Of a DNA stretch of 64,000 nt, positions 1-64,000 are shown in pieces (the stretch's first letter is position 1; each line of letters begins with the position of its first letter). The notes beneath the pieces were generated by a model. It saw only the letters and a program-made list of their open reading frames with translations. It had not been told where the DNA came from and ran no database searches. The position numbers and the translations under genes were made by a program. This stretch comes from Salaquimonas sp. (lineage in GTDB: Bacteria; Pseudomonadota; Alphaproteobacteria; Rhizobiales; Rhizobiaceae): assembly GCA_028289365.1 (NCBI GenBank), contig JANQQM010000033.1:1-64000 (forward strand), written 5' to 3'.

Positions 1-182
1 TTGACGCGGGGGATAAAGAAATTGGAGAATTCCTTCACCCACATCGCACGATCCGGATAGCCGTCAATAGCTATCATCTTGATTGTTTCGGCTGCACCAG
101 CAGGCATGACTGCCGATGTCGTGCCAAGTCCTGCAGCAATCGTTGCTGCCAAAAGAACTCGGCGTGTAACCTTTTTGATCAT
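1..182 (-). CDS. TRAP transporter substrate-binding protein (DctP-like), 5' part only
   Basis: The gene begins at an ATG ending at 182 and runs off the left edge, so only about 60 residues are visible. They comprise a basic start (MIKKVTRR), a hydrophobic signal-peptide core ending near AGAAE, and a mature start resembling periplasmic TRAP binding proteins. A strong Shine-Dalgarno (GGGAGG) lies just upstream. It follows the OsmC gene by 44 bp on the same strand. The family call rests on a short N-terminus and could be wrong; an exported solute-binding protein is safer. Confidence 0.6.
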   Translation of the reverse strand, partial: MIKKVTRRVLLAATIAAGLGTTSAVMPAGAAETIKMIAIDGYPDRAMWVKEFSNFFIPRV

Positions 183-226
183 GGTATTTCCTCCCTTCAA
201 TCGCCAGTCAGATAATCCTGACTTGT

Positions 227-691
227 TCAGGCGGGTTTGCATTTCCAGTTTTCTTCAATGTTTGTTCCGGCGTTACGAAACAATTTCGACAGTGGGCAAA
301 ATTTGGCCACTTCCAAGGCGACACGGTCGAGCTCGTCTTGCGTGGCATTGCCATTGGCTTCGACCGTTAAAACAATGTTTTGGAACGGAACCTCGATTTC
401 CTCTGCCAGTGTCACACCGCGGCGATCGAAATCGCAGACAACAGAGATGTCCAGATGTCCGATATCTACTCCCAGGCTTGCGGCGCATTTATGGCCAATA
501 ACGTTTGTGCATCCGACAAGGGCGGCGATAGCGGTATCGGTTGGTGTCGGGCCGGTATTGGTGCCACCGCGCTCGACCGGCTCGTCGATTGCAAATTCCA
601 GATCCCTGATCGAGATCTGTGACAGCGAATGGCTTGGGCAGCTGGCAGAGGCACGAAGCTTGACCGTTGTCTTTGGTTTCAGGCTGACCAT
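227..691 (-). CDS. OsmC/Ohr family protein
   Basis: The 154-residue protein has the size and two-cysteine layout of OsmC-like thiol peroxidases. C61 sits in a GCTNVIGHKC helix and C132 in FCPLSKLF near the end of the second helix. Family members reduce organic hydroperoxides, although many OsmC-like proteins have no assigned substrate. It is read after the nitroreductase (18 bp gap) and before a TRAP binding protein, so the three may be one transcription unit. The link of a peroxidase-like protein to a solute importer is unexplained. Confidence 0.85.
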   Translation of the reverse strand: MVSLKPKTTVKLRASASCPSHSLSQISIRDLEFAIDEPVERGGTNTGPTPTDTAIAALVGCTNVIGHKCAASLGVDIGHLDISVVCDFDRRGVTLAEEIEVPFQNIVLTVEANGNATQDELDRVALEVAKFCPLSKLFRNAGTNIEENWKCKPA

Positions 692-709
692 CTGCTAAAT
701 CCTGCCTCT

Positions 710-1381
710 TTATTCAAAACTGCAAACATCATCGAAGTCAAAGCGCGGTAATCGCTGGAAAAGAGCGCTTTCGTCGGCATATCCGATGTTGCAGAGGAAA
801 TTGGATTTCAGTGTCGTTCCGGCGAAAAATTCCTTGTCGGCAATCTCGTTGGAAAATCCCGACATTGCGCCTACGTCAAGCCCGATTGCCCTGGCCGCAA
901 TCATCAGATAGGCACCTTGAAGCGTCGAATTCCTGAAGGCTGTTACTTCGGCATGCTCGGGTTTGTCGGAGAAATGGGGGCGACGATCCTCATGCGGAAA
1001 CAGACGGGGAAGTTCCTTCCAGAATTCGGGATCGTAGGCGACAATTGCCGTTACCGGAGCGTGTATCATCTTTTCCACGTTCTTCGGCTTGAGCGCCTTT
1101 GCGAGCCGCTCCTTGCCTTCCTTTGACCGAACGAAAACAAACCGGGCAGGGCAGGAGTTCATGCTCGTCGAGCCCATCTTTACGATCTCGAACATCTTGT
1201 GAATTTGTTCGTCGGTAACCGGCCTATCTGTCCAGGCGTAGTGGGATCGCGCGCCGGTCAGGATCAGATCAAGGGAATCGGCGTCAAGCTCCGTAAGGCG
1301 GGATCGCAGATCACGGACATCTTTTTGCGCCTCAGCTCGCAACTGCTCGAGCCTTTGCTCCTCGGAAGCATGCACGTTCAT
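710..1381 (-). CDS. Nitroreductase family protein, RutE/malonic semialdehyde reductase-like
   Basis: The 223-residue FMN-dependent nitroreductase-fold protein has features of the RutE/HadB group: an N-terminal helix, LILTGARSHYAWTDRPV, the conserved STSMNSCPARFVFV segment, and a C-terminal GAMSGF plus LCNIGYAD. RutE-type enzymes reduce malonic semialdehyde to 3-hydroxypropionate, but no other rut genes are present, so the substrate is open. It is the promoter-proximal gene of the leftward unit with osmC, divergent from the YciI gene. Confidence 0.8.
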   Translation of the reverse strand: MNVHASEEQRLEQLRAEAQKDVRDLRSRLTELDADSLDLILTGARSHYAWTDRPVTDEQIHKMFEIVKMGSTSMNSCPARFVFVRSKEGKERLAKALKPKNVEKMIHAPVTAIVAYDPEFWKELPRLFPHEDRRPHFSDKPEHAEVTAFRNSTLQGAYLMIAARAIGLDVGAMSGFSNEIADKEFFAGTTLKSNFLCNIGYADESALFQRLPRFDFDDVCSFE

Positions 1382-1543
1382 TAAAGAAACTCCCAGATCC
1401 CCGTGTGTAACCAGCAGCGGCCGGCTATTCTTCCTATTTCATGCCAATCGCACGACAGCTGCCAGCGTTTACCAACGGCTATCATGTTTTCCGAAAATAC
1501 CCATATTTATGTCCAACAGTCAATAAATATCGATTTTTTTATT

Positions 1544-1572
1544 TTGGAATTCGGAAAGCTGTGCTTTATTAA
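1544..1572 (+). promoter_or_regulatory. Candidate sigma70-type promoter for the YciI gene
   Basis: TTGGAA (1544-1549) and TATTAA (1567-1572) are separated by 17 bp and lie 30 bp upstream of the ATG at 1603. The surrounding sequence is AT-rich. Spacing is ideal and hexamer matches are moderate. Confidence 0.45.
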
Positions 1573-1602
1573 TATGCGAGGAATTTAGTCGGAGATCGGA
1601 AT

Positions 1603-1989
1603 ATGCCTTCATGGTCGGAATACCGGGAAATTGCGCGCAGTCGCGGTGCGCTTGCATTCGAACTGTTCATCGTCGAATCAGCTGCTGCCGCACCGCCTGA
1701 GAAAATGCAGGAAATCCTGCCGCGCCATCTTGCCTACCAAAAGGAAGTCGAGGCGGCTGGAAAACTTTTCCTGGCTGGTCCTGTTTCCGATGCTGCGGGG
1801 GAAAACATGAGCGGTGGCGGAATGATCGTCTATCGCGCCTCATCTATCGAGGAAGCGCGCAAGATTGCCGAGGATGATCCGATGCACAAGGAAGGTGGCC
1901 GGGAATTTACCGTTCGCGCCTGGCTGGTCAATGAGGGTTCGCTATCCCTGAATGTTACCTTGTCCGATCAGGCTTTGAAAATAGCATAG
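1603..1989 (+). CDS. YciI-like protein (YCII-related domain)
   Basis: The 128-residue protein resembles the small ferredoxin-like YciI fold: a first beta strand (FELFIVES), HLAYQKEVEAAGKLFLAGP, then SIEEARKIAEDDPMHKEG. The usual His-Asp type dyad region is recognisable in the HLAYQ and DDPMHK segments. The function of most YciI-like proteins is unknown; some are dehalogenase-like or lactone-cleaving accessory enzymes. It has its own promoter and is convergent with the SRPBCC gene. Confidence 0.75.
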   Translation: MPSWSEYREIARSRGALAFELFIVESAAAAPPEKMQEILPRHLAYQKEVEAAGKLFLAGPVSDAAGENMSGGGMIVYRASSIEEARKIAEDDPMHKEGGREFTVRAWLVNEGSLSLNVTLSDQALKIA

Positions 1990-2013
1990 ATCAAAGCCTC
2001 TTGGTGGGCCGGA

Positions 2014-2469
2014 TCAATTTGCGCCGCAGGCGTTGGCGTAGTTCTTTTCAAAGACTCTTATCCAACCATTTGCGTAGCTATCACGCCGCTCGGCGGCCGC
2101 TTCACCCATAATCTCCCAACCCGTGTGGATGAGATCCACCTGGGTTCCAGACCCGTTTTGGGAGAACTTCAATTCCACTTCCGTGGCCTGGGAAGCCGGT
2201 GCCATAACATGCCAGGCCAGCACAAGGCGGCTTCCAGGTTCCCACGTCTTGATATATGCCCAGTCTTCACGTTCTCCATCCGCGGTGATCTCATAAAGCT
2301 GTCCGTCAATTCCAGGTTCCAGCACCAATGATTTTGCGGTTTTCCCGTTCATTGCTGAAACTGAATGGCCATCCAGGGGCCACCAGCTATCAATATTGGT
2401 TGTAAAAACTTCAAATGCGGTAGCAGGGTCACTGGGGACAATTATCGACTTTCGAACCGGCTCAACCAT
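2014..2469 (-). CDS. SRPBCC / AHSA1-type START-fold protein
   Basis: The 151-residue protein starts at MVEPVRKSI, whose ATG overlaps the end of the upstream arsR by 8 bp, indicating translational coupling. PATAFEVFTTNIDSWWPLDGHS at the start and a C-terminal helix with GWIRVFEKNYANAC are typical of AHSA1-like activator/polyketide-cyclase-fold proteins. ArsR plus SRPBCC pairs are common in alphaproteobacteria; the ligand is unknown. A longer reading from 2610 would run inside arsR and is unlikely. Confidence 0.8.
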   Translation of the reverse strand: MVEPVRKSIIVPSDPATAFEVFTTNIDSWWPLDGHSVSAMNGKTAKSLVLEPGIDGQLYEITADGEREDWAYIKTWEPGSRLVLAWHVMAPASQATEVELKFSQNGSGTQVDLIHTGWEIMGEAAAERRDSYANGWIRVFEKNYANACGAN

Positions 2470-2779
2470 TGTACTTTTCCATTTGTTTGCGGATGTGGGA
2501 TGCATAGTTTTCAAGGATGTCGGTCCAGAAACTGTCGACCCATTTCCGTAGTTCGGAAAGTCCTTCTCGACGAACCGAATAGTAGCGCCTGGTGCCGACT
2601 TGTTTGGCATCGACCAGGCCGGCGGAGTGCAGGACTTTCAAGTGCTGGGAAACTGCCGGACGACTAACCGGCTGATGTTGTGCAATTTCAGCGACAGCGC
2701 AGGGGCCGGACCTTAGTTTCTCGAAAATTGCGCGTCTTGTCGGATCTGCAAGCGCTTCAAATGTTTGTTGGTAAGTCAT
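2462..2779 (-). CDS. ArsR/SmtB-family transcriptional regulator
   Basis: The 105-residue winged-helix protein has the typical motif order: EALADPTRRAIFEKL, then AEIAQHQPVSRPAVSQHLKVL as the recognition helix, then the RRYYSV wing. It lacks the CxC metal site of true arsenic sensors, so it probably belongs to the non-metal group that accompanies SRPBCC proteins. Its start codon abuts an operator-like palindrome cluster, pointing to autoregulation. It forms an operon with the downstream SRPBCC gene. Confidence 0.9.
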   Translation of the reverse strand: MTYQQTFEALADPTRRAIFEKLRSGPCAVAEIAQHQPVSRPAVSQHLKVLHSAGLVDAKQVGTRRYYSVRREGLSELRKWVDSFWTDILENYASHIRKQMEKYNG

Positions 2780-2813
2780 TACTTACCGTAAGTGATCACT
2801 TACATAATGTCAA
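2771..2813 (-). promoter_or_regulatory. arsR promoter with palindromic operator
   Basis: On the minus strand a perfect TTGACA (-35, 2808-2813) is followed after 17 bp by TACGGT (2785-2790). Four half sites lie across this region: GTAAGT (2771-2776), ACTTAC (2781-2786), GTAAGT (2788-2793) and ACTTAC (2798-2803). The last two form a perfect 16-bp palindrome (2788-2803). The predicted transcription start falls at or next to the A of the arsR ATG (2779), so the mRNA would be leaderless. ArsR binding here is inference. Confidence 0.7.
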
Positions 2814-2815
2814 TG

Positions 2816-2848
2816 AAAAACCAGTCTGGAACCAAAGTTCCAGACTGG
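2816..2848 (-). terminator. Rho-independent terminator of the DUF1127 gene
   Basis: A perfect 12-bp stem (CCAGTCTGGAAC at 2821-2832, GTTCCAGACTGG at 2837-2848) closes a 4-nt loop. On the minus strand it is followed directly by a run of five T residues (2816-2820). It lies 112 bp downstream of the stop of the DUF1127 gene and separates it from the arsR promoter. Confidence 0.85.
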
Positions 2849-2959
2849 TCCGGCTTGAATCGGAGCATGTTCTAATTCAGCCGTTGGGGCCCAGACAAGC
2901 GGAGAGAGCACTGCCTGTTTGCTATCTCCGCTTGCCTGAGCCCGTCACGCCCCTCACTA

Positions 2960-3124
2960 CTATTCCCCACGCTGATGGTCATATGCCGTGGGCCAACCGA
3001 TATCCTTGCGGATGTGTGCCGGTAATTCCTGAACTGCCACATAAGTAGCTGCCTGTTTGCGAAGCGCGCGTTTGTGCTTACGGTATTTCCGGTAACGCTC
3101 CATCATATTTCCAAATGCTGACAT
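2960..3124 (-). CDS. DUF1127 small basic protein
   Basis: This 54-residue ORF begins with ATG preceded by GGAGAG. An arginine/lysine-rich helix (YRKYRKHKRALRKQ) is followed by ELPAHIRKDIGWP, the conserved core of DUF1127. Members of this family in alphaproteobacteria include small RNA-binding or phosphate/stress-linked proteins, but the role of this copy is unknown. It stands alone, with a strong terminator downstream. Confidence 0.8.
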   Translation of the reverse strand: MSAFGNMMERYRKYRKHKRALRKQAATYVAVQELPAHIRKDIGWPTAYDHQRGE

Positions 3125-3308
3125 TGTTTCTCTCCTTCGTTACTTGCAGCAATCTTCTTGTTTTCACCGTTGCCGCGATGAGAGGGAGATGGGTCTGGAT
3201 TGTATCAGTTTGGTTTCAATCGGTAGAAACTCTGTTTCATTTGTAGCGGGGTTGGCGTGTTACAAAAAATTGTCCTATTCGGACACGAAGAGCCGGTTCC
3301 TTGCCTGG

Positions 3309-3773
3309 TCAAACCGGCAAGTCCCGGTTTGCACAGATTGCCTCCATGGTGATGTATGAGGTCACCGCATCAAGCTCGATACCATCTATCAGGCGTTGAT
3401 AAACATGATCATAGGCATTCATGTCTGCTGCCACGATCTTGAGCATGTAGTCGTAGTCCCCGGCAATCCTGTAGAAATCCAGGACATTTGGAATCGAGGA
3501 GACCTTGTTGCGAAACTCTCCCAGCCAGTCCCTGGAATGATGCCGGGTTCTGATCATCACGAAGACGGTCAGCCCCAGATCTACTGCATTGGGGTCGACC
3601 CTGATGGTATGCCCCTTGATGATGCCGTTGTCTTGTAGCGCCCGCAATCGGCGCCAACAGGCGTTTTGGGACAGGCCCACCTTGTCGGCCAGTTCGCGTT
3701 GTGAGAGGGACGCATCATTTTGCAGCGCATTCAAGATGCTTCTGTCTATCTGATCTAGTATTTGGTCTTTCAT
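3309..3773 (-). CDS. Lrp/AsnC-family transcriptional regulator
   Basis: The 154-residue protein has an N-terminal helix-turn-helix (DRSILNALQNDASLSQRELADKVGLSQNACWRRL) and a C-terminal RAM/AsnC ligand domain (FVMIRTRHH, YRIAGDYDYMLKIVA). Such regulators sense amino acids and usually control an adjacent transport or catabolic gene. It is divergent from the class V aminotransferase gene with about 106 bp between them, so that gene is its likely target. Confidence 0.92.
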   Translation of the reverse strand: MKDQILDQIDRSILNALQNDASLSQRELADKVGLSQNACWRRLRALQDNGIIKGHTIRVDPNAVDLGLTVFVMIRTRHHSRDWLGEFRNKVSSIPNVLDFYRIAGDYDYMLKIVAADMNAYDHVYQRLIDGIELDAVTSYITMEAICANRDLPV

Positions 3774-3879
3774 CGATCATTTGACCCAATTTATCAACAT
3801 ATAATGCAATTAAAGGTGAAAATTCTTCAGGTCGCAAGGTGTAATTTCTTCAAAACCATTTCGGAAATGGAGCAATTAC

Positions 3880-5340
3880 GTGATCCACTCAAATCGATGT
3901 CCCTTTGATGAATTTGCAGAGCGTCTGTGCAGTGATGATGTCCTGGAGCAATTGCGGGCAGGGCTGATCGGTGAAGGCACGGTATTTGAAAGCCCATTTG
4001 GAAAACAAAGCCTCGTCTATGCCGACTATGTGGCTTCGGGACGGGCCTTGCGCCAAATCGAGGATTTCATTCTTGAAAAAGTTCTGCCGTTTTATGCCAA
4101 TAGTCATAGCGAGGCATCCCAATGCGGCAGATACATCACCCAGATGCGCAAGCGCGCACGTTCGATAATTGGCGAGCAATGCGGTGCTGATGGCGAATAC
4201 GCCACGGTATTTTGCGGCGCGGGTGCAACGTCGGGCATTAACAAGTTAGTGCATCTGCTTGGCGTCAGCGACGAGGTTGCCCAGGGTAAAAATCCTTTGG
4301 TTATTATTGGACCGTATGAGCACCATTCCAATATATTGCCGTGGCGCGAATGTGGGGCTGAGATCCTGGAAATCAGTGAAGCTGCTGATGGTGGTCCTGA
4401 TCTCTTGCAGTTGGAGAATGTTCTTCAGTCAGCAAATGACAGGATGATTGTTGGCGCGTTCTCTGCCACTTCAAATGTAACCGGAATCGTCAGCGATATT
4501 GACCAGGTTTCGGAACTGCTGAACCACTATGGTGCGATCTCCGTTTGGGATTATGCCGGCGGTGCACCCTATCTGAACATAGACATGAAAACAGGAACCA
4601 GATTTTCCAAGGATGCGGTCGTGCTTTCTCCGCACAAGTTCATTGGTGGACCTGGCGCGTCGGGGATCATGATTGTCCGCAGGAGCCTCGTTAAACGTTC
4701 GTGCCCTGTTACTCCTGGTGGCGGGACCGTGCTGTTTGTTTCACCGGAAGCGCATGACTACAGCGAAAAGATCGAGACCCGTGAAGAAGCTGGTACCCCT
4801 AATGTCATCGGCGATATTCGTGCCGCGCTTTGCTTTCTTGTCAAGCAGGCGATTGGGCAGTCCTATATGGACAGGCGGCACAAGGAATTACGCGAACGTG
4901 CGCTGGCAGTCTGGTCGGAGAATCCGAATATCGAAATTCTCGGCAAGTCGGCGGTAAATCAACATTTGCCGATATTCTCAATTCGTGTGCGCGATCATAA
5001 GACCGGGGAGATTTTTCATCATCAGAAATTCACCAGGATGCTGTCTGATCGTTTTGGCATACAGGCGCGCGGCGGTTGTGCATGTGCAGGGCCATATGCG
5101 CACAGGCTGCTCAGTATCGACGAAAACCAGTCTGAAGCGATCCGTGCCGACATTCTTGCAGGTGACGAGCGTTTGAAACCCGGCTGGACGCGTCTCAATC
5201 TGAGCGTGTTGATGGATGATGCCAAGGCGGATCATGTAATTCGTTCCGTGGACAGCCTGGCCTATGGAGATCCAGTTATCTCGAAGGTTCAATCTTCAGA
5301 AATTGAACACGACAAGTTTCACAACTCTATGGTTTGGTGA
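3880..5340 (+). CDS. Class V aminotransferase, cysteine desulfurase/selenocysteine lyase-like
   Basis: The 486-residue PLP enzyme has fold type I class V features: YADYVASGRAL near 47-57, GAGATSGINKLVHLL, EHHSNILPW (His148/149), VWDYAGG with Asp224, and SPHKFIGG with the Schiff-base lysine K253. RGGCACAG (C400, C402) is in the place of the desulfurase cysteine loop. The GTG start at 3880 is preceded by GGAG at 7-nt spacing. The protein is longer than typical SufS. No suf/isc genes are nearby and the regulator is Lrp-type, suggesting amino-acid metabolism rather than Fe-S assembly. Confidence 0.8.
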   Translation: MIHSNRCPFDEFAERLCSDDVLEQLRAGLIGEGTVFESPFGKQSLVYADYVASGRALRQIEDFILEKVLPFYANSHSEASQCGRYITQMRKRARSIIGEQCGADGEYATVFCGAGATSGINKLVHLLGVSDEVAQGKNPLVIIGPYEHHSNILPWRECGAEILEISEAADGGPDLLQLENVLQSANDRMIVGAFSATSNVTGIVSDIDQVSELLNHYGAISVWDYAGGAPYLNIDMKTGTRFSKDAVVLSPHKFIGGPGASGIMIVRRSLVKRSCPVTPGGGTVLFVSPEAHDYSEKIETREEAGTPNVIGDIRAALCFLVKQAIGQSYMDRRHKELRERALAVWSENPNIEILGKSAVNQHLPIFSIRVRDHKTGEIFHHQKFTRMLSDRFGIQARGGCACAGPYAHRLLSIDENQSEAIRADILAGDERLKPGWTRLNLSVLMDDAKADHVIRSVDSLAYGDPVISKVQSSEIEHDKFHNSMVW

Positions 5341-5542
5341 AATTCGTAATAATCGGGAGTAATCGACAAAAAACACCAAAAATTGATGAAATGTTCACCC
5401 AATTCATCCAATTTCGGTCCAAAAATGTTGAATAAGCTGCTATTTTTCCTAAATCCGGCGGATAGGCAATTTTTGTATTTCTGGGATTTTATGCCATTAA
5501 TGCAAGTGATTCGCATTTGAAGAATGAAAATACATTCTGTCC

Positions 5543-6043
5543 ATGACCTTACTCATCGAAAATATTGAGAACCAGTTCAGCAAATTTTTTGCGCCCATTT
5601 TAGACCGGTTTTTTCAGCCCGATAAGACGCAGATCGCAGCGCTTTGCTATCGAACAACAAAGAAAGGCGCGAAGGTACTGCTGATAACCAGTCGTGGCAC
5701 AGGACGATGGATAATTCCGAAGGGCTGGCCCATGAAAGAAGCCAGTTCGTGGAAAACAGCGGAACAGGAAGCCTATGAAGAGGCCGGCATTGTCGGCAAA
5801 CCGGGCCGTGATCCAGTTGGCAGTTTCCGCTCATACAAAGACATGGACAGCGGAGAAAGACTGCGTACGGAAGTCGTGGTTTATCCGGTCAAGGTATCGG
5901 GTCAGAAAAAGTCCTATCCGGAAGCCGGTCAACGGAAGCTAAAATGGCTGCCTGTCGAGGAGGCCGCAGAACAATGCGGCGATAATGGGCTTGCGAAATT
6001 TCTGCGACAACCTGACGTCAAGGTACTTCTCGACGGCAAATAG
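5543..6043 (+). CDS. Nudix hydrolase (diphosphoinositol-polyphosphate phosphohydrolase type)
   Basis: The 166-residue protein carries a Nudix box beginning at the PKGWP segment and ending EQEAYEEAGI. The catalytic glutamates (E of QEA and the EE pair) are present, but the consensus Glu at box position 7 is Ala and the Arg at position 15 is Gln. The preceding WIIPKGWP is characteristic of the DIPP/Ap4A-like subgroup, common as a single gene in alphaproteobacteria. It stands alone after about 200 bp of AT-rich sequence. Confidence 0.85.
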   Translation: MTLLIENIENQFSKFFAPILDRFFQPDKTQIAALCYRTTKKGAKVLLITSRGTGRWIIPKGWPMKEASSWKTAEQEAYEEAGIVGKPGRDPVGSFRSYKDMDSGERLRTEVVVYPVKVSGQKKSYPEAGQRKLKWLPVEEAAEQCGDNGLAKFLRQPDVKVLLDGK

Positions 6044-6256
6044 ATTAAGCACTGTCATTGCCAGACAGGTTTGGCGCCAATGCCAAATCAACGATAAACT
6101 CGCTTCAATTGTCCAGACAAACAGCCGGTGACAGATTGTTCACGTGATCGGCAGTTTAAATTTTCGACGAATGTCCCATCTTGCTAATCTGAGAACACCG
6201 ACCGGTAGGAGACTGCCTTCTGGTCCCACAAATAAAAACTCAGAAAGGTTGATGGC

Positions 6257-7195
6257 ATGAGCTGGAACCCCGCAATTGAACCCCAATGCCCCACGGCTGG
6301 CGGTGTTGATTCGATCGAAACATTGATCATACCCCGAGCACGTGATCTCGGTGGATTTGAAGTCCGGCGAGCGTTGCCGGCACCCAAACGCCAAATGGTT
6401 GGCCCCTTTATATTTTTTGATCAGGCCGGACCGGCTGAGTTCATCACCGGTGAGGGTATCGACGTTCGGCCTCATCCACATATTGGCCTGGGTACGGTTA
6501 CCTATCTTTACAAGGGCGAATTTCAGCACCGGGATTCTCTCGGCAGCAATCAGATGATTTATCCTGGCGAACTGAACTGGATGGTGGCCGGGAACGGCGT
6601 GACGCATTCCGAACGCACCAGCAAGGAAACGCGCCTGGCACCCAGCAGCCTGTTCGGAATTCAGACCTGGGTAGCCCTGCCAGATCAACATGAAGATACC
6701 GATGCCGCTTTTGAGCATTTCGGTAAGGAAGCACTGCCTTTCCTGCAGGGCGAAGGCAAAGAAGTCCGACTGATATTGGGTTCTGCCTGGGGTGAAAAAG
6801 CGCCGGCCAAGGTGTTCAGCGAGATGTTTTATGCTGACGTAATCCTGGAGGCTGGTGCCAACATTCCGTTACCGAAAGAGCATGAGGATCGTGGCGTCTA
6901 TATCTCAACTGGCAGCGTCGTTGTTGCCGGTGAGACGTATGAGGCAGGACAAATGATGATCTTCAGGCCCGGGGACGACATAACGCTCACTGCTGGAGAG
7001 CAGGGCGCGCGTCTCATGCTGCTCGGCGGGGAGACACTTGGCGGGCCGCGCTATATCTGGTGGAACTTTGTCGCTTCATCGCGCGACAAGATCGAAGAGG
7101 CCAAACAAGCCTGGGCTGACGGGAACTGGCAGGACGGAAAATTTACATTGCCGCCGGGTGATACTGAGGAGTTTATTCCGCTGCCGAGAAAATAG
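6257..7195 (+). CDS. Pirin family bicupin protein
   Basis: The 312-residue protein has the pirin N-terminal cupin metal site HPHIGLGTVTYLYKGEFQHRDS together with GNGVTHSE, and a second cupin-like C-terminal half (GGETLGGPRYIWWNFVASS is a pirin signature). Pirins bind iron and some have quercetinase activity; the role here is unknown. Monocistronic by position; the next gene starts 149 bp downstream. Confidence 0.93.
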   Translation: MSWNPAIEPQCPTAGGVDSIETLIIPRARDLGGFEVRRALPAPKRQMVGPFIFFDQAGPAEFITGEGIDVRPHPHIGLGTVTYLYKGEFQHRDSLGSNQMIYPGELNWMVAGNGVTHSERTSKETRLAPSSLFGIQTWVALPDQHEDTDAAFEHFGKEALPFLQGEGKEVRLILGSAWGEKAPAKVFSEMFYADVILEAGANIPLPKEHEDRGVYISTGSVVVAGETYEAGQMMIFRPGDDITLTAGEQGARLMLLGGETLGGPRYIWWNFVASSRDKIEEAKQAWADGNWQDGKFTLPPGDTEEFIPLPRK

Positions 7196-7343
7196 TAGTT
7201 TGGCTATCGCAGGTACCGGAGGCGGCTTTACCTATCAATGGTAATCGTTCTGCTGTTTGACGCCAGCGAGCGCTACATGCGATATATTCCGGCCTGTCTT
7301 GCAGAACAGGAAATGCTGGCTGTCCACAGAGAACGATCTGCTG

Positions 7344-8261
7344 ATGGAGTTTCGAACGCTCGTCCATATCGGTCCGTACAAAACCGGATCGACGTCCTTG
7401 CAGGAATTTTTATCCAGGAATCATGATTGGTTGCTGGAGCGCGGTCTTCTGTATCCAAAGGCAGGTCGTCAGATTGGCCGCGATAAGCTGGATCGAGCCC
7501 ATAATCCGTTGTTTCATGCGGCGCGGCTTGAGGATCATGTTGCTTATCAGAGATTTGTCGACGATTTGGGCAAAGAAGTAGCAGAACATTCGCCGCGGAT
7601 ACTAATTCTATCAAGCGAAGTTGCTTCAAGAGAGAGCCTGACCCAGAATTTCTACGATCTGATCAACGACACGATACCTGGCTCGACGAGAGACATCCTT
7701 CTTTACGTCCGGCGACAAGATGATCTTTTGTCTTCCAGGTATTCACAGCGGGTAAAGACAGGCAATTTGCGATGGCCAAAATCCATTCAACACCTGAATT
7801 CGCCCAAGTTTCTTGATCACAGGTTACGAATAGAGAATCTGAAACGCGCCTTACCGGAGTTTGGTGTCGTGGTTCGGTCCTTTGATCGCGACAAGAAGCG
7901 ACTGATACCGAATTTTCTGGAGCAAGTCGGGATCGAGCGCATCGAGTCGGCAAATCCTGCACCGCGCATGAACTCAAAGCGGCCGTGGGGAGTGACATGG
8001 CTCGGCCGATATTTGAACGTTTTACCGCAGCCGATGGCGCGGTATACGATACGGCAATTTATCAAGATGGACGGCCATCTGCAGGCGAAAGGTATCGACT
8101 TGCTCGGCGGTATAGGGAAGCCCCTAAGCTACCAGCAACGCCGAAATATCATTGAACAGTATGCGGATTCAAATGCGTGGTTGGCGAGCGAGTATTTCGA
8201 CGGCCTGGATCCGTTTCTTCTCGACACAGAAACCCATCAACCGATACGAAACCAAGCATGA
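7344..8261 (+). CDS. Sulfotransferase-like protein (P-loop PAPS-binding)
   Basis: The chosen ATG at 7344 gives a 305-residue protein starting MEFRTLVHIGPYKTGSTSLQ, where KTGSTS is the 5'-phosphosulfate-binding loop of sulfotransferases. LYVRRQDDLLSSRYSQ matches the 3'-phosphate-binding Arg-Ser region. It is paralogous in its first 100 residues to the leftward gene 10935-12068. It is the first gene of the glycan island, and the acceptor is probably a glycan. The 87 upstream bases in frame code no family-like sequence. Confidence 0.75.
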   Translation: MEFRTLVHIGPYKTGSTSLQEFLSRNHDWLLERGLLYPKAGRQIGRDKLDRAHNPLFHAARLEDHVAYQRFVDDLGKEVAEHSPRILILSSEVASRESLTQNFYDLINDTIPGSTRDILLYVRRQDDLLSSRYSQRVKTGNLRWPKSIQHLNSPKFLDHRLRIENLKRALPEFGVVVRSFDRDKKRLIPNFLEQVGIERIESANPAPRMNSKRPWGVTWLGRYLNVLPQPMARYTIRQFIKMDGHLQAKGIDLLGGIGKPLSYQQRRNIIEQYADSNAWLASEYFDGLDPFLLDTETHQPIRNQA

Positions 8262-8429
8262 GTTGTACAGTAATCTGAGACGGATCTATTAGCGCCACCA
8301 ATTAAAAAATTTTAATCAGCGATTGTCAGGATCGACGACGAGTGCGCCGCCTGCAACTTGCTCGGCGGGATGTTGACGGATCAGTTTCGATGGACAGGGT
8401 GGTGTCCGGTAGTCATGCTCCGCCAAACA

Positions 8430-8454
8430 TTGACCTCTACGTGCCGGAGGTCAA
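8430..8454. repeat. Inverted repeat upstream of the fucosyltransferase-like gene
   Basis: TTGACCTC (8430-8437) and GAGGTCAA (8447-8454) form a perfect 8-bp dyad with a 9-bp spacer, 47 bp upstream of the ATG at 8502. It has no T-run on the plus strand, so a regulator site is as likely as a terminator. The rest of the 240-bp gap after 8261 holds no ORF I can support. Confidence 0.4.
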
Positions 8455-8501
8455 AAAGAGTACTGTCTTGATACAGGCTTGAAATCAATAGGTTTTCCCA
8501 A

Positions 8502-9806
8502 ATGCTTCAGAACAACAGCACATCTCAGCCAAAATCAATCGTCTCTGCAAGGACGGATGGATTGGGAGGACGCATTTGGTCCCTGCTCTGCACGATGCTC
8601 GAAGCGGAAAAAAAGAGGTGTAACTTCAAGTTCACCTGGGAGAATACCAAGCTGATGCTGGTCAAGGAGTTCCACAGTCTACCTACGGCAGAGGAGATGT
8701 TTTCGGAACAATTTTTGGCAGCACATTATCTGGATTCGATTGAAGATATTTGCGAGGGCGATGTTACTACGGAAGGAAATCATTCCACAGATTTCTTGGC
8801 TGAGTACAATGGTTCCAAAAATCTGAAACGCCAATTTGACCAGATCGGATTTCGCTCTCCATATCGTGATGCAATACAGATGGCAGAGGCCGTGAAAGTT
8901 CCCGAAAATGCAGTCGCCATGCATGTGCGAAGTGGTGACATCATCTTCGGCAAACTGCGTGAACGAGCCCGCTTCATGGAAAAGACTATTCCGCTACCTG
9001 TTGCAAAGTCCATCGTGCGGGATTTGGTAGGAAACGGTCGTCCTGTCATTGTTTTTTGTCAGGATGATCATTCGCTTTCCCTGTTGATTGAGGAAGGTGC
9101 TGTTCCGGCTACGAAATTTGTACCGGCCGAAGTGAATAGTGCAGAAGAGCGCGACCTGTTTGAAATCGTGCTGATGTCGAAATGTACTGAAATTCTGGCC
9201 GGTGGCAGTGTATTTGCCATGACCGCATGCCTGATCGGCAAAGCCAGTCTGCGAAATCCCGCTGACACTTTCTCGGCCGAAGAGATCGTGAGCATCGTTG
9301 AAGACTATTGTAATGGCGAGAGCTTAATTGACAGATATATCGCGGCTCATTCGCTGAAATACATCTACTACAATTTCTACGATACGCTCGACGCTGGCCG
9401 TAGAGTAAGCCTCATAAACAGAATGGCAGACTATGATCCAGACAACAGGCTGTATTCATTCATACTAGCATATGAATTTATGAAATCAGGTAACTTGGAA
9501 GATGCAGATGATACTCTTAAACAGAGGTTATATGCGGAATACAATCAAAACAAACGAATCCCATGCATATCCATGAAATTGCTTGCCGATCCGGTCGGAA
9601 ATCCAGGAAGATTGGTTCAGTTTTGTAATGAATTATTCGAAAATACAGGCAAAGGCTATGGATACATCGATCTCTTTGCGGCGTATGTATTGTACAAAGA
9701 TAAAAATAAACCAAGATCTTTATCTATAATATCTAAGTCAATTTTTTCGATTGATAATAAGGTGTTGCCTATAAAATTATTCTTCAAATGTTTGAGGTAT
9801 AAATAG
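8502..9806 (+). CDS. Fucosyltransferase-like (NodZ/GT-B fold) protein with C-terminal extension
   Basis: The 434-residue protein starts with ARTDGLGGRIWSLL, resembling the GLGNRL-type loop of alpha-1,2/1,6-fucosyltransferases, and has AMHVRSGD, comparable to their HVRxGD motif. ILAGGSVFAMTACLIG matches the acceptor-side serine motif. The last 150 residues (helical, repeat-like LEDADDTLKQRLYAEYN) are not recognised and may be a TPR-like tail; they become AT-rich. Donor and acceptor are unknown; fucosyl transfer is inferred from motifs only. Confidence 0.55.
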   Translation: MLQNNSTSQPKSIVSARTDGLGGRIWSLLCTMLEAEKKRCNFKFTWENTKLMLVKEFHSLPTAEEMFSEQFLAAHYLDSIEDICEGDVTTEGNHSTDFLAEYNGSKNLKRQFDQIGFRSPYRDAIQMAEAVKVPENAVAMHVRSGDIIFGKLRERARFMEKTIPLPVAKSIVRDLVGNGRPVIVFCQDDHSLSLLIEEGAVPATKFVPAEVNSAEERDLFEIVLMSKCTEILAGGSVFAMTACLIGKASLRNPADTFSAEEIVSIVEDYCNGESLIDRYIAAHSLKYIYYNFYDTLDAGRRVSLINRMADYDPDNRLYSFILAYEFMKSGNLEDADDTLKQRLYAEYNQNKRIPCISMKLLADPVGNPGRLVQFCNELFENTGKGYGYIDLFAAYVLYKDKNKPRSLSIISKSIFSIDNKVLPIKLFFKCLRYK

Positions 9807-9810
9807 GATA

Positions 9811-9836
9811 AAAATGACCCTGGTTGCCGGTCATTG
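9811..9836 (-). terminator. Terminator for the leftward glycan genes
   Basis: A 7-bp stem (AATGACC 9814-9820, GGTCATT 9830-9836) with a 9-nt loop is followed on the minus strand by a T-rich stretch. It lies directly after the stop of the gene at 9844 and within the 37-bp convergent intergenic region. Confidence 0.55.
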
Positions 9837-9843
9837 CCGCGAT

Positions 9844-10938
9844 TTAGCCGGAGTGTTGCCGTTGCTCCTCCGAGCTGGCTTTCCCAGCAAATGAGAGAAA
9901 CTCCTCATATTCTTTTCCTTCGATGAGGCAAAGCGTGCGAAAAATCGAGTCGTTCCGTGTTGAATGGCGATTGGTGTTCTGATAGCCGCCCCGGTCGAGC
10001 TTATCTATCCCGGAAGCCAGTCTAATCGCGTATGCATCAAGGATTTCATACTCAAATTTGTAGCCCTTTTCAGGTCCGCTTTCCGGATAGAAAAAATGTG
10101 CTTTTTCAGATTGCCAGGGACCTGGAAGGCCAATGCGTGCGAGTAGTTCAGTTTTGCTGCGCGAGCCATATGCGTATTGTTCGTTAAACGGCTCCTGCAG
10201 GCTGTTGTGCAATACCAGCTGCGGTTCCTGAAGCTGGTGGACGAGAATTGATGGTGCGTAGGGGTCTTCACCCTGTGCCTGGCGGATCATCGGTAGTACC
10301 TTTATCGGTAAGTATGGTCTTGACCGGCAACTATCCCGAACCGTTTCGAAGGAAGACCGACTTAATGTACAATTTCCGTCCCAGGGAAGAATCCACTCTC
10401 CATATTCTGCGCCGATCTCCATCGCTTTGTTTCTGGCGCCATTAATGTTCATGGCATAAAGAATCTTGGGCCTGCAAACCGCAAGCTTCATCATTGTCTG
10501 AACATTTTCTTTGTAGCTTAGGTGTTTTCCAGCCTCGAAAAACTGTCGACCACCAAATGGTTCGAAATCAAACCCTATCCCGTCATATTCTGATTTCTTG
10601 AAAGGGATTGTAGTGTATTCTGTATTGCTTTTTTCCAGTATTCTTTTTAATTTATTTTGCTTCTCTTGATCAAATATTCTATTCAGTATGAATATTTTTC
10701 TACATTTTATAAATTTCGACTCATTTTCGATCATAAAAGAGAGATTGTTAAACGATTGCTCATTGGAGTGAAGTGGCCATAGATCATTTCCTATGATTCT
10801 TACCAAACAAAAACTGTCGTTTTCTTGTTTAGATCCGCTTATCTTGAAATTCACATATTTTTTTATATTATTTATTTTATAATTGATTTTATTGGTATTA
10901 CTTGATGTCGAATTTTTTATAATCTTAAGTATATTCAT
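9844..10938 (-). CDS. Putative glycosyltransferase, uncharacterised
   Basis: I do not recognise a named family for this 364-residue protein. Its middle contains INGARNKAMEIGAEYGEWILPWDGNC, which resembles the Arg-Asn plus DxD-like metal site of GT-A enzymes, and SFCLVRIIGNDLWPLH is strand-like at the start. The ATG overlaps the upstream sulfotransferase stop by 4 bp (ATGA), so the two are translated together. The first 100 codons are very AT-rich and lysine/asparagine-rich, unlike the rest. Confidence 0.55.
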   Translation of the reverse strand: MNILKIIKNSTSSNTNKINYKINNIKKYVNFKISGSKQENDSFCLVRIIGNDLWPLHSNEQSFNNLSFMIENESKFIKCRKIFILNRIFDQEKQNKLKRILEKSNTEYTTIPFKKSEYDGIGFDFEPFGGRQFFEAGKHLSYKENVQTMMKLAVCRPKILYAMNINGARNKAMEIGAEYGEWILPWDGNCTLSRSSFETVRDSCRSRPYLPIKVLPMIRQAQGEDPYAPSILVHQLQEPQLVLHNSLQEPFNEQYAYGSRSKTELLARIGLPGPWQSEKAHFFYPESGPEKGYKFEYEILDAYAIRLASGIDKLDRGGYQNTNRHSTRNDSIFRTLCLIEGKEYEEFLSFAGKASSEEQRQHSG

Positions 10939-12068
10939 TTTTTTTGACCAGTGCTGAATATTTCGAAGAATTTCTTTTTTATTCTGGACATCGGTGTTTT
11001 TCTGGCAGAATTCGCCACGCTGACATAATGGTCGACAGCGGCATCCAGCAGCTCTGATTGCGGTTCAGCAGGGTCAACTTTTTCCGGGTAGAAGGCGAAG
11101 TTGTTGTCAAAGAGAGAATCTTGATCCGGGAAAAAGTTCTTTCTGACCCAGTCATTGGACATGTGAAATTTTGCATAGAAATTCCGGGCCTCTTCTTTGG
11201 GGTAGCTTCTCCTTTCTCCCGGATTTTCGCTGGATATTCTTACATAAAGTTTAGCGATATCTCGCCTTGCATTGTTGGTGCGATCTAGAACATCGACAAG
11301 TTTATTGAACCGGCAAATCAGGTATTGTGCCTTTGCGCTTAATGCCCGATTCCGGCTTGTTCCCATGTCACTATTTTTGATCATGTGAATCGGTATTTCT
11401 GCTGCGCGGAAAAATTCGGCAACCGTATCACATCTATCCTCCTTGTAGACTATCGGACACACTGATTGTCTTCCGAATTGATTGATAAATCTTCGGAGCA
11501 GATGCTCATAGTCATAATAGTGCAGAAAATCGTTTGGTATCTTATCTTTGGGCGTATTCACATAAGAGCGCGCGCCCAAATCGGCAAACGTATCATCGAA
11601 TCCAGTATGACCGTCCTTCAAGACCGTGCTGAACCGGCTTACGGCCAAGCGATCTTGTCTTCGCAGAAACACGATGACCTTAACTTCGTCTACAATTCCG
11701 GAAAAATACTCCGCGATTTTTTTGATTGAGGAAGCGCGGAACATCCTGCTGTGGATCAATTCTGACGTGAAAATTATCTTGCTGGTACCAGGATTGTTTT
11801 CAAGGTCCTGTTCAAATGATCTGCGAATGTGTTTTCGAAGTTGGTTTGCCGACGATTTATTTCGCGCCAATTCCATTAGTTTGACGTTATCAAAAACGTC
11901 ATCATCTTGCAGGGCAGCGAATAATAGATTGTGGCTGACTTTGCCAAAGGATGCGGGGACCAATATACCATTGTTCTGTAACGTTTCGCGGTTCTGATGC
12001 AGCACTCTCTGAAGGCTAGTGCTGCCGGTTTTTTCCGTTCCCGGGTGTAGGATGAGCGTTCTGGTCAC
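10935..12068 (-). CDS. Sulfotransferase-like protein
   Basis: This 377-residue protein (GTG start) begins TLILHPGTEKTGSTSLQRVLHQN. KTGSTS is a PAPS-binding loop, and VFLRRQDRLAVSRFS matches the 3'-phosphate Arg/Ser motif. The N-terminal third is clearly paralogous to the protein at 7344-8261. It is the first gene of a two-gene leftward unit with the putative glycosyltransferase, which suggests sulfation and glycosyl transfer on one product. The C-terminus is Lys-rich. Confidence 0.75.
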   Translation of the reverse strand: MTRTLILHPGTEKTGSTSLQRVLHQNRETLQNNGILVPASFGKVSHNLLFAALQDDDVFDNVKLMELARNKSSANQLRKHIRRSFEQDLENNPGTSKIIFTSELIHSRMFRASSIKKIAEYFSGIVDEVKVIVFLRRQDRLAVSRFSTVLKDGHTGFDDTFADLGARSYVNTPKDKIPNDFLHYYDYEHLLRRFINQFGRQSVCPIVYKEDRCDTVAEFFRAAEIPIHMIKNSDMGTSRNRALSAKAQYLICRFNKLVDVLDRTNNARRDIAKLYVRISSENPGERRSYPKEEARNFYAKFHMSNDWVRKNFFPDQDSLFDNNFAFYPEKVDPAEPQSELLDAAVDHYVSVANSARKTPMSRIKKKFFEIFSTGQKK

Positions 12069-12290
12069 TATAAACTTGATGTCGCCAATTTAGTAAGGAT
12101 TGCTTTATGCATCCATTAAGAGATCAACTATAGTCGGGGAATTCAGGCGAGAACCGCGTTAATGTCAATATGCAAATCTTTCACGAATTTCTCGCATTTG
12201 GTGAAAAGTTTCGGTTGTATCTGACACATCAAGACCGTAATGGATTGATTTTCGGACCAAACTTCATTTCACACGGCAGCGACAGCGAAG

Positions 12291-14057
12291 ATGATACTAA
12301 ACTGGTTCAATGCGGATGATGAACAGGCCCAACTCCTAAGAAGGCTGTTACGGGAGAATCTGCCACAGCAGATGAAGATGATCCTTCGTGCCGTCGCGTG
12401 GATGCTGGTTGGCGCTGCAGCAACGGCTCTAATTGCCTGGCTGACGCGCTCAATGATCAATACTGTGTTTCTCGACGGTTCGGCCGGGGCGTTATGGGGT
12501 GTCAGCGTCATGGTTGCCGGCGCTTTTGCGATGCGTGGATTTGCTGAGTATTTTCAGCGAACCACCCTGCAGGTCGTAAGTGCATCCATGTCCGCACAAT
12601 TGCAGATGCGCATGTTCAGAAGATTGATCAATGCGAACATGAATACATTGACGGTAGAAAGCCCTACCCGAATCGCTGCGAAGATTACACGTTTTTCAGG
12701 CGCCGCATCTGGTCTGGTCTTGTTGATCGCAACCAACCTGGTCAAAAATGTTCTGACATTGGTAGCGCTAGGCGCGGTCATGGTTTTTCAAAATCCCGTG
12801 CTGTCGGCGGCTACGCTGGTAGTGGTTCCATTGGCCGTTTTTCTGCTTTCCAGAGCCAATAAGGCAATCAAGAAACTCACCGCGACCGAGGATAATCTTG
12901 CCGGTGCCGCGGTCTCGGCAATGAGTGAGGGTTTTGCCGGCGCTGCCGTCATCAAATCATTCCAGATTGAGGATGAGGTAAGTAACAAAGTTCACGATGC
13001 AATTATCAAGCAGCGCGAACGGGCAATCAAGATCAGCAGAATTGTCGCAGCAAGTAGTCCGATCATGGAAGTATGCGGGGCGCTTTTCATCGTACTGGTG
13101 CTTGTCTACACGGGCCTACAGTCGCAGGCTGAAGGCGCTGAACCTGGCCAATTCGTTGCATTTATTGCGGCCTTCTTTCTTGCCTATGCGCCAGCTAAAA
13201 GTCTAGCCGGATTTCGGCTCAACCTGACGAGAATGAGCGCAAGAGTAGAGAACATGTACACGCTTCTTGATGAAGCTATTCCGGAACTCGATCCGGAAGA
13301 TGCTGCCTTGGAGGAGCATGCCAATTTGTTGCGGTATGAGGATGTTCCAAAAATCGAGTTCAAGGGGGTAGATTTCAATTACAGCCCCAAGATCGCGGCG
13401 CTTAAGGATGTGTCATTCGTCATTGAGCCGGGAAGCAAGGTCGCGGTTGTCGGGCGTTCAGGTTCTGGCAAGACCACAATTGCAAAGTTGCTCCTGAAGT
13501 TCATTGAGCCGACCAGTGGAAAGATCATGATTGGCGGCCAGAACATATCGGAAATGTCTGTAACCGAACTACGGACAAATATTTCATACGTCGGACAAGA
13601 AGTGTTCCTGTTTGAAGGAAACATCTGGGAAAACATTGCCCTGGGAGATCTGAACGCGTCGGATGAGGAGATATTGGAAGCTGCTCGAATTGCGCAGGTT
13701 GTCGAATTTGCCGGTGAGGTTGAAGGTATGCTGAATTATATGGTGAAGCATGGTGGGATCAATCTTTCCGGTGGGCAGCGTCAAAGGATTGCAATAGCAC
13801 GCGCAATCGTCAAACAGGCTCCCATTTTGCTTTGGGATGAAGCCACTTCGGCGCTGGATGAAATTACAAGGTCGATTGTGGAATCGGCGGTGGATGAGGG
13901 ATTCCGGAACAAGACCATTGTGACCATTTCCCACAACAAGACTGCTTTGAAGAACAGCGACAAGGTCTTGTTTCTCGAAGACGGCAAGATCGTGGGATTT
14001 GACGACAAGGAAACCCTGCTAGATACCAGCAAGCGTTATCAGGAATTCTTCTCGTGA
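12291..14057 (+). CDS. ABC exporter, MsbA/lipid-flippase type (fused TMD-NBD)
   Basis: The 588-residue half-transporter has an N-terminal six-helix ABC type IV membrane domain (about 20-310) and a C-terminal ATPase: Walker A GRSGSGKTT, Q-loop SYVGQEVFLF, signature LSGGQRQR, Walker B ILLWDEATSALDE and the H-loop TISHNK. Homologues move lipid-linked or lipid A-type substrates across the inner membrane as homodimers. Within this glycan island it is the obvious exporter. The downstream glycosyltransferase gene overlaps it by 4 bp. Confidence 0.9.
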   Translation: MILNWFNADDEQAQLLRRLLRENLPQQMKMILRAVAWMLVGAAATALIAWLTRSMINTVFLDGSAGALWGVSVMVAGAFAMRGFAEYFQRTTLQVVSASMSAQLQMRMFRRLINANMNTLTVESPTRIAAKITRFSGAASGLVLLIATNLVKNVLTLVALGAVMVFQNPVLSAATLVVVPLAVFLLSRANKAIKKLTATEDNLAGAAVSAMSEGFAGAAVIKSFQIEDEVSNKVHDAIIKQRERAIKISRIVAASSPIMEVCGALFIVLVLVYTGLQSQAEGAEPGQFVAFIAAFFLAYAPAKSLAGFRLNLTRMSARVENMYTLLDEAIPELDPEDAALEEHANLLRYEDVPKIEFKGVDFNYSPKIAALKDVSFVIEPGSKVAVVGRSGSGKTTIAKLLLKFIEPTSGKIMIGGQNISEMSVTELRTNISYVGQEVFLFEGNIWENIALGDLNASDEEILEAARIAQVVEFAGEVEGMLNYMVKHGGINLSGGQRQRIAIARAIVKQAPILLWDEATSALDEITRSIVESAVDEGFRNKTIVTISHNKTALKNSDKVLFLEDGKIVGFDDKETLLDTSKRYQEFFS

Positions 14058-15115
14058 GCGCAGCCAAAAAGGCGGATGGCGAGGGTCGGCAGAAGTCCCA
14101 TAACTTCTGCGGTATTGATCAATTGCCACTACCATCCTGCGCGATAATAATCACACACTATAACCTGGCGAGTTATTTGAGAGATGCGCTCGAATCGGTA
14201 ATCAGCCAGACCTACCAAAACTGGCAGTGCCTGGTGGTCGATGATGCATCAGACGATGAACAGTTTGAAATTGTTCAAAATATTGTAGATGAGTTTTCCC
14301 ATCCCAAAGTCCGGCTGATTAGAAATCAGCAGAACCTTGGCCAAACACTGGCAGGCTTTGAGGGTTTACGACAGACTGAATCACAATTTGTGAGCTTTCT
14401 TGATCCGGATGACAGGCTGCTTCCCGAGTTTCTGGAGGAGATGATCACAATGCATCTCAATCCGGTAATTGTCGCACCCTATGTTAGCGCCAACCAATTT
14501 TTGAAGGAGGAGAACAAGGGCGTTATTGCTTCGGTGGCGCGGTCTTCGTATTTGGTCAAACGTTCAGGAACGGATGTTGAGGCTATCTGGAAATCGCCTT
14601 CCTCTGGGCATCAGCTTTATTTTATCGAACCGTCAAATCCCGGTTGGAACCGTACAGCAAACTCATCCATGGTTTATCGACGCGCGGCACTGCAATACTG
14701 CATTCCCAAAAAACCACTGAGCATAAAAAACAATGCCGATTCCTTCATGAGTTGGGGATGCCATTTTTTGGGGGGCACACTGTTTTATGACAAGCCACTT
14801 GTTATTCGCCAAATTACCGGTGTAAACGAATTCATTTCCCAAGAAGTTTATTCTTCATTGCAAATAGCAAGATCTTATCTTGAAAAACCGAATAAACTTA
14901 AAGAAGATAGCATTATTGCATTGTTAGATAATGATGCTGATCTGCATTATAAAGAAAAATATTTTAAGAATCTTTTTATGCGTTATAAAAATCTGGATTT
15001 CGATTATATAAATAACAGAACTGATAAACGTAATACATATGTAAATAAAATATTGAAAAAGAAGAATAATAATAATTTTATTTATAAGTTATATTATAAA
15101 TTCTTCGATAGATAG
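14054..15115 (+). CDS. Family 2 glycosyltransferase
   Basis: The 353-residue GT-A protein opens, after a 28-residue leader, with CAIIITHYNLASYLRDALESVISQTYQNWQCLVVDDASDD, the hallmark GT2 start; DPDDRL is the metal-binding DxD. The GTG start overlaps the ABC exporter stop. The last 85 codons are extremely AT-rich (many Lys/Asn/Tyr) and the stop lies inside the antisense gene 15078-16076, a 38-bp convergent overlap. Confidence 0.88.
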   Translation: MSAAKKADGEGRQKSHNFCGIDQLPLPSCAIIITHYNLASYLRDALESVISQTYQNWQCLVVDDASDDEQFEIVQNIVDEFSHPKVRLIRNQQNLGQTLAGFEGLRQTESQFVSFLDPDDRLLPEFLEEMITMHLNPVIVAPYVSANQFLKEENKGVIASVARSSYLVKRSGTDVEAIWKSPSSGHQLYFIEPSNPGWNRTANSSMVYRRAALQYCIPKKPLSIKNNADSFMSWGCHFLGGTLFYDKPLVIRQITGVNEFISQEVYSSLQIARSYLEKPNKLKEDSIIALLDNDADLHYKEKYFKNLFMRYKNLDFDYINNRTDKRNTYVNKILKKKNNNNFIYKLYYKFFDR

Positions 15116-16076
15116 AATGGGCTAATCTTCCGAGTATCCCTGAATCCGGATCCAATTTGAATACTAATGACCCGCTATTGAGATCGGAATTAAACGGAAA
15201 ACTGACAGGGTCCTTACGTACCAATTCGTACATGTAGTCATATGTTTCCGGCGCTAATCCGAGATCCCTGCAATATTTTTCATATGAAGTTACATCCCTT
15301 GCCAGCAAGATATCAAACAGCTGGCTTGCTCTTTCTTTTCCTGTCGCGTTGACCTGCCTGCGATGTTTGCCGCCATGTGTCGGATCGATTTTCCTTGGTT
15401 CAGGCGAGACAGCAAACTTCTCATAGAACTGTGATTTTGTTCGTATCGGAAAATGGACAGAAGCCATACCAGCCTTGGCGCCATCAATTCCAATTGCCGG
15501 ACGTATTCCCCGGTTTGTCACATGGTGCTGACCGGACTTGATGGAGGTTCTGTCGCTCAGTTTTACAATGGCCTTGAACTTATGGGGGATTGCCGAGTCG
15601 ATTGAGTTGGCTGTTGCCAGTTTCCCTACGTAATCGGCGGAAAACTGATTTGGCTGCAGGTGCAGCCATGGGAGCAAGATGTAATCGAGGTCTTTGTTTT
15701 CCAGCGAAATTCGAGGTCCGGGTGCCACAAATAAAAAGTCGTCGGCGTCAAAGGCGAATATCCATTCAATCTCGAACAGTTTCTGGGCAAGTATTCCAAG
15801 TGCGTTCAATATGTCTGCCTTCTTTTTGAACGAGTTGGAATGATTGACCAGAACGATTTTTACATCCTTATGCCTGGAATCAACGGCCTCTATTTTTTCA
15901 AGCGTATTATCTTTTGATCCGTCATCGTAAATAATGAAGGACTTGATACCATGGCGAATAAGGTGTTCGAGATTCAGGTCAATGATATCACCCTCGTCCT
16001 TGACCATGCTGACGGCAGCAATTTGTGACCAATTCAACCGCTCATTTGCCGGCAGGTATCCGTCGGAGTAATTCAT
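15078..16076 (-). CDS. Glycosyltransferase (GT2-like, Glyco_tranf_2_4 type)
   Basis: The 332-residue protein has AAVSMVKDEGDIIDLNLEHLIRHGIKSFIIYDDGSKDNTL, typical of the GT2/GT92-like family that acts in capsule and LPS loci, and FAFDADDFLFV as the DxD site. HHVTNRGIR and HFPIRTKSQFYEKF are conserved in these proteins. It is the last gene of a leftward run from 17984 and overlaps convergently with the GT2 gene at its 3' end. Confidence 0.8.
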   Translation of the reverse strand: MNYSDGYLPANERLNWSQIAAVSMVKDEGDIIDLNLEHLIRHGIKSFIIYDDGSKDNTLEKIEAVDSRHKDVKIVLVNHSNSFKKKADILNALGILAQKLFEIEWIFAFDADDFLFVAPGPRISLENKDLDYILLPWLHLQPNQFSADYVGKLATANSIDSAIPHKFKAIVKLSDRTSIKSGQHHVTNRGIRPAIGIDGAKAGMASVHFPIRTKSQFYEKFAVSPEPRKIDPTHGGKHRRQVNATGKERASQLFDILLARDVTSYEKYCRDLGLAPETYDYMYELVRKDPVSFPFNSDLNSGSLVFKLDPDSGILGRLAHSIYRRIYNITYK

Positions 16077-16083
16077 CAGTTTT

Positions 16084-17190
16084 TCAGTTTAGTTCAGATG
16101 GCGAATGAGTATGATTGCCGGGCAATCTTGATGACGACGTTGGTGTTACCTGTTCCATGATATACTCAACACGTTCCACAAACTTTTTCGGGCTCAATTC
16201 TGTTTCCGCTGTTTCAATCGTGTTTAGACTTAGACTTTCGAGATGAGCCCGATCGTCGACAAGCCTATCCATTATCGTTTGTAGGGTCGACAGGTCTTCC
16301 ACCTCATAAACATAACCGTCCTTGCCGGAAGTTAGATATCCGGCGCTGCCGCATTGGTCCGATATTATTGGTACACAACCATAAGGCATTCCCTCAATCG
16401 GTGCGACACCCAGCAATTCTCCCTTGGCAGGAAGTACACAAACGTCATGGTTGGAATACAATTCCGCCATTTGTGAGAAGGGAACATCCCGAAGTATATT
16501 GATGCGGCCTTTGTGAATTTTCGCCTGTTCCAACAGTCCTTCGTAGTAGGTCTTGTCCGAACCATGGATCGATGTGCCGGAGGAACCTGCCAAGGTGATT
16601 GAAGTCCTGCCGGATTTTAGATGGTTCTCAAGTACCGAAATCAGTTTGTCATGCCGTTTTCGCGGTTGCATGAGTTTGCCAACACACAGGACTCTCAGCG
16701 CACCATCCCTTTGTCTTTCTTGTTTGATGGTATCAAAACGCTGGACAGGCCAAGGCAGGTAGAACGCAGAACCATCCAAAGGCGCCGAGTGGTCGAGGCC
16801 CCTTACCGGCGTGACGCGAAACGGCGTCAACCCCCTAATTCGCCATTTTAAGTAGCTGTAGAAAGTGCGAACCCGTGTCAGCGGTTTCAGATCATAGTGG
16901 ATGACCTTGAAATGACCATTCCTGGCATGCCGTGCAACGTGATCCGAAAGCGGTTTGGATTTTCGCAGAAATATTAGGTCTGGCTCAATCTGATCGAGCG
17001 CATCGGTAACGTCGGAGCGACCGCTCTCGCCGGTGAATACGAGTGGTTTGACATATCGGTGATCTTCCAGCCGAGCTTCCTTATAGCAGAGGACTGATAC
17101 CCCGTATCCTGCCTCGACCAGCGCCTTGGTCGCAAAGAACAGATTGGTATGAAATCTGGGGACGACAAATGCGACTTTCTTCTTGCTCAA
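16084..17190 (-). CDS. Family 4-type glycosyltransferase (GT-B fold)
   Basis: The 368-residue protein has a GT-B layout: N-terminal VAFVVPRFHTNLFFATKALVEAGYGVSVLCYK, a linker, then LRVLCVGKLMQPRKRHDKLI and VLPAKGELLGVAPIEGMPYGCVPIISDQCGSAGY, the E(x7)E-like donor site of GT4 enzymes. The TTG start overlaps the sulfotransferase stop by 4 bp and has GGAG 8 nt upstream, which supports this start. The sugar is not predictable. Confidence 0.82.
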   Translation of the reverse strand: MSKKKVAFVVPRFHTNLFFATKALVEAGYGVSVLCYKEARLEDHRYVKPLVFTGESGRSDVTDALDQIEPDLIFLRKSKPLSDHVARHARNGHFKVIHYDLKPLTRVRTFYSYLKWRIRGLTPFRVTPVRGLDHSAPLDGSAFYLPWPVQRFDTIKQERQRDGALRVLCVGKLMQPRKRHDKLISVLENHLKSGRTSITLAGSSGTSIHGSDKTYYEGLLEQAKIHKGRINILRDVPFSQMAELYSNHDVCVLPAKGELLGVAPIEGMPYGCVPIISDQCGSAGYLTSGKDGYVYEVEDLSTLQTIMDRLVDDRAHLESLSLNTIETAETELSPKKFVERVEYIMEQVTPTSSSRLPGNHTHSPSELN

Positions 17191-17984
17191 GACCGGTTCT
17201 CCGTCTTTGCTTTCGCGTTTGTAGCGTCGGGTTTGATACCGTTTGATATTTGATCCTCACGAAGAAGACAGAGTTCATCATATGTTTTCAGAACCTCAGT
17301 CCCGAATAGCGAGCTGGAAATCGCATGGTCGATTCTAAACCTCAGACCAGGCAAATTTTCGTTTCGCTTCAGACTTGCAATCCGCTGATCGGTACTCTTC
17401 GACCCCGTGAACTGTTCGATACGCTGCAGCTCCGTATCGTCCTGCATCAAAAAATCATAGTTCACCAGCAGTGCAGGGTAATCTTGCTTTTTGATGATTT
17501 TGACAATCAACCGATTGTAGACTGTCCAGGCTCTGAGCGCATTTATGCCAATACCCCACTTGCCGCGATTACGATTTATGTAATGCCGGTGGACTGCATG
17601 TGGATCCCGGAAAATTGCAATCACCTTGTGCCGCGGAAGCATCGGAGCCAGGAACTTATAGGTCAGACAAGTGCGCGGATCCTTAAATCCCCAGTTACAG
17701 TTCCTGCCGTCCAATTCTCCGAACAAACGATCTGCTTCAGTCTTCAGGCCATCTTCAACAGCTTTGGCGTCTATAGCATTGCGTACCTTGCTGCTGTTTT
17801 GTTTTTTCCCGCCCAGCAAACGCTTGTTCAACGATTTCGTCGATTTGCGCTCGTATTGATTTCCCTGATCATAACCGGGATCAATGGTCTCTTCGACCAT
17901 TTCAATACCGGAATGATGCAGAATTCGGCTAAGCAAGGTTGTGCCGGATTTGTGCATTCCCAAAATGATGAATGTGCTAGCCAA
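17187..17984 (-). CDS. Sulfotransferase family protein
   Basis: The 265-residue protein starts STFIILGMHKSGTTLLSRILHHSGI, a clear PAPS-binding P-loop (HKSGTT), and has VIAIFRDPHAVHRHY as the 3'-phosphate motif. It belongs to a different sulfotransferase group from the KTGSTS pair at 7344 and 10935. It begins the three-gene leftward unit sulfotransferase-GT4-GT2, all coupled or nearly so. Confidence 0.82.
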   Translation of the reverse strand: MASTFIILGMHKSGTTLLSRILHHSGIEMVEETIDPGYDQGNQYERKSTKSLNKRLLGGKKQNSSKVRNAIDAKAVEDGLKTEADRLFGELDGRNCNWGFKDPRTCLTYKFLAPMLPRHKVIAIFRDPHAVHRHYINRNRGKWGIGINALRAWTVYNRLIVKIIKKQDYPALLVNYDFLMQDDTELQRIEQFTGSKSTDQRIASLKRNENLPGLRFRIDHAISSSLFGTEVLKTYDELCLLREDQISNGIKPDATNAKAKTENRS

Positions 17985-18244
17985 GCTAAATAATCAGTAC
18001 CGTTTGGTCAGAGGATGCGGCAGCAATTAATTTGCTGAAGTCATGGCGAGTGTTTATCCAATGGAACGAGAGACGGCAATGGGCACGCTGCAGCCATAGG
18101 CACTTCACATCTTTTGGCGCTTTCAATTTCCTGCTCTGCAAATTGACTGGCGGGACTATTTATTGAAAACATGTTTGCTGATTTTCAGGCCTGGCGTTTA
18201 AGGATGCCGTCTTTATTGTAGGTAAGATCCAGGAGAATGCGCAA

Positions 18245-19423
18245 TTGCCGCATCAGAGTAACGCCGGTGTTAACACTATGAAAAGTTTCAGCATCGAGAG
18301 CTTCTTATTCCGTGAGGAGAACAGCGGAAAATCAGTGATCGAGGTTGGTTCTCGTGATGGTGAATTCTGTTTGCAGTGCAAGGAGTTTGGATTTGGCAAA
18401 GTTACCGGTGTCGATGCGGATCCGGAGAGAATTAACTTGGCCGTTCAAAAGTCAGAGGCGTCTAATGCGGGTATAATTTTCAACTGTGCGCAGTTCGAAG
18501 AAACCGAGTTCGAGAACAATTCCTTTGATTTCGTCGTTTGCCGTGGCGTCCTTCGCCATATGTATGAGCCGTTTTCTGCTTTGAAAATGATGATGTCCAT
18601 CGCCCGCCAGGGCATATTGATTGAGTTTGAAGACATGTTCCGTGGCGGGTCGATTTTCGAGCGGACAGTGTTGCATTTGTTGCGAGATCAGCCAATCGTC
18701 AAACTGGGTAAATCCCGAAAACTGTCAAGTTATGCAAATCCCAGTTTTCTATTTACGCCAGCTTTCTTTCAAGAATTATTCAACCGCCGAACAGCCAGTT
18801 TCGACGTCATTGAACAGTCCAGGTCACCTGTGAATGGCCGACATGTCATTTATGCTGCCAAGAGGAGCATTGAAAACTTGCTGGTCGTTGCGGGTCCAAG
18901 TTCATCCGGCAAATCGACCATCATCAATGGGTTGATGGAGCGGAAGATAAAACTGAAAAACCTGCCGGAGCTGACCGGCAAGGAGCGGGCGCTGGAAGCC
19001 GGCAAGTTACATAAACTGTCCATCGGAAATCTGACGAATGCCGTTTTTCACTATGACATAACGCGAACGGCAGGTAACAGCATGCGGACTGTCGAGCGGG
19101 ATCCGACGGCCCGAATTCTGGACATTTGCAACAAGGTGAACGTGATTACGCTCTTGCCTTCGCCGGAGAGACTACAGCACCAGTTTGTCAATAATGACGG
19201 CGACAAGAATCCGCATAGTGCCAGGAAAAAGATGCTCAATGAATTATATTTCAACGATCATGTTCGTCTAAAATCAATTTATGAGCAGTGGTTCTCATTG
19301 TTGAGGAAGTACCAAGATGTAATCGACAAGAACATGATTTTATTCAGTGATAATGGTAATAATTTTATAGAATTCGAGTGTGATGAGTTCGCAAAAATTT
19401 TCTCAGAAAACTACAAAAATTAA
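18245..19423 (+). CDS. SAM methyltransferase fused to a P-loop kinase-like domain
   Basis: Residues 25-205 form a class I methyltransferase: SVIEVGSRDGEFC (motif I), VTGVDADPERI, then NSFDFVVCRGVLRHMYEP. After a short link, residues 211-392 open with LLVVAGPSSSGKSTIINGL (Walker A G217-T225), like a gluconate-kinase or sulfotransferase-type P-loop protein. I cannot name the second domain. The TTG at 18245 has AGGAG at 9-nt spacing; ATG 18278 is the alternative start. Within a glycan island it probably modifies sugars; this is inference. Confidence 0.6.
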   Translation: MPHQSNAGVNTMKSFSIESFLFREENSGKSVIEVGSRDGEFCLQCKEFGFGKVTGVDADPERINLAVQKSEASNAGIIFNCAQFEETEFENNSFDFVVCRGVLRHMYEPFSALKMMMSIARQGILIEFEDMFRGGSIFERTVLHLLRDQPIVKLGKSRKLSSYANPSFLFTPAFFQELFNRRTASFDVIEQSRSPVNGRHVIYAAKRSIENLLVVAGPSSSGKSTIINGLMERKIKLKNLPELTGKERALEAGKLHKLSIGNLTNAVFHYDITRTAGNSMRTVERDPTARILDICNKVNVITLLPSPERLQHQFVNNDGDKNPHSARKKMLNELYFNDHVRLKSIYEQWFSLLRKYQDVIDKNMILFSDNGNNFIEFECDEFAKIFSENYKN

Positions 19424-19427
19424 ATGT

Positions 19428-20414
19428 TCAGATTAATTTTGGTGGCAATATTTTATATATCAAATCGAGCACATTTTCTTTCATCGGTTCGAGTTTACGA
19501 AGCCTATTTATGACGTCGTTTGATGATAATTCTTCTAGATCGCATATTTGCAATCGTTTTTCCTGAGCGAGATGGTCAAGCAAAGATGCGTCCGGAAGTT
19601 TCTCCGTATCGGCGGGCTTGAAGGCTATCACCGGGCGTCTTGCGCTTATGCTTTCTACAATCATGGAGGTACTGTCGATTGAGACAAGTATCGCATCGAG
19701 CGCGAATATCTCATCCAAATCAGCCGGGCCGGTTGATCTGAAATCAATCAGTATAACCTTATCAGTGACGTCACCGAGTGCGTCATAGAATGCATCAGGA
19801 GTTCTTGGCGAGGTTGCTACGGTCAGGGCATAGGCATCCGCGCCCAGGTTTCTGATGAATCCGGCAAGCAGGATCCAGTCTTGTCCTGAATATTCGACCT
19901 CGTCATTCGGCCCGCCAATTAGAACGCCGATTGTTTTTATGTCGCGATTTGGCGGCGGTAAATCATCGGGATCCGATCTTGCGCAGGTCAGTGCAAACTG
20001 ATGATTTGGAGCGTCGGCGCTGTCGGGATTCATGGTCAGAACAAGATCGGGATCGGAGGAGATTCTCCGCCGATCTCCAGTAAAGATGTTCGGAACATCC
20101 CAAATTCGTGCCAATGCAATGTTTACCTGCAAACTCAAGCCTCCAGAGGAAATGATGAGATCCGATGCAGGGAAATCCCGCCATTGGTTTCCAATAAGCA
20201 ATGTCAACAATAGTTTTGGCGGGAGGCGGAAGCCGGTTATCCTGCCGAGATATTTGTGAAGTCGTGGATTGGGACTAATTTCGACCGTGTTGACGATTGC
20301 GGACTTTTTTCTTGAAATTGCTGCTGCAATTGTTTGACTTCTTCGATACCGGCCAAGCCTACCATCGGAGATGATCAAGATCCGAATCGGGGCATCATCA
20401 ATAGTGTCCGTCAA
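19428..20414 (-). CDS. ELM1-family (mitochondrial-fission ELM1-like) putative glycosyltransferase
   Basis: The 328-residue protein shows ILIISDGRLGRYRRSQTIAAAI at the start and LDAILVSIDSTSMIVESISARRPVIAF near the end, the conserved segments of the bacterial ELM1-like family, which has a GT-B fold and sits in LPS/capsule loci. The TTG start at 20414 is supported by GAGGAA just upstream. It is convergent with the methyltransferase fusion (4-bp gap). Enzymatic activity is not established for the family. Confidence 0.75.
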   Translation of the reverse strand: MTDTIDDAPIRILIISDGRLGRYRRSQTIAAAISRKKSAIVNTVEISPNPRLHKYLGRITGFRLPPKLLLTLLIGNQWRDFPASDLIISSGGLSLQVNIALARIWDVPNIFTGDRRRISSDPDLVLTMNPDSADAPNHQFALTCARSDPDDLPPPNRDIKTIGVLIGGPNDEVEYSGQDWILLAGFIRNLGADAYALTVATSPRTPDAFYDALGDVTDKVILIDFRSTGPADLDEIFALDAILVSIDSTSMIVESISARRPVIAFKPADTEKLPDASLLDHLAQEKRLQICDLEELSSNDVINRLRKLEPMKENVLDLIYKILPPKLI

Positions 20415-20519
20415 GTGTTCCTCGTCTCGGGCATTTCCCGCTCTGCCGAACCATAGATCACATAGTGGCGGTGATTGTCCTACAAACGATCGCCGAAAAA
20501 ATCACCTTTATCAATCTAG

Positions 20520-21299
20520 TTATAACTTCCAATGATTTGCGACAAACGGCGCTCTGCGCAAATGTCCGCTATGTTTGTGCATTACGTCAGCGGGTTTGAC
20601 CTTCCCTGCAAAGGATACAATTGCCTCGCCCTTGCCCGGCAGTTTTGCATCGCCGATCATTGCCAGGGTAAGACCGTACCTTCCAGCCCTTCGACCGAGG
20701 ACGTAACTTGGCGCCCTGGCATTACAATCACTTCGGAAAAGGATGATTTTCTCTTCGGGGAAATACACGATCGCATCGGGGCCAAATTTGCTTTCCAGCC
20801 AGTCCTGCTCGCTGAATGCGTTGCCGTTCAAGCCGGGAAATGCCATACCAAACTTTTCGGGAGAAGCGATAAAATCATTCCAGATTTCAGTGTGACTTCC
20901 AACCCGCAGGCGGTAGACGGCGCCGTGTCCTCGTACTTTGGCCTTACTGGCTCGATGTTTTGCAATCACGAAGTTACATTCTGGATTGTCTGCCAGGAAA
21001 TCAATATTTCCGACGATTACGATATCAATATCCAGGCTTACAACAAGGTCGCCATTTTCCAAGCCCAGGAAGTTCTCTGAAAAAGTCCATAATTTCGGAC
21101 TGTTCCCAGGCAAATCCGACCGAGGCAAATCAACAATGTTCACCTCAGGGTTGACGCCTTCTCCATTATCCGTAACGCAAAAGAACCTGAATTTCTTGGA
21201 GAGATTCCGGCAAACCATGTTGTATAGAACATTCACGTCGTTGCTATTGTAGAGAGACCCCCATTTGTAGCAGACAATATTTAGATCGACATCATTCAC
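20520..21299 (-). CDS. Glycosyltransferase, GT8-like (nucleotide-diphospho-sugar transferase fold)
   Basis: The 259-residue protein starts with a GTG codon (LNIVCYKWGSLYNSNDVNVLYNMVCRNL) and has LVVSLDIDIVIVGNIDFL, a typical DxD metal site of GT8-like enzymes. The C-terminal VMHKHSGHLRRAPFV resembles a conserved His-containing end. It is separated by 105 bp from the ELM1 gene on the same strand. It is the last member of the glycan island. Confidence 0.7.
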   Translation of the reverse strand: MNDVDLNIVCYKWGSLYNSNDVNVLYNMVCRNLSKKFRFFCVTDNGEGVNPEVNIVDLPRSDLPGNSPKLWTFSENFLGLENGDLVVSLDIDIVIVGNIDFLADNPECNFVIAKHRASKAKVRGHGAVYRLRVGSHTEIWNDFIASPEKFGMAFPGLNGNAFSEQDWLESKFGPDAIVYFPEEKIILFRSDCNARAPSYVLGRRAGRYGLTLAMIGDAKLPGKGEAIVSFAGKVKPADVMHKHSGHLRRAPFVANHWKL

Positions 21300-21588
21300 C
21301 GCTGATAGTCCTATTGTCCTGGGATCAAAGTCTTGAGCATCTGGTTGTGCCGCAGTTGACTGATTTGTCGCATGATATCACGCTTATCGATAAGTCTGTG
21401 ATTTATATGACAACAATTGCCCGCTATCCAGAAAACCAGTCAAAAAAGCGGAGAATCTCTCTTTGCTGTCTATGTGCGAATTACATGTATGACGAAAAAC
21501 TACAAGCCAATAATTCGGAGATTTAGCCGAATCAGTACAAATTCGATTGTCGCGGGCAGCGGCTCTTATCTAGCCTGACGAACAGCTC
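21300..21588. other. Intergenic region with no gene seen
   Basis: 289 bp between the GT8-like gene and the P460-like gene. It holds a 12-bp palindrome CTTATCGATAAG (21383-21394) and a small dyad ATTCGG/CCGAAT (21513-21532). I cannot support any ORF or RNA. Confidence 0.5.
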
Positions 21589-22212
21589 TTATTTATTGCG
21601 ACGGAACTCTTCTGGAATATAAAAAACATAATCGTAGCTGGCACGAACCTTATGGCAATCGTGACAATAGTCGACATTCGCTCGCTGATCACCGGTTGTA
21701 TCGCCAAAAACAGACCCATCAGGACTTATCATGATGTAACGCCAGTCAGCCGTTTGCGGATTTGTACCTGCTGCCAGCTTCTCCATAATGAACAGCGCGC
21801 CGGGAAAAAATTGCCCGCTATCGGTAAGTGTCAGTGAGTCTTTTGCGAGAACCGTGCCAGGCGCGTGCTTCTCACCCTTTGCGAGCTTTCCATAATCGGC
21901 ACCAATCTTGTTTGCAAAGTTGTTTACGTAGCGGCGACCATGGGTTTCCGAAAGATAGGGCAGGGAATTGAATGAATCCCAGGACTGGTAATTCTTGATC
22001 TCTGGAATGCCCGACATTTCGTAGCTGACTTCCATCTCGTCTTTCAAAGCCTGATAGATTCGGCCAGCTTCAGCTTCAGCATTTTGCGCCGGGTTTTCCA
22101 GGAATATGTGATCCTTGATCTCCGGGGAATCCTGTTGGGCAGCCGAAGTGCCAGGTCCAGCGAAACTGAAAATTACTGCAGCGGACAGGAGAATAAACAA
22201 TCTTGCCATCAT
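21589..22212 (-). CDS. Cytochrome P460-like exported heme protein
   Basis: The 207-residue protein starts at the ATG with GGAG 6 nt upstream, has a cleavable signal peptide (LFILLSAAVIFSFAGPGTSA) and ends with ANVDYCHDCHKVRASYDYVFYIP, where CHDCH is a CxxCH c-heme attachment motif in the context seen in cytochrome P460 family proteins. P460 cytochromes oxidise hydroxylamine; many homologues have no tested activity. It is monocistronic. Confidence 0.75.
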   Translation of the reverse strand: MMARLFILLSAAVIFSFAGPGTSAAQQDSPEIKDHIFLENPAQNAEAEAGRIYQALKDEMEVSYEMSGIPEIKNYQSWDSFNSLPYLSETHGRRYVNNFANKIGADYGKLAKGEKHAPGTVLAKDSLTLTDSGQFFPGALFIMEKLAAGTNPQTADWRYIMISPDGSVFGDTTGDQRANVDYCHDCHKVRASYDYVFYIPEEFRRNK

Positions 22213-22463
22213 CCAGATCTCCACATTATCGCATTTCGAAACCGGTTCGATTCCAGAAATCCGACATGTTTTGCAAAACGCCTATAAGCGATTGCACGGC
22301 ATGGTTGCCGGGAACCACACCATTGACATCATTTTAACATGGGACCTGATTTGGCTCGTTTCAAAGATGTTCACGTCAACGTGTCACGACCAAAATCCAT
22401 TGCCTGTCCGTGGCAATTTAGCGGAACTGGCTTCCGTTTGATGAAAAACCGGAAAAGTACTAC

Positions 22464-23054
22464 TCAGGAATCTGCGTCGCCCTTGCGTACATTCCACGCC
22501 ATATAGGCCAGAGCACCACCTTCACACAGCAGTTGAATTCCGAACAATAATCCCAGGACCCACGTCGCAGAGATCGGCATCTGTGCAAAGAGTACAAGCC
22601 CCAGAACAATTCCGACCATGCCGCTGAGGAGTACCCAGCCCCAATCAGGGAAGGGGCGGATAGTCAGGGCAAATATCACTTTTGCCATCCCGCCAACGAT
22701 GAAGAACACGATCAGCAGCAATGTAAGCGCGAGAAGCCCTTCTCCTGGATTGCGAAGGAATAGAAAACCAACGACGATCGAAAGCGCGACTGAAACCAGC
22801 TGCAGCCAGAAGTGGGGAACGTTGCTTGCACCGATGAGACTGATGCCCTGCAAAATCCCGGAAATGATCAAGAGCCAGCCGAGCAGAATGATTACCGCTA
22901 CTGATGAGACAAGCGGGAATATGAGAGCAACCAGCCCGGCAACCACCATCAGAATGCCCTGGGCGAGATACCAGGTTGAATGTCGCTTGATGGCGTCGCG
23001 CATGGCAATGCGCATGACGTTTGCAGCCTGGTCTACTGAAATCTTGTCGCTCAT
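22464..23054 (-). CDS. HdeD family (DUF308) membrane protein
   Basis: The 196-residue protein has about six hydrophobic segments arranged as three tandem DUF308 hairpins: GILMVVAGLVALIFPL, WLLIISGILQGI, FLFLRNPGEGLLALTLLL, GWVLLSGMVGIVLGLVLF. HdeD in E. coli is linked to acid resistance, but most alphaproteobacterial copies are uncharacterised. GGAG is 8 nt upstream of the ATG. Confidence 0.85.
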   Translation of the reverse strand: MSDKISVDQAANVMRIAMRDAIKRHSTWYLAQGILMVVAGLVALIFPLVSSVAVIILLGWLLIISGILQGISLIGASNVPHFWLQLVSVALSIVVGFLFLRNPGEGLLALTLLLIVFFIVGGMAKVIFALTIRPFPDWGWVLLSGMVGIVLGLVLFAQMPISATWVLGLLFGIQLLCEGGALAYMAWNVRKGDADS

Positions 23055-23204
23055 AGATTGCTCCTATCGACCTTGGGTATTGGTCATTAGATGACCGCAG
23101 GTTTGCGATTCTTCTTGTATTTGCTTGCAAACCCCAATGCAACGCTTTGTGAAACTCTTAACAACATCGTTCGTTTTGGATGTAAGTCGGTGTTTTACTG
23201 TGTT

Positions 23205-24272
23205 TTAAGCGTCGATTTGACCAATCTGCTCAATGCTGTCGACAACTCTCAAAGCAGTATTGAGTGCGCAGCCGCTTGCCATGATCACCTGCGGCAGGAT
23301 CATCCATTCCAGGGTCCAGGCCGAACCTGATCTCTCCTGCTCATGCACCATTGCATGATGCATTCCGGAGAGTTGCGTGGCGTTGAATCGAGCCAGTGTT
23401 ATCAGAAGCTCGGCGGTAACCGGATTTCGCTTGTGCGGCATTGCGGATGACTTTCCTGCCTGCCGTAGCACGATTTCATCAATGCCTTGTTGCGCCATTA
23501 GAGTGATGTCCTGGCCCATCTTGCCGAGTGTTCCGGTGACCAGGGACAACCAGCCGGAGAACTCTGCAATATTGTCCCTTCTGGCGTGCCAGTTTTCGGG
23601 AGTGTTACCGATATTAAGTGCGTTTGCCACGAAATCGGCGATGGCATTTGCATTCTCACCCATCGCAGCTCGATTCCCCACCGCGCCGCCCAGTTGGATA
23701 ACCAACAGCCGGGGTGATAATTCTTCCAGTCTTTGAAGATGTGCGGCAAGCGGTTGTCTCCAAGCCTGCAAACGATCGGCAACCGTAATCAGTTTTGCCG
23801 CCTGCATGCGGGTACGGCCTTGCAGTTTATTGGCGCCCTGGTTCTTTATCAGCTCGTCCAAAGCGTCAGAAAGCATGCGCAAACGCGATGCCATTATTTC
23901 ACAGACCCGCTTAAGAGCGAGGACCAGCGACGTGTCGATCACATCCTGTGAGGTCAATCCCGAGTGTATCGCCGCATGCAGGTGGTCCGGCAGCGCAGAT
24001 TTCAACTCCTGGACCAATGCTGGAACAACCACGCCATCCTTGCCGGTGCCGGTCTTCAAAACCGCCGGATCCGGTTGAACAGCCTCAATTAGTTCCGCAG
24101 CTTCTTCGGCAATCTTGCTGTCAATAACACCCGTCGCACCAAGCGCGCGTGCATAGGCAGCTTCCACGGCAAGCATGTGTTGCAAACTCGCAGACGCGCC
24201 CAGACAATCTGCGAGTTCATCATCGGCAAACAGGCCGCTCAGCCAGCTATGGGAGAAAATGTCGGTTGCCAT
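23205..24272 (-). CDS. pcaB: 3-carboxy-cis,cis-muconate cycloisomerase
   Basis: The 355-residue fumarase/aspartase-superfamily enzyme has the signature SSAMPHKRNPVTAE, with GLTSQDVIDTSL and LGGAVGNRAAMG typical of PcaB. It converts beta-carboxymuconate to gamma-carboxymuconolactone in the protocatechuate branch. It is the last gene of the leftward pobA-pcaDCHGB operon, 91 bp after pcaG. The context makes the assignment firm over adenylosuccinate lyase. Confidence 0.95.
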   Translation of the reverse strand: MATDIFSHSWLSGLFADDELADCLGASASLQHMLAVEAAYARALGATGVIDSKIAEEAAELIEAVQPDPAVLKTGTGKDGVVVPALVQELKSALPDHLHAAIHSGLTSQDVIDTSLVLALKRVCEIMASRLRMLSDALDELIKNQGANKLQGRTRMQAAKLITVADRLQAWRQPLAAHLQRLEELSPRLLVIQLGGAVGNRAAMGENANAIADFVANALNIGNTPENWHARRDNIAEFSGWLSLVTGTLGKMGQDITLMAQQGIDEIVLRQAGKSSAMPHKRNPVTAELLITLARFNATQLSGMHHAMVHEQERSGSAWTLEWMILPQVIMASGCALNTALRVVDSIEQIGQIDA

Positions 24273-24363
24273 GGATGCACCATGTCATGAATGGATAAAT
24301 GCCGATAGTGGCCTGCCTTTCTACCGTCGCTGCCAGGAAATACTACCCGCCAGCCAGTGTTCA

Positions 24364-24984
24364 TTAGATGTCGAAAAAGACGGTCTCATCATCTCCCTGT
24401 AGCTTGATGTCAAACCGGTAGACAGCCTGACCATCACGCTCCGTGCGTCTGGCGATCAGCGTCTCGCGCCGGCGCTCCCATTCGATCAGGTTCAATACGG
24501 CGTCGTCGGCATTCGCTTCGGCTTCGTCGTCGAAATACATGCGCGTATTTAGTCCGATGTTGATGCCACGGGCAACGATCCAGAGATTGATATGCGGCGC
24601 AGCCAATTTGCCATTGCGGGCAGGGCTAGGGCCAGGTTTGACGGTGTCAAACCCCCATTCTCCGGTTTCGAAATCGGTAATCACCCGGCCCCAGCCGCGA
24701 AAACCCTTTTCAACCTTGCGGCCGTCTTCGGGATGCGCATAGACACCGTTACCATTGGCCTGCCAGGCCTCCAGCAACACGTCCTTGATGGGCGAGCCCA
24801 TGCCATCGACAACAACGCCTTCAACGCGAATGCGCTCGCCCTTGGCATTCGGGCCGGCAATATCCCAGCCGAGTTCCTGCTTGTAGATGTCAAATCCGGC
24901 CGCGCCCGGCGCAAGACCAATGTGAACGTAAGGTCCGGCAGTTTGCGATGGGCTTTCCTTCAGATAGTTGAGTTCCTGGGGCAT
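24364..24984 (-). CDS. pcaG: Protocatechuate 3,4-dioxygenase alpha subunit
   Basis: The 206-residue subunit has the intradiol dioxygenase fold: SQTAGPYVHIGLAPG at the start, DVLLEAWQANGNGVYAHP and APHINLWIVARGIN. The alpha subunit lacks the full iron site and pairs with PcaH. Its ATG shares one base with the pcaH stop (TGATG), consistent with coupled translation. Confidence 0.96.
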   Translation of the reverse strand: MPQELNYLKESPSQTAGPYVHIGLAPGAAGFDIYKQELGWDIAGPNAKGERIRVEGVVVDGMGSPIKDVLLEAWQANGNGVYAHPEDGRKVEKGFRGWGRVITDFETGEWGFDTVKPGPSPARNGKLAAPHINLWIVARGINIGLNTRMYFDDEAEANADDAVLNLIEWERRRETLIARRTERDGQAVYRFDIKLQGDDETVFFDI

Positions 24985-25712
24985 CAGTTTCCCTCCAGAC
25001 GGTTTTCAAACAAGGTCGAGCGGCGACCGCGCAGAACAATGTCAAACTTGTATGCGATCGTATCGAGCGGAATCGTTGCGTTGAGATCAAGACGTGAGAT
25101 CAATTGTTCAATCGCGTTCGGATCGGGGATGGTATTGACGATCGGGCAAATCGGAATGAGCGGATCGCCTTCAAAATAGCACTGGGTAATCAGCCGTTGG
25201 GCAAAGCCGGTTCCGAAGATTGACATGTGGATATGCGCCGGGCGCCAATTGTTTACCCAATTGCGCCAGGGGTAGGCGCCGGGTTTCACGGTGCGAAAAT
25301 AATAATAACCATTTTCATCGGTGAGTGTCCTGCCGCAGCCGCCGAAATTCGGGTCTATTGGTGCAAGATAGGTATCTTTCTTGTGCCTGTACCGACCCCC
25401 GGCATTGGCCTGCCAGGCCTCGACCAGCGTGTTTGGCACCGGCCGGCCGTTCTCGTCGAGCACCCGGCCATGCAGGATGATCCGTTCGCCGATGGCGCTC
25501 TCTCCCGGTTGGGCGTAATTGTGGATCATGTCCTTGTCGAGCGGGTCGAGGTCATCGTGACCGAAAACCGGGCCGGTCAGTTCGGCGGGTGAACCCTGTA
25601 GGGATATGAGTGAATATTGGGGAGAACGCGAAACACTCGTCTTGTAATCCCGAGTCAGTCCGGGTGGATGCCATTCGCGATCGCGTTGATAAAATTCGCC
25701 TAAATAAGACAT
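24984..25712 (-). CDS. pcaH: Protocatechuate 3,4-dioxygenase beta subunit
   Basis: The 242-residue catalytic subunit carries the Fe(III) ligand region: [18 protein letters not shown] for the tyrosines and [11 protein letters not shown] for the two histidines. It cleaves protocatechuate to beta-carboxymuconate. I chose ATG 25712 (MSYLGEFYQ), which has GGAGG upstream, over the ATG 18 bp earlier. Confidence 0.97.
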
Positions 25713-25750
25713 GGCTTGAGATACCTCCATTCGTCAAAAAACTTGCGTCG

Positions 25751-26128
25751 TTATTCTTCTTCCATTTGTGCATAAGTTTGCCGGGCCAGCTTCAAGGCAT
25801 GGTTTGCCCGCGGAACACCGGCATAGATTGCGACATGCTGAAATGCCTCCAGCACATCTTGTTTGCTGGCGCCGGTATTTGCAGTAGCGCGAATGTGCAT
25901 CGGGATTTCCTCGAAATTCCCAGTCGCTGCCAATAATGCCAGGGTCAGCATCGAACGCTCCCGCAGGCTGATGCCGTCACTGGCCCAAACATTTCCCCAG
26001 GCAGATTCTGCAATCAATGTCTGAAATGGCACGTCAAACTCGGTCTTGGCGGCCTCTGCCTTATCGACATAGTCATCGCCAAGAACCTTTCTGCGCGTTT
26101 TCATGCCCACGGAATAGCGGTCAGACAT
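25751..26128 (-). CDS. pcaC: 4-carboxymuconolactone decarboxylase
   Basis: The 125-residue CMD-family protein starts MSDRYSVGMKTRRKVLGDDYVDKA and has the ESAWGNVWASDGISLRERSMLTLALLAATG segment diagnostic of PcaC. It decarboxylates gamma-carboxymuconolactone to the enol-lactone. Its start overlaps pcaD by 8 bp and it is separated from pcaH by 38 bp. Confidence 0.96.
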   Translation of the reverse strand: MSDRYSVGMKTRRKVLGDDYVDKAEAAKTEFDVPFQTLIAESAWGNVWASDGISLRERSMLTLALLAATGNFEEIPMHIRATANTGASKQDVLEAFQHVAIYAGVPRANHALKLARQTYAQMEEE

Positions 26129-26909
26129 TTGTTCTCTCCTTGATAAATTCCAAGAGCAACCGAGTGAATTTTTCCGGTGCCTCGACGCCCGGCAGATGTC
26201 CCACATTGTCGAGAATTTGAAAGTCTGCGTCTTCGATCATATCAGCCAGCACGCTTACGGTTTCGGGCGGACTGGCCTGATCGTCCGCGCCAGCGACAAC
26301 CAGAACCGGCAGATTGAGATTTGCGGTTGAGTTCGAAAGATCAGCGCCGGCGATTGCGTAGCAGCAGCCGACATATCCCTCCTGCGGTGTCCGGGCCAAC
26401 AGGTTGCGCCAGGCCAAGGCCTCATCTCGGGACCGAAAGACCGGGCTGAACCAGCGATCGAGGATTTGGTCTGAAATCGATTCAACGCCATTTGCCTCAA
26501 TTGCCGCTATTCTATCGTTCCAGAGCTTGGGATCACCCATCACTGGAGCAGTATTTGACAGGACCATTGCGTTTATCAGTTCCGGCCTGCGTGCCGCCAG
26601 GTTTTGACCGATCATGCCGCCGATGGAGACGCCGACGAAAATGCAGGATGTGATCTTCAGGTGCTCGAGCAATTGTTCCGCGTCATCGGTCAGGTCATCC
26701 ATGGAGTAGGGGCCTGGAGGGCAGGACGACAATCCATGACCGCGCTTATCAAACCGGACCGCGCGAAACTCATTGGGCAAGAGGGAAACAACATCATCCC
26801 ATAGGCGCAGGTCTGTGCCGAGCGAGTTTGCGAACACAATCGGGAAGCCATTTGGGTTGCCATCCTCGCGCCAGTGCAAATCCACGTCTTTCAGTTTGGC
26901 GATCCGCAT
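26121..26909 (-). CDS. pcaD: 3-oxoadipate enol-lactonase
   Basis: The 262-residue alpha/beta hydrolase has the nucleophile elbow GVSIGG, the oxyanion FANSLGTDLRLWD and the late His in GHLPGVEAPEKF. It hydrolyses 3-oxoadipate enol-lactone to 3-oxoadipate. Sharing one base with pobA and overlapping pcaC places it firmly within the operon. Genes for 3-oxoadipate CoA transfer and thiolysis (pcaIJF) are not in the window. Confidence 0.95.
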   Translation of the reverse strand: MRIAKLKDVDLHWREDGNPNGFPIVFANSLGTDLRLWDDVVSLLPNEFRAVRFDKRGHGLSSCPPGPYSMDDLTDDAEQLLEHLKITSCIFVGVSIGGMIGQNLAARRPELINAMVLSNTAPVMGDPKLWNDRIAAIEANGVESISDQILDRWFSPVFRSRDEALAWRNLLARTPQEGYVGCCYAIAGADLSNSTANLNLPVLVVAGADDQASPPETVSVLADMIEDADFQILDNVGHLPGVEAPEKFTRLLLEFIKERTNV

Positions 26910-28078
26910 CAGTAAGGTAGTCCCACATAGTTTTGGGCGAGCACGGATTGTGCGGTCTTGTTTTCTCGCAGGAATTCCAGGTCGGCGCGCTGCATCTTGA
27001 GGTCAAACTCGGTCTGTTCGGGATAGCGATGCAGCAGGTTTGTCATCCACCAGCTGAAACGTTCTGCTTTCCAGATACGGGCCAGCGCCTTGTGGGAATA
27101 AGAGTCGATACCGGCAGTGTCGTTGTCTTCAAAAAATTGAACAAGGCCGTGATAGAGATAATAGATGTCTGAGGCTGCCGTGTTCAGTCCCTTGGCGCCT
27201 GTGGGCGGCACGATATGGGCGGCATCGCCGCAGAGGAACAATCGTCCCCAGCGCATGGGTTCGGTTACAAAGGAGCGTAGGGGCGCGATTGACTTTTCAA
27301 TCGATGGACCGGTTATCAGTTTGTCAGCCTGGCTTTCCGGGATCCGTCGTTTCAGCTCGTCCCAGAACATCTGATCGCTCCAGTCATCGGGGCTGTCCGA
27401 CAAAGAGCATTGAATGTAATAGCGGCTCAGATTTGCGTTGCGCATGGAGCAGAGGGCAAAGCCGCGGTCCGAACTAGCATAGATTAGCTCGTCGTTTACC
27501 GGTGGCGTTTCGGACAATATTCCGAGCCAGCCAAATGGATAGACTTTCTCATATTCGCGACGAATATCGAGCGGGATTGCCTGGCGGCTTACGCCATGGA
27601 AACCGTCGCATCCGGCCACGAAATCGCAGTCAATCCGAGACTCTTCCCCGGCCACAGAATAGGTCACATAAGGTGAATCGGTTTGCGCGTCGTGGATCTC
27701 GACGTCTTCAACATTGAAGACAAGCTTGCCGTCCATTTTCTCGCGCGCATCATAGAGATCGCGGGTCACTTCAGTCTGGCCATAAACGACAACCGGCGTG
27801 CCGGTATGTTCCACGAAATTGATGCCGAACATCTCATTGTCATAGGAAATAAGCGTGCCGTCATGAATAAAGCACTCGGCGTCCATTCGTTCGGAAACGC
27901 CGGCCTCCCGCATCAATTCCACAAACCCGGTTTCGAGAATGCCGGCTCGGATTCGGCTAAGTACGTAGTCGCGGGTCTTGCGTTCCAGGACGACGGTGTC
28001 GATGCCTTTTTTGTGCAGGAGCTGGCTCAGCAGTAATCCTGATGGTCCGCCACCAATGATGACAACTTGTGCTCTCAT
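26909..28078 (-). CDS. pobA: 4-hydroxybenzoate 3-monooxygenase
   Basis: The 389-residue flavoprotein starts at ATG 28078, with GAGAGG upstream, and shows the FAD motif VVIIGGGPSGLLLSQLL and the second motif LFLCGDAAHIVPPTGAKGLN. Length and motifs match PobA, which hydroxylates 4-hydroxybenzoate to protocatechuate. It is the first gene of the leftward operon, so 4-hydroxybenzoate use is physically coupled to protocatechuate ring cleavage. Confidence 0.96.
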   Translation of the reverse strand: MRAQVVIIGGGPSGLLLSQLLHKKGIDTVVLERKTRDYVLSRIRAGILETGFVELMREAGVSERMDAECFIHDGTLISYDNEMFGINFVEHTGTPVVVYGQTEVTRDLYDAREKMDGKLVFNVEDVEIHDAQTDSPYVTYSVAGEESRIDCDFVAGCDGFHGVSRQAIPLDIRREYEKVYPFGWLGILSETPPVNDELIYASSDRGFALCSMRNANLSRYYIQCSLSDSPDDWSDQMFWDELKRRIPESQADKLITGPSIEKSIAPLRSFVTEPMRWGRLFLCGDAAHIVPPTGAKGLNTAASDIYYLYHGLVQFFEDNDTAGIDSYSHKALARIWKAERFSWWMTNLLHRYPEQTEFDLKMQRADLEFLRENKTAQSVLAQNYVGLPY

Positions 28079-28146
28079 TTCGATATTCCTCTCCAAAATC
28101 AGAATGAATGATCAAAACACAGATGTAAAATGAGAAAATCTATGAG

Positions 28147-28170
28147 ATAGTTACCAAAAATGGAAACTAT
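28147..28170. promoter_or_regulatory. Candidate PcaQ operator between pobA and pcaQ
   Basis: ATAGTTACC (28147-28155) and GGAAACTAT (28162-28170) form a near-perfect inverted repeat with one mismatch and a 6-bp spacer, ending 3 bp before the pcaQ ATG. It lies in the 95-bp divergent intergenic region. LysR proteins bind such T-N11-A dyads. Binding by PcaQ is inferred from position. Confidence 0.55.
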
Positions 28171-28173
28171 TAA

Positions 28174-29085
28174 ATGGATCGACGAATAAAATTCCGGCAT
28201 ATTCAGTGCTTCGTGGAAATCGCCCGGGAACGCAGCCTGAAAAATGCTGCTGAAAAACTCTATCTGACGCAACCGGCAATCTCAAAGACGTTGAAGGAAT
28301 TGGAGGAGATTGTCGGCGCAACCTTGATGCTACGCAACCGTTCCGGCGTTTCCCTGACGAAGGAAGGAGAAGTATTTCTGCATTTCGCCCAGATGTCGCT
28401 TGCCAGCCTGCAACAGGGGCTGGACGGAGTTGAAAAAGCAGGAGCGCAGAAGAAGGAGATCCTAACCGTCGGCTCGCTGCCCAGTGTTGCTGCACGCCTG
28501 ATGCCGCTTGTCGTTGCCGAATTCACGGAGCTGGCACCCAATGCGGTATTGCGAATTGTCGATGGCCCACATGGATATCTGGTGGATCGTTTGCGCCTCG
28601 GGGAACTGGATCTTGTTATTGGCCGTTTGGGCCAGCCGGATACCATGCAGGGTATCACCTTTACGCAGCTTTATACCGAACATGTTGAATTGGTTGTCAG
28701 GGCGGATCACCCGCTTCTGCCATCTTTTGATATTCGGCAAATTGTCGATTGGCAGGTGCTGTTTCCGCCGGCCGGCTCTGCCATTCGACCACTGGTCGAG
28801 CGGTTTCTGATTGCAAACGGAATCGGAGACATTCCCAATCGGATTGAGACCGTGTCCGGTGCGTTTGGTCGTGTTTATACTCGCAACTCAGACGCGATCT
28901 GGATCATATCAGGCGGCGTGGCGGCCAATGAAATTGCAGACGGGCGCCTAAAAAAGCTTCCACTGGATACTAGCATCACGCAAGGTCCGGTCGGGTTGAT
29001 GTCGCGACCAGAGGAGGCGGAGATTCCGGTTCGGCAAATCTTCCAGATCGCGGTGAGGAATGCTGTCGGAAAACTGAATCAGTGA
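28174..29085 (+). CDS. pcaQ: LysR-type activator of the protocatechuate operon
   Basis: The 303-residue regulator has an N-terminal helix-turn-helix (RHIQCFVEIARERSLKNAAEKLYLTQPAISKTLKELEE) and a LysR substrate domain. PcaQ proteins divergent from pca genes are a hallmark of rhizobiales-type protocatechuate regulation and respond to beta-carboxymuconate or its lactone in characterised species. The divergent arrangement with the operon supports PcaQ over other LysR proteins. Confidence 0.9.
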   Translation: MDRRIKFRHIQCFVEIARERSLKNAAEKLYLTQPAISKTLKELEEIVGATLMLRNRSGVSLTKEGEVFLHFAQMSLASLQQGLDGVEKAGAQKKEILTVGSLPSVAARLMPLVVAEFTELAPNAVLRIVDGPHGYLVDRLRLGELDLVIGRLGQPDTMQGITFTQLYTEHVELVVRADHPLLPSFDIRQIVDWQVLFPPAGSAIRPLVERFLIANGIGDIPNRIETVSGAFGRVYTRNSDAIWIISGGVAANEIADGRLKKLPLDTSITQGPVGLMSRPEEAEIPVRQIFQIAVRNAVGKLNQ

Positions 29086-29126
29086 GAGCGACTACAATAA
29101 GCGGGATTTCATTCTTTCAATGGTTG

Positions 29127-29888
29127 TCACTGATGCAACATCTTCGTCACGTGGTCAGCAGTTTTCTTGATTGCAGTCTCGATGTTTTTGCGTTCGTCAT
29201 CGAACCGCGTTGATGGCACCGGTACCGAAATTGCATGCAAGTCACCTGACAAATCAAGAAATGCGATGCCGATTGCGGAAATTCCCCTGGTGTGATCATC
29301 GAGATCATAAGCAAGTCCCGTTTCCCTAACCTGGGCAAGCAGTTTCATGAATTCGTCTAGATTACCATCGATCTGACGCCTTTGCCATTCTTCCAGAGCC
29401 AGTGCGCTCGCCTCACCTGGGTCCAGCGCGGCAAGGCAAGCCCGGCCGTTTGCAGTAGTCGTCAATGGGAAGACTTCACCAACCGAAGAGACGGTTCTAA
29501 GCCTGTGAATTCCCGGAACCTGATCCAGGAATATCATTCCTCCGCCGCGCATGACCGAGAGATCGGCTGTCTCGCCGGTCTCCTGGGTCAATTCGGTAAG
29601 AAGCAATCTGCATTGCTCGACGATGTTGTAGCGGGCGGCATCTGCCAATACACCAACACCCGGTCCGAGCCGAAATCCGCCACCATTCGATCCGGCAATG
29701 ACAAATTGTTCAGCCTGCAAGGCGCCGACGATCCGTTGCACGGTGGAACGGGGCAATTCTATGCGATTGGCAATCTGGCCGAGGCTCATGCCGGTTTGGG
29801 TATCCTTCAACGTGCGCAGAATTTCGGCGGCACGTGCGATCACCTGAACCCCTGACCGCGATCCCTCCAGATTAGTCTTGTTGTTCAT
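29127..29888 (-). CDS. IclR-family transcriptional regulator
   Basis: The 253-residue protein has an N-terminal winged helix (VQVIARAAEILRTLKDTQTGMSLGQIANRIELPRSTVQRIVGAL) and a C-terminal effector domain (GGGMIFLDQVPG, FPLTTTANGRACLAAL). It is divergent from the cyclase-led catabolic cluster with 212 bp between, so it is the likely regulator of that cluster. It is convergent with pcaQ. The ligand is unknown. Confidence 0.9.
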   Translation of the reverse strand: MNNKTNLEGSRSGVQVIARAAEILRTLKDTQTGMSLGQIANRIELPRSTVQRIVGALQAEQFVIAGSNGGGFRLGPGVGVLADAARYNIVEQCRLLLTELTQETGETADLSVMRGGGMIFLDQVPGIHRLRTVSSVGEVFPLTTTANGRACLAALDPGEASALALEEWQRRQIDGNLDEFMKLLAQVRETGLAYDLDDHTRGISAIGIAFLDLSGDLHAISVPVPSTRFDDERKNIETAIKKTADHVTKMLHQ

Positions 29889-29976
29889 TGCGTAAATCCA
29901 TCAACTCCCCAGCAGTGATTGCCAGGCACTGGTCTGTTCTGCCGGCAACCCGCAATGCGATACAGAAATTGAACCT

Positions 29977-30008
29977 TACCGTAAATTTAATTTGACCGCA
30001 ATACGGTA
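29977..30008. promoter_or_regulatory. Candidate IclR-family operator upstream of the catabolic cluster
   Basis: TACCGTA (29977-29983) and TACGGTA (30002-30008) are perfect 7-bp inverted arms with an 18-bp spacer, in the intergenic region between the IclR regulator and the cyclase gene, about 93 bp upstream of the cyclase start. Binding is inferred. Confidence 0.45.
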
Positions 30009-30100
30009 CATATGCATCAATATACGGGACAGGTGGAGGAGCCACCGCAATTCATAACAGGCTGGCATTGCGTGTACGCAGTGGACGGAGGAGATGCGAC

Positions 30101-30937
30101 ATGGTCAAAATTCGCGGGATCGAGTTTCAGGCAAATACCGACAACGACATGGGGCTGGAGTTCTATAACCTCAGCCATCGTTACGGGTTTCAATGCCCCA
30201 ACTGGCCATATTTCAAAGATGTGGCGATCGAGCGCCAGCATTATATGGCAAAGTCCGGCGTTCTCAGCCAGACAATCACAACCACTATGCATGTGACGAC
30301 CCATATCGATGCACCGGCGCATGTCGTCCAGGGCACGCCCTTCATCGATGAGGTGCCGTTGCCGCACTTTTTCGGTAGCGGGATTGTGGTGTCCATTCCC
30401 AAGAACAAGTGGGAACAGATAACCGGTGATGACCTGGAAAAAGCCTGCGGCAAGGCAATCCGCAAGGGTGACGTTCTGATCATCAATACCGGCTGGCACA
30501 AACAATATGAAGACGGCGATTACTTTGCCTACTGTCCGGGGCTGGTACCGTCGGCAGGTGAGTGGATGATCGAAAAGGGCGTCAAGGTTGTGGGTCATGA
30601 TACCCAGGCAAATGACCATCCACTGGCGACTGCGATCGGTCCACAGCGAAACGGCCCGATCATGCCGCATCTCGAGGAAGAGTATCTGGAATGGTCAGGC
30701 GGAACTGACTGGAAAACCGCGTTTCCGGAATGGGAACCCGTCCACAACATGCTGTTCTCCAACGGGATTCTCGGCATTGAAAATGTTGGCGGAGATCTGG
30801 ATGCTGTCACCGGGAAACGCGTGACATTTGCCTTCTTTCCCTGGAACTGGGACCGTGGTGACGGCTGTATCATTCGCCTTGTTGCAATGATCGACAAGAG
30901 CCAGAATTACCGCATTGAAGCTGGCGAGGATTTTTAA
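30101..30937 (+). CDS. Cyclase family metal-dependent hydrolase (kynurenine formamidase-like fold)
   Basis: The 278-residue protein starts at ATG 30101 with GGAGGAG upstream. HVTTHIDAPAH (64-74) is the metal-binding motif of the cyclase family (HxGTHxDxPxH), which includes kynurenine formamidase, isatin hydrolase and related amide or lactone hydrolases. DILIINTGWHKQY-like and GLVPSAGEWMI segments follow. It is the first gene of the IclR-linked cluster, so an early hydrolytic step is likely. The substrate cannot be read from the sequence. Confidence 0.82.
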   Translation: MVKIRGIEFQANTDNDMGLEFYNLSHRYGFQCPNWPYFKDVAIERQHYMAKSGVLSQTITTTMHVTTHIDAPAHVVQGTPFIDEVPLPHFFGSGIVVSIPKNKWEQITGDDLEKACGKAIRKGDVLIINTGWHKQYEDGDYFAYCPGLVPSAGEWMIEKGVKVVGHDTQANDHPLATAIGPQRNGPIMPHLEEEYLEWSGGTDWKTAFPEWEPVHNMLFSNGILGIENVGGDLDAVTGKRVTFAFFPWNWDRGDGCIIRLVAMIDKSQNYRIEAGEDF

Positions 30938-30991
30938 AGGCGAGGGCGTGGTGAGGACTGCGCCCGCCGGATTTCTGCCGGGAGGACGGAA

Positions 30992-31336
30992 ATGCATATC
31001 AAACGTTTCGAAGATGCTGAGATTTATGAAGCGCCCAATCACTTTGGCGTTGTCGGCTTACGGCTGCAGGGATTTGAGGAAGGTGGCCCGACCAATCAAT
31101 GGGTAGGTTTGAGCCAGTTTCTCCCCGGCGGCGGGGCGGGGCCGGATTCCACGCCGTTCGAGAAAGTCTATGTGGTGCTTGAAGGCGAGATGACAGTGAT
31201 TGTCGGCGGCGACGAAGTCGTGCTGGGCAAATATGACAGCTGTACCATTCCGCCGGATGAAACGAGGAAGATCGAAAATCGTTCCAATCACACCTGCACC
31301 ATGCTGGTGGTAATCCCCTATCCGCCGGAGGGTTGA
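30992..31336 (+). CDS. Cupin domain protein
   Basis: The 114-residue single cupin shows FEKVYVVLEGEMTVIVGGDEVVLGKYDSCTIPPDETRKIENRS, matching the second cupin motif. The first-motif histidines are replaced (PDSTPFEKVY), so a canonical metal site may be lacking. It lies 54 bp after the cyclase gene, with GGGAGG before its ATG, and ends 2 bp before the SDR start. Confidence 0.75.
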   Translation: MHIKRFEDAEIYEAPNHFGVVGLRLQGFEEGGPTNQWVGLSQFLPGGGAGPDSTPFEKVYVVLEGEMTVIVGGDEVVLGKYDSCTIPPDETRKIENRSNHTCTMLVVIPYPPEG

Positions 31337-31338
31337 AA

Positions 31339-32136
31339 ATGAGCGAATTGTCCAATCCCCATTCGATGTTTGATGTCACCGACAAGGTTGCGCTGATCAC
31401 TGGTGCTTCGGGTGCCTTTGGCATGGTCGCTGCCCGGGTTCTGGCCGGCGCCGGCTGCAAACTGGTCCTCGTAGCAGGCAACCAGTCGGCGCTGGATGAA
31501 ATTTCCGAGGAATGCCGCGGGTTGGGTGCAGAAGTCGTGGGAATCAACGCGCGGCCAACCGACGAGGAGATTTGTAACCAGCTTGTAGCAGATGCGGTAG
31601 CTGACTTTGGACAACTCGACATTCTTGTCGTTGCGTCGGGTATGAACAAGGTCGCGCTGATAAACGATATGGCACCGGAGACCTTCGAAGCCGTGATGGA
31701 TGCCAATGTGACGCAAAGCTGGCTGATGGCGCGTGCTGCTGCCGGGCAGATGAAGTCGCAAGGCGAGGGCGGCAAGATCGTGCTTGTCTCGTCAGCACGC
31801 GGATTGCTCGGGCACCCGGCAGGATACACGGCATATTGTGCGTCAAAGGCTGCCGTCGACGGTATCACCAAGGCACTGGGCTGCGAGCTTGGGCCAACGG
31901 GAATTACCGTCAATGCGATTGCGCCGACCGTATTCCGGTCGCCGCTGACGGCCTGGATGTTTGAAGAAACCGATGATGCAACAAAGGTGCGTAATGGTTT
32001 TCTGACACGGGTACCCAAGGGACGATTGGGTGAGCCGGAGGATCTTGCCGGGCCGCTCTTGTTCCTGGCTTCGCGGGCTTCAGACTTTTACACCGGGCAT
32101 ATTCTTTATGCCGATGGCGGATATACGGCAGGCTGA
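31339..32136 (+). CDS. Short-chain dehydrogenase/reductase (SDR)
   Basis: The 265-residue classical SDR has TGASGAFG (21-28) for NAD(P) binding and the catalytic tetrad with S151/S152, Y166 and K170 (YCASK). The ATG at 31339 has GGAGGG upstream and is preferred over the TTG 6 bp earlier. It probably oxidises a hydroxyl in the pathway. The cluster holds a second dehydrogenase, so the two may act on different carbons or stereoisomers. Confidence 0.9.
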   Translation: MSELSNPHSMFDVTDKVALITGASGAFGMVAARVLAGAGCKLVLVAGNQSALDEISEECRGLGAEVVGINARPTDEEICNQLVADAVADFGQLDILVVASGMNKVALINDMAPETFEAVMDANVTQSWLMARAAAGQMKSQGEGGKIVLVSSARGLLGHPAGYTAYCASKAAVDGITKALGCELGPTGITVNAIAPTVFRSPLTAWMFEETDDATKVRNGFLTRVPKGRLGEPEDLAGPLLFLASRASDFYTGHILYADGGYTAG

Positions 32137-32139
32137 GCG

Positions 32140-33066
32140 ATGTCTGACGCCCGACACATTGCGATTATCGGGGCCGGCCTAATGGGGCACGGAATCGCCC
32201 TGACATTAGCAAGGGCGGGAAACAAGGTTGCCATAACCGATCCGGATCAGGGTGCACGCGCAAGCGTCCTGGCTCGAATATCAGACAGTATGCAAAAAAT
32301 GGGATGCGATGCGGCTGACATCTCAAACGCGATCAAGCGAGTATCGGTTGTGGATTCAATACCTGCTGCCGTGTCTGATGCGGAGTTCGTGTTCGAAACG
32401 GCGCCTGAAAAAATGGAACTAAAGCAGGCAATCTTTGCGGAGATTGAAACGCATGCTCCGGAAACATGCATTCTGGCATCAAACACCTCGGTCATGCCGA
32501 TCACGAAAATTATGTCGGGGTTGCAGCTGAAGAATCGGGCGCTGGGTACGCATTGGTGGAATCCGCCGCACATGATTCCGCTGGTAGAAGTGGTCAAGAC
32601 CGAATGGACAGATGCAGAAGTCGCAGATGCGATGATGGGTCTATTGGAACGTGCCGGGAAGACGCCAGTCCTCGTCAACAAGGATGTTCCGGGATTTATC
32701 GGCAACCGATTGCAGCATGCGCTGTGGCGCGAAGCCGTTAGCCTGGTGGAGAACGGGATTTGCGATGCCGAAGCGGTGGACACGGTGATCAAGTCGAGTT
32801 TCGGACGCCGGCTCGCGGTGCTCGGCCCACTTGAAAATGCCGATCTGGTGGGAACCGATCTTACGTTGGATATCCATGAAAATGTTCTGTTCGATCTGGA
32901 AGATCGCAATGGGCCTTCGCCTTATTTGAAACAACTGGTTGATGAAGGACGGTTGGGTATGAAATCGGGTGAGGGATTTAGAAAATGGACAGATGATGAG
33001 GCAGATGCAGTCCGATCAAAAGTCGTACGGCATCTCTCAAATCTGGAAAACATCTTGGAAAAGTGA
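32140..33066 (+). CDS. 3-hydroxyacyl-CoA dehydrogenase-like NAD-dependent enzyme
   Basis: The 308-residue protein has IAIIGAGLMGHGIALTLARAG (Rossmann), ETAPEKMELKQ and NTSVMPITKI, GTHWWNPPHMIPLVEVV, and PGFIGNRLQHAL, typical of the family that includes FadB-type dehydrogenases and enzymes of free beta-hydroxyacids (carnitine and gulonate dehydrogenases). Next to a beta-keto acid cleavage enzyme, a free beta-hydroxyacid substrate is plausible. It starts 3 bp after the SDR gene. Confidence 0.85.
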   Translation: MSDARHIAIIGAGLMGHGIALTLARAGNKVAITDPDQGARASVLARISDSMQKMGCDAADISNAIKRVSVVDSIPAAVSDAEFVFETAPEKMELKQAIFAEIETHAPETCILASNTSVMPITKIMSGLQLKNRALGTHWWNPPHMIPLVEVVKTEWTDAEVADAMMGLLERAGKTPVLVNKDVPGFIGNRLQHALWREAVSLVENGICDAEAVDTVIKSSFGRRLAVLGPLENADLVGTDLTLDIHENVLFDLEDRNGPSPYLKQLVDEGRLGMKSGEGFRKWTDDEADAVRSKVVRHLSNLENILEK

Positions 33067-33103
33067 ACTTGTGCCGGAATTCGAGCCATCAAGGGAGGAA
33101 AGA

Positions 33104-34381
33104 ATGAAACCACACAAAAATGGAATTTCCCGAAGAAAACTCTTGTCGACGGGTGCAGCCGTTCTTGCGGCTCCAGCGATATTGGGTATCACGCGCGCCT
33201 ATGCCGCTGACCCGGTGATCAAGGTAGGACATGTCAGCCCACGCACGGGCCCGCTGGCAGGATTTGCCGAGGCGGATGAATACGTACTTGCGGCAATCCA
33301 GGAGCTTTTTGCTGCAGGCCTGGAAAACAACGGAAAAACCTGGCAGGTCGAAATCATCTCCAAGGACAGCCAGTCGAATCCGAACCGGGCTGCTGAAGTC
33401 GCTGCCGATCTCATTCTTGGCGACGAAGTTGACATAATCGTCGCTGCCTCGACGCCTGATACAACCAATCCGGTTGCCGATCAGGCGGAAGTCAATGAAG
33501 TTCCCTGCATCACGACCGATTGCCCGTGGCAACCCTATTTCTTCGGCCGCAATGGTGTTCCTGGTGAAGGCTTCCAGAGTACCTATCACTTCTTCTGGGG
33601 CCTGGAGGATGTAATCGGCGCATTCCTCGACATGTGGGGTAACAGCGGTGTTACAAAGAAAGTCGGCGGATTGTTCCCCAATGATGCGGACGGGAATGCC
33701 TGGGGAGACCAGGAAAACGGTCTTCCAAAACCGCTTGCTACGGCAGGCTATGAATTGACCGATCCGGGCCGGTATCAGCCGTTGTCGGATGACTTCTCCA
33801 ACCAGATCGCTGCCTTCAAGGATGCCGGTTGCGAAATCGTGACCGGCAATATGATACCGCCCGATTTTGCAACATTCTGGTCGCAATCTGCCCAGCAGGG
33901 CTTCAGCCCGAAGGTTGTAACGATCGGCAAGGCGCTATTGTTCCCGTCTGTGATCGAATCGCTCGGTGGACGCGGGGATGGCCTGACTTCCGAAGTCTGG
34001 TGGTCGCCAAACCATCCATTCAAATCATCCCTGACCGGTGCCAGTGCCAAGGAACTCGCAGATGGCTATGAGGCTGCTTCCGGACGTCCATGGACGCAAC
34101 CCATCGGCTTCAAACATGCCTTGTTCGAAGTTGTCGCCGATGTCGTCAAGCGGTCATCTGATCTGGAAGATCCCACCGCGATTATCGAGGCGATTGCCGC
34201 GACAAATCTGAACACGATCGTTGGTCCGGTGAATTGGTCGAATGGGCCAATCAACAATGTCACCAAGACACCGCTTGTCGGTGGCCAATGGCAGAAAGAG
34301 GGCGACGTTCATGATCTCAAGATCGTGGCCAATTCGGCAGCACCGGAAATTCCGCTTACCGGCGAATTGAAACTGCTCTGA
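33104..34381 (+). CDS. ABC importer substrate-binding protein (Liv/branched-chain or HAAT type)
   Basis: The 425-residue exported protein begins at ATG 33104 (GGGAGG upstream) and has a twin-arginine-like signal (ISRRKLLSTGAAVLAAPAILG ending AYAAD). The mature part starts VIKVGHVSPRTGPLAGFAEADE, typical of the family I periplasmic binding proteins paired with LivFGHM. Those proteins carry amino acids, amides, urea or aromatic carboxylates. The ligand here is unknown. It leads the five transporter genes. Confidence 0.88.
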   Translation: MKPHKNGISRRKLLSTGAAVLAAPAILGITRAYAADPVIKVGHVSPRTGPLAGFAEADEYVLAAIQELFAAGLENNGKTWQVEIISKDSQSNPNRAAEVAADLILGDEVDIIVAASTPDTTNPVADQAEVNEVPCITTDCPWQPYFFGRNGVPGEGFQSTYHFFWGLEDVIGAFLDMWGNSGVTKKVGGLFPNDADGNAWGDQENGLPKPLATAGYELTDPGRYQPLSDDFSNQIAAFKDAGCEIVTGNMIPPDFATFWSQSAQQGFSPKVVTIGKALLFPSVIESLGGRGDGLTSEVWWSPNHPFKSSLTGASAKELADGYEAASGRPWTQPIGFKHALFEVVADVVKRSSDLEDPTAIIEAIAATNLNTIVGPVNWSNGPINNVTKTPLVGGQWQKEGDVHDLKIVANSAAPEIPLTGELKLL

Positions 34382-34393
34382 CCGATCTGAAAA

Positions 34394-34423
34394 TCACCTG
34401 GTGCCTCTTCTGGCGCCAGGTGA
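34394..34423 (+). other. Intergenic hairpin between binding protein and ATPase genes
   Basis: TCACCTGGTGCC (34394-34405) and GGCGCCAGGTGA (34412-34423) form a 12-bp stem with one G-T pair and a 6-nt loop, and there is no T-tract after it. It sits between the binding-protein stop and the next ATG, where such stems often protect upstream mRNA so the binding protein is made in excess. Confidence 0.7.
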
Positions 34424-34429
34424 ACTCTC

Positions 34430-35170
34430 ATGAGCGCGGAAGCTGAAATGATCCTGCAGCTGGAAAATGTGCAAAAGGCATTCGGAGCGGTCGTTGTTGC
34501 CGACGCGCTTTCTTATGAAGTGCAGAAAGGTGAGGCGCTAGGCGTGATCGGACCCAATGGTGCCGGCAAGACGTCCATGTTCAACCTGATTACCGGTACA
34601 TTGAGACCCGATTCTGGTCGCGTTCTCTACGATGGCAATGATGTCACCCAGCAAAGCGCTGCCCGGCGATCGCAAAGCGGGATGGCACGCAGTTTTCAGG
34701 TTCCGCAGCCGTTTTCAGGGATGACCGTGTTCGAGAATGCGATGGTTGCAGCCACCCAATCTGCGGGTCTACGCGGAAGGAGTGCCGAAGAGACCTGTCT
34801 GGAAGTCATTGAGCAGACAGAATTAATGTCAAAGGCCAATACGCTTGCTGGCAAATTGACGCTGCTCGACCGCAAGCGGTTGGAGCTGACCAGGGCATTG
34901 TGCGCCAGGCCGCAACTCCTACTGCTGGACGAGATTGCCGGTGGTTTGACCGAAGCCGAATGCGCCGCGCTGGTAAAAACCATCAAGAATATCCATGCCA
35001 GTGGCGTCTCCATCATCTGGATCGAGCACGTCGTGCATGCCCTTTTGGCTGTCGTTGACCGATTGATTGTCATTGATTTCGGCAAGAAGATCGCCGAGGG
35101 CGAACCGCACGCGATCATGCAGACGCCGGAAGTTCAGGAAATCTATCTCGGGATCGAGGTCGATGCCTGA
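34430..35170 (+). CDS. livG: ABC importer ATPase (LivG type)
   Basis: The 246-residue ATPase has Walker A GPNGAGKT, Walker B LLLLDEIAGGL and the switch histidine in WIEHVV. It is longer than LivF-like proteins in the usual LivG manner. The signature region (GKLTLLDRKRLELTRAL) departs from LSGG, as in most LivG proteins. Its stop overlaps the livF start by 8 bp. Confidence 0.9.
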   Translation: MSAEAEMILQLENVQKAFGAVVVADALSYEVQKGEALGVIGPNGAGKTSMFNLITGTLRPDSGRVLYDGNDVTQQSAARRSQSGMARSFQVPQPFSGMTVFENAMVAATQSAGLRGRSAEETCLEVIEQTELMSKANTLAGKLTLLDRKRLELTRALCARPQLLLLDEIAGGLTEAECAALVKTIKNIHASGVSIIWIEHVVHALLAVVDRLIVIDFGKKIAEGEPHAIMQTPEVQEIYLGIEVDA

Positions 35171-35873
35171 ACCGATCCTCAACATAGATCGCCTTGATGC
35201 GTATTACGGTGATTTCCAGGCGCTGTATGGCGTGGAGATGACCGTGCAGGAAGGCGAGGTGCTCGCCATTATCGGCTCCAATGGTGCCGGTAAATCCACG
35301 CTTCTGCGCTCCATTTCGGGCCTTATGGATAATGATGCGGATCAGATACGATATCGCAGTGAGCCTATTGGCAGGCTAAGGGCCGACCAAATCGCAAAGA
35401 AGGGCATTGCGCTGGTGCCGGAAGGCCGCCAGTTGTTTCCTTCTCTATCGGTTGAGGAAAACCTGGTTATTGGCGGGCAGGTCGGCCGAAAAGGCCCGTG
35501 GTCCCTCGACAAGGTATTCAAACTGTTTCCGGTGCTTGAAGAGCGCCGGTCGGTTGCCTCGACCTCGCTTTCGGGCGGGCAACAACAAATGGTGGCTATA
35601 TCGCGGGCGCTTATGTCCAACCCCGATCTGATCCTGTTTGACGAAATCAGCCTCGGGCTGGCGCCGGTGATTATCAAATCCATCTATGACGCCCTGCCGG
35701 GCATTGTCGGCGAGGGCATGAGCGCGGTGATTGTCGAGCAGGACATCACCAAGGCATTGTCGGTATCCTCACGTGTCTATTGTCTGCAGGAGGGGCGGGT
35801 ATCGCTGACCGGCTTGTCGGATGCGGTGTCGCGCGAAGAAATCAGCCGTGCCTATTTTGGGGTCGAACAATAA
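35163..35873 (+). CDS. livF: ABC importer ATPase (LivF type)
   Basis: The 236-residue ATPase starts MPEPILNIDRLDAYYGDFQALYGVEM and has Walker A GSNGAGKS, signature LSGGQQQM, Walker B LILFDEISLGLAP and switch region VIVEQDI. It forms the heterodimeric motor with LivG. The ATG lies inside the livG stop region, so translation is coupled. Confidence 0.92.
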   Translation: MPEPILNIDRLDAYYGDFQALYGVEMTVQEGEVLAIIGSNGAGKSTLLRSISGLMDNDADQIRYRSEPIGRLRADQIAKKGIALVPEGRQLFPSLSVEENLVIGGQVGRKGPWSLDKVFKLFPVLEERRSVASTSLSGGQQQMVAISRALMSNPDLILFDEISLGLAPVIIKSIYDALPGIVGEGMSAVIVEQDITKALSVSSRVYCLQEGRVSLTGLSDAVSREEISRAYFGVEQ

Positions 35874-36736
35874 TGGATTGGCTCAACGCGCTCATTCAAG
35901 GCATTTTGCTCGGTGGTCTGTATGCGCTGTTCGCAGCCGGATTGTCGCTGATCTTCGGTGTGATGCGCCTCGTAAACATCGCGCATGGCGATCTGATCGT
36001 ACTTGCCGCCTATATGGGTTTGACCACCACCATTGTGCTGGGTGTTCATCCGTTCGTGGCAATGTTGCTGGTCATTCCGGCGATGGCGCTGTTTGGTTAT
36101 GTCCTGCAACGTGGAATTCTCAATCAGACGCTGGGTGATGACCTGCTTCCGCCACTGCTGGTCACGTTCGGATTATCGGTCATCATCCAAAACGCGCTGC
36201 TGGAAGTCTATACCGCCGATCCGCAAAAGATGGATGCAGGCGCGCTTGAAACGGCGAGCGTTTCGGTCGGGGGACTGTCGCTCGGGATCCTACCGCTAAT
36301 GACATTTGGCATAGCGGTTGTGATCATTGCAGGGCTGCAGTTCATCTTTTACCGTACGGCGCTTGGCCGGGCCTTCCGTGCTGTTTCCGACAATCAGGAC
36401 ATTGCGCAATTAATGGGGCTTAATCGCCGCCATGTATTTGGTCTCGCCATGGCGCTAGCGCTTGCGGTGACGGCAATTGCCGGCATTCTTCTGGGAATTC
36501 GGACCAGTTTCGATCCGTCCATCGGCGGTGGCCGTCTTATCTTCGGATTTGAGGCCGTGATCATCGGCGGATTGGGCAATTTGTGGGGCACTTTGGCTGG
36601 CGGTGTGATCCTCGGTGCCGCCCAGACCCTGGGTGCAAAAATCGATCCGGGTTGGCAATTACTCGCCGGACACATCGTCTTTCTGTTCATTCTCGCCATT
36701 CGGCCGAATGGCCTGTTTCCAAGGATTTCGGGATGA
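35873..36736 (+). CDS. livH: ABC importer permease (LivH type)
   Basis: The 287-residue permease has about eight hydrophobic helices and the LivH-family opening GILLGGLYALFAAGLSLIFGVMRLVNIAHGDLIVL, plus the GLNRRHVFG cytoplasmic loop. Its ATG shares one base with the livF stop. Confidence 0.92.
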   Translation: MDWLNALIQGILLGGLYALFAAGLSLIFGVMRLVNIAHGDLIVLAAYMGLTTTIVLGVHPFVAMLLVIPAMALFGYVLQRGILNQTLGDDLLPPLLVTFGLSVIIQNALLEVYTADPQKMDAGALETASVSVGGLSLGILPLMTFGIAVVIIAGLQFIFYRTALGRAFRAVSDNQDIAQLMGLNRRHVFGLAMALALAVTAIAGILLGIRTSFDPSIGGGRLIFGFEAVIIGGLGNLWGTLAGGVILGAAQTLGAKIDPGWQLLAGHIVFLFILAIRPNGLFPRISG

Positions 36737-37758
36737 CGACAAGCCAATACAGTGTTTCCCGCTCCTCCAATGCTGCCCGCATGGCGACCGTGTTTGGCGT
36801 CATCGCATTGATCATTCTGATCGCAGCACCTTATTGGGCCGGTCGTGCCGATATGCGGTTGATGAGCGAGTTGTTTCTTTACCTGGCGCTCGCCAGCCTC
36901 TGGAACTTGATGGCTGGTTATGCCGGGTTGGTTTCGGTCGGTCAGCAGGCCTATGTCGGCTTTGGCGGCTACATGCTGTTTGCTGCGACAATTTTCCTCG
37001 GCTTGCATCCGATGGCGGCGGTCGCTGCTGCGGCATTGCTTGGCGCGCTGATTGCCGTTCCGGTGGCGCTGTTGATTTTCAGATTGCGCGGCGCCTATTT
37101 CGCGATCGGCACCTGGGTCATGGCAGAAGTGTTCCGCCTGTCCTTTTCCCAGATATCCGCTTTGGGAGGCGGTTCGGGTACGTCGCTGCCGGTGGGTATT
37201 GTCAGGTCAATTGCAGCAAGTCGCCAATCGCGCGAGGCGATCAGCTACTGGCTTGCGCTTGGTGCTGCCATCATCGTGGTGCTTGCAGTCTATCTGTTCC
37301 TGAGGTCGCGCAGAGGCCTCGCGTTGACGGCAATTCGCGACAATGAGCTGGCGGCGCAGTCGCTTGGAATTGACATCTGGCGCACCAAGTTCCTGGTTTA
37401 CATCGTGACCGCGGCACTGACCGCGATGACGGGCGCGCTGATCTTTCTGCAGAAACTTCGGATATCGCCGGATGCTGCTTTCTCGGTAAATGACTGGACC
37501 GCATTTGTGATCTTCATCGTTGTTATCGGCGGTATTGGCACCGTGGAAGGGCCGATCATCGGCACGCTGATCTTCTTTGCCCTGCGCGAGACGCTGGCAG
37601 ATCTGGGTACAATTTATCTGATGGTTTTGGGTGCTGTGGCAATCATCGTAATGCTGAAAGCCCCCAAGGGATTATGGGGTCTCATTCGTGACCGCTTCGA
37701 CCTACAGCTTTTCCCGCTCGGCTATCGGGTGAAAAAGGATGATAAGGAAGGAACCTGA
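36733..37758 (+). CDS. livM: ABC importer permease (LivM type)
   Basis: The 341-residue permease has LASLWNLMAGYAGLVSVGQQAYVGFGGYML, the LivM signature, and IRDNELAAQSLGIDIWRTKF, the EAA-like loop. Its ATG overlaps the livH stop by 4 bp. It ends one base before the next gene's ATG. Confidence 0.92.
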   Translation: MTTSQYSVSRSSNAARMATVFGVIALIILIAAPYWAGRADMRLMSELFLYLALASLWNLMAGYAGLVSVGQQAYVGFGGYMLFAATIFLGLHPMAAVAAAALLGALIAVPVALLIFRLRGAYFAIGTWVMAEVFRLSFSQISALGGGSGTSLPVGIVRSIAASRQSREAISYWLALGAAIIVVLAVYLFLRSRRGLALTAIRDNELAAQSLGIDIWRTKFLVYIVTAALTAMTGALIFLQKLRISPDAAFSVNDWTAFVIFIVVIGGIGTVEGPIIGTLIFFALRETLADLGTIYLMVLGAVAIIVMLKAPKGLWGLIRDRFDLQLFPLGYRVKKDDKEGT

Positions 37759-37759
37759 C

Positions 37760-38692
37760 ATGGCGAAAAGAAACAAGACCGTCATTACTTGTGCGATTAC
37801 CGGTGCCATTCATACGCCGACCATGTCGGATGCCTTGCCATATAAGGAAGATGATATTGCCCAGCAGGCGATAGCCGCTGCCGAAGCCGGGGCATCGGTT
37901 CTGCATTTACATGCCAGGAATCCAAAGGACGGGTCGGTTTCGATCGATCCCGAGACTTTCTCCAGGTTTCTGCCGCGTATCAAGCAGTCTACGGATGCGG
38001 TTATCAACATCTCCACCGGCGGCAGCCTGAAAAATACGATTGAGGAGCGAATTGCGCCGGCGCTGCGGTTTTCGCCGGAAATGTGCTCGATGAATATGGG
38101 TTCGATGAACTTCTCTTTCCACCCGCTGGCGGGAAGATATGACGAATGGAAATTCGACTGGGAGAAGGATTACGTCGCAAATTCAGACACCTACATATTC
38201 CGCAACACCTTTGCCGATATCAAGAACGCTGCCACGCAATTGGCCCCACATGGCATAAAGTTCGAGCATGAGTGCTATGACGTCGGTCATCTCTACAATC
38301 TGAAATTCTGCCTCGATATCGGTCTGTTCAAGGCGCCCATCTTTATCCAGTTCATATTCGGAATTCTCGGCGGCATCGGGCCGGATGTCGACAATCTGAT
38401 CTTCATGAAGCGCACTGCCGACCGTCTGTTTGGTGATGATTACAGATGGTCAGTATTGGGCGCAGGCGGAGCGCAAATGCCGCTTGCAACGACTGCCAGC
38501 CAAATGGGTGGAAATGTACGTGTCGGGCTGGAAGACAGTCTTTTCATCTCCCGTGGCAAGCTTGCCGAAAACAATGCTCAGCAGGTCACCAAGATTCGGC
38601 GTATCGTCGAGGATCTGGGTTGCGAGATTGCCAGTCCCGATGAAGCTCGCGAGATGCTGGCGCTCAAGGGTGGCGACAGGGTGGAATTCTAA
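37760..38692 (+). CDS. Beta-keto acid cleavage enzyme (BKACE, DUF849)
   Basis: The 310-residue zinc enzyme has HLHARN with H49 and H51 at the metal-binding positions, INISTGG and GAQMPLATTASQMGGNVRVGLED, all typical of the BKACE family. Members condense a beta-keto acid with acetyl-CoA to give acetoacetate and a new acyl-CoA. It is 1 bp after livM, in the same operon. A dehydrogenase that makes the beta-keto acid lies just upstream. Confidence 0.9.
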   Translation: MAKRNKTVITCAITGAIHTPTMSDALPYKEDDIAQQAIAAAEAGASVLHLHARNPKDGSVSIDPETFSRFLPRIKQSTDAVINISTGGSLKNTIEERIAPALRFSPEMCSMNMGSMNFSFHPLAGRYDEWKFDWEKDYVANSDTYIFRNTFADIKNAATQLAPHGIKFEHECYDVGHLYNLKFCLDIGLFKAPIFIQFIFGILGGIGPDVDNLIFMKRTADRLFGDDYRWSVLGAGGAQMPLATTASQMGGNVRVGLEDSLFISRGKLAENNAQQVTKIRRIVEDLGCEIASPDEAREMLALKGGDRVEF

Positions 38693-38704
38693 GGAGCCGG
38701 TGCC

Positions 38705-39517
38705 ATGTCTGAAATCGAACCCGGAGACCAGAGCCTAAAGTCGCTGAAAGGCCTGCATCTTTGGCACGCACCCTTGTCGAGTTGTTCGCAGAGGGTACGG
38801 ATCGTCCTGGAAGAGATGGGCAAGGGATATGAAAGCCATCTGGTCAATCTGAAAAAGGATGAGCATGCAAGTGCAGCCTATCAGGCAATTCATCCGAAAG
38901 GTCTGGTTCCGGCATTGGTCGACGATGGCCGGTTGTTCATTGAATCCATTGATATCATCCAGCATGTTGCGGCTGACGGACCCGAGTTGATGCGGCTGGA
39001 ATCGCCGGAGTTGTTGCGCATGGCCGATGAGGCGCAGATGGATCTGAAGCTTTTGACGTTCGAGTTCTTGTTCCGTGCTGAACCACCGCCGCCACCACAA
39101 CAGGCCGAAGCATTTCAAAAATCCCACAACAATGCCTGGTTGAGGCAGTTTCGGAAGGATTTTGAAGCTGGCTTTGATCATGATCGGCTCGATAGTGCCG
39201 TTCGGCGGATCGATGCAGGGTTTTCCCATCTTGACGGGCTTCTTGCGGACGGACGCGAATTTCTGACCGGCGACCAATTCTCGCTAGCGGATGTGGCCTG
39301 GATGCCGAATGTCCATCGATTTGCATTGATGGACTGGCCGTTTGACCGTACGCCAAATCTTGCAGCGTGGTTCGAGCGGGTCTCCAGCCGACCAAGTTAC
39401 AAAAATGCCCTGCTTGCCTGGCAGGACGAACGTGCTGCTTCGACTTTTGCCGACTACACGAAAACGCGCCAGGCAGATGGGACCGATGTTCGGACGTTCG
39501 GTGGACTATCAGGGTAA
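38705..39517 (+). CDS. Glutathione S-transferase family protein
   Basis: The 270-residue protein has an N-terminal thioredoxin-like domain (LHLWHAPLSSCSQRVRIVLEEMG, with SSCSQR as the glutathione site; GLVPALVDDGRLFIES for the cis-Pro/ES motif) and an all-helical C-terminal domain (FSLADVAWMPNVHR). It is in the catabolic cluster 12 bp after BKACE. It could catalyse thiol addition, ether cleavage or isomerisation; the sequence does not decide. Confidence 0.85.
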   Translation: MSEIEPGDQSLKSLKGLHLWHAPLSSCSQRVRIVLEEMGKGYESHLVNLKKDEHASAAYQAIHPKGLVPALVDDGRLFIESIDIIQHVAADGPELMRLESPELLRMADEAQMDLKLLTFEFLFRAEPPPPPQQAEAFQKSHNNAWLRQFRKDFEAGFDHDRLDSAVRRIDAGFSHLDGLLADGREFLTGDQFSLADVAWMPNVHRFALMDWPFDRTPNLAAWFERVSSRPSYKNALLAWQDERAASTFADYTKTRQADGTDVRTFGGLSG

Positions 39518-39600
39518 GGTGCTGCGCATAATAATTAATTGCTGGACGAACTATCGTAATAACCCATGTTTGGATTAGTCGGCCCGCAATCTAGAAAGGC

Positions 39601-39699
39601 ATGAACGCAACTATGGCATTTGCGAAATTGGTTTTTGCTGTTATTGCCCTTTCCGTCAAATTCAGTCTCCAATCCCCGATCAATGAGGTAGCGCCGTGA
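39601..39699 (+). CDS. Possible 32-residue leader peptide coupled to the sulfatase gene
   Basis: An ATG-initiated ORF of 32 codons (hydrophobic core KLVFAVIALSV) ends with a TGA overlapping the sulfatase GTG start (GTGA). It may serve as a coupling leader. The ribosome site before it is weak, so this may be chance. Confidence 0.3.
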   Translation: MNATMAFAKLVFAVIALSVKFSLQSPINEVAP

Positions 39700-41285
39700 C
39701 GAAAGTCAAAAACATCCTGTTCATCATGGCTGATCAGCTGCGCTGGGATTACCTATCCTGTTATGGACATCCCCATCTTGAAACGCCGAACATCGATCGA
39801 TTGGCAGCAATGGGCGTGCGCTTCGACAGGGCTTATGTTCAGTCGCCGGTTTGCGGTCCGTCGCGTGCTTCTTTTTACACCGGCCGGACCGTGTTCAGCC
39901 ATGGATCGACCTGGAACAGGGTACCTTTGCCGATTGGCGAGAAGACGATTGGTGAGTATTTGCGGCCGATCGGGGTGCGTACTGCGGTTGTGGGCAAGAC
40001 GCATATGGTGCCTGACAACGAGGGGATGTCGCGTCTTGGTCTTGATCCCAACAGCGATATCGGAAGTGCCATCAGCCAGCCGGGGTTTGATCCGTTTGAG
40101 CGGGACGATGGCCTGCATCCGACACCGGCGCTGCGTAACAGGGGAGGAAAACTGCGCTACAATGACTGGCTGCGGGAGCGCGGATATGAAGGTGAAAATC
40201 CGTGGAATGATTATGCAAATTCGGCTCTGGGACCGGATGGCGAAATCCTTTCGGGCTGGTATCTGAAAAACTCGAATCTACCCGCCCGTGTCAAGGAAGA
40301 GCATTCGGAGACACCTTATACAACCGCCCGGGCAAAGGAATTTATCGAGGAAGTCGGTGACGAACCGTGGCTTTGCCATCTCAGTTATATCAAGCCGCAT
40401 TGGCCTTATATCGCGCCCGAACCCTATCATGACATGTATGGTCCGGAGAGCTTTCTTCCGATCGTACGCAGCGAGTTGGAGCGCGAAGATCCAAATCCGG
40501 TTTATGAGGCTTTCATGAAAATGGGAGTCAGCGAAACCTTCTCCAGACAGGGTGTGCGGGAAACCGTGCTGCCGGGCTATATGGGACTGATCAAGCAGAT
40601 TGACGATCACCTGGGGCATCTTTTCGACTGGCTTGAGGAGACCGGCAAGATCAAGGACACCATGATCGTCTTCACCTCGGATCACGGCGACTATCTTGGT
40701 GACCACTGGCTGGGCGAGAAGGAGTTGTTCCATGAGGCTTCTGTTCGCGTTCCGCTGATCATCTATGATCCAAGACGCGAGGCCGATGCTACACGCGGTA
40801 CGGCTTCAAATGATTTTGTGGAAGCGATCGACCTGTTGCCGACCTTTCTTGAAGCAACAGGCGCCCCGTCTGCCGAGAATGTTCTGGAAGGCCGTTCGAT
40901 CCAACCGCTTCTCTTCGGAAACACACCTGATGACTGGCGTGACGCGGTGTTGTCGGAGATTGATTATGCCTTTTACGACGCACGCGAGATATTGGGTGTC
41001 GATGTATCCAAGGCGCGTGGATACATGTTGCGAAACGAGCGCTGGAAATATGTTCATTTCACCGGATACCCGCCACAACTCTTCGATCTGGAAAACGATC
41101 CAAACGAATTTGTCGATCTCGGACGAAATCCTGAATATCAGGATATTCGTAGTGAAATGAAAGCGGCATTGTTTGAGCGGATAACCAGTCGCAAAAACCG
41201 CGTGACTATGACAGATGAAGAAGTATTTGCCACCCGCGCCGGTGAAACCAGCTCAGGTATCCTGATCGGCAAATGGGATGCCTGA
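39696..41285 (+). CDS. Sulfatase / phosphonate monoester hydrolase-like protein
   Basis: The 529-residue alkaline-phosphatase-superfamily enzyme has the metal pair D13/Q14 (MADQLRWD) and C53-G-P-S-R57, the formylglycine-generating CxPSR motif, with later metal ligands in FTSDHGDYLGDH. Family members cleave sulfate esters or phosphonate/phosphate diesters. There is no signal peptide, so it acts in the cytoplasm on an imported substrate. It is the last gene of the cluster. An anaerobic or FGE-type maturase is not in the window. Confidence 0.88.
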   Translation: MTKVKNILFIMADQLRWDYLSCYGHPHLETPNIDRLAAMGVRFDRAYVQSPVCGPSRASFYTGRTVFSHGSTWNRVPLPIGEKTIGEYLRPIGVRTAVVGKTHMVPDNEGMSRLGLDPNSDIGSAISQPGFDPFERDDGLHPTPALRNRGGKLRYNDWLRERGYEGENPWNDYANSALGPDGEILSGWYLKNSNLPARVKEEHSETPYTTARAKEFIEEVGDEPWLCHLSYIKPHWPYIAPEPYHDMYGPESFLPIVRSELEREDPNPVYEAFMKMGVSETFSRQGVRETVLPGYMGLIKQIDDHLGHLFDWLEETGKIKDTMIVFTSDHGDYLGDHWLGEKELFHEASVRVPLIIYDPRREADATRGTASNDFVEAIDLLPTFLEATGAPSAENVLEGRSIQPLLFGNTPDDWRDAVLSEIDYAFYDAREILGVDVSKARGYMLRNERWKYVHFTGYPPQLFDLENDPNEFVDLGRNPEYQDIRSEMKAALFERITSRKNRVTMTDEEVFATRAGETSSGILIGKWDA

Positions 41286-41309
41286 ACAGGTTCCAAATTA
41301 CCTCAATGC

Positions 41310-41600
41310 TTATTGAATGATGCCCAATCCGCGATGCATGTCTTCGGCGGTCATTACCGGCTGTATTTCAATTGCTGCTTCCAGCGCCATGAATACCGGC
41401 TCGTTGATGACGGGCATGCGGGCCTGATCGGTTTCCTCAAAGATCAGAATGCCCATGCGTTTACCATCTTCCAGCGCGAAGTACGCGGCCTCGGGATTGA
41501 TCGAGTCGATCAAGGACTGGATCGCCGGACCCAATGTCCCCTCTTTTGCGGCGGCATTTCCCTTGGCAACCGGGATGGTTATTTTCATCATCAAGCGCAT
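41310..41600 (-). CDS. Hypothetical small protein (about 96 residues)
   Basis: The ORF starts at ATG 41600 with GGAG 7 nt upstream (KITIPVAKGNAAAKEGTLGPAIQSLIDSINPEAAYFALEDGKRMGILIFEE). It is ferredoxin-like in pattern and resembles uncharacterised alphaproteobacterial proteins. A longer reading upstream would pass through a transcription terminator and is not supported. It is convergent with the sulfatase gene. Confidence 0.65.
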   Translation of the reverse strand: MRLMMKITIPVAKGNAAAKEGTLGPAIQSLIDSINPEAAYFALEDGKRMGILIFEETDQARMPVINEPVFMALEAAIEIQPVMTAEDMHRGLGIIQ

Positions 41601-41686
41601 TTTTTTGCTCCAATTGAATTTCGGGCATTTTGACGGATGGTATGAGAAAGGGAGTAAACTATGCAATCTGCAATTCGATGAGGCGC

Positions 41687-41713
41687 AAAAAGAAAACCCG
41701 GCGCTAGGCCGGG
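41687..41713 (-). terminator. Rho-independent terminator of a small RNA
   Basis: CCCGGC (41697-41702) and GCCGGG (41708-41713) form a stem with 5-nt loop, followed on the minus strand by TTTTCTTTTT (41687-41696). It is the 3' end of the small RNA candidate and cannot serve the lipoprotein gene, which has its own terminator. Confidence 0.85.
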
Positions 41714-41818
41714 CATTTCCTTTTTGGAGGTCTGGAGATTTCAGGAGTGGTTCAAGTTCCTGTAGCATTAAGATGCCATATCCAGACAGTTCGGGATGTG
41801 CATTTTGACACACTTCGG
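41687..41818 (-). ncRNA. Candidate structured trans-acting small RNA (about 130 nt)
   Basis: The 3' end is a strong terminator (41687-41713). Inside, GTCTGGA/TCCAGAC (41730-41736 and 41781-41787) pair as a 7-bp stem enclosing two small hairpins (GCAT-CTTA-ATGC and CAGGA...TCCTG), a three-way junction. A single-stranded ACCTCC with anti-Shine-Dalgarno character follows. On the minus strand TTAACA (41848-41853) and TATTTA (41825-41830), 17 bp apart, form a promoter predicting a start near 41818. No ORF longer than 11 codons fits. Confidence 0.6.
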
Positions 41819-41840
41819 AAAATATAAATAAAAACAATGC

Positions 41841-42075
41841 CTTATTGTGTTAAATTTGTCATTGCCATCGCGATTTTCCGGTTCGGACAGCGTTTGGTTC
41901 CCAGATTGAATCGTGATGTGCACAATGGCACATCGGTGTCTACAGGATTCTGGGATAGTGCAAATGACATCGATGAGGCGCGGACCTTATACTTTGGACC
42001 GCTGATGTTAGGGGAAGACGGCTGGGGCTTCCCCAGCCTCACCTTTCGATTTCAGGGTCCAGGACAGCGCCAATT
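41841..42075. other. Intergenic region with only a hairpin
   Basis: Besides the small-RNA promoter elements and the hairpin at 42020-42038, I see no supportable gene in this stretch. The 83-codon plus-strand ORF beginning at 41837 has no ribosome site and no family-like sequence. Confidence 0.5.
42020..42038 (-). terminator. Terminator hairpin after the lipoprotein gene
   Basis: GGCTGGGG (42020-42027) and CCCCAGCC (42031-42038) form a perfect 8-bp stem with a 3-nt loop, about 37 bp downstream of the lipoprotein stop on the minus strand. The following sequence is CT-rich rather than a T-run, so termination may be partial. Confidence 0.55.
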
Positions 42076-42324
42076 CTACCGGAAATGACATCTTCTGGTA
42101 ATAATCGTGCCATCCCAACGGCGATATTGACACCGGCCATCGGCTGTCGTCGCCAGGAAGGTTCCGATCCCGCCAATAAACGCACCAACCACGGCACCGC
42201 CAACGGTCTTTGTGGTCGCCGCGCCGATTGCTGCGCCGACGCCTGCGCCGGTCGCCGTTTTCTCAATTGTCGTACATCCTGCCAGCATTGCGGCGAGCAG
42301 ACATCCAATGACGAGATTTTTCAT
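42076..42324 (-). CDS. Small glycine-zipper lipoprotein
   Basis: The 82-residue protein has a lipoprotein signal: MKNLVIGCLLAAMLAGCTTIEK, with the lipobox LAGC. It is followed by GAGVGAAIGAATTKTVGGAVVGAFIGGIG, a glycine-zipper that can span or pack in a membrane. The start at 42324 has a GGAA Shine-Dalgarno-like site. Outer-membrane or inner-membrane anchoring is expected; the function is unknown. Confidence 0.8.
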   Translation of the reverse strand: MKNLVIGCLLAAMLAGCTTIEKTATGAGVGAAIGAATTKTVGGAVVGAFIGGIGTFLATTADGRCQYRRWDGTIITRRCHFR

Positions 42325-42397
42325 GTTCAGTTCCATCGGTTTGATTGCAGATCAGCAGCAATAATAATTGATGCAATCGGACACCCTGTTCCCTTGA

Positions 42398-42835
42398 TTA
42401 GCCCTGGCGTCCCAATTCTATCGGATCGGTGGGCGCCGGCTTCCGTGGAGAGAATACGGCGCGGAAGCCGTCGGCAACAACATGTCCGAAGTTTTTCGCA
42501 GCGTTTGACACCCTTTTTGCGAACCGCCGGATTTTTCCGGGTTTCTTCGGCTCCTGCGGTTCGGCAAGATCTGGTGCCATGACAACATGCGGTGTGTCAC
42601 CGGCGCTATTGGCTGGAGAAGTAACATTTTCAGCCATTTGCCAATTTTCCTGCTTTTCACAAACAACCATCACGACCGGATAGTCGGACTGCTTTGTCTG
42701 GCTCAGGACGGCATCAGCCTGCATTTGACAGGCAGCCTCCGTCTCAAATCGCGTTTCCACTTCACGTATGAAATTGCAATCGGCTTCGCCGTGATTGCAA
42801 CCAAGGACAATCATTGTAACCAATGCCGGATTCAT
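42398..42835 (-). CDS. Hypothetical protein, possibly exported
   Basis: I do not recognise a family in this 145-residue protein. It starts NPALVTMIVLGCNHGEADCNFIREVETRF, with four cysteines in the first 60 residues (C13, C20, C36, C59), and the second half is rich in Pro/Ala/Lys and basic segments (PKKPGKIRRFAKRVSNAAKN). It is small, standing between a lipoprotein gene and an SGNH hydrolase gene on the same strand. Confidence 0.5.
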   Translation of the reverse strand: MNPALVTMIVLGCNHGEADCNFIREVETRFETEAACQMQADAVLSQTKQSDYPVVMVVCEKQENWQMAENVTSPANSAGDTPHVVMAPDLAEPQEPKKPGKIRRFAKRVSNAAKNFGHVVADGFRAVFSPRKPAPTDPIELGRQG

Positions 42836-42984
42836 GGCTTTTTTCCCGCTTCAAAATTTGCAATTCCAATTCCAATTCAACGGGGCATGGAAATGGCGCA
42901 AATGTGATGAAAAAGCGGTTTTTTAGGTGCTTTTGAGTGTCCGTCGCCAGTTATTGGCGCGGTTGAGTTGAGGGCAAAAGGGTC

Positions 42985-43602
42985 TTACCGGCCGGTGCGT
43001 CTGATCGCCTGTTCTACATAAGGGCGCAAGCGGTTGGCAACAACGGTATAGCCGGCCGCGTTCAAGTGGGCGACAATGTCGCGCAAAGAGTATTGCGGTT
43101 TCTTCTTGCCCCTAACCGTGACACCGGCGAAAAAATCTCCGGCATAGATGGCCCCATGTCTTGCGGCGATATTGGCAAAGTTGAACGGATAGAAGTCACA
43201 CAGGATCACCGTAACTCCGCGAGAAGTCAGGCGCCCGACGATCGTGTCCAGATTGGAACGCATCCGCGTTTCCGAGACGCCAAAGCGGACATCATTGCGG
43301 CCAAAGAAAACAATAGCGATGTCCGTGCCAGCCGGCACTGCCGCATTTAGGCGTCGCAGACCGCCGCCAGATGTAGAGCCGTTGACACCGCTGTTTCTGA
43401 CGACAACATCATATCCGCGAGCTCGCAAATCCCGTTGCAGTTTCGTAGGATATTTATTGGCTGCCGGGACGCCGAAGCCTTTCGTATTGCTGTCACCAAA
43501 TGCGACAATATTCACTGTGGCTGCTGCTGGTGATTGCAGCCCAATGAACAGTATACAAAGGGCAACTACGAAGACTGGTGTCAAAAGCCGATATGCGCGC
43601 AT
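42985..43602 (-). CDS. SGNH/GDSL-family hydrolase, exported
   Basis: The 205-residue protein starts at ATG 43602 with a signal peptide (LLTPVFVVALCILFIGLQSPAAA). Then VNIVAFGDSNTKGFG holds the nucleophile Ser; SGVNGSTS and FFGRNDVRF supply the Gly and Asn blocks; and DIVAHLNAAGY the catalytic Asp/His. These enzymes are periplasmic esterases or lipases such as TesA-like proteins. The substrate is unknown. Confidence 0.8.
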   Translation of the reverse strand: MRAYRLLTPVFVVALCILFIGLQSPAAATVNIVAFGDSNTKGFGVPAANKYPTKLQRDLRARGYDVVVRNSGVNGSTSGGGLRRLNAAVPAGTDIAIVFFGRNDVRFGVSETRMRSNLDTIVGRLTSRGVTVILCDFYPFNFANIAARHGAIYAGDFFAGVTVRGKKKPQYSLRDIVAHLNAAGYTVVANRLRPYVEQAIRRTGR

Positions 43603-43852
43603 GTTGTCATCCGTTGCGTTAATCTTGTGACTGGATTGATATTGCCCGTGAGCTGTTTCGAAGGCAACTCCCGACATGGTCCAAAGCCGGTTTCTGCCAG
43701 ATAGCGGCTCAAGAAGACCGGGATATGACAGGATAGTACAGTTGCCAGCATTTGCCAGGGATTATTAGGGCGTTAACCATATGTTAATCAACTGATCGCT
43801 GGCATTTCCGCGGTGTGGTATTAAGGAAGCCCCAATTACAGTGGATTTACTT

Positions 43853-44155
43853 ATGGCGGCACGAAAAACTCTGCGGACAGAGCTGGAGGAATTACGTAAG
43901 GAACTGGACGAATTACGTAAGGAAAAATCGGCTGGTCCGGCGCAGGATAAGGCCGATGCGAAACCCAAGGCTTCGGGTAGTGCGAAAGCAGACAAATCCA
44001 TCGAAGACCTGATCAATGATGTGAAATCCGACACCGGAACGGTGCTGAAGGATATCGCCAAGCTGGGCGAGAAGGAGATTGAGCGAAATCCTTTGCTGGC
44101 GATCGGGCTGGCGTTTCTGGTTGGACTGTTGATCGGAAGATCATCCAGGTTTTGA
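43853..44155 (+). CDS. DUF883 (ElaB/YqjD-like) membrane-anchored protein
   Basis: The 100-residue protein has an N-terminal coiled coil with a 7-residue duplication (ELRKELD/ELRKEKS, seen as a 21-bp direct repeat at 43889-43903 and 43910-43924), an Ala/Lys-rich linker, an amphipathic region, and a C-terminal LLAIGLAFLVGLLIGR anchor with the GR(S)xR tail of DUF883. ElaB-type proteins bind ribosomes or the inner membrane. GTG 43841 is an alternative start. It is followed by a holin-family gene at 9 bp. Confidence 0.75.
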   Translation: MAARKTLRTELEELRKELDELRKEKSAGPAQDKADAKPKASGSAKADKSIEDLINDVKSDTGTVLKDIAKLGEKEIERNPLLAIGLAFLVGLLIGRSSRF

Positions 44156-44164
44156 GGACAGGTC

Positions 44165-44656
44165 ATGAGTAAAGTTACAAGAAATCTTGCCTTACTCTGG
44201 CGTTCCGAAAAAATTCTGGCCGAGGCGAAACTAAACCTGACCACAAAGAAGCTGGCATTGGGTGTAATCGCCGGTATCTCGTGCCTGTTTGCTTGGGGAA
44301 TGTTCAATCTGGCGCTGTTTTTTGCAATCGAGCCGGAAATTGGTCAGGCATGGTCTGCCTTTGTCGTCGGAATTGCCGATATCGTGATTGCGGGAGTCTT
44401 GTTATTTCTAGCTCAGCGGATGCAGCCGGCCGCAGAAGAAGAGATGGTCCGGGAAGTCAGGGATCTTGCGCTGGCGGAGATCGGCGCCGAGGTGGATCAG
44501 GTCCAGGCAGGTTTGACCCAGCTTCGCGATGACGTGCAGACTGCGCGCGACGGGATTGTCCAGTTTGTGCACCATCCCAAGGAAATCCTGTCGCCAGCGA
44601 TAATCGGCGCGGTGATAACGGCGATTGCAAAATTGGCGCAGTCCCGCAAGCGCTAA
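44165..44656 (+). CDS. Phage holin family-like membrane protein
   Basis: The 163-residue protein has two hydrophobic helices (ALGVIAGISCLFAWGMFNLALFFAIE and AWSAFVVGIADIVIAGVLLFLA) followed by a charged helical tail, the plan of the actinobacterial/alphaproteobacterial holin-like family. It pairs with the DUF883 gene, a common chromosomal pair with no phage genes nearby, so it is more likely an envelope-stress protein than a lytic holin. Confidence 0.7.
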   Translation: MSKVTRNLALLWRSEKILAEAKLNLTTKKLALGVIAGISCLFAWGMFNLALFFAIEPEIGQAWSAFVVGIADIVIAGVLLFLAQRMQPAAEEEMVREVRDLALAEIGAEVDQVQAGLTQLRDDVQTARDGIVQFVHHPKEILSPAIIGAVITAIAKLAQSRKR

Positions 44657-44700
44657 GGCGATTCGATCAGATTGATGGATATTCTTGTCGTTCGGCGATC

Positions 44701-44913
44701 CTAGGATTGATCCCGGGATTTCCTGGCGTCCTTGATTTTGAAGTATAAGAACAGACAGATGAAAAATATGAAATAGAGGACCAGCATCAAGCCGATCTGC
44801 CTCGTCACGGACCAGTCGGAATAATTGGCAAAAATTATTCCACCAACTCCCAATGCAATGGCAAGAAACGCAATTCTGCGGTTTGTAACGCCCTGGCTCA
44901 ACACTTTCTCCAC
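44701..44913 (-). CDS. Small two-helix membrane protein, hypothetical
   Basis: The 70-residue GTG-started protein has FLAIALGVGGIIFANY and IGLMLVLYFIFFICLFLYF as two transmembrane segments, with a basic end. There is no Shine-Dalgarno of note. Conservation is unknown, so this is a moderate call. Confidence 0.5.
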   Translation of the reverse strand: MEKVLSQGVTNRRIAFLAIALGVGGIIFANYSDWSVTRQIGLMLVLYFIFFICLFLYFKIKDARKSRDQS

Positions 44914-45058
44914 GCCGATTGTTTGAAGATGCAGTTAAGACGCATATTGCGATTCAGGCAAGCGGGATTACCGACCGGATGAAAAATCCCTGTTGGGGTC
45001 AAGCCAACAAGTGTTGTAGATGATCAGATTCGCCTCCGACACGCAGCCAGATGTGGCA

Positions 45059-45086
45059 GAGCCGCCAAACTATCGTTAGGCGGCTC
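45059..45086 (-). terminator. Hairpin downstream of the GX3-repeat protein gene
   Basis: GAGCCGCC (45059-45066) and GGCGGCTC (45079-45086) pair as a perfect 8-bp stem with a 12-nt loop. It lies about 40 bp beyond the stop on the minus strand. There is no clear T-run, so it could be a partial terminator or a stability element. Confidence 0.5.
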
Positions 45087-45127
45087 CTGCGTAGGAAGTT
45101 ATTTTAACTTACTGGTTTGAAACCAGT

Positions 45128-45571
45128 TCAGCCACAGCTATTGGTACGCATGCAGTTACGCATCTGGTCCCGCATGTTGCTGCGCCAGTCGCTACCATCC
45201 TGGAAGCCGTCATGGCCACCATCGCGCTGACCGCTCATCCAACCCTGTTCGTAGCCGAACATATATCCCTTTTCAAAACCACGACGATATTCCTCAAAGG
45301 AAGCGCCTGATTTCTGGAAGGTCATCATGCCGCCGCTGTTGAGCGCGGCCTGGAAGGAAGCCTTATAGGCGTCCTTATAGCCGTCAGTATAGCCATCCTG
45401 GCGGCCATCGCGCTGGCCGTCGCTAAAGCCGCGATTATAGTCCGGCGTGTTGGCCTGCGCCTGATCTGACAGCATTGGTGTTGCTGCGACCACTGCTGCG
45501 GCAGCGGCTACCGGTATCAATGAGCGGCTGAAGAATACGCGGCGGCTCATTTTTTCTGGTTTGTTTGACAT
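45128..45571 (-). CDS. Exported protein with GX3 (Yae1-like) repeats
   Basis: The 147-residue protein starts at ATG 45571 (GGAG 6 nt upstream) with a Tat-like signal SRRVFFSRSLIPVAAAAAVVAA, cleaved probably at AQA. Glycine recurs every fourth residue in two runs, G48-G64 (5 glycines) and G98-G126 (8 glycines), with Asp often before each Gly. This resembles deca-GX3 motifs of Yae1/Lto1 proteins. A C-terminal pair of cysteines (C140, C146) follows. No function is known to me. Confidence 0.7.
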   Translation of the reverse strand: MSNKPEKMSRRVFFSRSLIPVAAAAAVVAATPMLSDQAQANTPDYNRGFSDGQRDGRQDGYTDGYKDAYKASFQAALNSGGMMTFQKSGASFEEYRRGFEKGYMFGYEQGWMSGQRDGGHDGFQDGSDWRSNMRDQMRNCMRTNSCG

Positions 45572-45758
45572 GTTGTTCTCCGTCGATTTGTTTTTCCATA
45601 GAAGACCGTTCAGGCGATCCGGATTCCGGTTCGTCTGGCGGCGCGTGTCGTTCACACGAACTGCTCTGTTCGTTTGCTGCGCAACGCAAATGGGGCGGAG
45701 GGCGACCGGCCGATGTGCCGATCGTCACAGGCTGAGTCCAGCAGCCGATCTGGTGGAC

Positions 45759-46493
45759 CTATTTGTAGGTATCGACGAAGTTCTTCAGGATCTGTCCGGG
45801 GACGCGCACATCCTGCTGATGGCAAAGCTCGATGATCTTGTCGGCGTCTGACGGCGGGAAGTACCCTTTGTTCCGGTAAACATTGATCCGGGTTTCGAAC
45901 ACATCGCTGTCTGCTTCGGGGTGAAACTGAGTGGCATAGACGTTGGATTTATAACGGATCATTTGAAAAGGGCAGGGATCGGATGAAAGCAGGTGAGCGC
46001 AGTCATCAGGCAGGTTCTGAACCGCCTCCTTGTGCCCGACAAACGCCATAAACCTGTCAGGGAATCCCTCAAGAATTGGGTCTTTGGACCCATCTTCGGT
46101 CAGGTGGCATTCGACCGCACCGACAACCTCGCTATAGCGGTCTTTGTTGACTTCGGCACCCAGATGATGGGCAAGGATTCCAATGCCGTAACAACAACCG
46201 AGGAATGGAATGTCGTTCCCGGTTATAGCAGGCATCAGGCTGAAGACCGCTTCCTCAATCTGCTTCTCGATATCTGTTTTCTTGTCTTCTTCATCGCTTA
46301 CGCATCCCGGTCCGCCCCCGACAATCACGCCGGCATGGTCTTCTAGATCAAGTTCTGCCGGCAAGGGTTGCTGATCGAGCCTGATACGAGTGGTCTGCGA
46401 CGGCTCGAGGCCTCCCTTGTCAAGGATTGCCTGGTATTCGTCGTCGGAGGTTTCCGTTTCGGGACGAAGTTGCAAAACTAGAAAGGGTTTCAT
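45759..46493 (-). CDS. Class I glutamine amidotransferase (GMP synthase-like GATase1)
   Basis: The 244-residue protein starts MKPFLVLQLRPE and has VIVGGGPGCVSDEEDK, the nucleophile elbow LGCCYGIGILAHHLG with the catalytic Cys, and the late catalytic His/Glu in ATQFHPEADSDVF. Stand-alone GATase1 proteins of this type are gamma-glutamyl hydrolases or unassigned. It is divergent from an ArsR gene with a shared regulatory region. The upstream in-frame extension is unlikely coding. Confidence 0.85.
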   Translation of the reverse strand: MKPFLVLQLRPETETSDDEYQAILDKGGLEPSQTTRIRLDQQPLPAELDLEDHAGVIVGGGPGCVSDEEDKKTDIEKQIEEAVFSLMPAITGNDIPFLGCCYGIGILAHHLGAEVNKDRYSEVVGAVECHLTEDGSKDPILEGFPDRFMAFVGHKEAVQNLPDDCAHLLSSDPCPFQMIRYKSNVYATQFHPEADSDVFETRINVYRNKGYFPPSDADKIIELCHQQDVRVPGQILKNFVDTYK

Positions 46494-46629
46494 GTACGGC
46501 GCCAAGTGGGGGAGAATTCGTTCAGTGTAAATGAGGAAGAATACGGCCCAAGTCAAGCGGACCGGATCCAGATTGGCGACCGACGTATATCGGCTTGCCT
46601 GCGAGATATCGAAATACTGAAGCAATCAC

Positions 46630-46671
46630 TTGACTATTGAGAGATCTGTGATAATAGTCAACCAATCACTT
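46630..46671. promoter_or_regulatory. Operator-like repeats between the GATase and ArsR genes
   Basis: TTGACTATT (46630-46638) and AATAGTCAA (46653-46661) are perfect 9-bp inverted arms, 14 bp apart. CAATCACTT is directly repeated at 46623-46631 and 46663-46671. An extended -10 TGTGATAAT lies within the spacer. It lies just upstream of the ArsR Shine-Dalgarno (46679-46683). Binding by the ArsR protein is inferred. Confidence 0.6.
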
Positions 46672-46690
46672 CAGTATTGGAGGTTTGCTC

Positions 46691-47011
46691 TTGGGTGATC
46701 TGAACAGCACTTTTTTTGCATTATCCGATGAAACACGGCGCGCCATTCTGGAAAGTCTTGCCACCGGTGAAAAACCGCTTGGTGAGCTGGCCCGTCCCTT
46801 TGACATGACGCAAACGGCTGTCTCACAGCATGTGCGTTTGCTGGAAAAGGCAGGATTGGTTTCGATCGAGAAACGTGGCCGTGTGCGTCACTGCGCACTG
46901 AATGATGTGGGAAACCTGGAAGCTGCGTTCGGCTGGATCAAGAACTATGAACAGTTTTGGTCCTCGGCACTGGATCGTCTGGAAATTGAACTCAAGAACA
47001 CTGACGACTGA
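46691..47011 (+). CDS. ArsR-family regulator
   Basis: The 106-residue winged-helix protein has FALSDETRRAILESLATGEKPLGELARPFDMTQTAVSQHVRLLEKAGLVSIEKRGRVRHC. It lacks metal-binding Cys pairs. I start it at TTG 46691, 7 nt after GGAGG (46679-46683), rather than the TTG at 46685. It is followed by the DUF899 gene, which it probably controls. Confidence 0.88.
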   Translation: MGDLNSTFFALSDETRRAILESLATGEKPLGELARPFDMTQTAVSQHVRLLEKAGLVSIEKRGRVRHCALNDVGNLEAAFGWIKNYEQFWSSALDRLEIELKNTDD

Positions 47012-47085
47012 ACCGGTGAGATTGAATCTATCACCGCACAAGTTGGACGATCTGAGCTTATTAATTGAAACTGATGGAGACCGAC

Positions 47086-47790
47086 ATGTCACAACATAAT
47101 ATTGCTTCTCGAGAAGAATGGTTGATTGCCCGCAAGGCGCTACTCAAGGAAGAAAAGGAGCTTACCCGCCGACGCGATGCGCTGGCAAACTCCCTGAGGA
47201 AACTGCCGTTGGTGGCGGTGGAGGCAGACTACCAGTTCCAATCCGAAAACGGTCTGACGTCGCTGTCCGACCTGTTTGACGGCCGCAAGCAGCTTGCAAT
47301 CTACCACTTCATGTTTGGCCAGGATTGGGAAGAGGGATGCCCAAGTTGCTCACTATGGGCGGATAGCTTCGATGGCAATGATGCCCATTTCAAAGCGCGG
47401 GATACCGCATTCGCCTGCGTTTCGGAGGCGCCTTTGGAAAAGCTCCTGACCTATCGGGAGCGGATGGGATGGTCCTTTCCCTGGGTATCAAGTCAGGCTT
47501 CCACATTCGGACGGGACTTCGGTGTTTCATTTGGTGATGAAGCAGTTGAAGGCCGTACCTATAATTATTCAGATAAGCCTGCGCAGGGTGAGTTGCCTGG
47601 CCTAAGCACGTTTTATCGTGATGAGGACGGAGTGATTCTGCACAGCTATTCGACCTATGCACGAGGGCTCGAAAACCTGAATGCGGTTTATGGGATTCTC
47701 GATTTCACGCCGCTTGGCAGGCACGAGGACGGTCTTTCCTATCCGATGGCCTGGGTCCGCAGGAAAGACCAATATCAGGATGCAGTCTAG
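47086..47790 (+). CDS. DUF899 thioredoxin-like family protein
   Basis: The 234-residue protein matches the DUF899 family with EEWLIARKALLKEEKELTRRRDALA at the start and DLFDGRKQLAIYHFMFGQDWEEGCPSCSLWADSFDG, in which CPSC is a thioredoxin-like CxxC. ARGLENLNAVYGILDFTPLGR is the family's end. ArsR-DUF899 pairs are frequent, and the biological role is unknown. GGAG precedes the ATG. Confidence 0.9.
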   Translation: MSQHNIASREEWLIARKALLKEEKELTRRRDALANSLRKLPLVAVEADYQFQSENGLTSLSDLFDGRKQLAIYHFMFGQDWEEGCPSCSLWADSFDGNDAHFKARDTAFACVSEAPLEKLLTYRERMGWSFPWVSSQASTFGRDFGVSFGDEAVEGRTYNYSDKPAQGELPGLSTFYRDEDGVILHSYSTYARGLENLNAVYGILDFTPLGRHEDGLSYPMAWVRRKDQYQDAV

Positions 47791-47902
47791 GTTTGTCGGA
47801 TGCCAATTGGGTGAGTTGCGGGTTGCATGATCCCAATGGACGAACAGAGCCTGATGGACTAACAATTGGGGCAGACCAATCAGACAAGGCTGCCCCAAAA
47901 TA

Positions 47903-48964
47903 ATGACGCATGTCTCCCGGCAACGACGCGAATTCGAACTGGTACCCCAACTGGCCAAGCATCCGCATATCGATCTTTGCGGCATCGATACGCCAATCGA
48001 GCAGTTGCATCGTCTCGGCGAGAAATTAGGCATAAACCTCTATGCAAAACGTGATGACATCCTGCCGCTTGCGATGGGCGGGAACAAAGTACGTCAGCTA
48101 GAGTATTATCTTGGACCGGCCCAGCAGGCCGGTGCCGACACGGTAATCATCACGGGCGCGGTGCAATCAAATTTTGTCCGTTTATGCGCTGCTGCAGCAC
48201 GCAAGATGGGTTGGCATCCAGTCGTGCAACTCGAGGATCGTGTCGCCAATAACAGCCGTGAGTACAAACACTCCGGCAATGTCCTGATAGACCATCTTCT
48301 TGGCGCGGAAATCCATACCTTCCCGGAAGGTGAAAACGAGGCGGCAGCGGATGCCAATCTCGACCGGATTGCAGAAGACCTCAGGGCCAAAGGAAGGCAC
48401 CCCCATGTCATCCATCTGGGCATTGATCACCCGCCGGTCGGCGGTTTGGGTTATTCACTCGCTGCAGTGGAAGCACATTTGCAATTGCAGGCGATGGGCG
48501 TGAAGCCGGACTATGTGATCGTTCCTTCGGGCAGCGGACTGACTCATTCAGGGTTTTTGGTCGGTGCAAGGGCTGTCGGCTGGAATGTACCGATTTACGG
48601 GATATGTGTGCGCCGCGATGCCGGGCAGCAAAAGGCCCGAATTGAGCGCCGGACCAAAGAGCTGGATGCGATGCTGGATAATGCTGCCAATATTGCCCCG
48701 AACGACATTCTGGTGGATGACGCTACGTTGGCGCCAGGTTATGGGGCGCCGTCAGACGAGGTCATGGATGCGCTGGTTCTTGCTGCACGATCAGAAGCGC
48801 TTTTGTTGGACCCGGTATATTCCGGCAGGACGTTTGCCGGTTTGATCTCGCTGGTGAACAGAGGGGTGATTGAAGAGGGTAAGTCGGTCTTATTCATGCA
48901 TACCGGTGGCACGCCTGGAATTTTTGCATATGAAAACGAGATCATGACCGCATCGGCAAGGTAG
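47903..48964 (+). CDS. D-cysteine desulfhydrase/ACC deaminase-family PLP enzyme
   Basis: The 353-residue fold type II PLP protein has LYAKRDDILPLAMGGNKVRQLEYYLGPAQQAGADTVIITGAVQSNFVRLCAAAARKMG, in which the Lys of GGNK is the PLP base and QSN binds phosphate. It could be D-cysteine desulfhydrase, ACC deaminase or another sulfur/amino-acid lyase. It is convergent with the TRAP importer, which may supply its substrate. Confidence 0.82.
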   Translation: MTHVSRQRREFELVPQLAKHPHIDLCGIDTPIEQLHRLGEKLGINLYAKRDDILPLAMGGNKVRQLEYYLGPAQQAGADTVIITGAVQSNFVRLCAAAARKMGWHPVVQLEDRVANNSREYKHSGNVLIDHLLGAEIHTFPEGENEAAADANLDRIAEDLRAKGRHPHVIHLGIDHPPVGGLGYSLAAVEAHLQLQAMGVKPDYVIVPSGSGLTHSGFLVGARAVGWNVPIYGICVRRDAGQQKARIERRTKELDAMLDNAANIAPNDILVDDATLAPGYGAPSDEVMDALVLAARSEALLLDPVYSGRTFAGLISLVNRGVIEEGKSVLFMHTGGTPGIFAYENEIMTASAR

Positions 48965-48984
48965 ATGGACACCGCCATTGGCAT

Positions 48985-50340
48985 CTAACCGGAAAGCGCT
49001 CTTGGAAGCCACAGGGTGAGGATCGGAAAAGCGACCAGGATGCCCACCCGGATCAGCTCTGCGCCAAAAAATGGCAGAACGCCCAGGAATGTCTGGCGCA
49101 TTGGCACATCGGGCGCTTGGGCAGAAATGATGAACACGTTCATGCCCACCGGTGGCGTGATCAGGCCAAGTTCAACCACTATGAGCGCAAGAATACCGAA
49201 CCAGATTTTCAGATCCTCTGTATCCATTCCAAAGGGTGAAGTATCGGCTGTGGCAAAGTCTCCGCCGTTTAGTTGAACAAGCACCGGCCAGAAAAACGGT
49301 ATCGCCAGCAGTATCATGGACAGGCTGTCCATCAGGCAGCCGAGCAGGATCAGTGCAAGAAGCAGCAGCAACAGGATCGTCATGGGTTCGAGCCCGGATG
49401 TTGCCATCCACCCTGCCATTGCCTGAGGTACGCCGCCCCGTGACATGAATATTTTCAGCAGCTCCGCCCCCAACAGGATTAGAAAAATCATGCCGGTAGT
49501 GGAGGCGGTTTCCAGCAAGCCCTCGCGTATGCTTGGCAGGGACAACTTCCTCTTGATGAAACCAAATAGCGCGACCATCACGACGCCGACTGCGGCAGCC
49601 GGTGTGGGATTGAAGAAGCCGAAATAGATGCCGCCGATCACAACGCCAAACACGAGGCCGACCGGAAGAACATTGAGTGTTGCCGAAATGAATTCCTGGG
49701 GTGTCGTGCCTCCACCTCTTGGTCCGGCATCCGGGAAGATCAGGACATAGACAAAAATTGTAATGACGAAGAACAGGACCGCGATCAGGCCGGGTATCAG
49801 TGCGGCCATGAACATGGTGACGACATTGGCTTCAACGACGATGGCGTAGATGATCAGCACCACGGAAGGCGGGATCAGAATGCCCAGAACACCACCAGCG
49901 GCGATGGTGCCGGTCGCCAGGGTTCCGGAATATCGATAGCGTTTCAATTCCGGCAGCGCGACGCGGCCCATGGTCGAAGCAGTTGCAAGCGAGCTGCCGC
50001 AAACCGCCCCGAAACCGGCGCAGGCAGCAATCGCGGACATCGCCACGCCACCGCGCATCCAGCCCAGCCAGGCATTTGCTGCCCGGAACAGATCCGCGCT
50101 CAGGCCAGATCGGGAGGCAATCGCACCCATGAGAATGAAAAGCGGAACAACCGACAGGTCGTAAACAGAGAACTGGCCATAGGCCAGGTCCTTCAACTGG
50201 GAAAGAACGATCGCCGGGCCATTGAGAATGGCGATGCCAACGGTGCCGACGATGATCATCGCATAGGCGATCGGCATGCGAATTGCGATCAGGAAAACCA
50301 GAGCGCCGAGACCGAGAAAACCGATTGTTATGCTTTCCAC
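48985..50340 (-). CDS. dctM: TRAP transporter large permease (DctM)
   Basis: The 451-residue protein has about 12 hydrophobic helices and TRAP-M segments: GSSLATASTMGRVALPELKRYRYSGTLATGTIAAGGVLGILIPPSVVLIIYA and FGILALIVVELGLITPPVGMNVFIISA. It forms the Na+-coupled transport unit with DctQ. It starts with GTG one base after the dctQ stop. Confidence 0.93.
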   Translation of the reverse strand: MESITIGFLGLGALVFLIAIRMPIAYAMIIVGTVGIAILNGPAIVLSQLKDLAYGQFSVYDLSVVPLFILMGAIASRSGLSADLFRAANAWLGWMRGGVAMSAIAACAGFGAVCGSSLATASTMGRVALPELKRYRYSGTLATGTIAAGGVLGILIPPSVVLIIYAIVVEANVVTMFMAALIPGLIAVLFFVITIFVYVLIFPDAGPRGGGTTPQEFISATLNVLPVGLVFGVVIGGIYFGFFNPTPAAAVGVVMVALFGFIKRKLSLPSIREGLLETASTTGMIFLILLGAELLKIFMSRGGVPQAMAGWMATSGLEPMTILLLLLLALILLGCLMDSLSMILLAIPFFWPVLVQLNGGDFATADTSPFGMDTEDLKIWFGILALIVVELGLITPPVGMNVFIISAQAPDVPMRQTFLGVLPFFGAELIRVGILVAFPILTLWLPRALSG

Positions 50341-50341
50341 G

Positions 50342-50863
50342 TCAGCCTGCCCTAATTTTCTTGAGTTCGTGGATCTGGTCGTAAAAGGTGATCAGGGATG
50401 CGCAGAAAAGAAGGAATAGCGAGATTAACGCCGGTATAAACGCCCACCAAATCGGTATTTCCAGAATTCCGGTGAACTCGGAATATTCCATGTAATCAAC
50501 CAGACCTGCACTCATCCGCCACAGCAGCAAGGCCGAGAACAGGATTGCCGCCACCGCAGCAAGGATGGACATGATCGCAATTTTCACCGGCCCGGCATTC
50601 ATGGTGAAAATGTCGGCTGAAACATTTGCACCCACCAATTGGCAATAGGGAAGGAAACAGAATACCGCAATCGCGGCGCCCATTTCGGTAAGTTCGAAGT
50701 CGCCCGGGAAGGGTCTGTTGGCTATGGCATCAGCCAGAATGGAATAGGAATTGACCGCGACGATGCCCAGTAAAACGACGCCCCCAAATAGTGCCCAAGC
50801 GATGATTATGCGGCAGACGAGGCCGATTGGCCCCGTCCTTTGTCGATAGTCCAATTGGTTCAC
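50342..50863 (-). CDS. dctQ: TRAP transporter small permease (DctQ)
   Basis: The 173-residue protein has four hydrophobic segments in TRAP-Q order (IIIAWALFGGVVLLGIVAVNSYSI, GAAIAVFCFLPYCQLVGANVSADIFT, IMSILAAVAAILFSALLLWRMS, IPIWWAFIPALISLFLLFCASLITF). It has GTG as start and sits 4 bp after dctP. Confidence 0.9.
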   Translation of the reverse strand: MNQLDYRQRTGPIGLVCRIIIAWALFGGVVLLGIVAVNSYSILADAIANRPFPGDFELTEMGAAIAVFCFLPYCQLVGANVSADIFTMNAGPVKIAIMSILAAVAAILFSALLLWRMSAGLVDYMEYSEFTGILEIPIWWAFIPALISLFLLFCASLITFYDQIHELKKIRAG

Positions 50864-50867
50864 CCAA

Positions 50868-51908
50868 TCAGTTGGTTTTCATGTTTTCCCCGACGAGCTT
50901 GGTGGCCTGATCATACAAGGCCTGGCCATCAATGCCCTTTTCCTTCATTTCGGTGACCCAGCGATCTACGACCGGAGCGACAGCTGTCTCGAACTCAGCC
51001 CATTCTTCCTCCGTGAGCTGGATATGCTTGTTACCGGCCTTCGTCGCGACGCCAATGCCACCTGCTTCGGAGGCATCCCAGATTTCACCGACTTCGACAT
51101 GCCATTCTTCGTCGGAGTTATCGATGAAAATTTGCTTGATATCGTCGGGAAGGCTATCCCAGCGGTCCTGATTCATGATCACCGAAAACGATGTTGTGCC
51201 CAGTCTTTTGCCTCCGGGGCCTTCGATCTGATATTCGGTCTGTTCCTGGATCTTCAGAGGCGGAATGATCTCAAACGGGATCAGGGCGCCATCAACGACT
51301 TTCTTCGACAAGGCGACCGGTATTTCACCGACCGATGTTTTGACCGGGCTTGCACCGAGTGCTTCCAGCACCCAGGAGCCAGTACGCGACGGAATACGGA
51401 TTTTCTTGCCTTTCATGTCGTCGGGACTGCGCACCTCGTCGGTGGCCATATGGATCGCCTGACCGCCATGGACATGCTGGAAGAGTGCGACCAGTCCCTT
51501 GAAGTCCTTGGAGAGTTCGTCCTCATACATTGCCTTCATGGCGCGATTGACCGCGGCACTGTTTCCCTGGTGGACGCCCGGAAGCTCAAAGACTTCGGTG
51601 CGTGGAAATGCGCCAGCAGCGTAGGCATTGACGATCCATGCCATGTCGACAACACCGTCACGGACCTGCCGCGGCAATTGCGGTGGTTTTCCACCCAGGG
51701 TCATGGATGGAAAAATCTCGATCTTGATGCGACCGTCCGAAGCATCCATGATTTTCTGTGCCCATGGTTCCAGCATCTTGGTGTGGGCCGGTGCCTTCGG
51801 GCTAAGGAAATGATGCAGTTTGAACTCGTACTCGGCTGCAAAAGCCGCAACGGAACCGGCAAACATGATTGCTGTTCCCAGCGCAATCGTACTTATTTTT
51901 CTTAGCAT
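50868..51908 (-). CDS. dctP: TRAP transporter substrate-binding protein (DctP)
   Basis: The 346-residue exported protein has a signal peptide (ISTIALGTAIMFAGSVAAFAAEY) and the DctP core EYEFKLHHFLSPKAPAHTKMLEPWAQKI, with the ligand-carboxylate motif region KGKKIRIPSRTGSWVLEALGASPVKTSVGEIPVALSKKVVDGAL, in which the conserved Arg binds an organic acid. With its position after the thioesterase/oxidoreductase genes, an aryl or keto acid is plausible. A GTG at 51914 is an alternative start. Confidence 0.93.
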   Translation of the reverse strand: MLRKISTIALGTAIMFAGSVAAFAAEYEFKLHHFLSPKAPAHTKMLEPWAQKIMDASDGRIKIEIFPSMTLGGKPPQLPRQVRDGVVDMAWIVNAYAAGAFPRTEVFELPGVHQGNSAAVNRAMKAMYEDELSKDFKGLVALFQHVHGGQAIHMATDEVRSPDDMKGKKIRIPSRTGSWVLEALGASPVKTSVGEIPVALSKKVVDGALIPFEIIPPLKIQEQTEYQIEGPGGKRLGTTSFSVIMNQDRWDSLPDDIKQIFIDNSDEEWHVEVGEIWDASEAGGIGVATKAGNKHIQLTEEEWAEFETAVAPVVDRWVTEMKEKGIDGQALYDQATKLVGENMKTN

Positions 51909-52052
51909 TATCACTTGTTCTCCTCCTTGTGAGCTAACGCTGATAGATACACTACCACGTCTGGTTGAAACTCCTTAATTACATCTCATCGGGCCTACCG
52001 GCGGGCGATAGCACCCGAAATTTTTCCCTCTCCACGTTACGATAATGCATGT

Positions 52053-52472
52053 TCAGCCCTCGCTCGCAAACAATGCCTTTACCTCCTCGGGGATCGGGAG
52101 TGATTTTAAGCCTTCTCCGTCATCAGAACGGGTGACCAGGACACGCTTTTCGTGCCCGGCGACTGCAAGTTTCTCATCACGAAACAGTTTGTGTTCGACG
52201 TCGAAACTTGCGCGGCCAAAACCGGTGATCTGCGTTTCGATGATGACTTCATCTCCGTAGCTGGAGGGCGCTTGAAATTCTGCGCCGGTCTTGACCATGG
52301 GAAAGCCCACCACGCCATAGCGGCGTACCAATTCGGGTTTCGGCAAGCCGGCTTCCTTGAAATGGTTCGCAGTGGAAGCATCGAACCAGGCAAAATAGTT
52401 CGGGTAGAATACGATATCTGCAGGGTCGCAATGCCCCCATTCTACGATTAGCTTGCGACGGCTGATCAGCAT
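52053..52472 (-). CDS. Acyl-CoA thioesterase (4-hydroxybenzoyl-CoA/YbgC hot-dog family)
   Basis: The 139-residue hot-dog protein has VEWGHCDPADIVFYPNYFAWFDASTANHF, with the Asp of the 4-hydroxybenzoyl-CoA thioesterase active site. It overlaps the iorB-like gene by 7 bp and so is translated with the ketoacid oxidoreductase. It would hydrolyse the arylacetyl-CoA or similar product. Confidence 0.85.
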   Translation of the reverse strand: MLISRRKLIVEWGHCDPADIVFYPNYFAWFDASTANHFKEAGLPKPELVRRYGVVGFPMVKTGAEFQAPSSYGDEVIIETQITGFGRASFDVEHKLFRDEKLAVAGHEKRVLVTRSDDGEGLKSLPIPEEVKALFASEG

Positions 52473-54022
52473 GAAACCTCCGTTGCCATGGCCGGGGTGT
52501 TTAGCTTCTTGTCTGGCGATGTTTCGCCTTCGGCTGAAAGAACAGCATCAAGTCGGGTATGGGTGTCATCTGCCAGTGCAGCAGCGACCGCCGATTGAAG
52601 AAGGGTAGCGGACTTTTCCCATTCACCGGATTTTGCTACCGGACGAACGATTTGGGTCATTATCCGCTCATAGGCGGATTTTCCGCGCTGTAGCGTGTCG
52701 GAATAACCCTTCAATACTCTCGGCAGTTCGGCGAGTGCCTGTGCGAATGCTGGTGAATGATCAAGGGCTTGCCTCATGAGATTTAGCCATTCCTCAATAG
52801 CTAATTGCTCGTGCTTGAAGCGATAGGAACGGCGCCTGACCCGCGCGAGTGCTGCTACACCGCGTAGCATCCAGTAGCCGATCACGCCATTTGATCGAAC
52901 GTAGATTCCGCGACCGAGAAACGGAAATCTTCCACCCTTTGTGACGCGCCTCATGATCCGTTCACCGATTGCGACCGGTAGGATATCGGCGAGCTCCTCT
53001 GCTCGAGGCTTCATGTATTCGGTGACCGAGATGATCTGGCCGGGTCTTGATTTGATTTCCCGGCGGATGCGGTCAAATCTCTCTGGCCGCGTTTTCAGAT
53101 CGGCGACGCGGGCGACATCCTCATAGGCCATCCAGAGTACCAGGCGCCGACAAGCCTCGATAACGGCATGGCTTGTGCGGGGGTCGTTCAAGTCGGCGGG
53201 TTCGTAAAGGGATTTCGCCCGATCCAGATATTCCTCGCCATAAGTCTCGTCCTGGAAGTCGATGCAGCGATCCTGCCCAAGCTGCAAGACCTTTTGTAGT
53301 TCCTGTGGCAAGTCGGTCGGGATGGAAACTCCTTCGGTTGAATGCGTGGCAGATGAAGATTCAACCTCCTCGCCTTTTTGCTCGGGCGCATTGTGCAGCG
53401 CCGTGATTGCGTCGACCGCTGCGTCAAAACCGGCCAGGCTGGCATTGTTTTTCCCACCGGACTCGAGAATGATCCGGGACTTGTCGACGCCCCACGGCAA
53501 TACGCCACTGCCTGCAAGAGCACCAAACATGGTTGCACTGACAAAGGTGCCATTGTCGATTGCGATCTTGCCCAGATCGAGCAGGAAACATTTTCGGGCC
53601 ATTTTTTCCGCCGCTCTGGACACGTTTTCCTGGGTATATCTGCCATCGCCAAGTGCCATTTTTTCGGCTGTGGCGTAGGTGCGGGCGGTCGAGCTGATCA
53701 CTGTTGTTTGCTCCGGGGAGACATATCCAGCGGCAATGACGCGGGCGGTTTCAACCAGTTCGCTGGAAAGAACGACATCGACCCTTCCTGGAATTGGGAC
53801 CAGGCCAAATACCACATCAACGTCACGCAAGGCATTGGCAATTTCAATGTAATAGCTTGTCGAGCCGGTCCTCTGTGCGACACCGGGCACCGATGTCGCC
53901 TGAACGGCATATCCTGCATTTCGCGCTGACTCCACGATCCAGTTCATGAGCACACCGCCGCCTTCGCCGCCCAGAGCGGCGAGCAGTATGCGTAATCTCG
54001 GATTTTTCTTGCTGGCGTTCAT
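52466..54022 (-). CDS. iorB: Indolepyruvate oxidoreductase subunit beta-like protein (IorB)
   Basis: The 518-residue protein has an N-terminal 2-oxoacid:acceptor oxidoreductase gamma-type domain (LLAALGGEGGGVLMNWIVESARNAGYAVQATSVPGVAQRTGSTSYYIEI) followed by a long C-terminal region, as in alphaproteobacterial IorB proteins with an extra domain (helical, about residues 240-518). It starts within the iorA stop region and pairs with it. It is longer than archaeal IorB (about 200 residues). Confidence 0.85.
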   Translation of the reverse strand: MNASKKNPRLRILLAALGGEGGGVLMNWIVESARNAGYAVQATSVPGVAQRTGSTSYYIEIANALRDVDVVFGLVPIPGRVDVVLSSELVETARVIAAGYVSPEQTTVISSTARTYATAEKMALGDGRYTQENVSRAAEKMARKCFLLDLGKIAIDNGTFVSATMFGALAGSGVLPWGVDKSRIILESGGKNNASLAGFDAAVDAITALHNAPEQKGEEVESSSATHSTEGVSIPTDLPQELQKVLQLGQDRCIDFQDETYGEEYLDRAKSLYEPADLNDPRTSHAVIEACRRLVLWMAYEDVARVADLKTRPERFDRIRREIKSRPGQIISVTEYMKPRAEELADILPVAIGERIMRRVTKGGRFPFLGRGIYVRSNGVIGYWMLRGVAALARVRRRSYRFKHEQLAIEEWLNLMRQALDHSPAFAQALAELPRVLKGYSDTLQRGKSAYERIMTQIVRPVAKSGEWEKSATLLQSAVAAALADDTHTRLDAVLSAEGETSPDKKLNTPAMATEVSC

Positions 54023-56217
54023 GCGGTTTTCAATCCTGTTACGTAGCCGCGCAGGCTAGCTTTAAGACGATCCCACCATGTCGGATTGGAAATGATGTCG
54101 GCACGCCAAAATGACGGGCAGAGCGTCGCTGCATGGGCGACTTCGCCGCACAGACCGCAACCAACGCATCCATTGGTTACATGTGCCACCGGGTCGGTTT
54201 TGAGGGGATCAGAGGATGACTTCACGGTGAGGGTCGGGCAGCCGGACAAACGGATACAGGAATGATCGCCGGTACAGGTGTCCTCATCAATTCCAAATCG
54301 TGTCCGGATGACCCGTTCGCCTCGTGCTAGTGCTTTAGACCGGATTGGCTTGATCCGGCGTTGCCGTTCCAATTGGCATTCACCCTCTGCGACGATGACC
54401 TTCAAGCCATCAAATTTTGTCCTGAATGCCTCCAGTAAGGTATCGCGCATTTGCGATACCTTGTAGGTATGAACCGTCCTTTGCCACTTTACTCCGACAC
54501 CCTTGAGTGCCTTTTCTATCGTTGTTTCGTCCTGGGTAGCGCTTTTCTCAGCAGAGGCGAGTTTAATCTGTGTGTTTGGCGAGGAAATCACCTCCTGGGT
54601 ACCCGTTGCAGAGGTGTAGCCGTTCTTCATGATTACGAGGATGCCGTCTCCGCCATTCATCAGCCTGGAGGTAACGCCGGACAACAAACCATTATGCCAG
54701 AAGCCGCCATCTCCCATGACGGCAACCGGTCGCTTTTCCTGGAAACTTGCGACCGACGCATTGGATGCCAGACTCATGCCGTAGCCCAGTATCGAATTGC
54801 CGAAATTGAACGGCGCAAAGGTTGCAAAGGAATGACATCCGATATCTGCAGAGTAATGGAAACTGCCTACTTCCCTTTCGGCGAGTTTAAGGGCTGTAAA
54901 GAATGGCCGCTCGGGACAACCGGTACAAAAGTTTGGCGGGCGTGGCGGTACCGGTTCTGAGAGAAGTTCGCTGGCCTGTTTGCGAAGGCTGTCGACTTCA
55001 TCTGCAAATTCATCGTCTTTGAGCGAATTACCGATCTTGGGGAGGTGTTCGCGGAGAAATTTCCCGACGCCTGCAATCAGGACCTCGGAAGTATATTCAC
55101 CGGCCATGGGCAGGCAGTCCTTGCCTGCCAGTTTCGTACTTACTTCGGCTCTCCGTAGCAGTGTACTGATCTCATTTTCAATGTATTCGGGTTGTCCCTC
55201 TTCGATTACCAGGACAGCCTTCTTGTCGCTTGCGAATTCGACAAGTTCGTCTGGTACCAGCGGGTAAACGACATTAAGTGCCAGGATCGGCAGCTCACAC
55301 TTTCCATCAGTGCCGACCAGCCCGAGTTCAGCCAGCGCCAGCATGAGGGAACTGTACAAGCCACCCTGAACAATCAGTCCAACGTCAGATTGCGTCCCCT
55401 CGAACAATTCATTGAGTTTTTCGGCTTGGATGAAATCCCGTGCCGTCTGCATGCGCTCACTGCTTTTCAGGCGTTCCTGATTGAAGGTAACCGGCGGGTG
55501 TGCCAGCTGATCGTAATTATGTGGAGCCGGTTCGGCCAGGCGCCTGGTAGTTGAAACATCGGCTGCAATATTGTCCTTTGCTTCGAACGAACCTTGTACG
55601 TGGCAAGCACGGATGCGCAGTTCCAGCATTACCGGGGTGTTGGATGTTTCTGACAGTTCGAAGGATTTTTCCACACAATTCACGATGCTTGGAAGGTTGG
55701 GCCTGGGATCCACGAGCCACATTGTCGATTTCATCGCAAAGGCATGGGTTCGTTCCTGGATGACGGAAGAGCCCTCACCATAGTCTTCGCCGACGATAAT
55801 CAGGGCGCCACCCATGACGCCGGGAGAAGCAAGATTGGACAGCGCATCGGCCGCAACATTGGTGCCGACGATCGATTTCCAGGTGACGGCACCGCGAACC
55901 GGATACATGATCGAAGCGCCCAGCATTGCCGCAGCAGATGCCTCATTGGTACAGGGTTCGACGTGAACGCCAAGTTCGGACATTTCCGGCGTTGCCTGGA
56001 CCATGACGTCGATTAAATGGGAGACCGGCGCGCCCTGGTAGCCACCGATATAGGAGACGCCAGACTGAAGCAGGGCCTTGGTGACGGCAAGAATACCCTC
56101 GCCGTGAAATGTTTCTCCATCGCCGAGACGTAATTTTTCGATCTCTTTGGAAAATGAGACTTCCAAGCGTTGGGCTCCAGCGCGCTTGTTCGAATTGGAT
56201 TGCCGCAAGCATCTCAT
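54019..56217 (-). CDS. iorA: Indolepyruvate oxidoreductase subunit alpha-like protein (IorA)
   Basis: The 732-residue TPP enzyme has an N-terminal pyrimidine-binding domain (GGYQGAPVSHLIDVM), the TPP motif GDGGFWHNGLLSG...NGYTSATGTQEV, CTGCPERPFF and a C-terminal [4Fe-4S] module (CTGDHSCIRLSGCPTL and CVGCGLCGE). It oxidatively decarboxylates arylpyruvates to arylacetyl-CoA in known members. Overlap with iorB is 4 bp. It is the promoter-proximal gene, divergent from a LysR regulator. Confidence 0.9.
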   Translation of the reverse strand: MRCLRQSNSNKRAGAQRLEVSFSKEIEKLRLGDGETFHGEGILAVTKALLQSGVSYIGGYQGAPVSHLIDVMVQATPEMSELGVHVEPCTNEASAAAMLGASIMYPVRGAVTWKSIVGTNVAADALSNLASPGVMGGALIIVGEDYGEGSSVIQERTHAFAMKSTMWLVDPRPNLPSIVNCVEKSFELSETSNTPVMLELRIRACHVQGSFEAKDNIAADVSTTRRLAEPAPHNYDQLAHPPVTFNQERLKSSERMQTARDFIQAEKLNELFEGTQSDVGLIVQGGLYSSLMLALAELGLVGTDGKCELPILALNVVYPLVPDELVEFASDKKAVLVIEEGQPEYIENEISTLLRRAEVSTKLAGKDCLPMAGEYTSEVLIAGVGKFLREHLPKIGNSLKDDEFADEVDSLRKQASELLSEPVPPRPPNFCTGCPERPFFTALKLAEREVGSFHYSADIGCHSFATFAPFNFGNSILGYGMSLASNASVASFQEKRPVAVMGDGGFWHNGLLSGVTSRLMNGGDGILVIMKNGYTSATGTQEVISSPNTQIKLASAEKSATQDETTIEKALKGVGVKWQRTVHTYKVSQMRDTLLEAFRTKFDGLKVIVAEGECQLERQRRIKPIRSKALARGERVIRTRFGIDEDTCTGDHSCIRLSGCPTLTVKSSSDPLKTDPVAHVTNGCVGCGLCGEVAHAATLCPSFWRADIISNPTWWDRLKASLRGYVTGLKTA

Positions 56218-56262
56218 CTGGGTAAACTAAAGTCCAAATGATAATAAGAATGCTGTACATTC

Positions 56263-57195
56263 ATGAAATCAATAAACGTAAAAACCCTGGATCTGAATTT
56301 GCTCCGACTGCTTGTCGTCATGGGTGAGGTCGGGTCCGTTTCGCAAGCCAGTGCCCGATTGGGGCTTAGTCAGCCGGCGACCAGCAATGCGCTTGCCAGG
56401 CTTCGTGCGGCCCTGGACGATCCGCTCTTTGTCAGGACACGGGATGGTATGGTCCCGACTTCATTTGCCGAAACCATCTTGCCGATCATCGACAGCCATC
56501 TGACAGGCATTGCCGGAGTGCTGGATAATGGCCATAGATTTGATCCCGAACAGAGCAATAAGGTCTTTCGGCTGTCCTTGTCGGGGCTAGGAGAGACATT
56601 GCTCCTGCCAAAACTGGCAATCAGGATAATGAGATTGGCCCCGAGCATCAGGATACGCAACATATCCGTTCCCTTTGCCAGGCTTGCGGAAACCCTAGAG
56701 GCAGGAGAAACCGAACTGGCGCTCGGAATGATCGATATCACCGAGCGGGGGTTTCGTTCACAGACCCTGTTCACCGAGACATATGTCGCCATTGCGGGGT
56801 CCGGCCTGAAGCAGAAACCGGCCAGTATTGCCGAATTGCGCAACAAAAAAATTCTGGTTTCGGCGCCTGCTGCAACCTATGCGATGGACATTGACGAGAC
56901 GATTTCGCGCAATCAGCTTTCAGAAAATGTCGTCTTGCGGCTCGCTCATTTTGGCGCCTTTCCGCAATTGCTGAATGAACTTGATCTTGTCGCAATCGTT
57001 CCTGCACAGTTCGGTACCGAAATGGAAGCATTGGGACATGCCCAGATTCTGGATATTACATTTTCGGACCAGCCATCTGAAATCAAAATGGTCTGGCATC
57101 AAAGAACCGAAGATGATCCTGCCTGCGTCTGGCTAAGGGAACATGTGGCCGATCTGTACTCCGTCACGGTTGCAAAATCAGAGGCATCTGATTGA
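56263..57195 (+). CDS. LysR-family transcriptional regulator
   Basis: The 310-residue protein has the N-terminal helix-turn-helix (LDLNLLRLLVVMGEVGSVSQASARLGLSQPATSNALARLRAALDDPLFVRTRDGM), typical of the NodD/NahR-like LysR subgroup. It is divergent from iorA with only 45 bp between, so it probably controls the iorAB-thioesterase-TRAP unit. Confidence 0.9.
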   Translation: MKSINVKTLDLNLLRLLVVMGEVGSVSQASARLGLSQPATSNALARLRAALDDPLFVRTRDGMVPTSFAETILPIIDSHLTGIAGVLDNGHRFDPEQSNKVFRLSLSGLGETLLLPKLAIRIMRLAPSIRIRNISVPFARLAETLEAGETELALGMIDITERGFRSQTLFTETYVAIAGSGLKQKPASIAELRNKKILVSAPAATYAMDIDETISRNQLSENVVLRLAHFGAFPQLLNELDLVAIVPAQFGTEMEALGHAQILDITFSDQPSEIKMVWHQRTEDDPACVWLREHVADLYSVTVAKSEASD

Positions 57196-57282
57196 TCATC
57201 GATTTAAGTCAGGGATCAGGCGTGCTAATTTCATACCTGGTGACAAGAACCATCGGTCCAGAAAAGTCGGGGAGACCTTCAT

Positions 57283-58233
57283 ATGGCCAAGGCATTTGCC
57301 TCTCAGGGAGACATGGGTGAGAAACAAGTCAGTTTCACAGAAATTGGCAGCGGGCTCTGGGCGTATACGGCAGAGGGCGATCCCAATTCCGGTGTGATCA
57401 TTGGCGATGACAGCGTGATGATTATCGAGGCCCAGGCGACTCCGCGCCTGGCCAACAAGGTGATTGAAAAAGTCCGCGAAGTTACCGACAAGCCGATCAG
57501 CCATGTCGTCTTGACCCATTATCACGCAGTTCGCGTTCTGGGAGCATCTGCCTATGGTGCGCAGCAGATCATCATGTCGGACAAGGCCAGATCGATGGTC
57601 GTCGAGCGTGGCCAAGAGGACTGGGATAGTGAATTCCAGCGATTTCCGCGCCTGTTCGAGGGGTATGAAAGCATACCCGGGCTGACATGGCCGACAACGA
57701 CGTTTACAGACTCCATGACGGTCTATCTGGGCAACCGCAAAATCGTCATCAAACAAATCGGCCGTGCCCATACCGCAGGAGACAGCATCATATGGGTGCC
57801 GGATGAGCAGGTGATGTTTTCAGGCGATATCGTCGAATACCATTCGGCCTGTTATTGCGGTGACGGGCATTTCAATGATTGGGGCGGGACGCTGGACAAC
57901 ATCAAGGCTTACAACCCAAAATCGATTGCGCCTGGACGTGGGGACGCTCTTGTGGGCACAGAAATGGTTGAAGCGGCATTGGAATCAACGCGCGATTTTG
58001 TCGACAGCACGTACAAGCCTGCGGCACAGGTCGCCGCGAGAGGCGGATCGCTTAAGGATGCCTGGGATGCGGTGCGGGATGCCTGTGATCCTAAATTCAG
58101 CGATTTCGCGATATACGAACACTGCCTGCCATTCAATGTGGCTCGGGCCTATGACGAGGCGCGCGGAATCGATACGCCGCGGATCTGGACCGCTCAGCGG
58201 GACCTGGAAATGTGGGAGGCCCTGCAGGGCTAG
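57283..58233 (+). CDS. Metallo-beta-lactamase-fold protein with degenerate metal motif
   Basis: The 316-residue protein has an MBL fold (GVIIGDDSVMIIEAQATPRLANKVIEKVREVTDKPISHVVLTHYHAVRVLG). The canonical HxHxDH is H79-Y-H81-A-V83-R84, so Asp and third His are replaced. Later metal-type residues (IGRAHTAGDSIIW, FSGDIVEYHSACY) are present. It lies just before the flavin hydroxylase gene (11-bp gap) and is probably co-transcribed. It may be a hydrolase with altered metal use; the activity is unknown. Confidence 0.75.
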   Translation: MAKAFASQGDMGEKQVSFTEIGSGLWAYTAEGDPNSGVIIGDDSVMIIEAQATPRLANKVIEKVREVTDKPISHVVLTHYHAVRVLGASAYGAQQIIMSDKARSMVVERGQEDWDSEFQRFPRLFEGYESIPGLTWPTTTFTDSMTVYLGNRKIVIKQIGRAHTAGDSIIWVPDEQVMFSGDIVEYHSACYCGDGHFNDWGGTLDNIKAYNPKSIAPGRGDALVGTEMVEAALESTRDFVDSTYKPAAQVAARGGSLKDAWDAVRDACDPKFSDFAIYEHCLPFNVARAYDEARGIDTPRIWTAQRDLEMWEALQG

Positions 58234-58244
58234 AGGAGTTACCC

Positions 58245-59876
58245 ATGAATACAGCCCTGCACGACCGCTACAGCCTTGCCTTCAAACTATACCCATATCA
58301 GCGATCGCCCGATCAGAATGCCGCAAGTCCCGTTCGTCACCCGGTGGTGGTCATGGGCGGCGGTCCGATCGGGGTCGCGACCGCCCTGGATCTGGGCTTG
58401 CAAGGCATTCCGGTAATTGTCCTCGATGACCATGAAGGCATTGGCATGGGCAGCCGCGCCATCTGTTTTTCAAAGAGATGCCTGGAAATTTCCGACCGGT
58501 ATGGTTGCGGTGAACCCATGCTGGATAAAGGGGTGGTCTGGAATCTGGGAAAGGTTTTTCACGAGGATAGAAAAGTCTTCGAATTCAACCTGTTGCCGGA
58601 AGAAGGGCATAAATACCCAGCATTCATCAATCTACAGCAGCCCTATTTCGAGAAGTTTCTGGTCGATCGCGTTCGGCAGGCGCAAAAGGATGGCGCGCCG
58701 ATAGAACTGCGTGGGAAGAACCGTGTGGATTCGGTGCAAGTCCATGACGATCATGTCGAACTTGAGGTTACGACCCCGGAAGGGACTTATCAATTGGAAG
58801 CTGACTGGTTGATCGGTTGCGACGGTGCCGGATCCCCCTTGCGAAAAATGTTGAAGCTCGATTTTGAAGGCAGGGTGTTCCAGGACAGTTTCCTGATTGC
58901 CGACATCAAGATGAAGGCGGATTTTCCCACCGAACGCTGGTTCTGGTTTGAACCCTCGCACAAGTCAGGTGACTCAACCTTGTTGCACAAGCAGCCTGAC
59001 GGCGTGTGGAGAATAGACTTTCAAATCGGCTGGAATGTCGACCGTGAAGAGGAGATGAAGGAAGACAATATCCGTGCTCGGCTCGACGCGATGCTGGGAC
59101 CTGAAGTTGAGTACGACATTGTTTGGACGTCCATCTACACGTTCCAGTGCCGACGCATGGAAAAGTTCCGCCATGGCCGAGTCATTTTTGCCGGCGATGC
59201 AGCGCATCAGGTTTCACCCTTTGGCGCACGCGGGGCAAATTCCGGCATGCAGGATGTCGACAATCTCGGCTGGAAGTTGGGACTGGTCATCGACGGCAAG
59301 GCGCCGGAACACCTTCTCGACAGCTATGATGAAGAGAGAGTGCATGGCGCGGATGAAAACATTCTAAACTCGACGAGGGCAACAGACTTCATCACGCCGA
59401 AATCAAAGATCAGTCACACCTTCCGCAATGCTGTACTGGACCTTGCTGAACATCACGAGTTTGCCCGGCCGCTGGTGAATTCGGGAAGGCTTTCGGTGCC
59501 GTGCACCTATGATGACCTTTCCCTAAATGGCCCCGATGAGCTGGCAGGAGGGCCGGCGCGAACACGGACTGGAAGCGCCTGTCCGGATGCTCCGCTTGGC
59601 GACGGTTTTCTGCTCTCCAGGCTCGGCAATGATTTTGTCCTGCTGACGATCGACGCTAAGGCGCCGGAAGAGCTCGAAGAGCATGGCGTTGCGATACGCC
59701 GCGTTGCTGTTTCAGCTTCTGATGACAAGACAGGAATGCTTGCCGAGCGTTATCTTGGTGAATCAGGTTCCGCTGTCTACCTGATCCGGCCCGACCAGCA
59801 TGTGGCAGCTCGATGGAATAAATTCGACGAAGCGGCGGTTCGTGCTGCCCTTCGAACAGCCTGTGCGATGGAGTGA
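58245..59876 (+). CDS. FAD-dependent aromatic hydroxylase (MhpA/PheA-like)
   Basis: The 543-residue flavoprotein has VVVMGGGPIGVATALDLGLQGIPVIVLDDHEGIG (dinucleotide fold), WLIGCDGAGSPLRKML and the second FAD motif GRVIFAGDAAHQVSPFGARGANSGMQDVDNLGWKL, all typical of 3-(3-hydroxyphenyl)propionate hydroxylase-like phenol monooxygenases. It starts at ATG 58245 with GAGGAG. The regiochemistry and substrate are open. It is followed by DUF2783 at 3 bp. Confidence 0.88.
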   Translation: MNTALHDRYSLAFKLYPYQRSPDQNAASPVRHPVVVMGGGPIGVATALDLGLQGIPVIVLDDHEGIGMGSRAICFSKRCLEISDRYGCGEPMLDKGVVWNLGKVFHEDRKVFEFNLLPEEGHKYPAFINLQQPYFEKFLVDRVRQAQKDGAPIELRGKNRVDSVQVHDDHVELEVTTPEGTYQLEADWLIGCDGAGSPLRKMLKLDFEGRVFQDSFLIADIKMKADFPTERWFWFEPSHKSGDSTLLHKQPDGVWRIDFQIGWNVDREEEMKEDNIRARLDAMLGPEVEYDIVWTSIYTFQCRRMEKFRHGRVIFAGDAAHQVSPFGARGANSGMQDVDNLGWKLGLVIDGKAPEHLLDSYDEERVHGADENILNSTRATDFITPKSKISHTFRNAVLDLAEHHEFARPLVNSGRLSVPCTYDDLSLNGPDELAGGPARTRTGSACPDAPLGDGFLLSRLGNDFVLLTIDAKAPEELEEHGVAIRRVAVSASDDKTGMLAERYLGESGSAVYLIRPDQHVAARWNKFDEAAVRAALRTACAME

Positions 59877-59879
59877 AAC

Positions 59880-60104
59880 ATGGGTGATCTGAACACAAAT
59901 CCGAATGTTCCTGATCCGGATGGATTTTATGCGGAACTGATCGATGCCCATGAGGGGTTATCAGATGATGAAAGTGCTGCTCTCAATGCACGACTTGTAC
60001 TTCTGCTGGCTAATCACGTCGGCGATCGCGAGGCCTTGCGTCAGGCGATAAACCACGCCTCACATGCGATTGTTGCCCGCGAGGCGGCTGAATTTAAAAT
60101 GTAG
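59880..60104 (+). CDS. DUF2783 protein
   Basis: The 74-residue protein (FYAELIDAHEGLSDDESAALNARLVLLLANHVGDREALRQAINHA) is the small DUF2783 protein that typically follows flavin hydroxylases of this type. It starts 3 bp after the hydroxylase stop. Its function is unknown; an accessory to the hydroxylase is suggested by the gene order. Confidence 0.85.
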   Translation: MGDLNTNPNVPDPDGFYAELIDAHEGLSDDESAALNARLVLLLANHVGDREALRQAINHASHAIVAREAAEFKM

Positions 60105-60204
60105 ATATTTTTAGAATATTTCAAAATTATCGATTTTTTATTGCGTTTCGGCGTCTTCCCCACTAACCTTGGGCGATGATTTCTATCGACCCAGGGAGGA
60201 AACC

Positions 60205-61152
60205 ATGTTGGTTCTAAATAAGGTTCGAAGTGCGGGCATCGCCGTCGTTGCGGTTGTGTTCGGAATATTGAGCAGTGTAATGGCTGCCAATGCGACAGAA
60301 TTGAGAATGGGAACAGCAAGTCAGGGCGGTGCGTTCTATCCGGTCGGACAGGCGATATCCTCGCTTGTCGGCAAATATGCCGATGGTCTGACCATGGTGC
60401 CTATCGTGACGCAGGGATCGGTCGAAAACCCGCGCCTGGTCAACAAGGGCGAGGTTGATGTCGGTATCACCAACAACAACCTTTCGGTACTCGCCAACAA
60501 GGGCGTCGGTCCTTACAAGAAAAGCGGCGCGATGAACCTTCGTTCGCTCGGTTCGCTACATTTCAGCATCCTGCACATGATGACGCTGGACGGTTCCCCG
60601 ATCAACAGCATTGCAGATCTGAAGGGCAAGCGGGTTGCGGTCGGCCCGGCTGGTGGTGGAACCATACCGTTTCTCAACCAGGTTCTCAGCCTTGAAGGAA
60701 TGAGCATTGACGACATTACGCCTAGCTTCCTGTCCTATTCGGATGGCTTCAGCCAGTTGGCGGACGGGAATGTCGATGCAGCCTTTGCGCTGAGCGGTTA
60801 TCCCGCTGGTGCCGTGATGCAGGCGCAAGCCAACAAGAAGCTCAAGTTCATTCCGCTTTCGGATGATCAGATGACAGCGGCGCTCGACAAGTACAAGAAT
60901 TACAACAAGGTTGTCGTGCCGAAGGATGTCTACAATACGGATAGCGACGGCGCTGTGCTTGGTGTCAACAATATGCTGATTGTCGATGCCGGCATGGACG
61001 ACAAGACCGCCTATGAAATCACCAAGGCCATCTATGACAATATGGACGAGTTCAGGGCAGAAAATGCGCTCGCCAACCAGATTGAGCCGGAAAGATCGTT
61101 AAGCCTGAAAATTCCGCTTCATCCGGGCGCGGAGCAGTATTTCAAAAAGTAA
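60205..61152 (+). CDS. TAXI family TRAP substrate-binding protein
   Basis: The 315-residue exported protein (signal VRSAGIAVVAVVFGILSSVMAANATE) has LRMGTASQGGAFYPVGQAISSLV, the TAXI family start, and ITNNNLSVLANKG. TAXI proteins pair with fused TRAP permeases and bind organic acids or amino acids. GGGAGG precedes the ATG. It is in the aromatic hydroxylase cluster, so an aromatic acid is a reasonable ligand guess. Confidence 0.9.
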   Translation: MLVLNKVRSAGIAVVAVVFGILSSVMAANATELRMGTASQGGAFYPVGQAISSLVGKYADGLTMVPIVTQGSVENPRLVNKGEVDVGITNNNLSVLANKGVGPYKKSGAMNLRSLGSLHFSILHMMTLDGSPINSIADLKGKRVAVGPAGGGTIPFLNQVLSLEGMSIDDITPSFLSYSDGFSQLADGNVDAAFALSGYPAGAVMQAQANKKLKFIPLSDDQMTAALDKYKNYNKVVVPKDVYNTDSDGAVLGVNNMLIVDAGMDDKTAYEITKAIYDNMDEFRAENALANQIEPERSLSLKIPLHPGAEQYFKK

Positions 61153-61176
61153 GGCGTTATTTTCCATTCAAACCAA

Positions 61177-61212
61177 GAGATGTCAGGGAGGTATTCCAAT
61201 CCCTGACATCTC
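61177..61212 (+). other. Hairpin between TAXI binding protein and permease genes
   Basis: GAGATGTCAGGGA (61177-61189) and TCCCTGACATCTC (61200-61212) form a perfect 13-bp stem with a 10-nt loop. There is no T-run. It lies directly before the permease gene. The strongest AGGGAGG in the region is in its left arm and loop, 31 nt or more from the start, so translation of the permease may be low. Confidence 0.75.
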
Positions 61213-61221
61213 GGATTGCTC

Positions 61222-63105
61222 ATGAATAATTTTCTCGACAAGCTGTTTCAGAATTCGATCAATGTCATCGCGTTCGTGATCGGCTCTTTTCATCTTCTGA
61301 ACGTGTCCGGCATCCTGGTTCTTTCGACCCGGGATATTCGCATTTTTCACCTGATGATGATGCTGGCGCTGTTGTTCCTGACTTATACGACCTTCAAGCG
61401 TTCCAAAGATTCAGTCATTGAGAAATTCGTCAGTCTTGTTCTGATCGTGATCAGTGTCGGCAGTTGCGCATTCATCATGAGCCGGTGGAAGGATATCGCG
61501 ATGAGCGGTGGCGACACTGATGCGATGGATGCGTGGGTGGGCCTTGTCCTGATCCTTTTGGTTCTGGAAGCTGCCCGCCGCGGCGTCGGCCTGGTGCTGG
61601 CGCTGATCTGCCTGGTGTTCTTCACCTATCCCTTCTACAGCGAATATCTACCCGGCGTGCTTTATTCGCGGGGTTACAGTTTTGCCAGAATTTCGGAATT
61701 GTTGACCACAACCTCCCAGGGGGTATTCGGAATTCCGTTGGGCGTTTCGTCCACCTACATCATCCTGTTTTCGATTTATGGCGCGTTTCTCAGCCAGTTT
61801 GGTGCGGGTGATTTCTTCTTCACGCTTGCCAGCCGCGTGACCCGGAACATGCGTGCAGCTGGCGCTAAAACGGCGGTGATTTTCAGCACGCTGCTTGGCA
61901 TGATCTCGGGTTCGGCAGCCGGCAATGTGGCGGTGACCGGAACCCTGACCATCCCGATGATGAAGAAGGAGGGCTATAAACCACATCAGGCAGGCGCCAT
62001 CGAGGCAGTGGTTTCAACCGGCGGGCAGTTGATGCCGCCGGTGATGGGGGCGGCTGCCTTCATCATGGCCGAAATCGTCGGCGTTCCCTATGCGAATGTA
62101 ATGAAGGTCGCTTTGATCCCGGCAATCCTGTTTTTCACATCACTGTTCTTTGTGGTTCACCTTCAAGCCGGGCGCAGCAATATCAAGCCCTTGGAGCGGG
62201 CCGATGACGATGATGAACCGATCTGGGTAATTCTTGGCCGGGGAGGACAGTTCATCATTCCGTTCCTGACACTGATCGCCATGATGCTGAATGGCTATTC
62301 CCCGTTCAAGGCATCGTTCATTTCGATCATTGTGCTGCTTGTCGCGCATGTGATCTGGACGCGAAGCATCACGATCGAGATGTTCAAGAAAGCGGTCCGC
62401 GCAATTACCCAGGGTTCCAAGGCAGTCGTTCCGATTGCGATTGCCTGTGCTGCTGCCGGTATCATCGCCGGAACGCTTGGCATTACCGGTCTCGGTTCGA
62501 AAATTTCCGGACTGATCATCGCCGCATCCGGCGGGATTACGTTCTTTGCGCTGTTATTCACCATGCTGACGGCAATTATATTGGGCATGGGCTTGCCGAC
62601 CACCGCGGCCTATCTGATTCTCGCGACCGTAGTCGCTCCAGCCTTGTCTAAGATGGGCGTGCCGCTGCTGACTGCACATCTGTTTGTTTTCTTCTATGGT
62701 TGCGTTTCGACGATTACGCCGCCGGTGGCGCTTGCTTCCTATGTGGCCGCGGGCATTGCAAAGGCTGACATCAACAAGGTCAGCTGGACGGCGTTTGCCT
62801 ATGGAATCACCTGTTACATCCTGCCGTTCATGTTCTTTTTCGGCCCGGCGCTACTAATGTCGGGAACTGCTGCCGAAGTGATCGTCGCATTTCTTACCGG
62901 CGTGCTTGGCGCATTTTGCATTGCTGCGGCTGTCACCGGTTACCTCAGGGCAGATCTAGCAAATTGGCAAAGACCGGTCATTGCCGGCGCAGGCATATTG
63001 CTTTTGCATCAGGGCATGACCACGGATGCGGCGGGATTGGTCCTGCTGGCCTTGATCTGGATGATCAACCGTGCGCCGGAAACCGGTGAACCGCAAACTA
63101 CGTGA
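61222..63105 (+). CDS. TRAP transporter fused permease (TAXI-type DctQM)
   Basis: The 627-residue protein has many hydrophobic helices and TRAP-M motifs: GSAAGNVAVTGTLTIPMMKKEGYKPHQAGAIEAVVSTGGQLMPPVMGAAAFIMAE and GMGLPTTAAYLILATVVAPAL, with an N-terminal DctQ-like part fused, the arrangement of TAXI transporters. The start is ATG 61222; a TTG 6 bp earlier is unlikely. Confidence 0.92.
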   Translation: MNNFLDKLFQNSINVIAFVIGSFHLLNVSGILVLSTRDIRIFHLMMMLALLFLTYTTFKRSKDSVIEKFVSLVLIVISVGSCAFIMSRWKDIAMSGGDTDAMDAWVGLVLILLVLEAARRGVGLVLALICLVFFTYPFYSEYLPGVLYSRGYSFARISELLTTTSQGVFGIPLGVSSTYIILFSIYGAFLSQFGAGDFFFTLASRVTRNMRAAGAKTAVIFSTLLGMISGSAAGNVAVTGTLTIPMMKKEGYKPHQAGAIEAVVSTGGQLMPPVMGAAAFIMAEIVGVPYANVMKVALIPAILFFTSLFFVVHLQAGRSNIKPLERADDDDEPIWVILGRGGQFIIPFLTLIAMMLNGYSPFKASFISIIVLLVAHVIWTRSITIEMFKKAVRAITQGSKAVVPIAIACAAAGIIAGTLGITGLGSKISGLIIAASGGITFFALLFTMLTAIILGMGLPTTAAYLILATVVAPALSKMGVPLLTAHLFVFFYGCVSTITPPVALASYVAAGIAKADINKVSWTAFAYGITCYILPFMFFFGPALLMSGTAAEVIVAFLTGVLGAFCIAAAVTGYLRADLANWQRPVIAGAGILLLHQGMTTDAAGLVLLALIWMINRAPETGEPQTT

Positions 63106-63122
63106 ATTCAAGGGAGAGTAGA

Positions 63123-63671
63123 TTGGCATTTGAAGCGCGAAAATTCCGGCGTGTTGTAACCGGTCATGACGAGAATGGCGTTGCGACCGTGATTTCCGAC
63201 GAAACGGCAGATTGCATATTGCAGCGGCCGAACCGGCCGGGCGTAACGCTGACCAATCTGTGGCAAAACGACAAGACGCCGGCCGCCATGGAACGGCATG
63301 ACGATCCCGTTGAAGGGCCGCTGATCCTGCATCCGCCCAAGAATGGCTCCGTGTTCAGAATCGTGCAGTTTGATCCGGAGGATCCGGAAGTACTTGCCAA
63401 ACTGGATGGCAAGGCTGCCTTTGCCGAAATGGGCGCTGGTGCCAATGTCGTGGAGGGCGCCCGGCATCCATTTATGCATCGAACCGATAGTCTGGATTAT
63501 TCGGTCGTTCTCAGCGGCGAAATCTACATGCTGATGGATGAAGAGGAATATCTGTTAAAGGCCGGGGACGTCGTGGTCCAACAGGGCACCAATCATGCCT
63601 GGTCCAACCGGGGGACCGAACCCTGCCTTATCTGTTTCATTCTTATCGACGCGGTGAAGGATTTACACTGA
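63123..63671 (+). CDS. Cupin domain protein
   Basis: The 182-residue protein has a C-terminal cupin (TDSLDYSVVLSGEIYMLMDEEEYLLKAGDVVVQQGTNHAWSNRG) with an expected metal site in Glu and His of EIYM/NHAW. I take the TTG at 63123, with GGGAG 6 nt upstream, as start; a GTG at 63102 overlapping the permease stop is possible. It could be a dioxygenase or sensor in the aromatic cluster. Confidence 0.75.
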   Translation: MAFEARKFRRVVTGHDENGVATVISDETADCILQRPNRPGVTLTNLWQNDKTPAAMERHDDPVEGPLILHPPKNGSVFRIVQFDPEDPEVLAKLDGKAAFAEMGAGANVVEGARHPFMHRTDSLDYSVVLSGEIYMLMDEEEYLLKAGDVVVQQGTNHAWSNRGTEPCLICFILIDAVKDLH

Positions 63672-63705
63672 TTTTGTCAGATCACCGGTGGCCGACGTTC
63701 ATTTT

Positions 63706-64000
63706 TTAGAAAAGCAGTCTGACGAGGCCCATGGTGATCGCCGGGAAGGTGACAAGGATTGCAATCCGGATGATATCCGAAATCACGAACGGTAGCGCAC
63801 CGCGATAGGTCTCCCCAATGCCGACATTGTCTGACATGGCGTTGATGACAAAAAGGTTGAGGCCAACCGGCGGCGTGATCAGGCCAATCTCGGCCGACAT
63901 CAGCACCAATATGCCGAACCAGATGCCGATTTCGGCAGGCGGGATTCCGAAATCGAGCTGGGTGACGATTGGGACGAAAATCGGCACGGTCAGAAAGATC
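63706..64000 (-). CDS. dctM: TRAP transporter large permease (DctM), C-terminal part
   Basis: The gene enters from the right edge. The last 98 or so residues are visible: LMSAEIGLITPPVGLNLFVINAMSDNVGIGETYRGALPFVISDIIRIAILVTFPAITMGLVRLLF is characteristic of DctM ends. It is convergent with the cupin gene. Confidence 0.9.
   Translation of the reverse strand, partial: IFLTVPIFVPIVTQLDFGIPPAEIGIWFGILVLMSAEIGLITPPVGLNLFVINAMSDNVGIGETYRGALPFVISDIIRIAILVTFPAITMGLVRLLF

Follow-up and report, generated by a model that had tools for sequence, protein, structure and literature searches.

A multicopy candidate small RNA with a CRP-type promoter and an exposed CCUCC segment in Salaquimonas and related Rhizobiaceae

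The window analysed here, a 64,000-nt stretch of a Salaquimonas sp. contig, carries two divergently oriented CRP-type boxes, each followed by a candidate RNA (Table 1). An earlier note had read the minus-strand unit as an independent small RNA (sRNA) with its own promoter and terminator, which paralogues and orthologues now support, and had put the transcript at about 130 nt; counted from the conserved promoter to the terminator, the predicted length is nearer 76 nt.

Table 1. Features of the two divergent candidate transcription units in the window
Feature	Position	Strand	Remarks
CRP-type activator box TGTGTCAAAATGCACA, TGTG-N8-CACA	41797..41812	-	kept in 11/12 genus copies and 5/5 copies of two other genera
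-10 element CATCTT (TATATT-like in other copies)	41770..41775	-	exactly 21 nt from the box in all box-bearing copies
Predicted sRNA transcript, ~76 nt	41688..41763	-	12 copies by model R1; predicted ends, the start 7 nt after the -10 and the end in the T-run
5' hairpin CAGGA/UCCUG	41742..41762	-	covariation in the stem
Invariant loop UGAACCAC	41747..41754	-	identical in 12/12 genus copies
Single-stranded GACCUCC, anti-Shine-Dalgarno-like	41726..41732	-	CCUCC in 12/12 genus copies, unpaired in the consensus fold
Rho-independent terminator	41687..41714	-	invariant CCCGG/CCGGG stem and A-tract/T-tract extension
TTAACA-17-TATTTA	41825..41853	-	present; judged not to be the sRNA promoter, no counterpart in other copies
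Second CRP-type box TGTGCACAATGGCACA	41917..41932	+	divergent from the first, 21 nt before GATAGT (41954-41959); whole-genome promoter pattern
Candidate second RNA, divergently transcribed	41966..42040	+	similar stretch behind a similar box at G000:C224:26682

A search of the window's own genome (G000, a 229-contig assembly, 97% complete) with the region gave six matches besides itself; five of these are copies of the sRNA unit. A covariance model, R1, built from the first nine copies, matched six copies in this genome (E 1e-12 or better) and another 6 in four relatives (two each in G003 and G004, one each in G002 and G005), giving 12 for the genus at E 1e-10 or better. The genus is represented solely by incomplete metagenome-assembled genomes and these numbers are minima; in G001, which is 83% complete, the model found no copy. 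The six copies of G000 lie in differing gene contexts, two of the relatives carry theirs as tandem pairs, and in five genomes a copy or a pair occupies a syntenic site beside a ratA-like gene. Six copies scattered through one genome could also point to a dispersed MITE-like repeat that bears a promoter and a terminator and has no regulatory role. This we regard as improbable, since the copies are only ~70-80% identical and yet preserve motifs, spacing and pairing, since homology among them stops at the box and at the terminator, and since the ratA-like site is shared. Nor does the unit look like a leader or attenuator that acts in cis on the 92-aa ORF downstream of it (minus strand, about 41585-41310): this ORF does follow on the same strand after a gap of ~100 nt, with the terminator in between, but other copies precede unrelated genes or converge with the next gene, and no conserved alternative antiterminator fold is seen, making such a role very unlikely.

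Across 101 genomes of the family, matches of R1 outside the genus were plain terminators by inspection. A pattern of the whole architecture, run on 397 genomes of the order drawn without the related genus members, found the own genome only; the exact pattern over genome contigs returned only four real records, all of them genus members already found, and in a plasmid collection the query matched only over short lengths, at its terminator end.

Upstream of the RNA the copies share a CRP-type box and a -10 element, and the distance between them is exactly 21 nt in 16/16 box-bearing copies, including the rearranged copies of G009 and G085 described below. In G002 and G004 the box is a perfect CAP-type palindrome (TGTGACAAAAGTCACA). 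The only genus copy without a box, on contig C20 of G000, has an intact RNA part and occupies a locus common to relatives. The pattern box-21-TATNNT gave 28 matches in eight genomes versus 0 for a reversed control, and a looser promoter pattern 19 versus 6. At class II CRP-dependent promoters the site is centred at -41.5. With the start of transcription placed 7 nt downstream of the -10, the centre of the box falls near -41.5 and therefore at the class II position; with this assumed start, a TGTGA-N6-TCACA-type site centred at -41.5 is found in all 16. A CRP-family protein would bind TGTG-N8-CACA there and recruit RNA polymerase to a promoter that has no -35 element. The promoter proposed earlier, TTAACA (41853-41848) and TATTTA (41830-41825) separated by 17 bp, can be read on the minus strand as described, but the other copies do not share it, and we judge it not to be the promoter of the sRNA; the conserved one lies about 50 bp closer to the terminator.

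Aligned, the 12 copies show about 6-12 nt between the -10 and a hairpin, a hairpin stem of 4-9 bp around the loop, and a terminator of the form AAAGAA-A-CCCGG..CCGGGUUUUCUUUU. Compensatory changes are present in the hairpin (41762-41742): four of five modelled hairpin pairs are altered on both sides (GC/AU/CG), and the covariation score is 0.231 versus 0.107 in shuffles, with 0/500 shuffles reaching 0.231. Sliding the hairpin partners abolished the pairing. Two further elements of the original description, the single-stranded ACCTCC (41731-41726) and the GC-rich terminator with its T-run (stem 41714-41696), are conserved in all 12 copies.

The three-way junction that had been proposed is not supported by conservation. 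Its 7-bp closing arms, GTCTGGA (41787-41781) and TCCAGAC (41736-41730), are there, and it is the minimum free energy (MFE) structure of the 141-nt minus strand, which folds better than 200/200 shuffles (z -4.25), much of the energy stemming from the terminator. The closing stem, however, is not conserved: in the window all 7 positions of the upstream arm are complementary to the bases preceding CCUCC, against 6/7 in the closest paralogue and 4-5/7 in the other copies (the G002 copy, whose locus ends too close upstream, was left out). As box and -10 are both conserved and this arm falls within the 21 nt that separate them, it should be untranscribed, and its complementarity is best read as a coincidence in promoter DNA. 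An RNA of ~130 nt starting from TTAACA/TATTTA and folding in this way, although its elements are present and its fold is optimal for the stretch, is thus highly improbable, with promoter and closing arm both unconserved. Comparison of paralogues here corrects a convincing single-sequence fold.

Much the same holds for a short mRNA coding a peptide from NTG-AAC-CAC. The codons NTG AAC CAC (A/C/TTG) occur in every genus copy, but the frames they open are unrelated in length and sequence (4 codons in the window copy), and the Shine-Dalgarno (SD)-like bases, 1-2 nt away from the start, are engaged in the pairing of the hairpin. We find this hard to credit, and the statement that no ORF fits holds across the copies, none of which shares a conserved ORF with the others.

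Rearranged copies occur in two other genera. At the ratA-like locus of G009, a member of a different genus, the same box and spacer precede an RNA with two GACCUCC segments, and G085, from a third genus, has four copies of this arrangement, each with the box and the 21 nt. The G009 and G085 copies carry UGAACCAG in the loop of the terminator. Among 395 family genomes, matches to this terminator-loop variant other than those in G009 and G085 look like chance occurrences in coding sequence. In G009 and G085, UGAACCA is thus found in the terminator loop instead of the 5' hairpin, with the promoter and CCUCC left in place. Judged by sequence comparison, this pattern is motif shuffling inside an sRNA family, and because locus and promoter are shared, the rearranged and standard copies likely descend from one ancestor.

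A loop that stays constant in sequence while changing hairpin is a clear functional clue, and one may ask whether it is the working part of a CRP-type-controlled RNA, titrating a protein or another RNA (by kissing pairing), with CCUCC secondary. No element is more constant than UGAACCA, which remains within a hairpin loop also where it has moved to the terminator; the fourth G085 copy retains it and reads CCACC instead of CCUCC; and the T-arm of the tRNA-His found here is complementary to the whole of UGAACCAC. This last match is expected by chance, since GGUUCA is common in tRNAs, and CCUCC is itself kept in 15/16 box-bearing copies and in the C20 copy. On balance we think it rather unlikely that titration by the loop is the main activity.

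The reading that we favour, and consider probable, is that the window encodes a trans-acting sRNA, one of six dispersed paralogues, which is driven by a class II CRP-type promoter and blocks the ribosome-binding sites (RBSs) of its targets. Its starting points are the copies, the promoter architecture, the covariation and the terminator, and from these we infer transcription, a regulator, a role for Hfq, pairing and targets. The RNA would form a short hairpin that displays the invariant loop and keeps GACCUCC single-stranded, and its intrinsic terminator with a U-tail would suit Hfq (among the features expected of an Hfq-dependent trans-acting sRNA, the U-rich tail is the one that fits). An exposed CCUCC, a hairpin and a U-tailed terminator together make up the plan of RBS-blocking sRNAs, hence the proposed function: the loop and GACCUCC would most likely pair with GGAGG-type ribosome-binding sites and, at a high cyclic nucleotide signal, reduce translation of the mRNAs that carry them. 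UGAACCA, which never changes and lies in a loop in every copy, is likely to provide a second contact. An exploratory scan of 1204 RBSs (~30% of the genome) did not bring out a convincing set of targets, and mRNAs under the same promoter type showed no enrichment of predicted pairing with the sRNA. Transporter genes were among the top of the scan; we do not claim them as targets, since there was no control for their frequency.

The best candidate for the regulator that would bind the box is a 227-aa CRP-family protein encoded on contig C225 of G000. The genome gave twelve cNMP-domain matches, four of them, by inspection, in proteins with a DNA-binding end, and among these four only the C225 protein carries R-E-x-x-x-R in the recognition helix, as in CAP. 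It also has the GE...RS cyclic-nucleotide cassette and the Pfam domains cNMP_binding and HTH_Crp_2; among solved structures, those of Mycobacterium CRP, Vfr and CAP are nearest to it.

This type of promoter is not confined to the sRNA. On the opposite strand of the window a structured stretch follows the second box, and its similarity to the stretch at G000:C224:26682, with a local score of 38 where the best of 1000 shuffles reached 24, suggests that it is perhaps a second sRNA. The hairpin at 42020-42038, formerly assigned to the neighbouring lipoprotein gene, falls inside this candidate. The pattern box-21-TATNNT also precedes genes for small secreted Gly/Tyr-rich proteins (loci L179, L169, L170, L195 and L197, in G000 contigs C135, C27 and C28, G001 and G003) and the gene of a YkuD-type enzyme. 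Some of these secreted proteins end in CYxKK...KRVRVC, and a relative adjoins the sRNA at the ratA-like locus. In G004 (C43) and G002 (C374) the pattern stands before a gene whose product, a membrane protein, contains a cNMP-binding domain and weakly resembles POPDC (Popeye) proteins. Transcripts of L169 and L197 and of the G003 and G004 sRNA copies would begin alike, with TTCATCGG, a hint that duplication of a promoter with its leader gave rise to the sRNAs; when leaders of sRNAs and co-regulated mRNAs were compared, the best p was 0.036 among ten, which is not significant in a shuffle test.

Put together, these elements allow a tentative proposal, possible though doubtful as a whole: a cAMP-receptor regulon in one lineage of Rhizobiaceae, built on a single promoter cassette (box, 21 nt, -10, start TTCATCGG). 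This cassette would drive the small secreted Gly/Tyr-rich proteins of the envelope, the second divergent RNA of the window, and an sRNA family that duplicates and shuffles its motifs, with the UGAACCA loop passing from one hairpin to another. If true, this would be a cyclic-nucleotide envelope response with a built-in RNA arm.

How does the sRNA compare with known systems? Rfam assigned it to no family, either at the gathering threshold or at E up to 10, so that the suggested likeness to alphaproteobacterial anti-SD RNAs holds in plan and fails at the level of family. The best match was SorX (RF02784), at 24.0 bits against a gathering threshold of 46.6 (E 0.0005 on 171 bases). SorX resembles the sRNA in its length of about 75 nt, small hairpin, single-stranded ACCUCC and GC-rich terminator. 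SorX of Rhodobacter is, however, released by cleavage at the 3' end of RSP_0847 and responds to oxidative stress (PMC9438474), whereas the sRNA here has its own CRP-type promoter and several copies. We rejected SorX-style processing from the 3' UTR of an OmpR-type regulator gene in view of this promoter architecture and the varied neighbours. SmelA075/SmelA099 (RS0680a, ar14 kind) are likewise alphaproteobacterial sRNAs that occur in several copies and bear anti-SD motifs, with a presumed role in blocking RBSs (PMC3927594). RNAs of the ar14 kind, which gave no Rfam match on the sRNA, hold CCUCCUCCC in the loops of two to four hairpins, while the sRNA here has one hairpin with the loop UGAACCAC and its CCUCC outside.

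On the side of the regulator, Clr of Sinorhizobium meliloti is a cAMP/cGMP receptor with the core site GTNNCNNNNGNNAC and site-to-start distances of -42 to -76 (PMC10127613). This core fits TGTGACAAAAGTCACA of G002 and G004 exactly and the window box with one mismatch. The structure 7pza, an S. meliloti cAMP receptor that we take to be Clr, does not come nearer to the C225 protein than CAP or Vfr do.

The closest functional parallel may be CyaR (RyeE) of enterobacteria, an sRNA that is CRP-activated, has an intrinsic terminator at its end and acts on ompX and other targets by pairing with their SD region (PMC11795201; PMC3927594). CRP-type control, the predicted SD pairing and the intrinsic terminator would be common to both. 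By sequence, the counterpart of CyaR's CRP-activated site near -40 is conserved in the sRNA copies in site and spacing; as for its seed on the SD of envelope-protein mRNAs, CCUCC is exposed and the targets scanned were unconvincing. The sRNA here differs in being multicopy and alphaproteobacterial, with the loop UGAACCAC and a separate CCUCC segment, and the CyaR (RF00112) models gave no match to it at E up to 10. Since it fails both covariance models, we place it in neither the CyaR nor the SorX family; on sequence grounds it makes up a new family, uncatalogued but familiar in kind, whose multiple copies would be tied to an alphaproteobacterial CRP-type regulon as CyaR is to CRP in enterobacteria.
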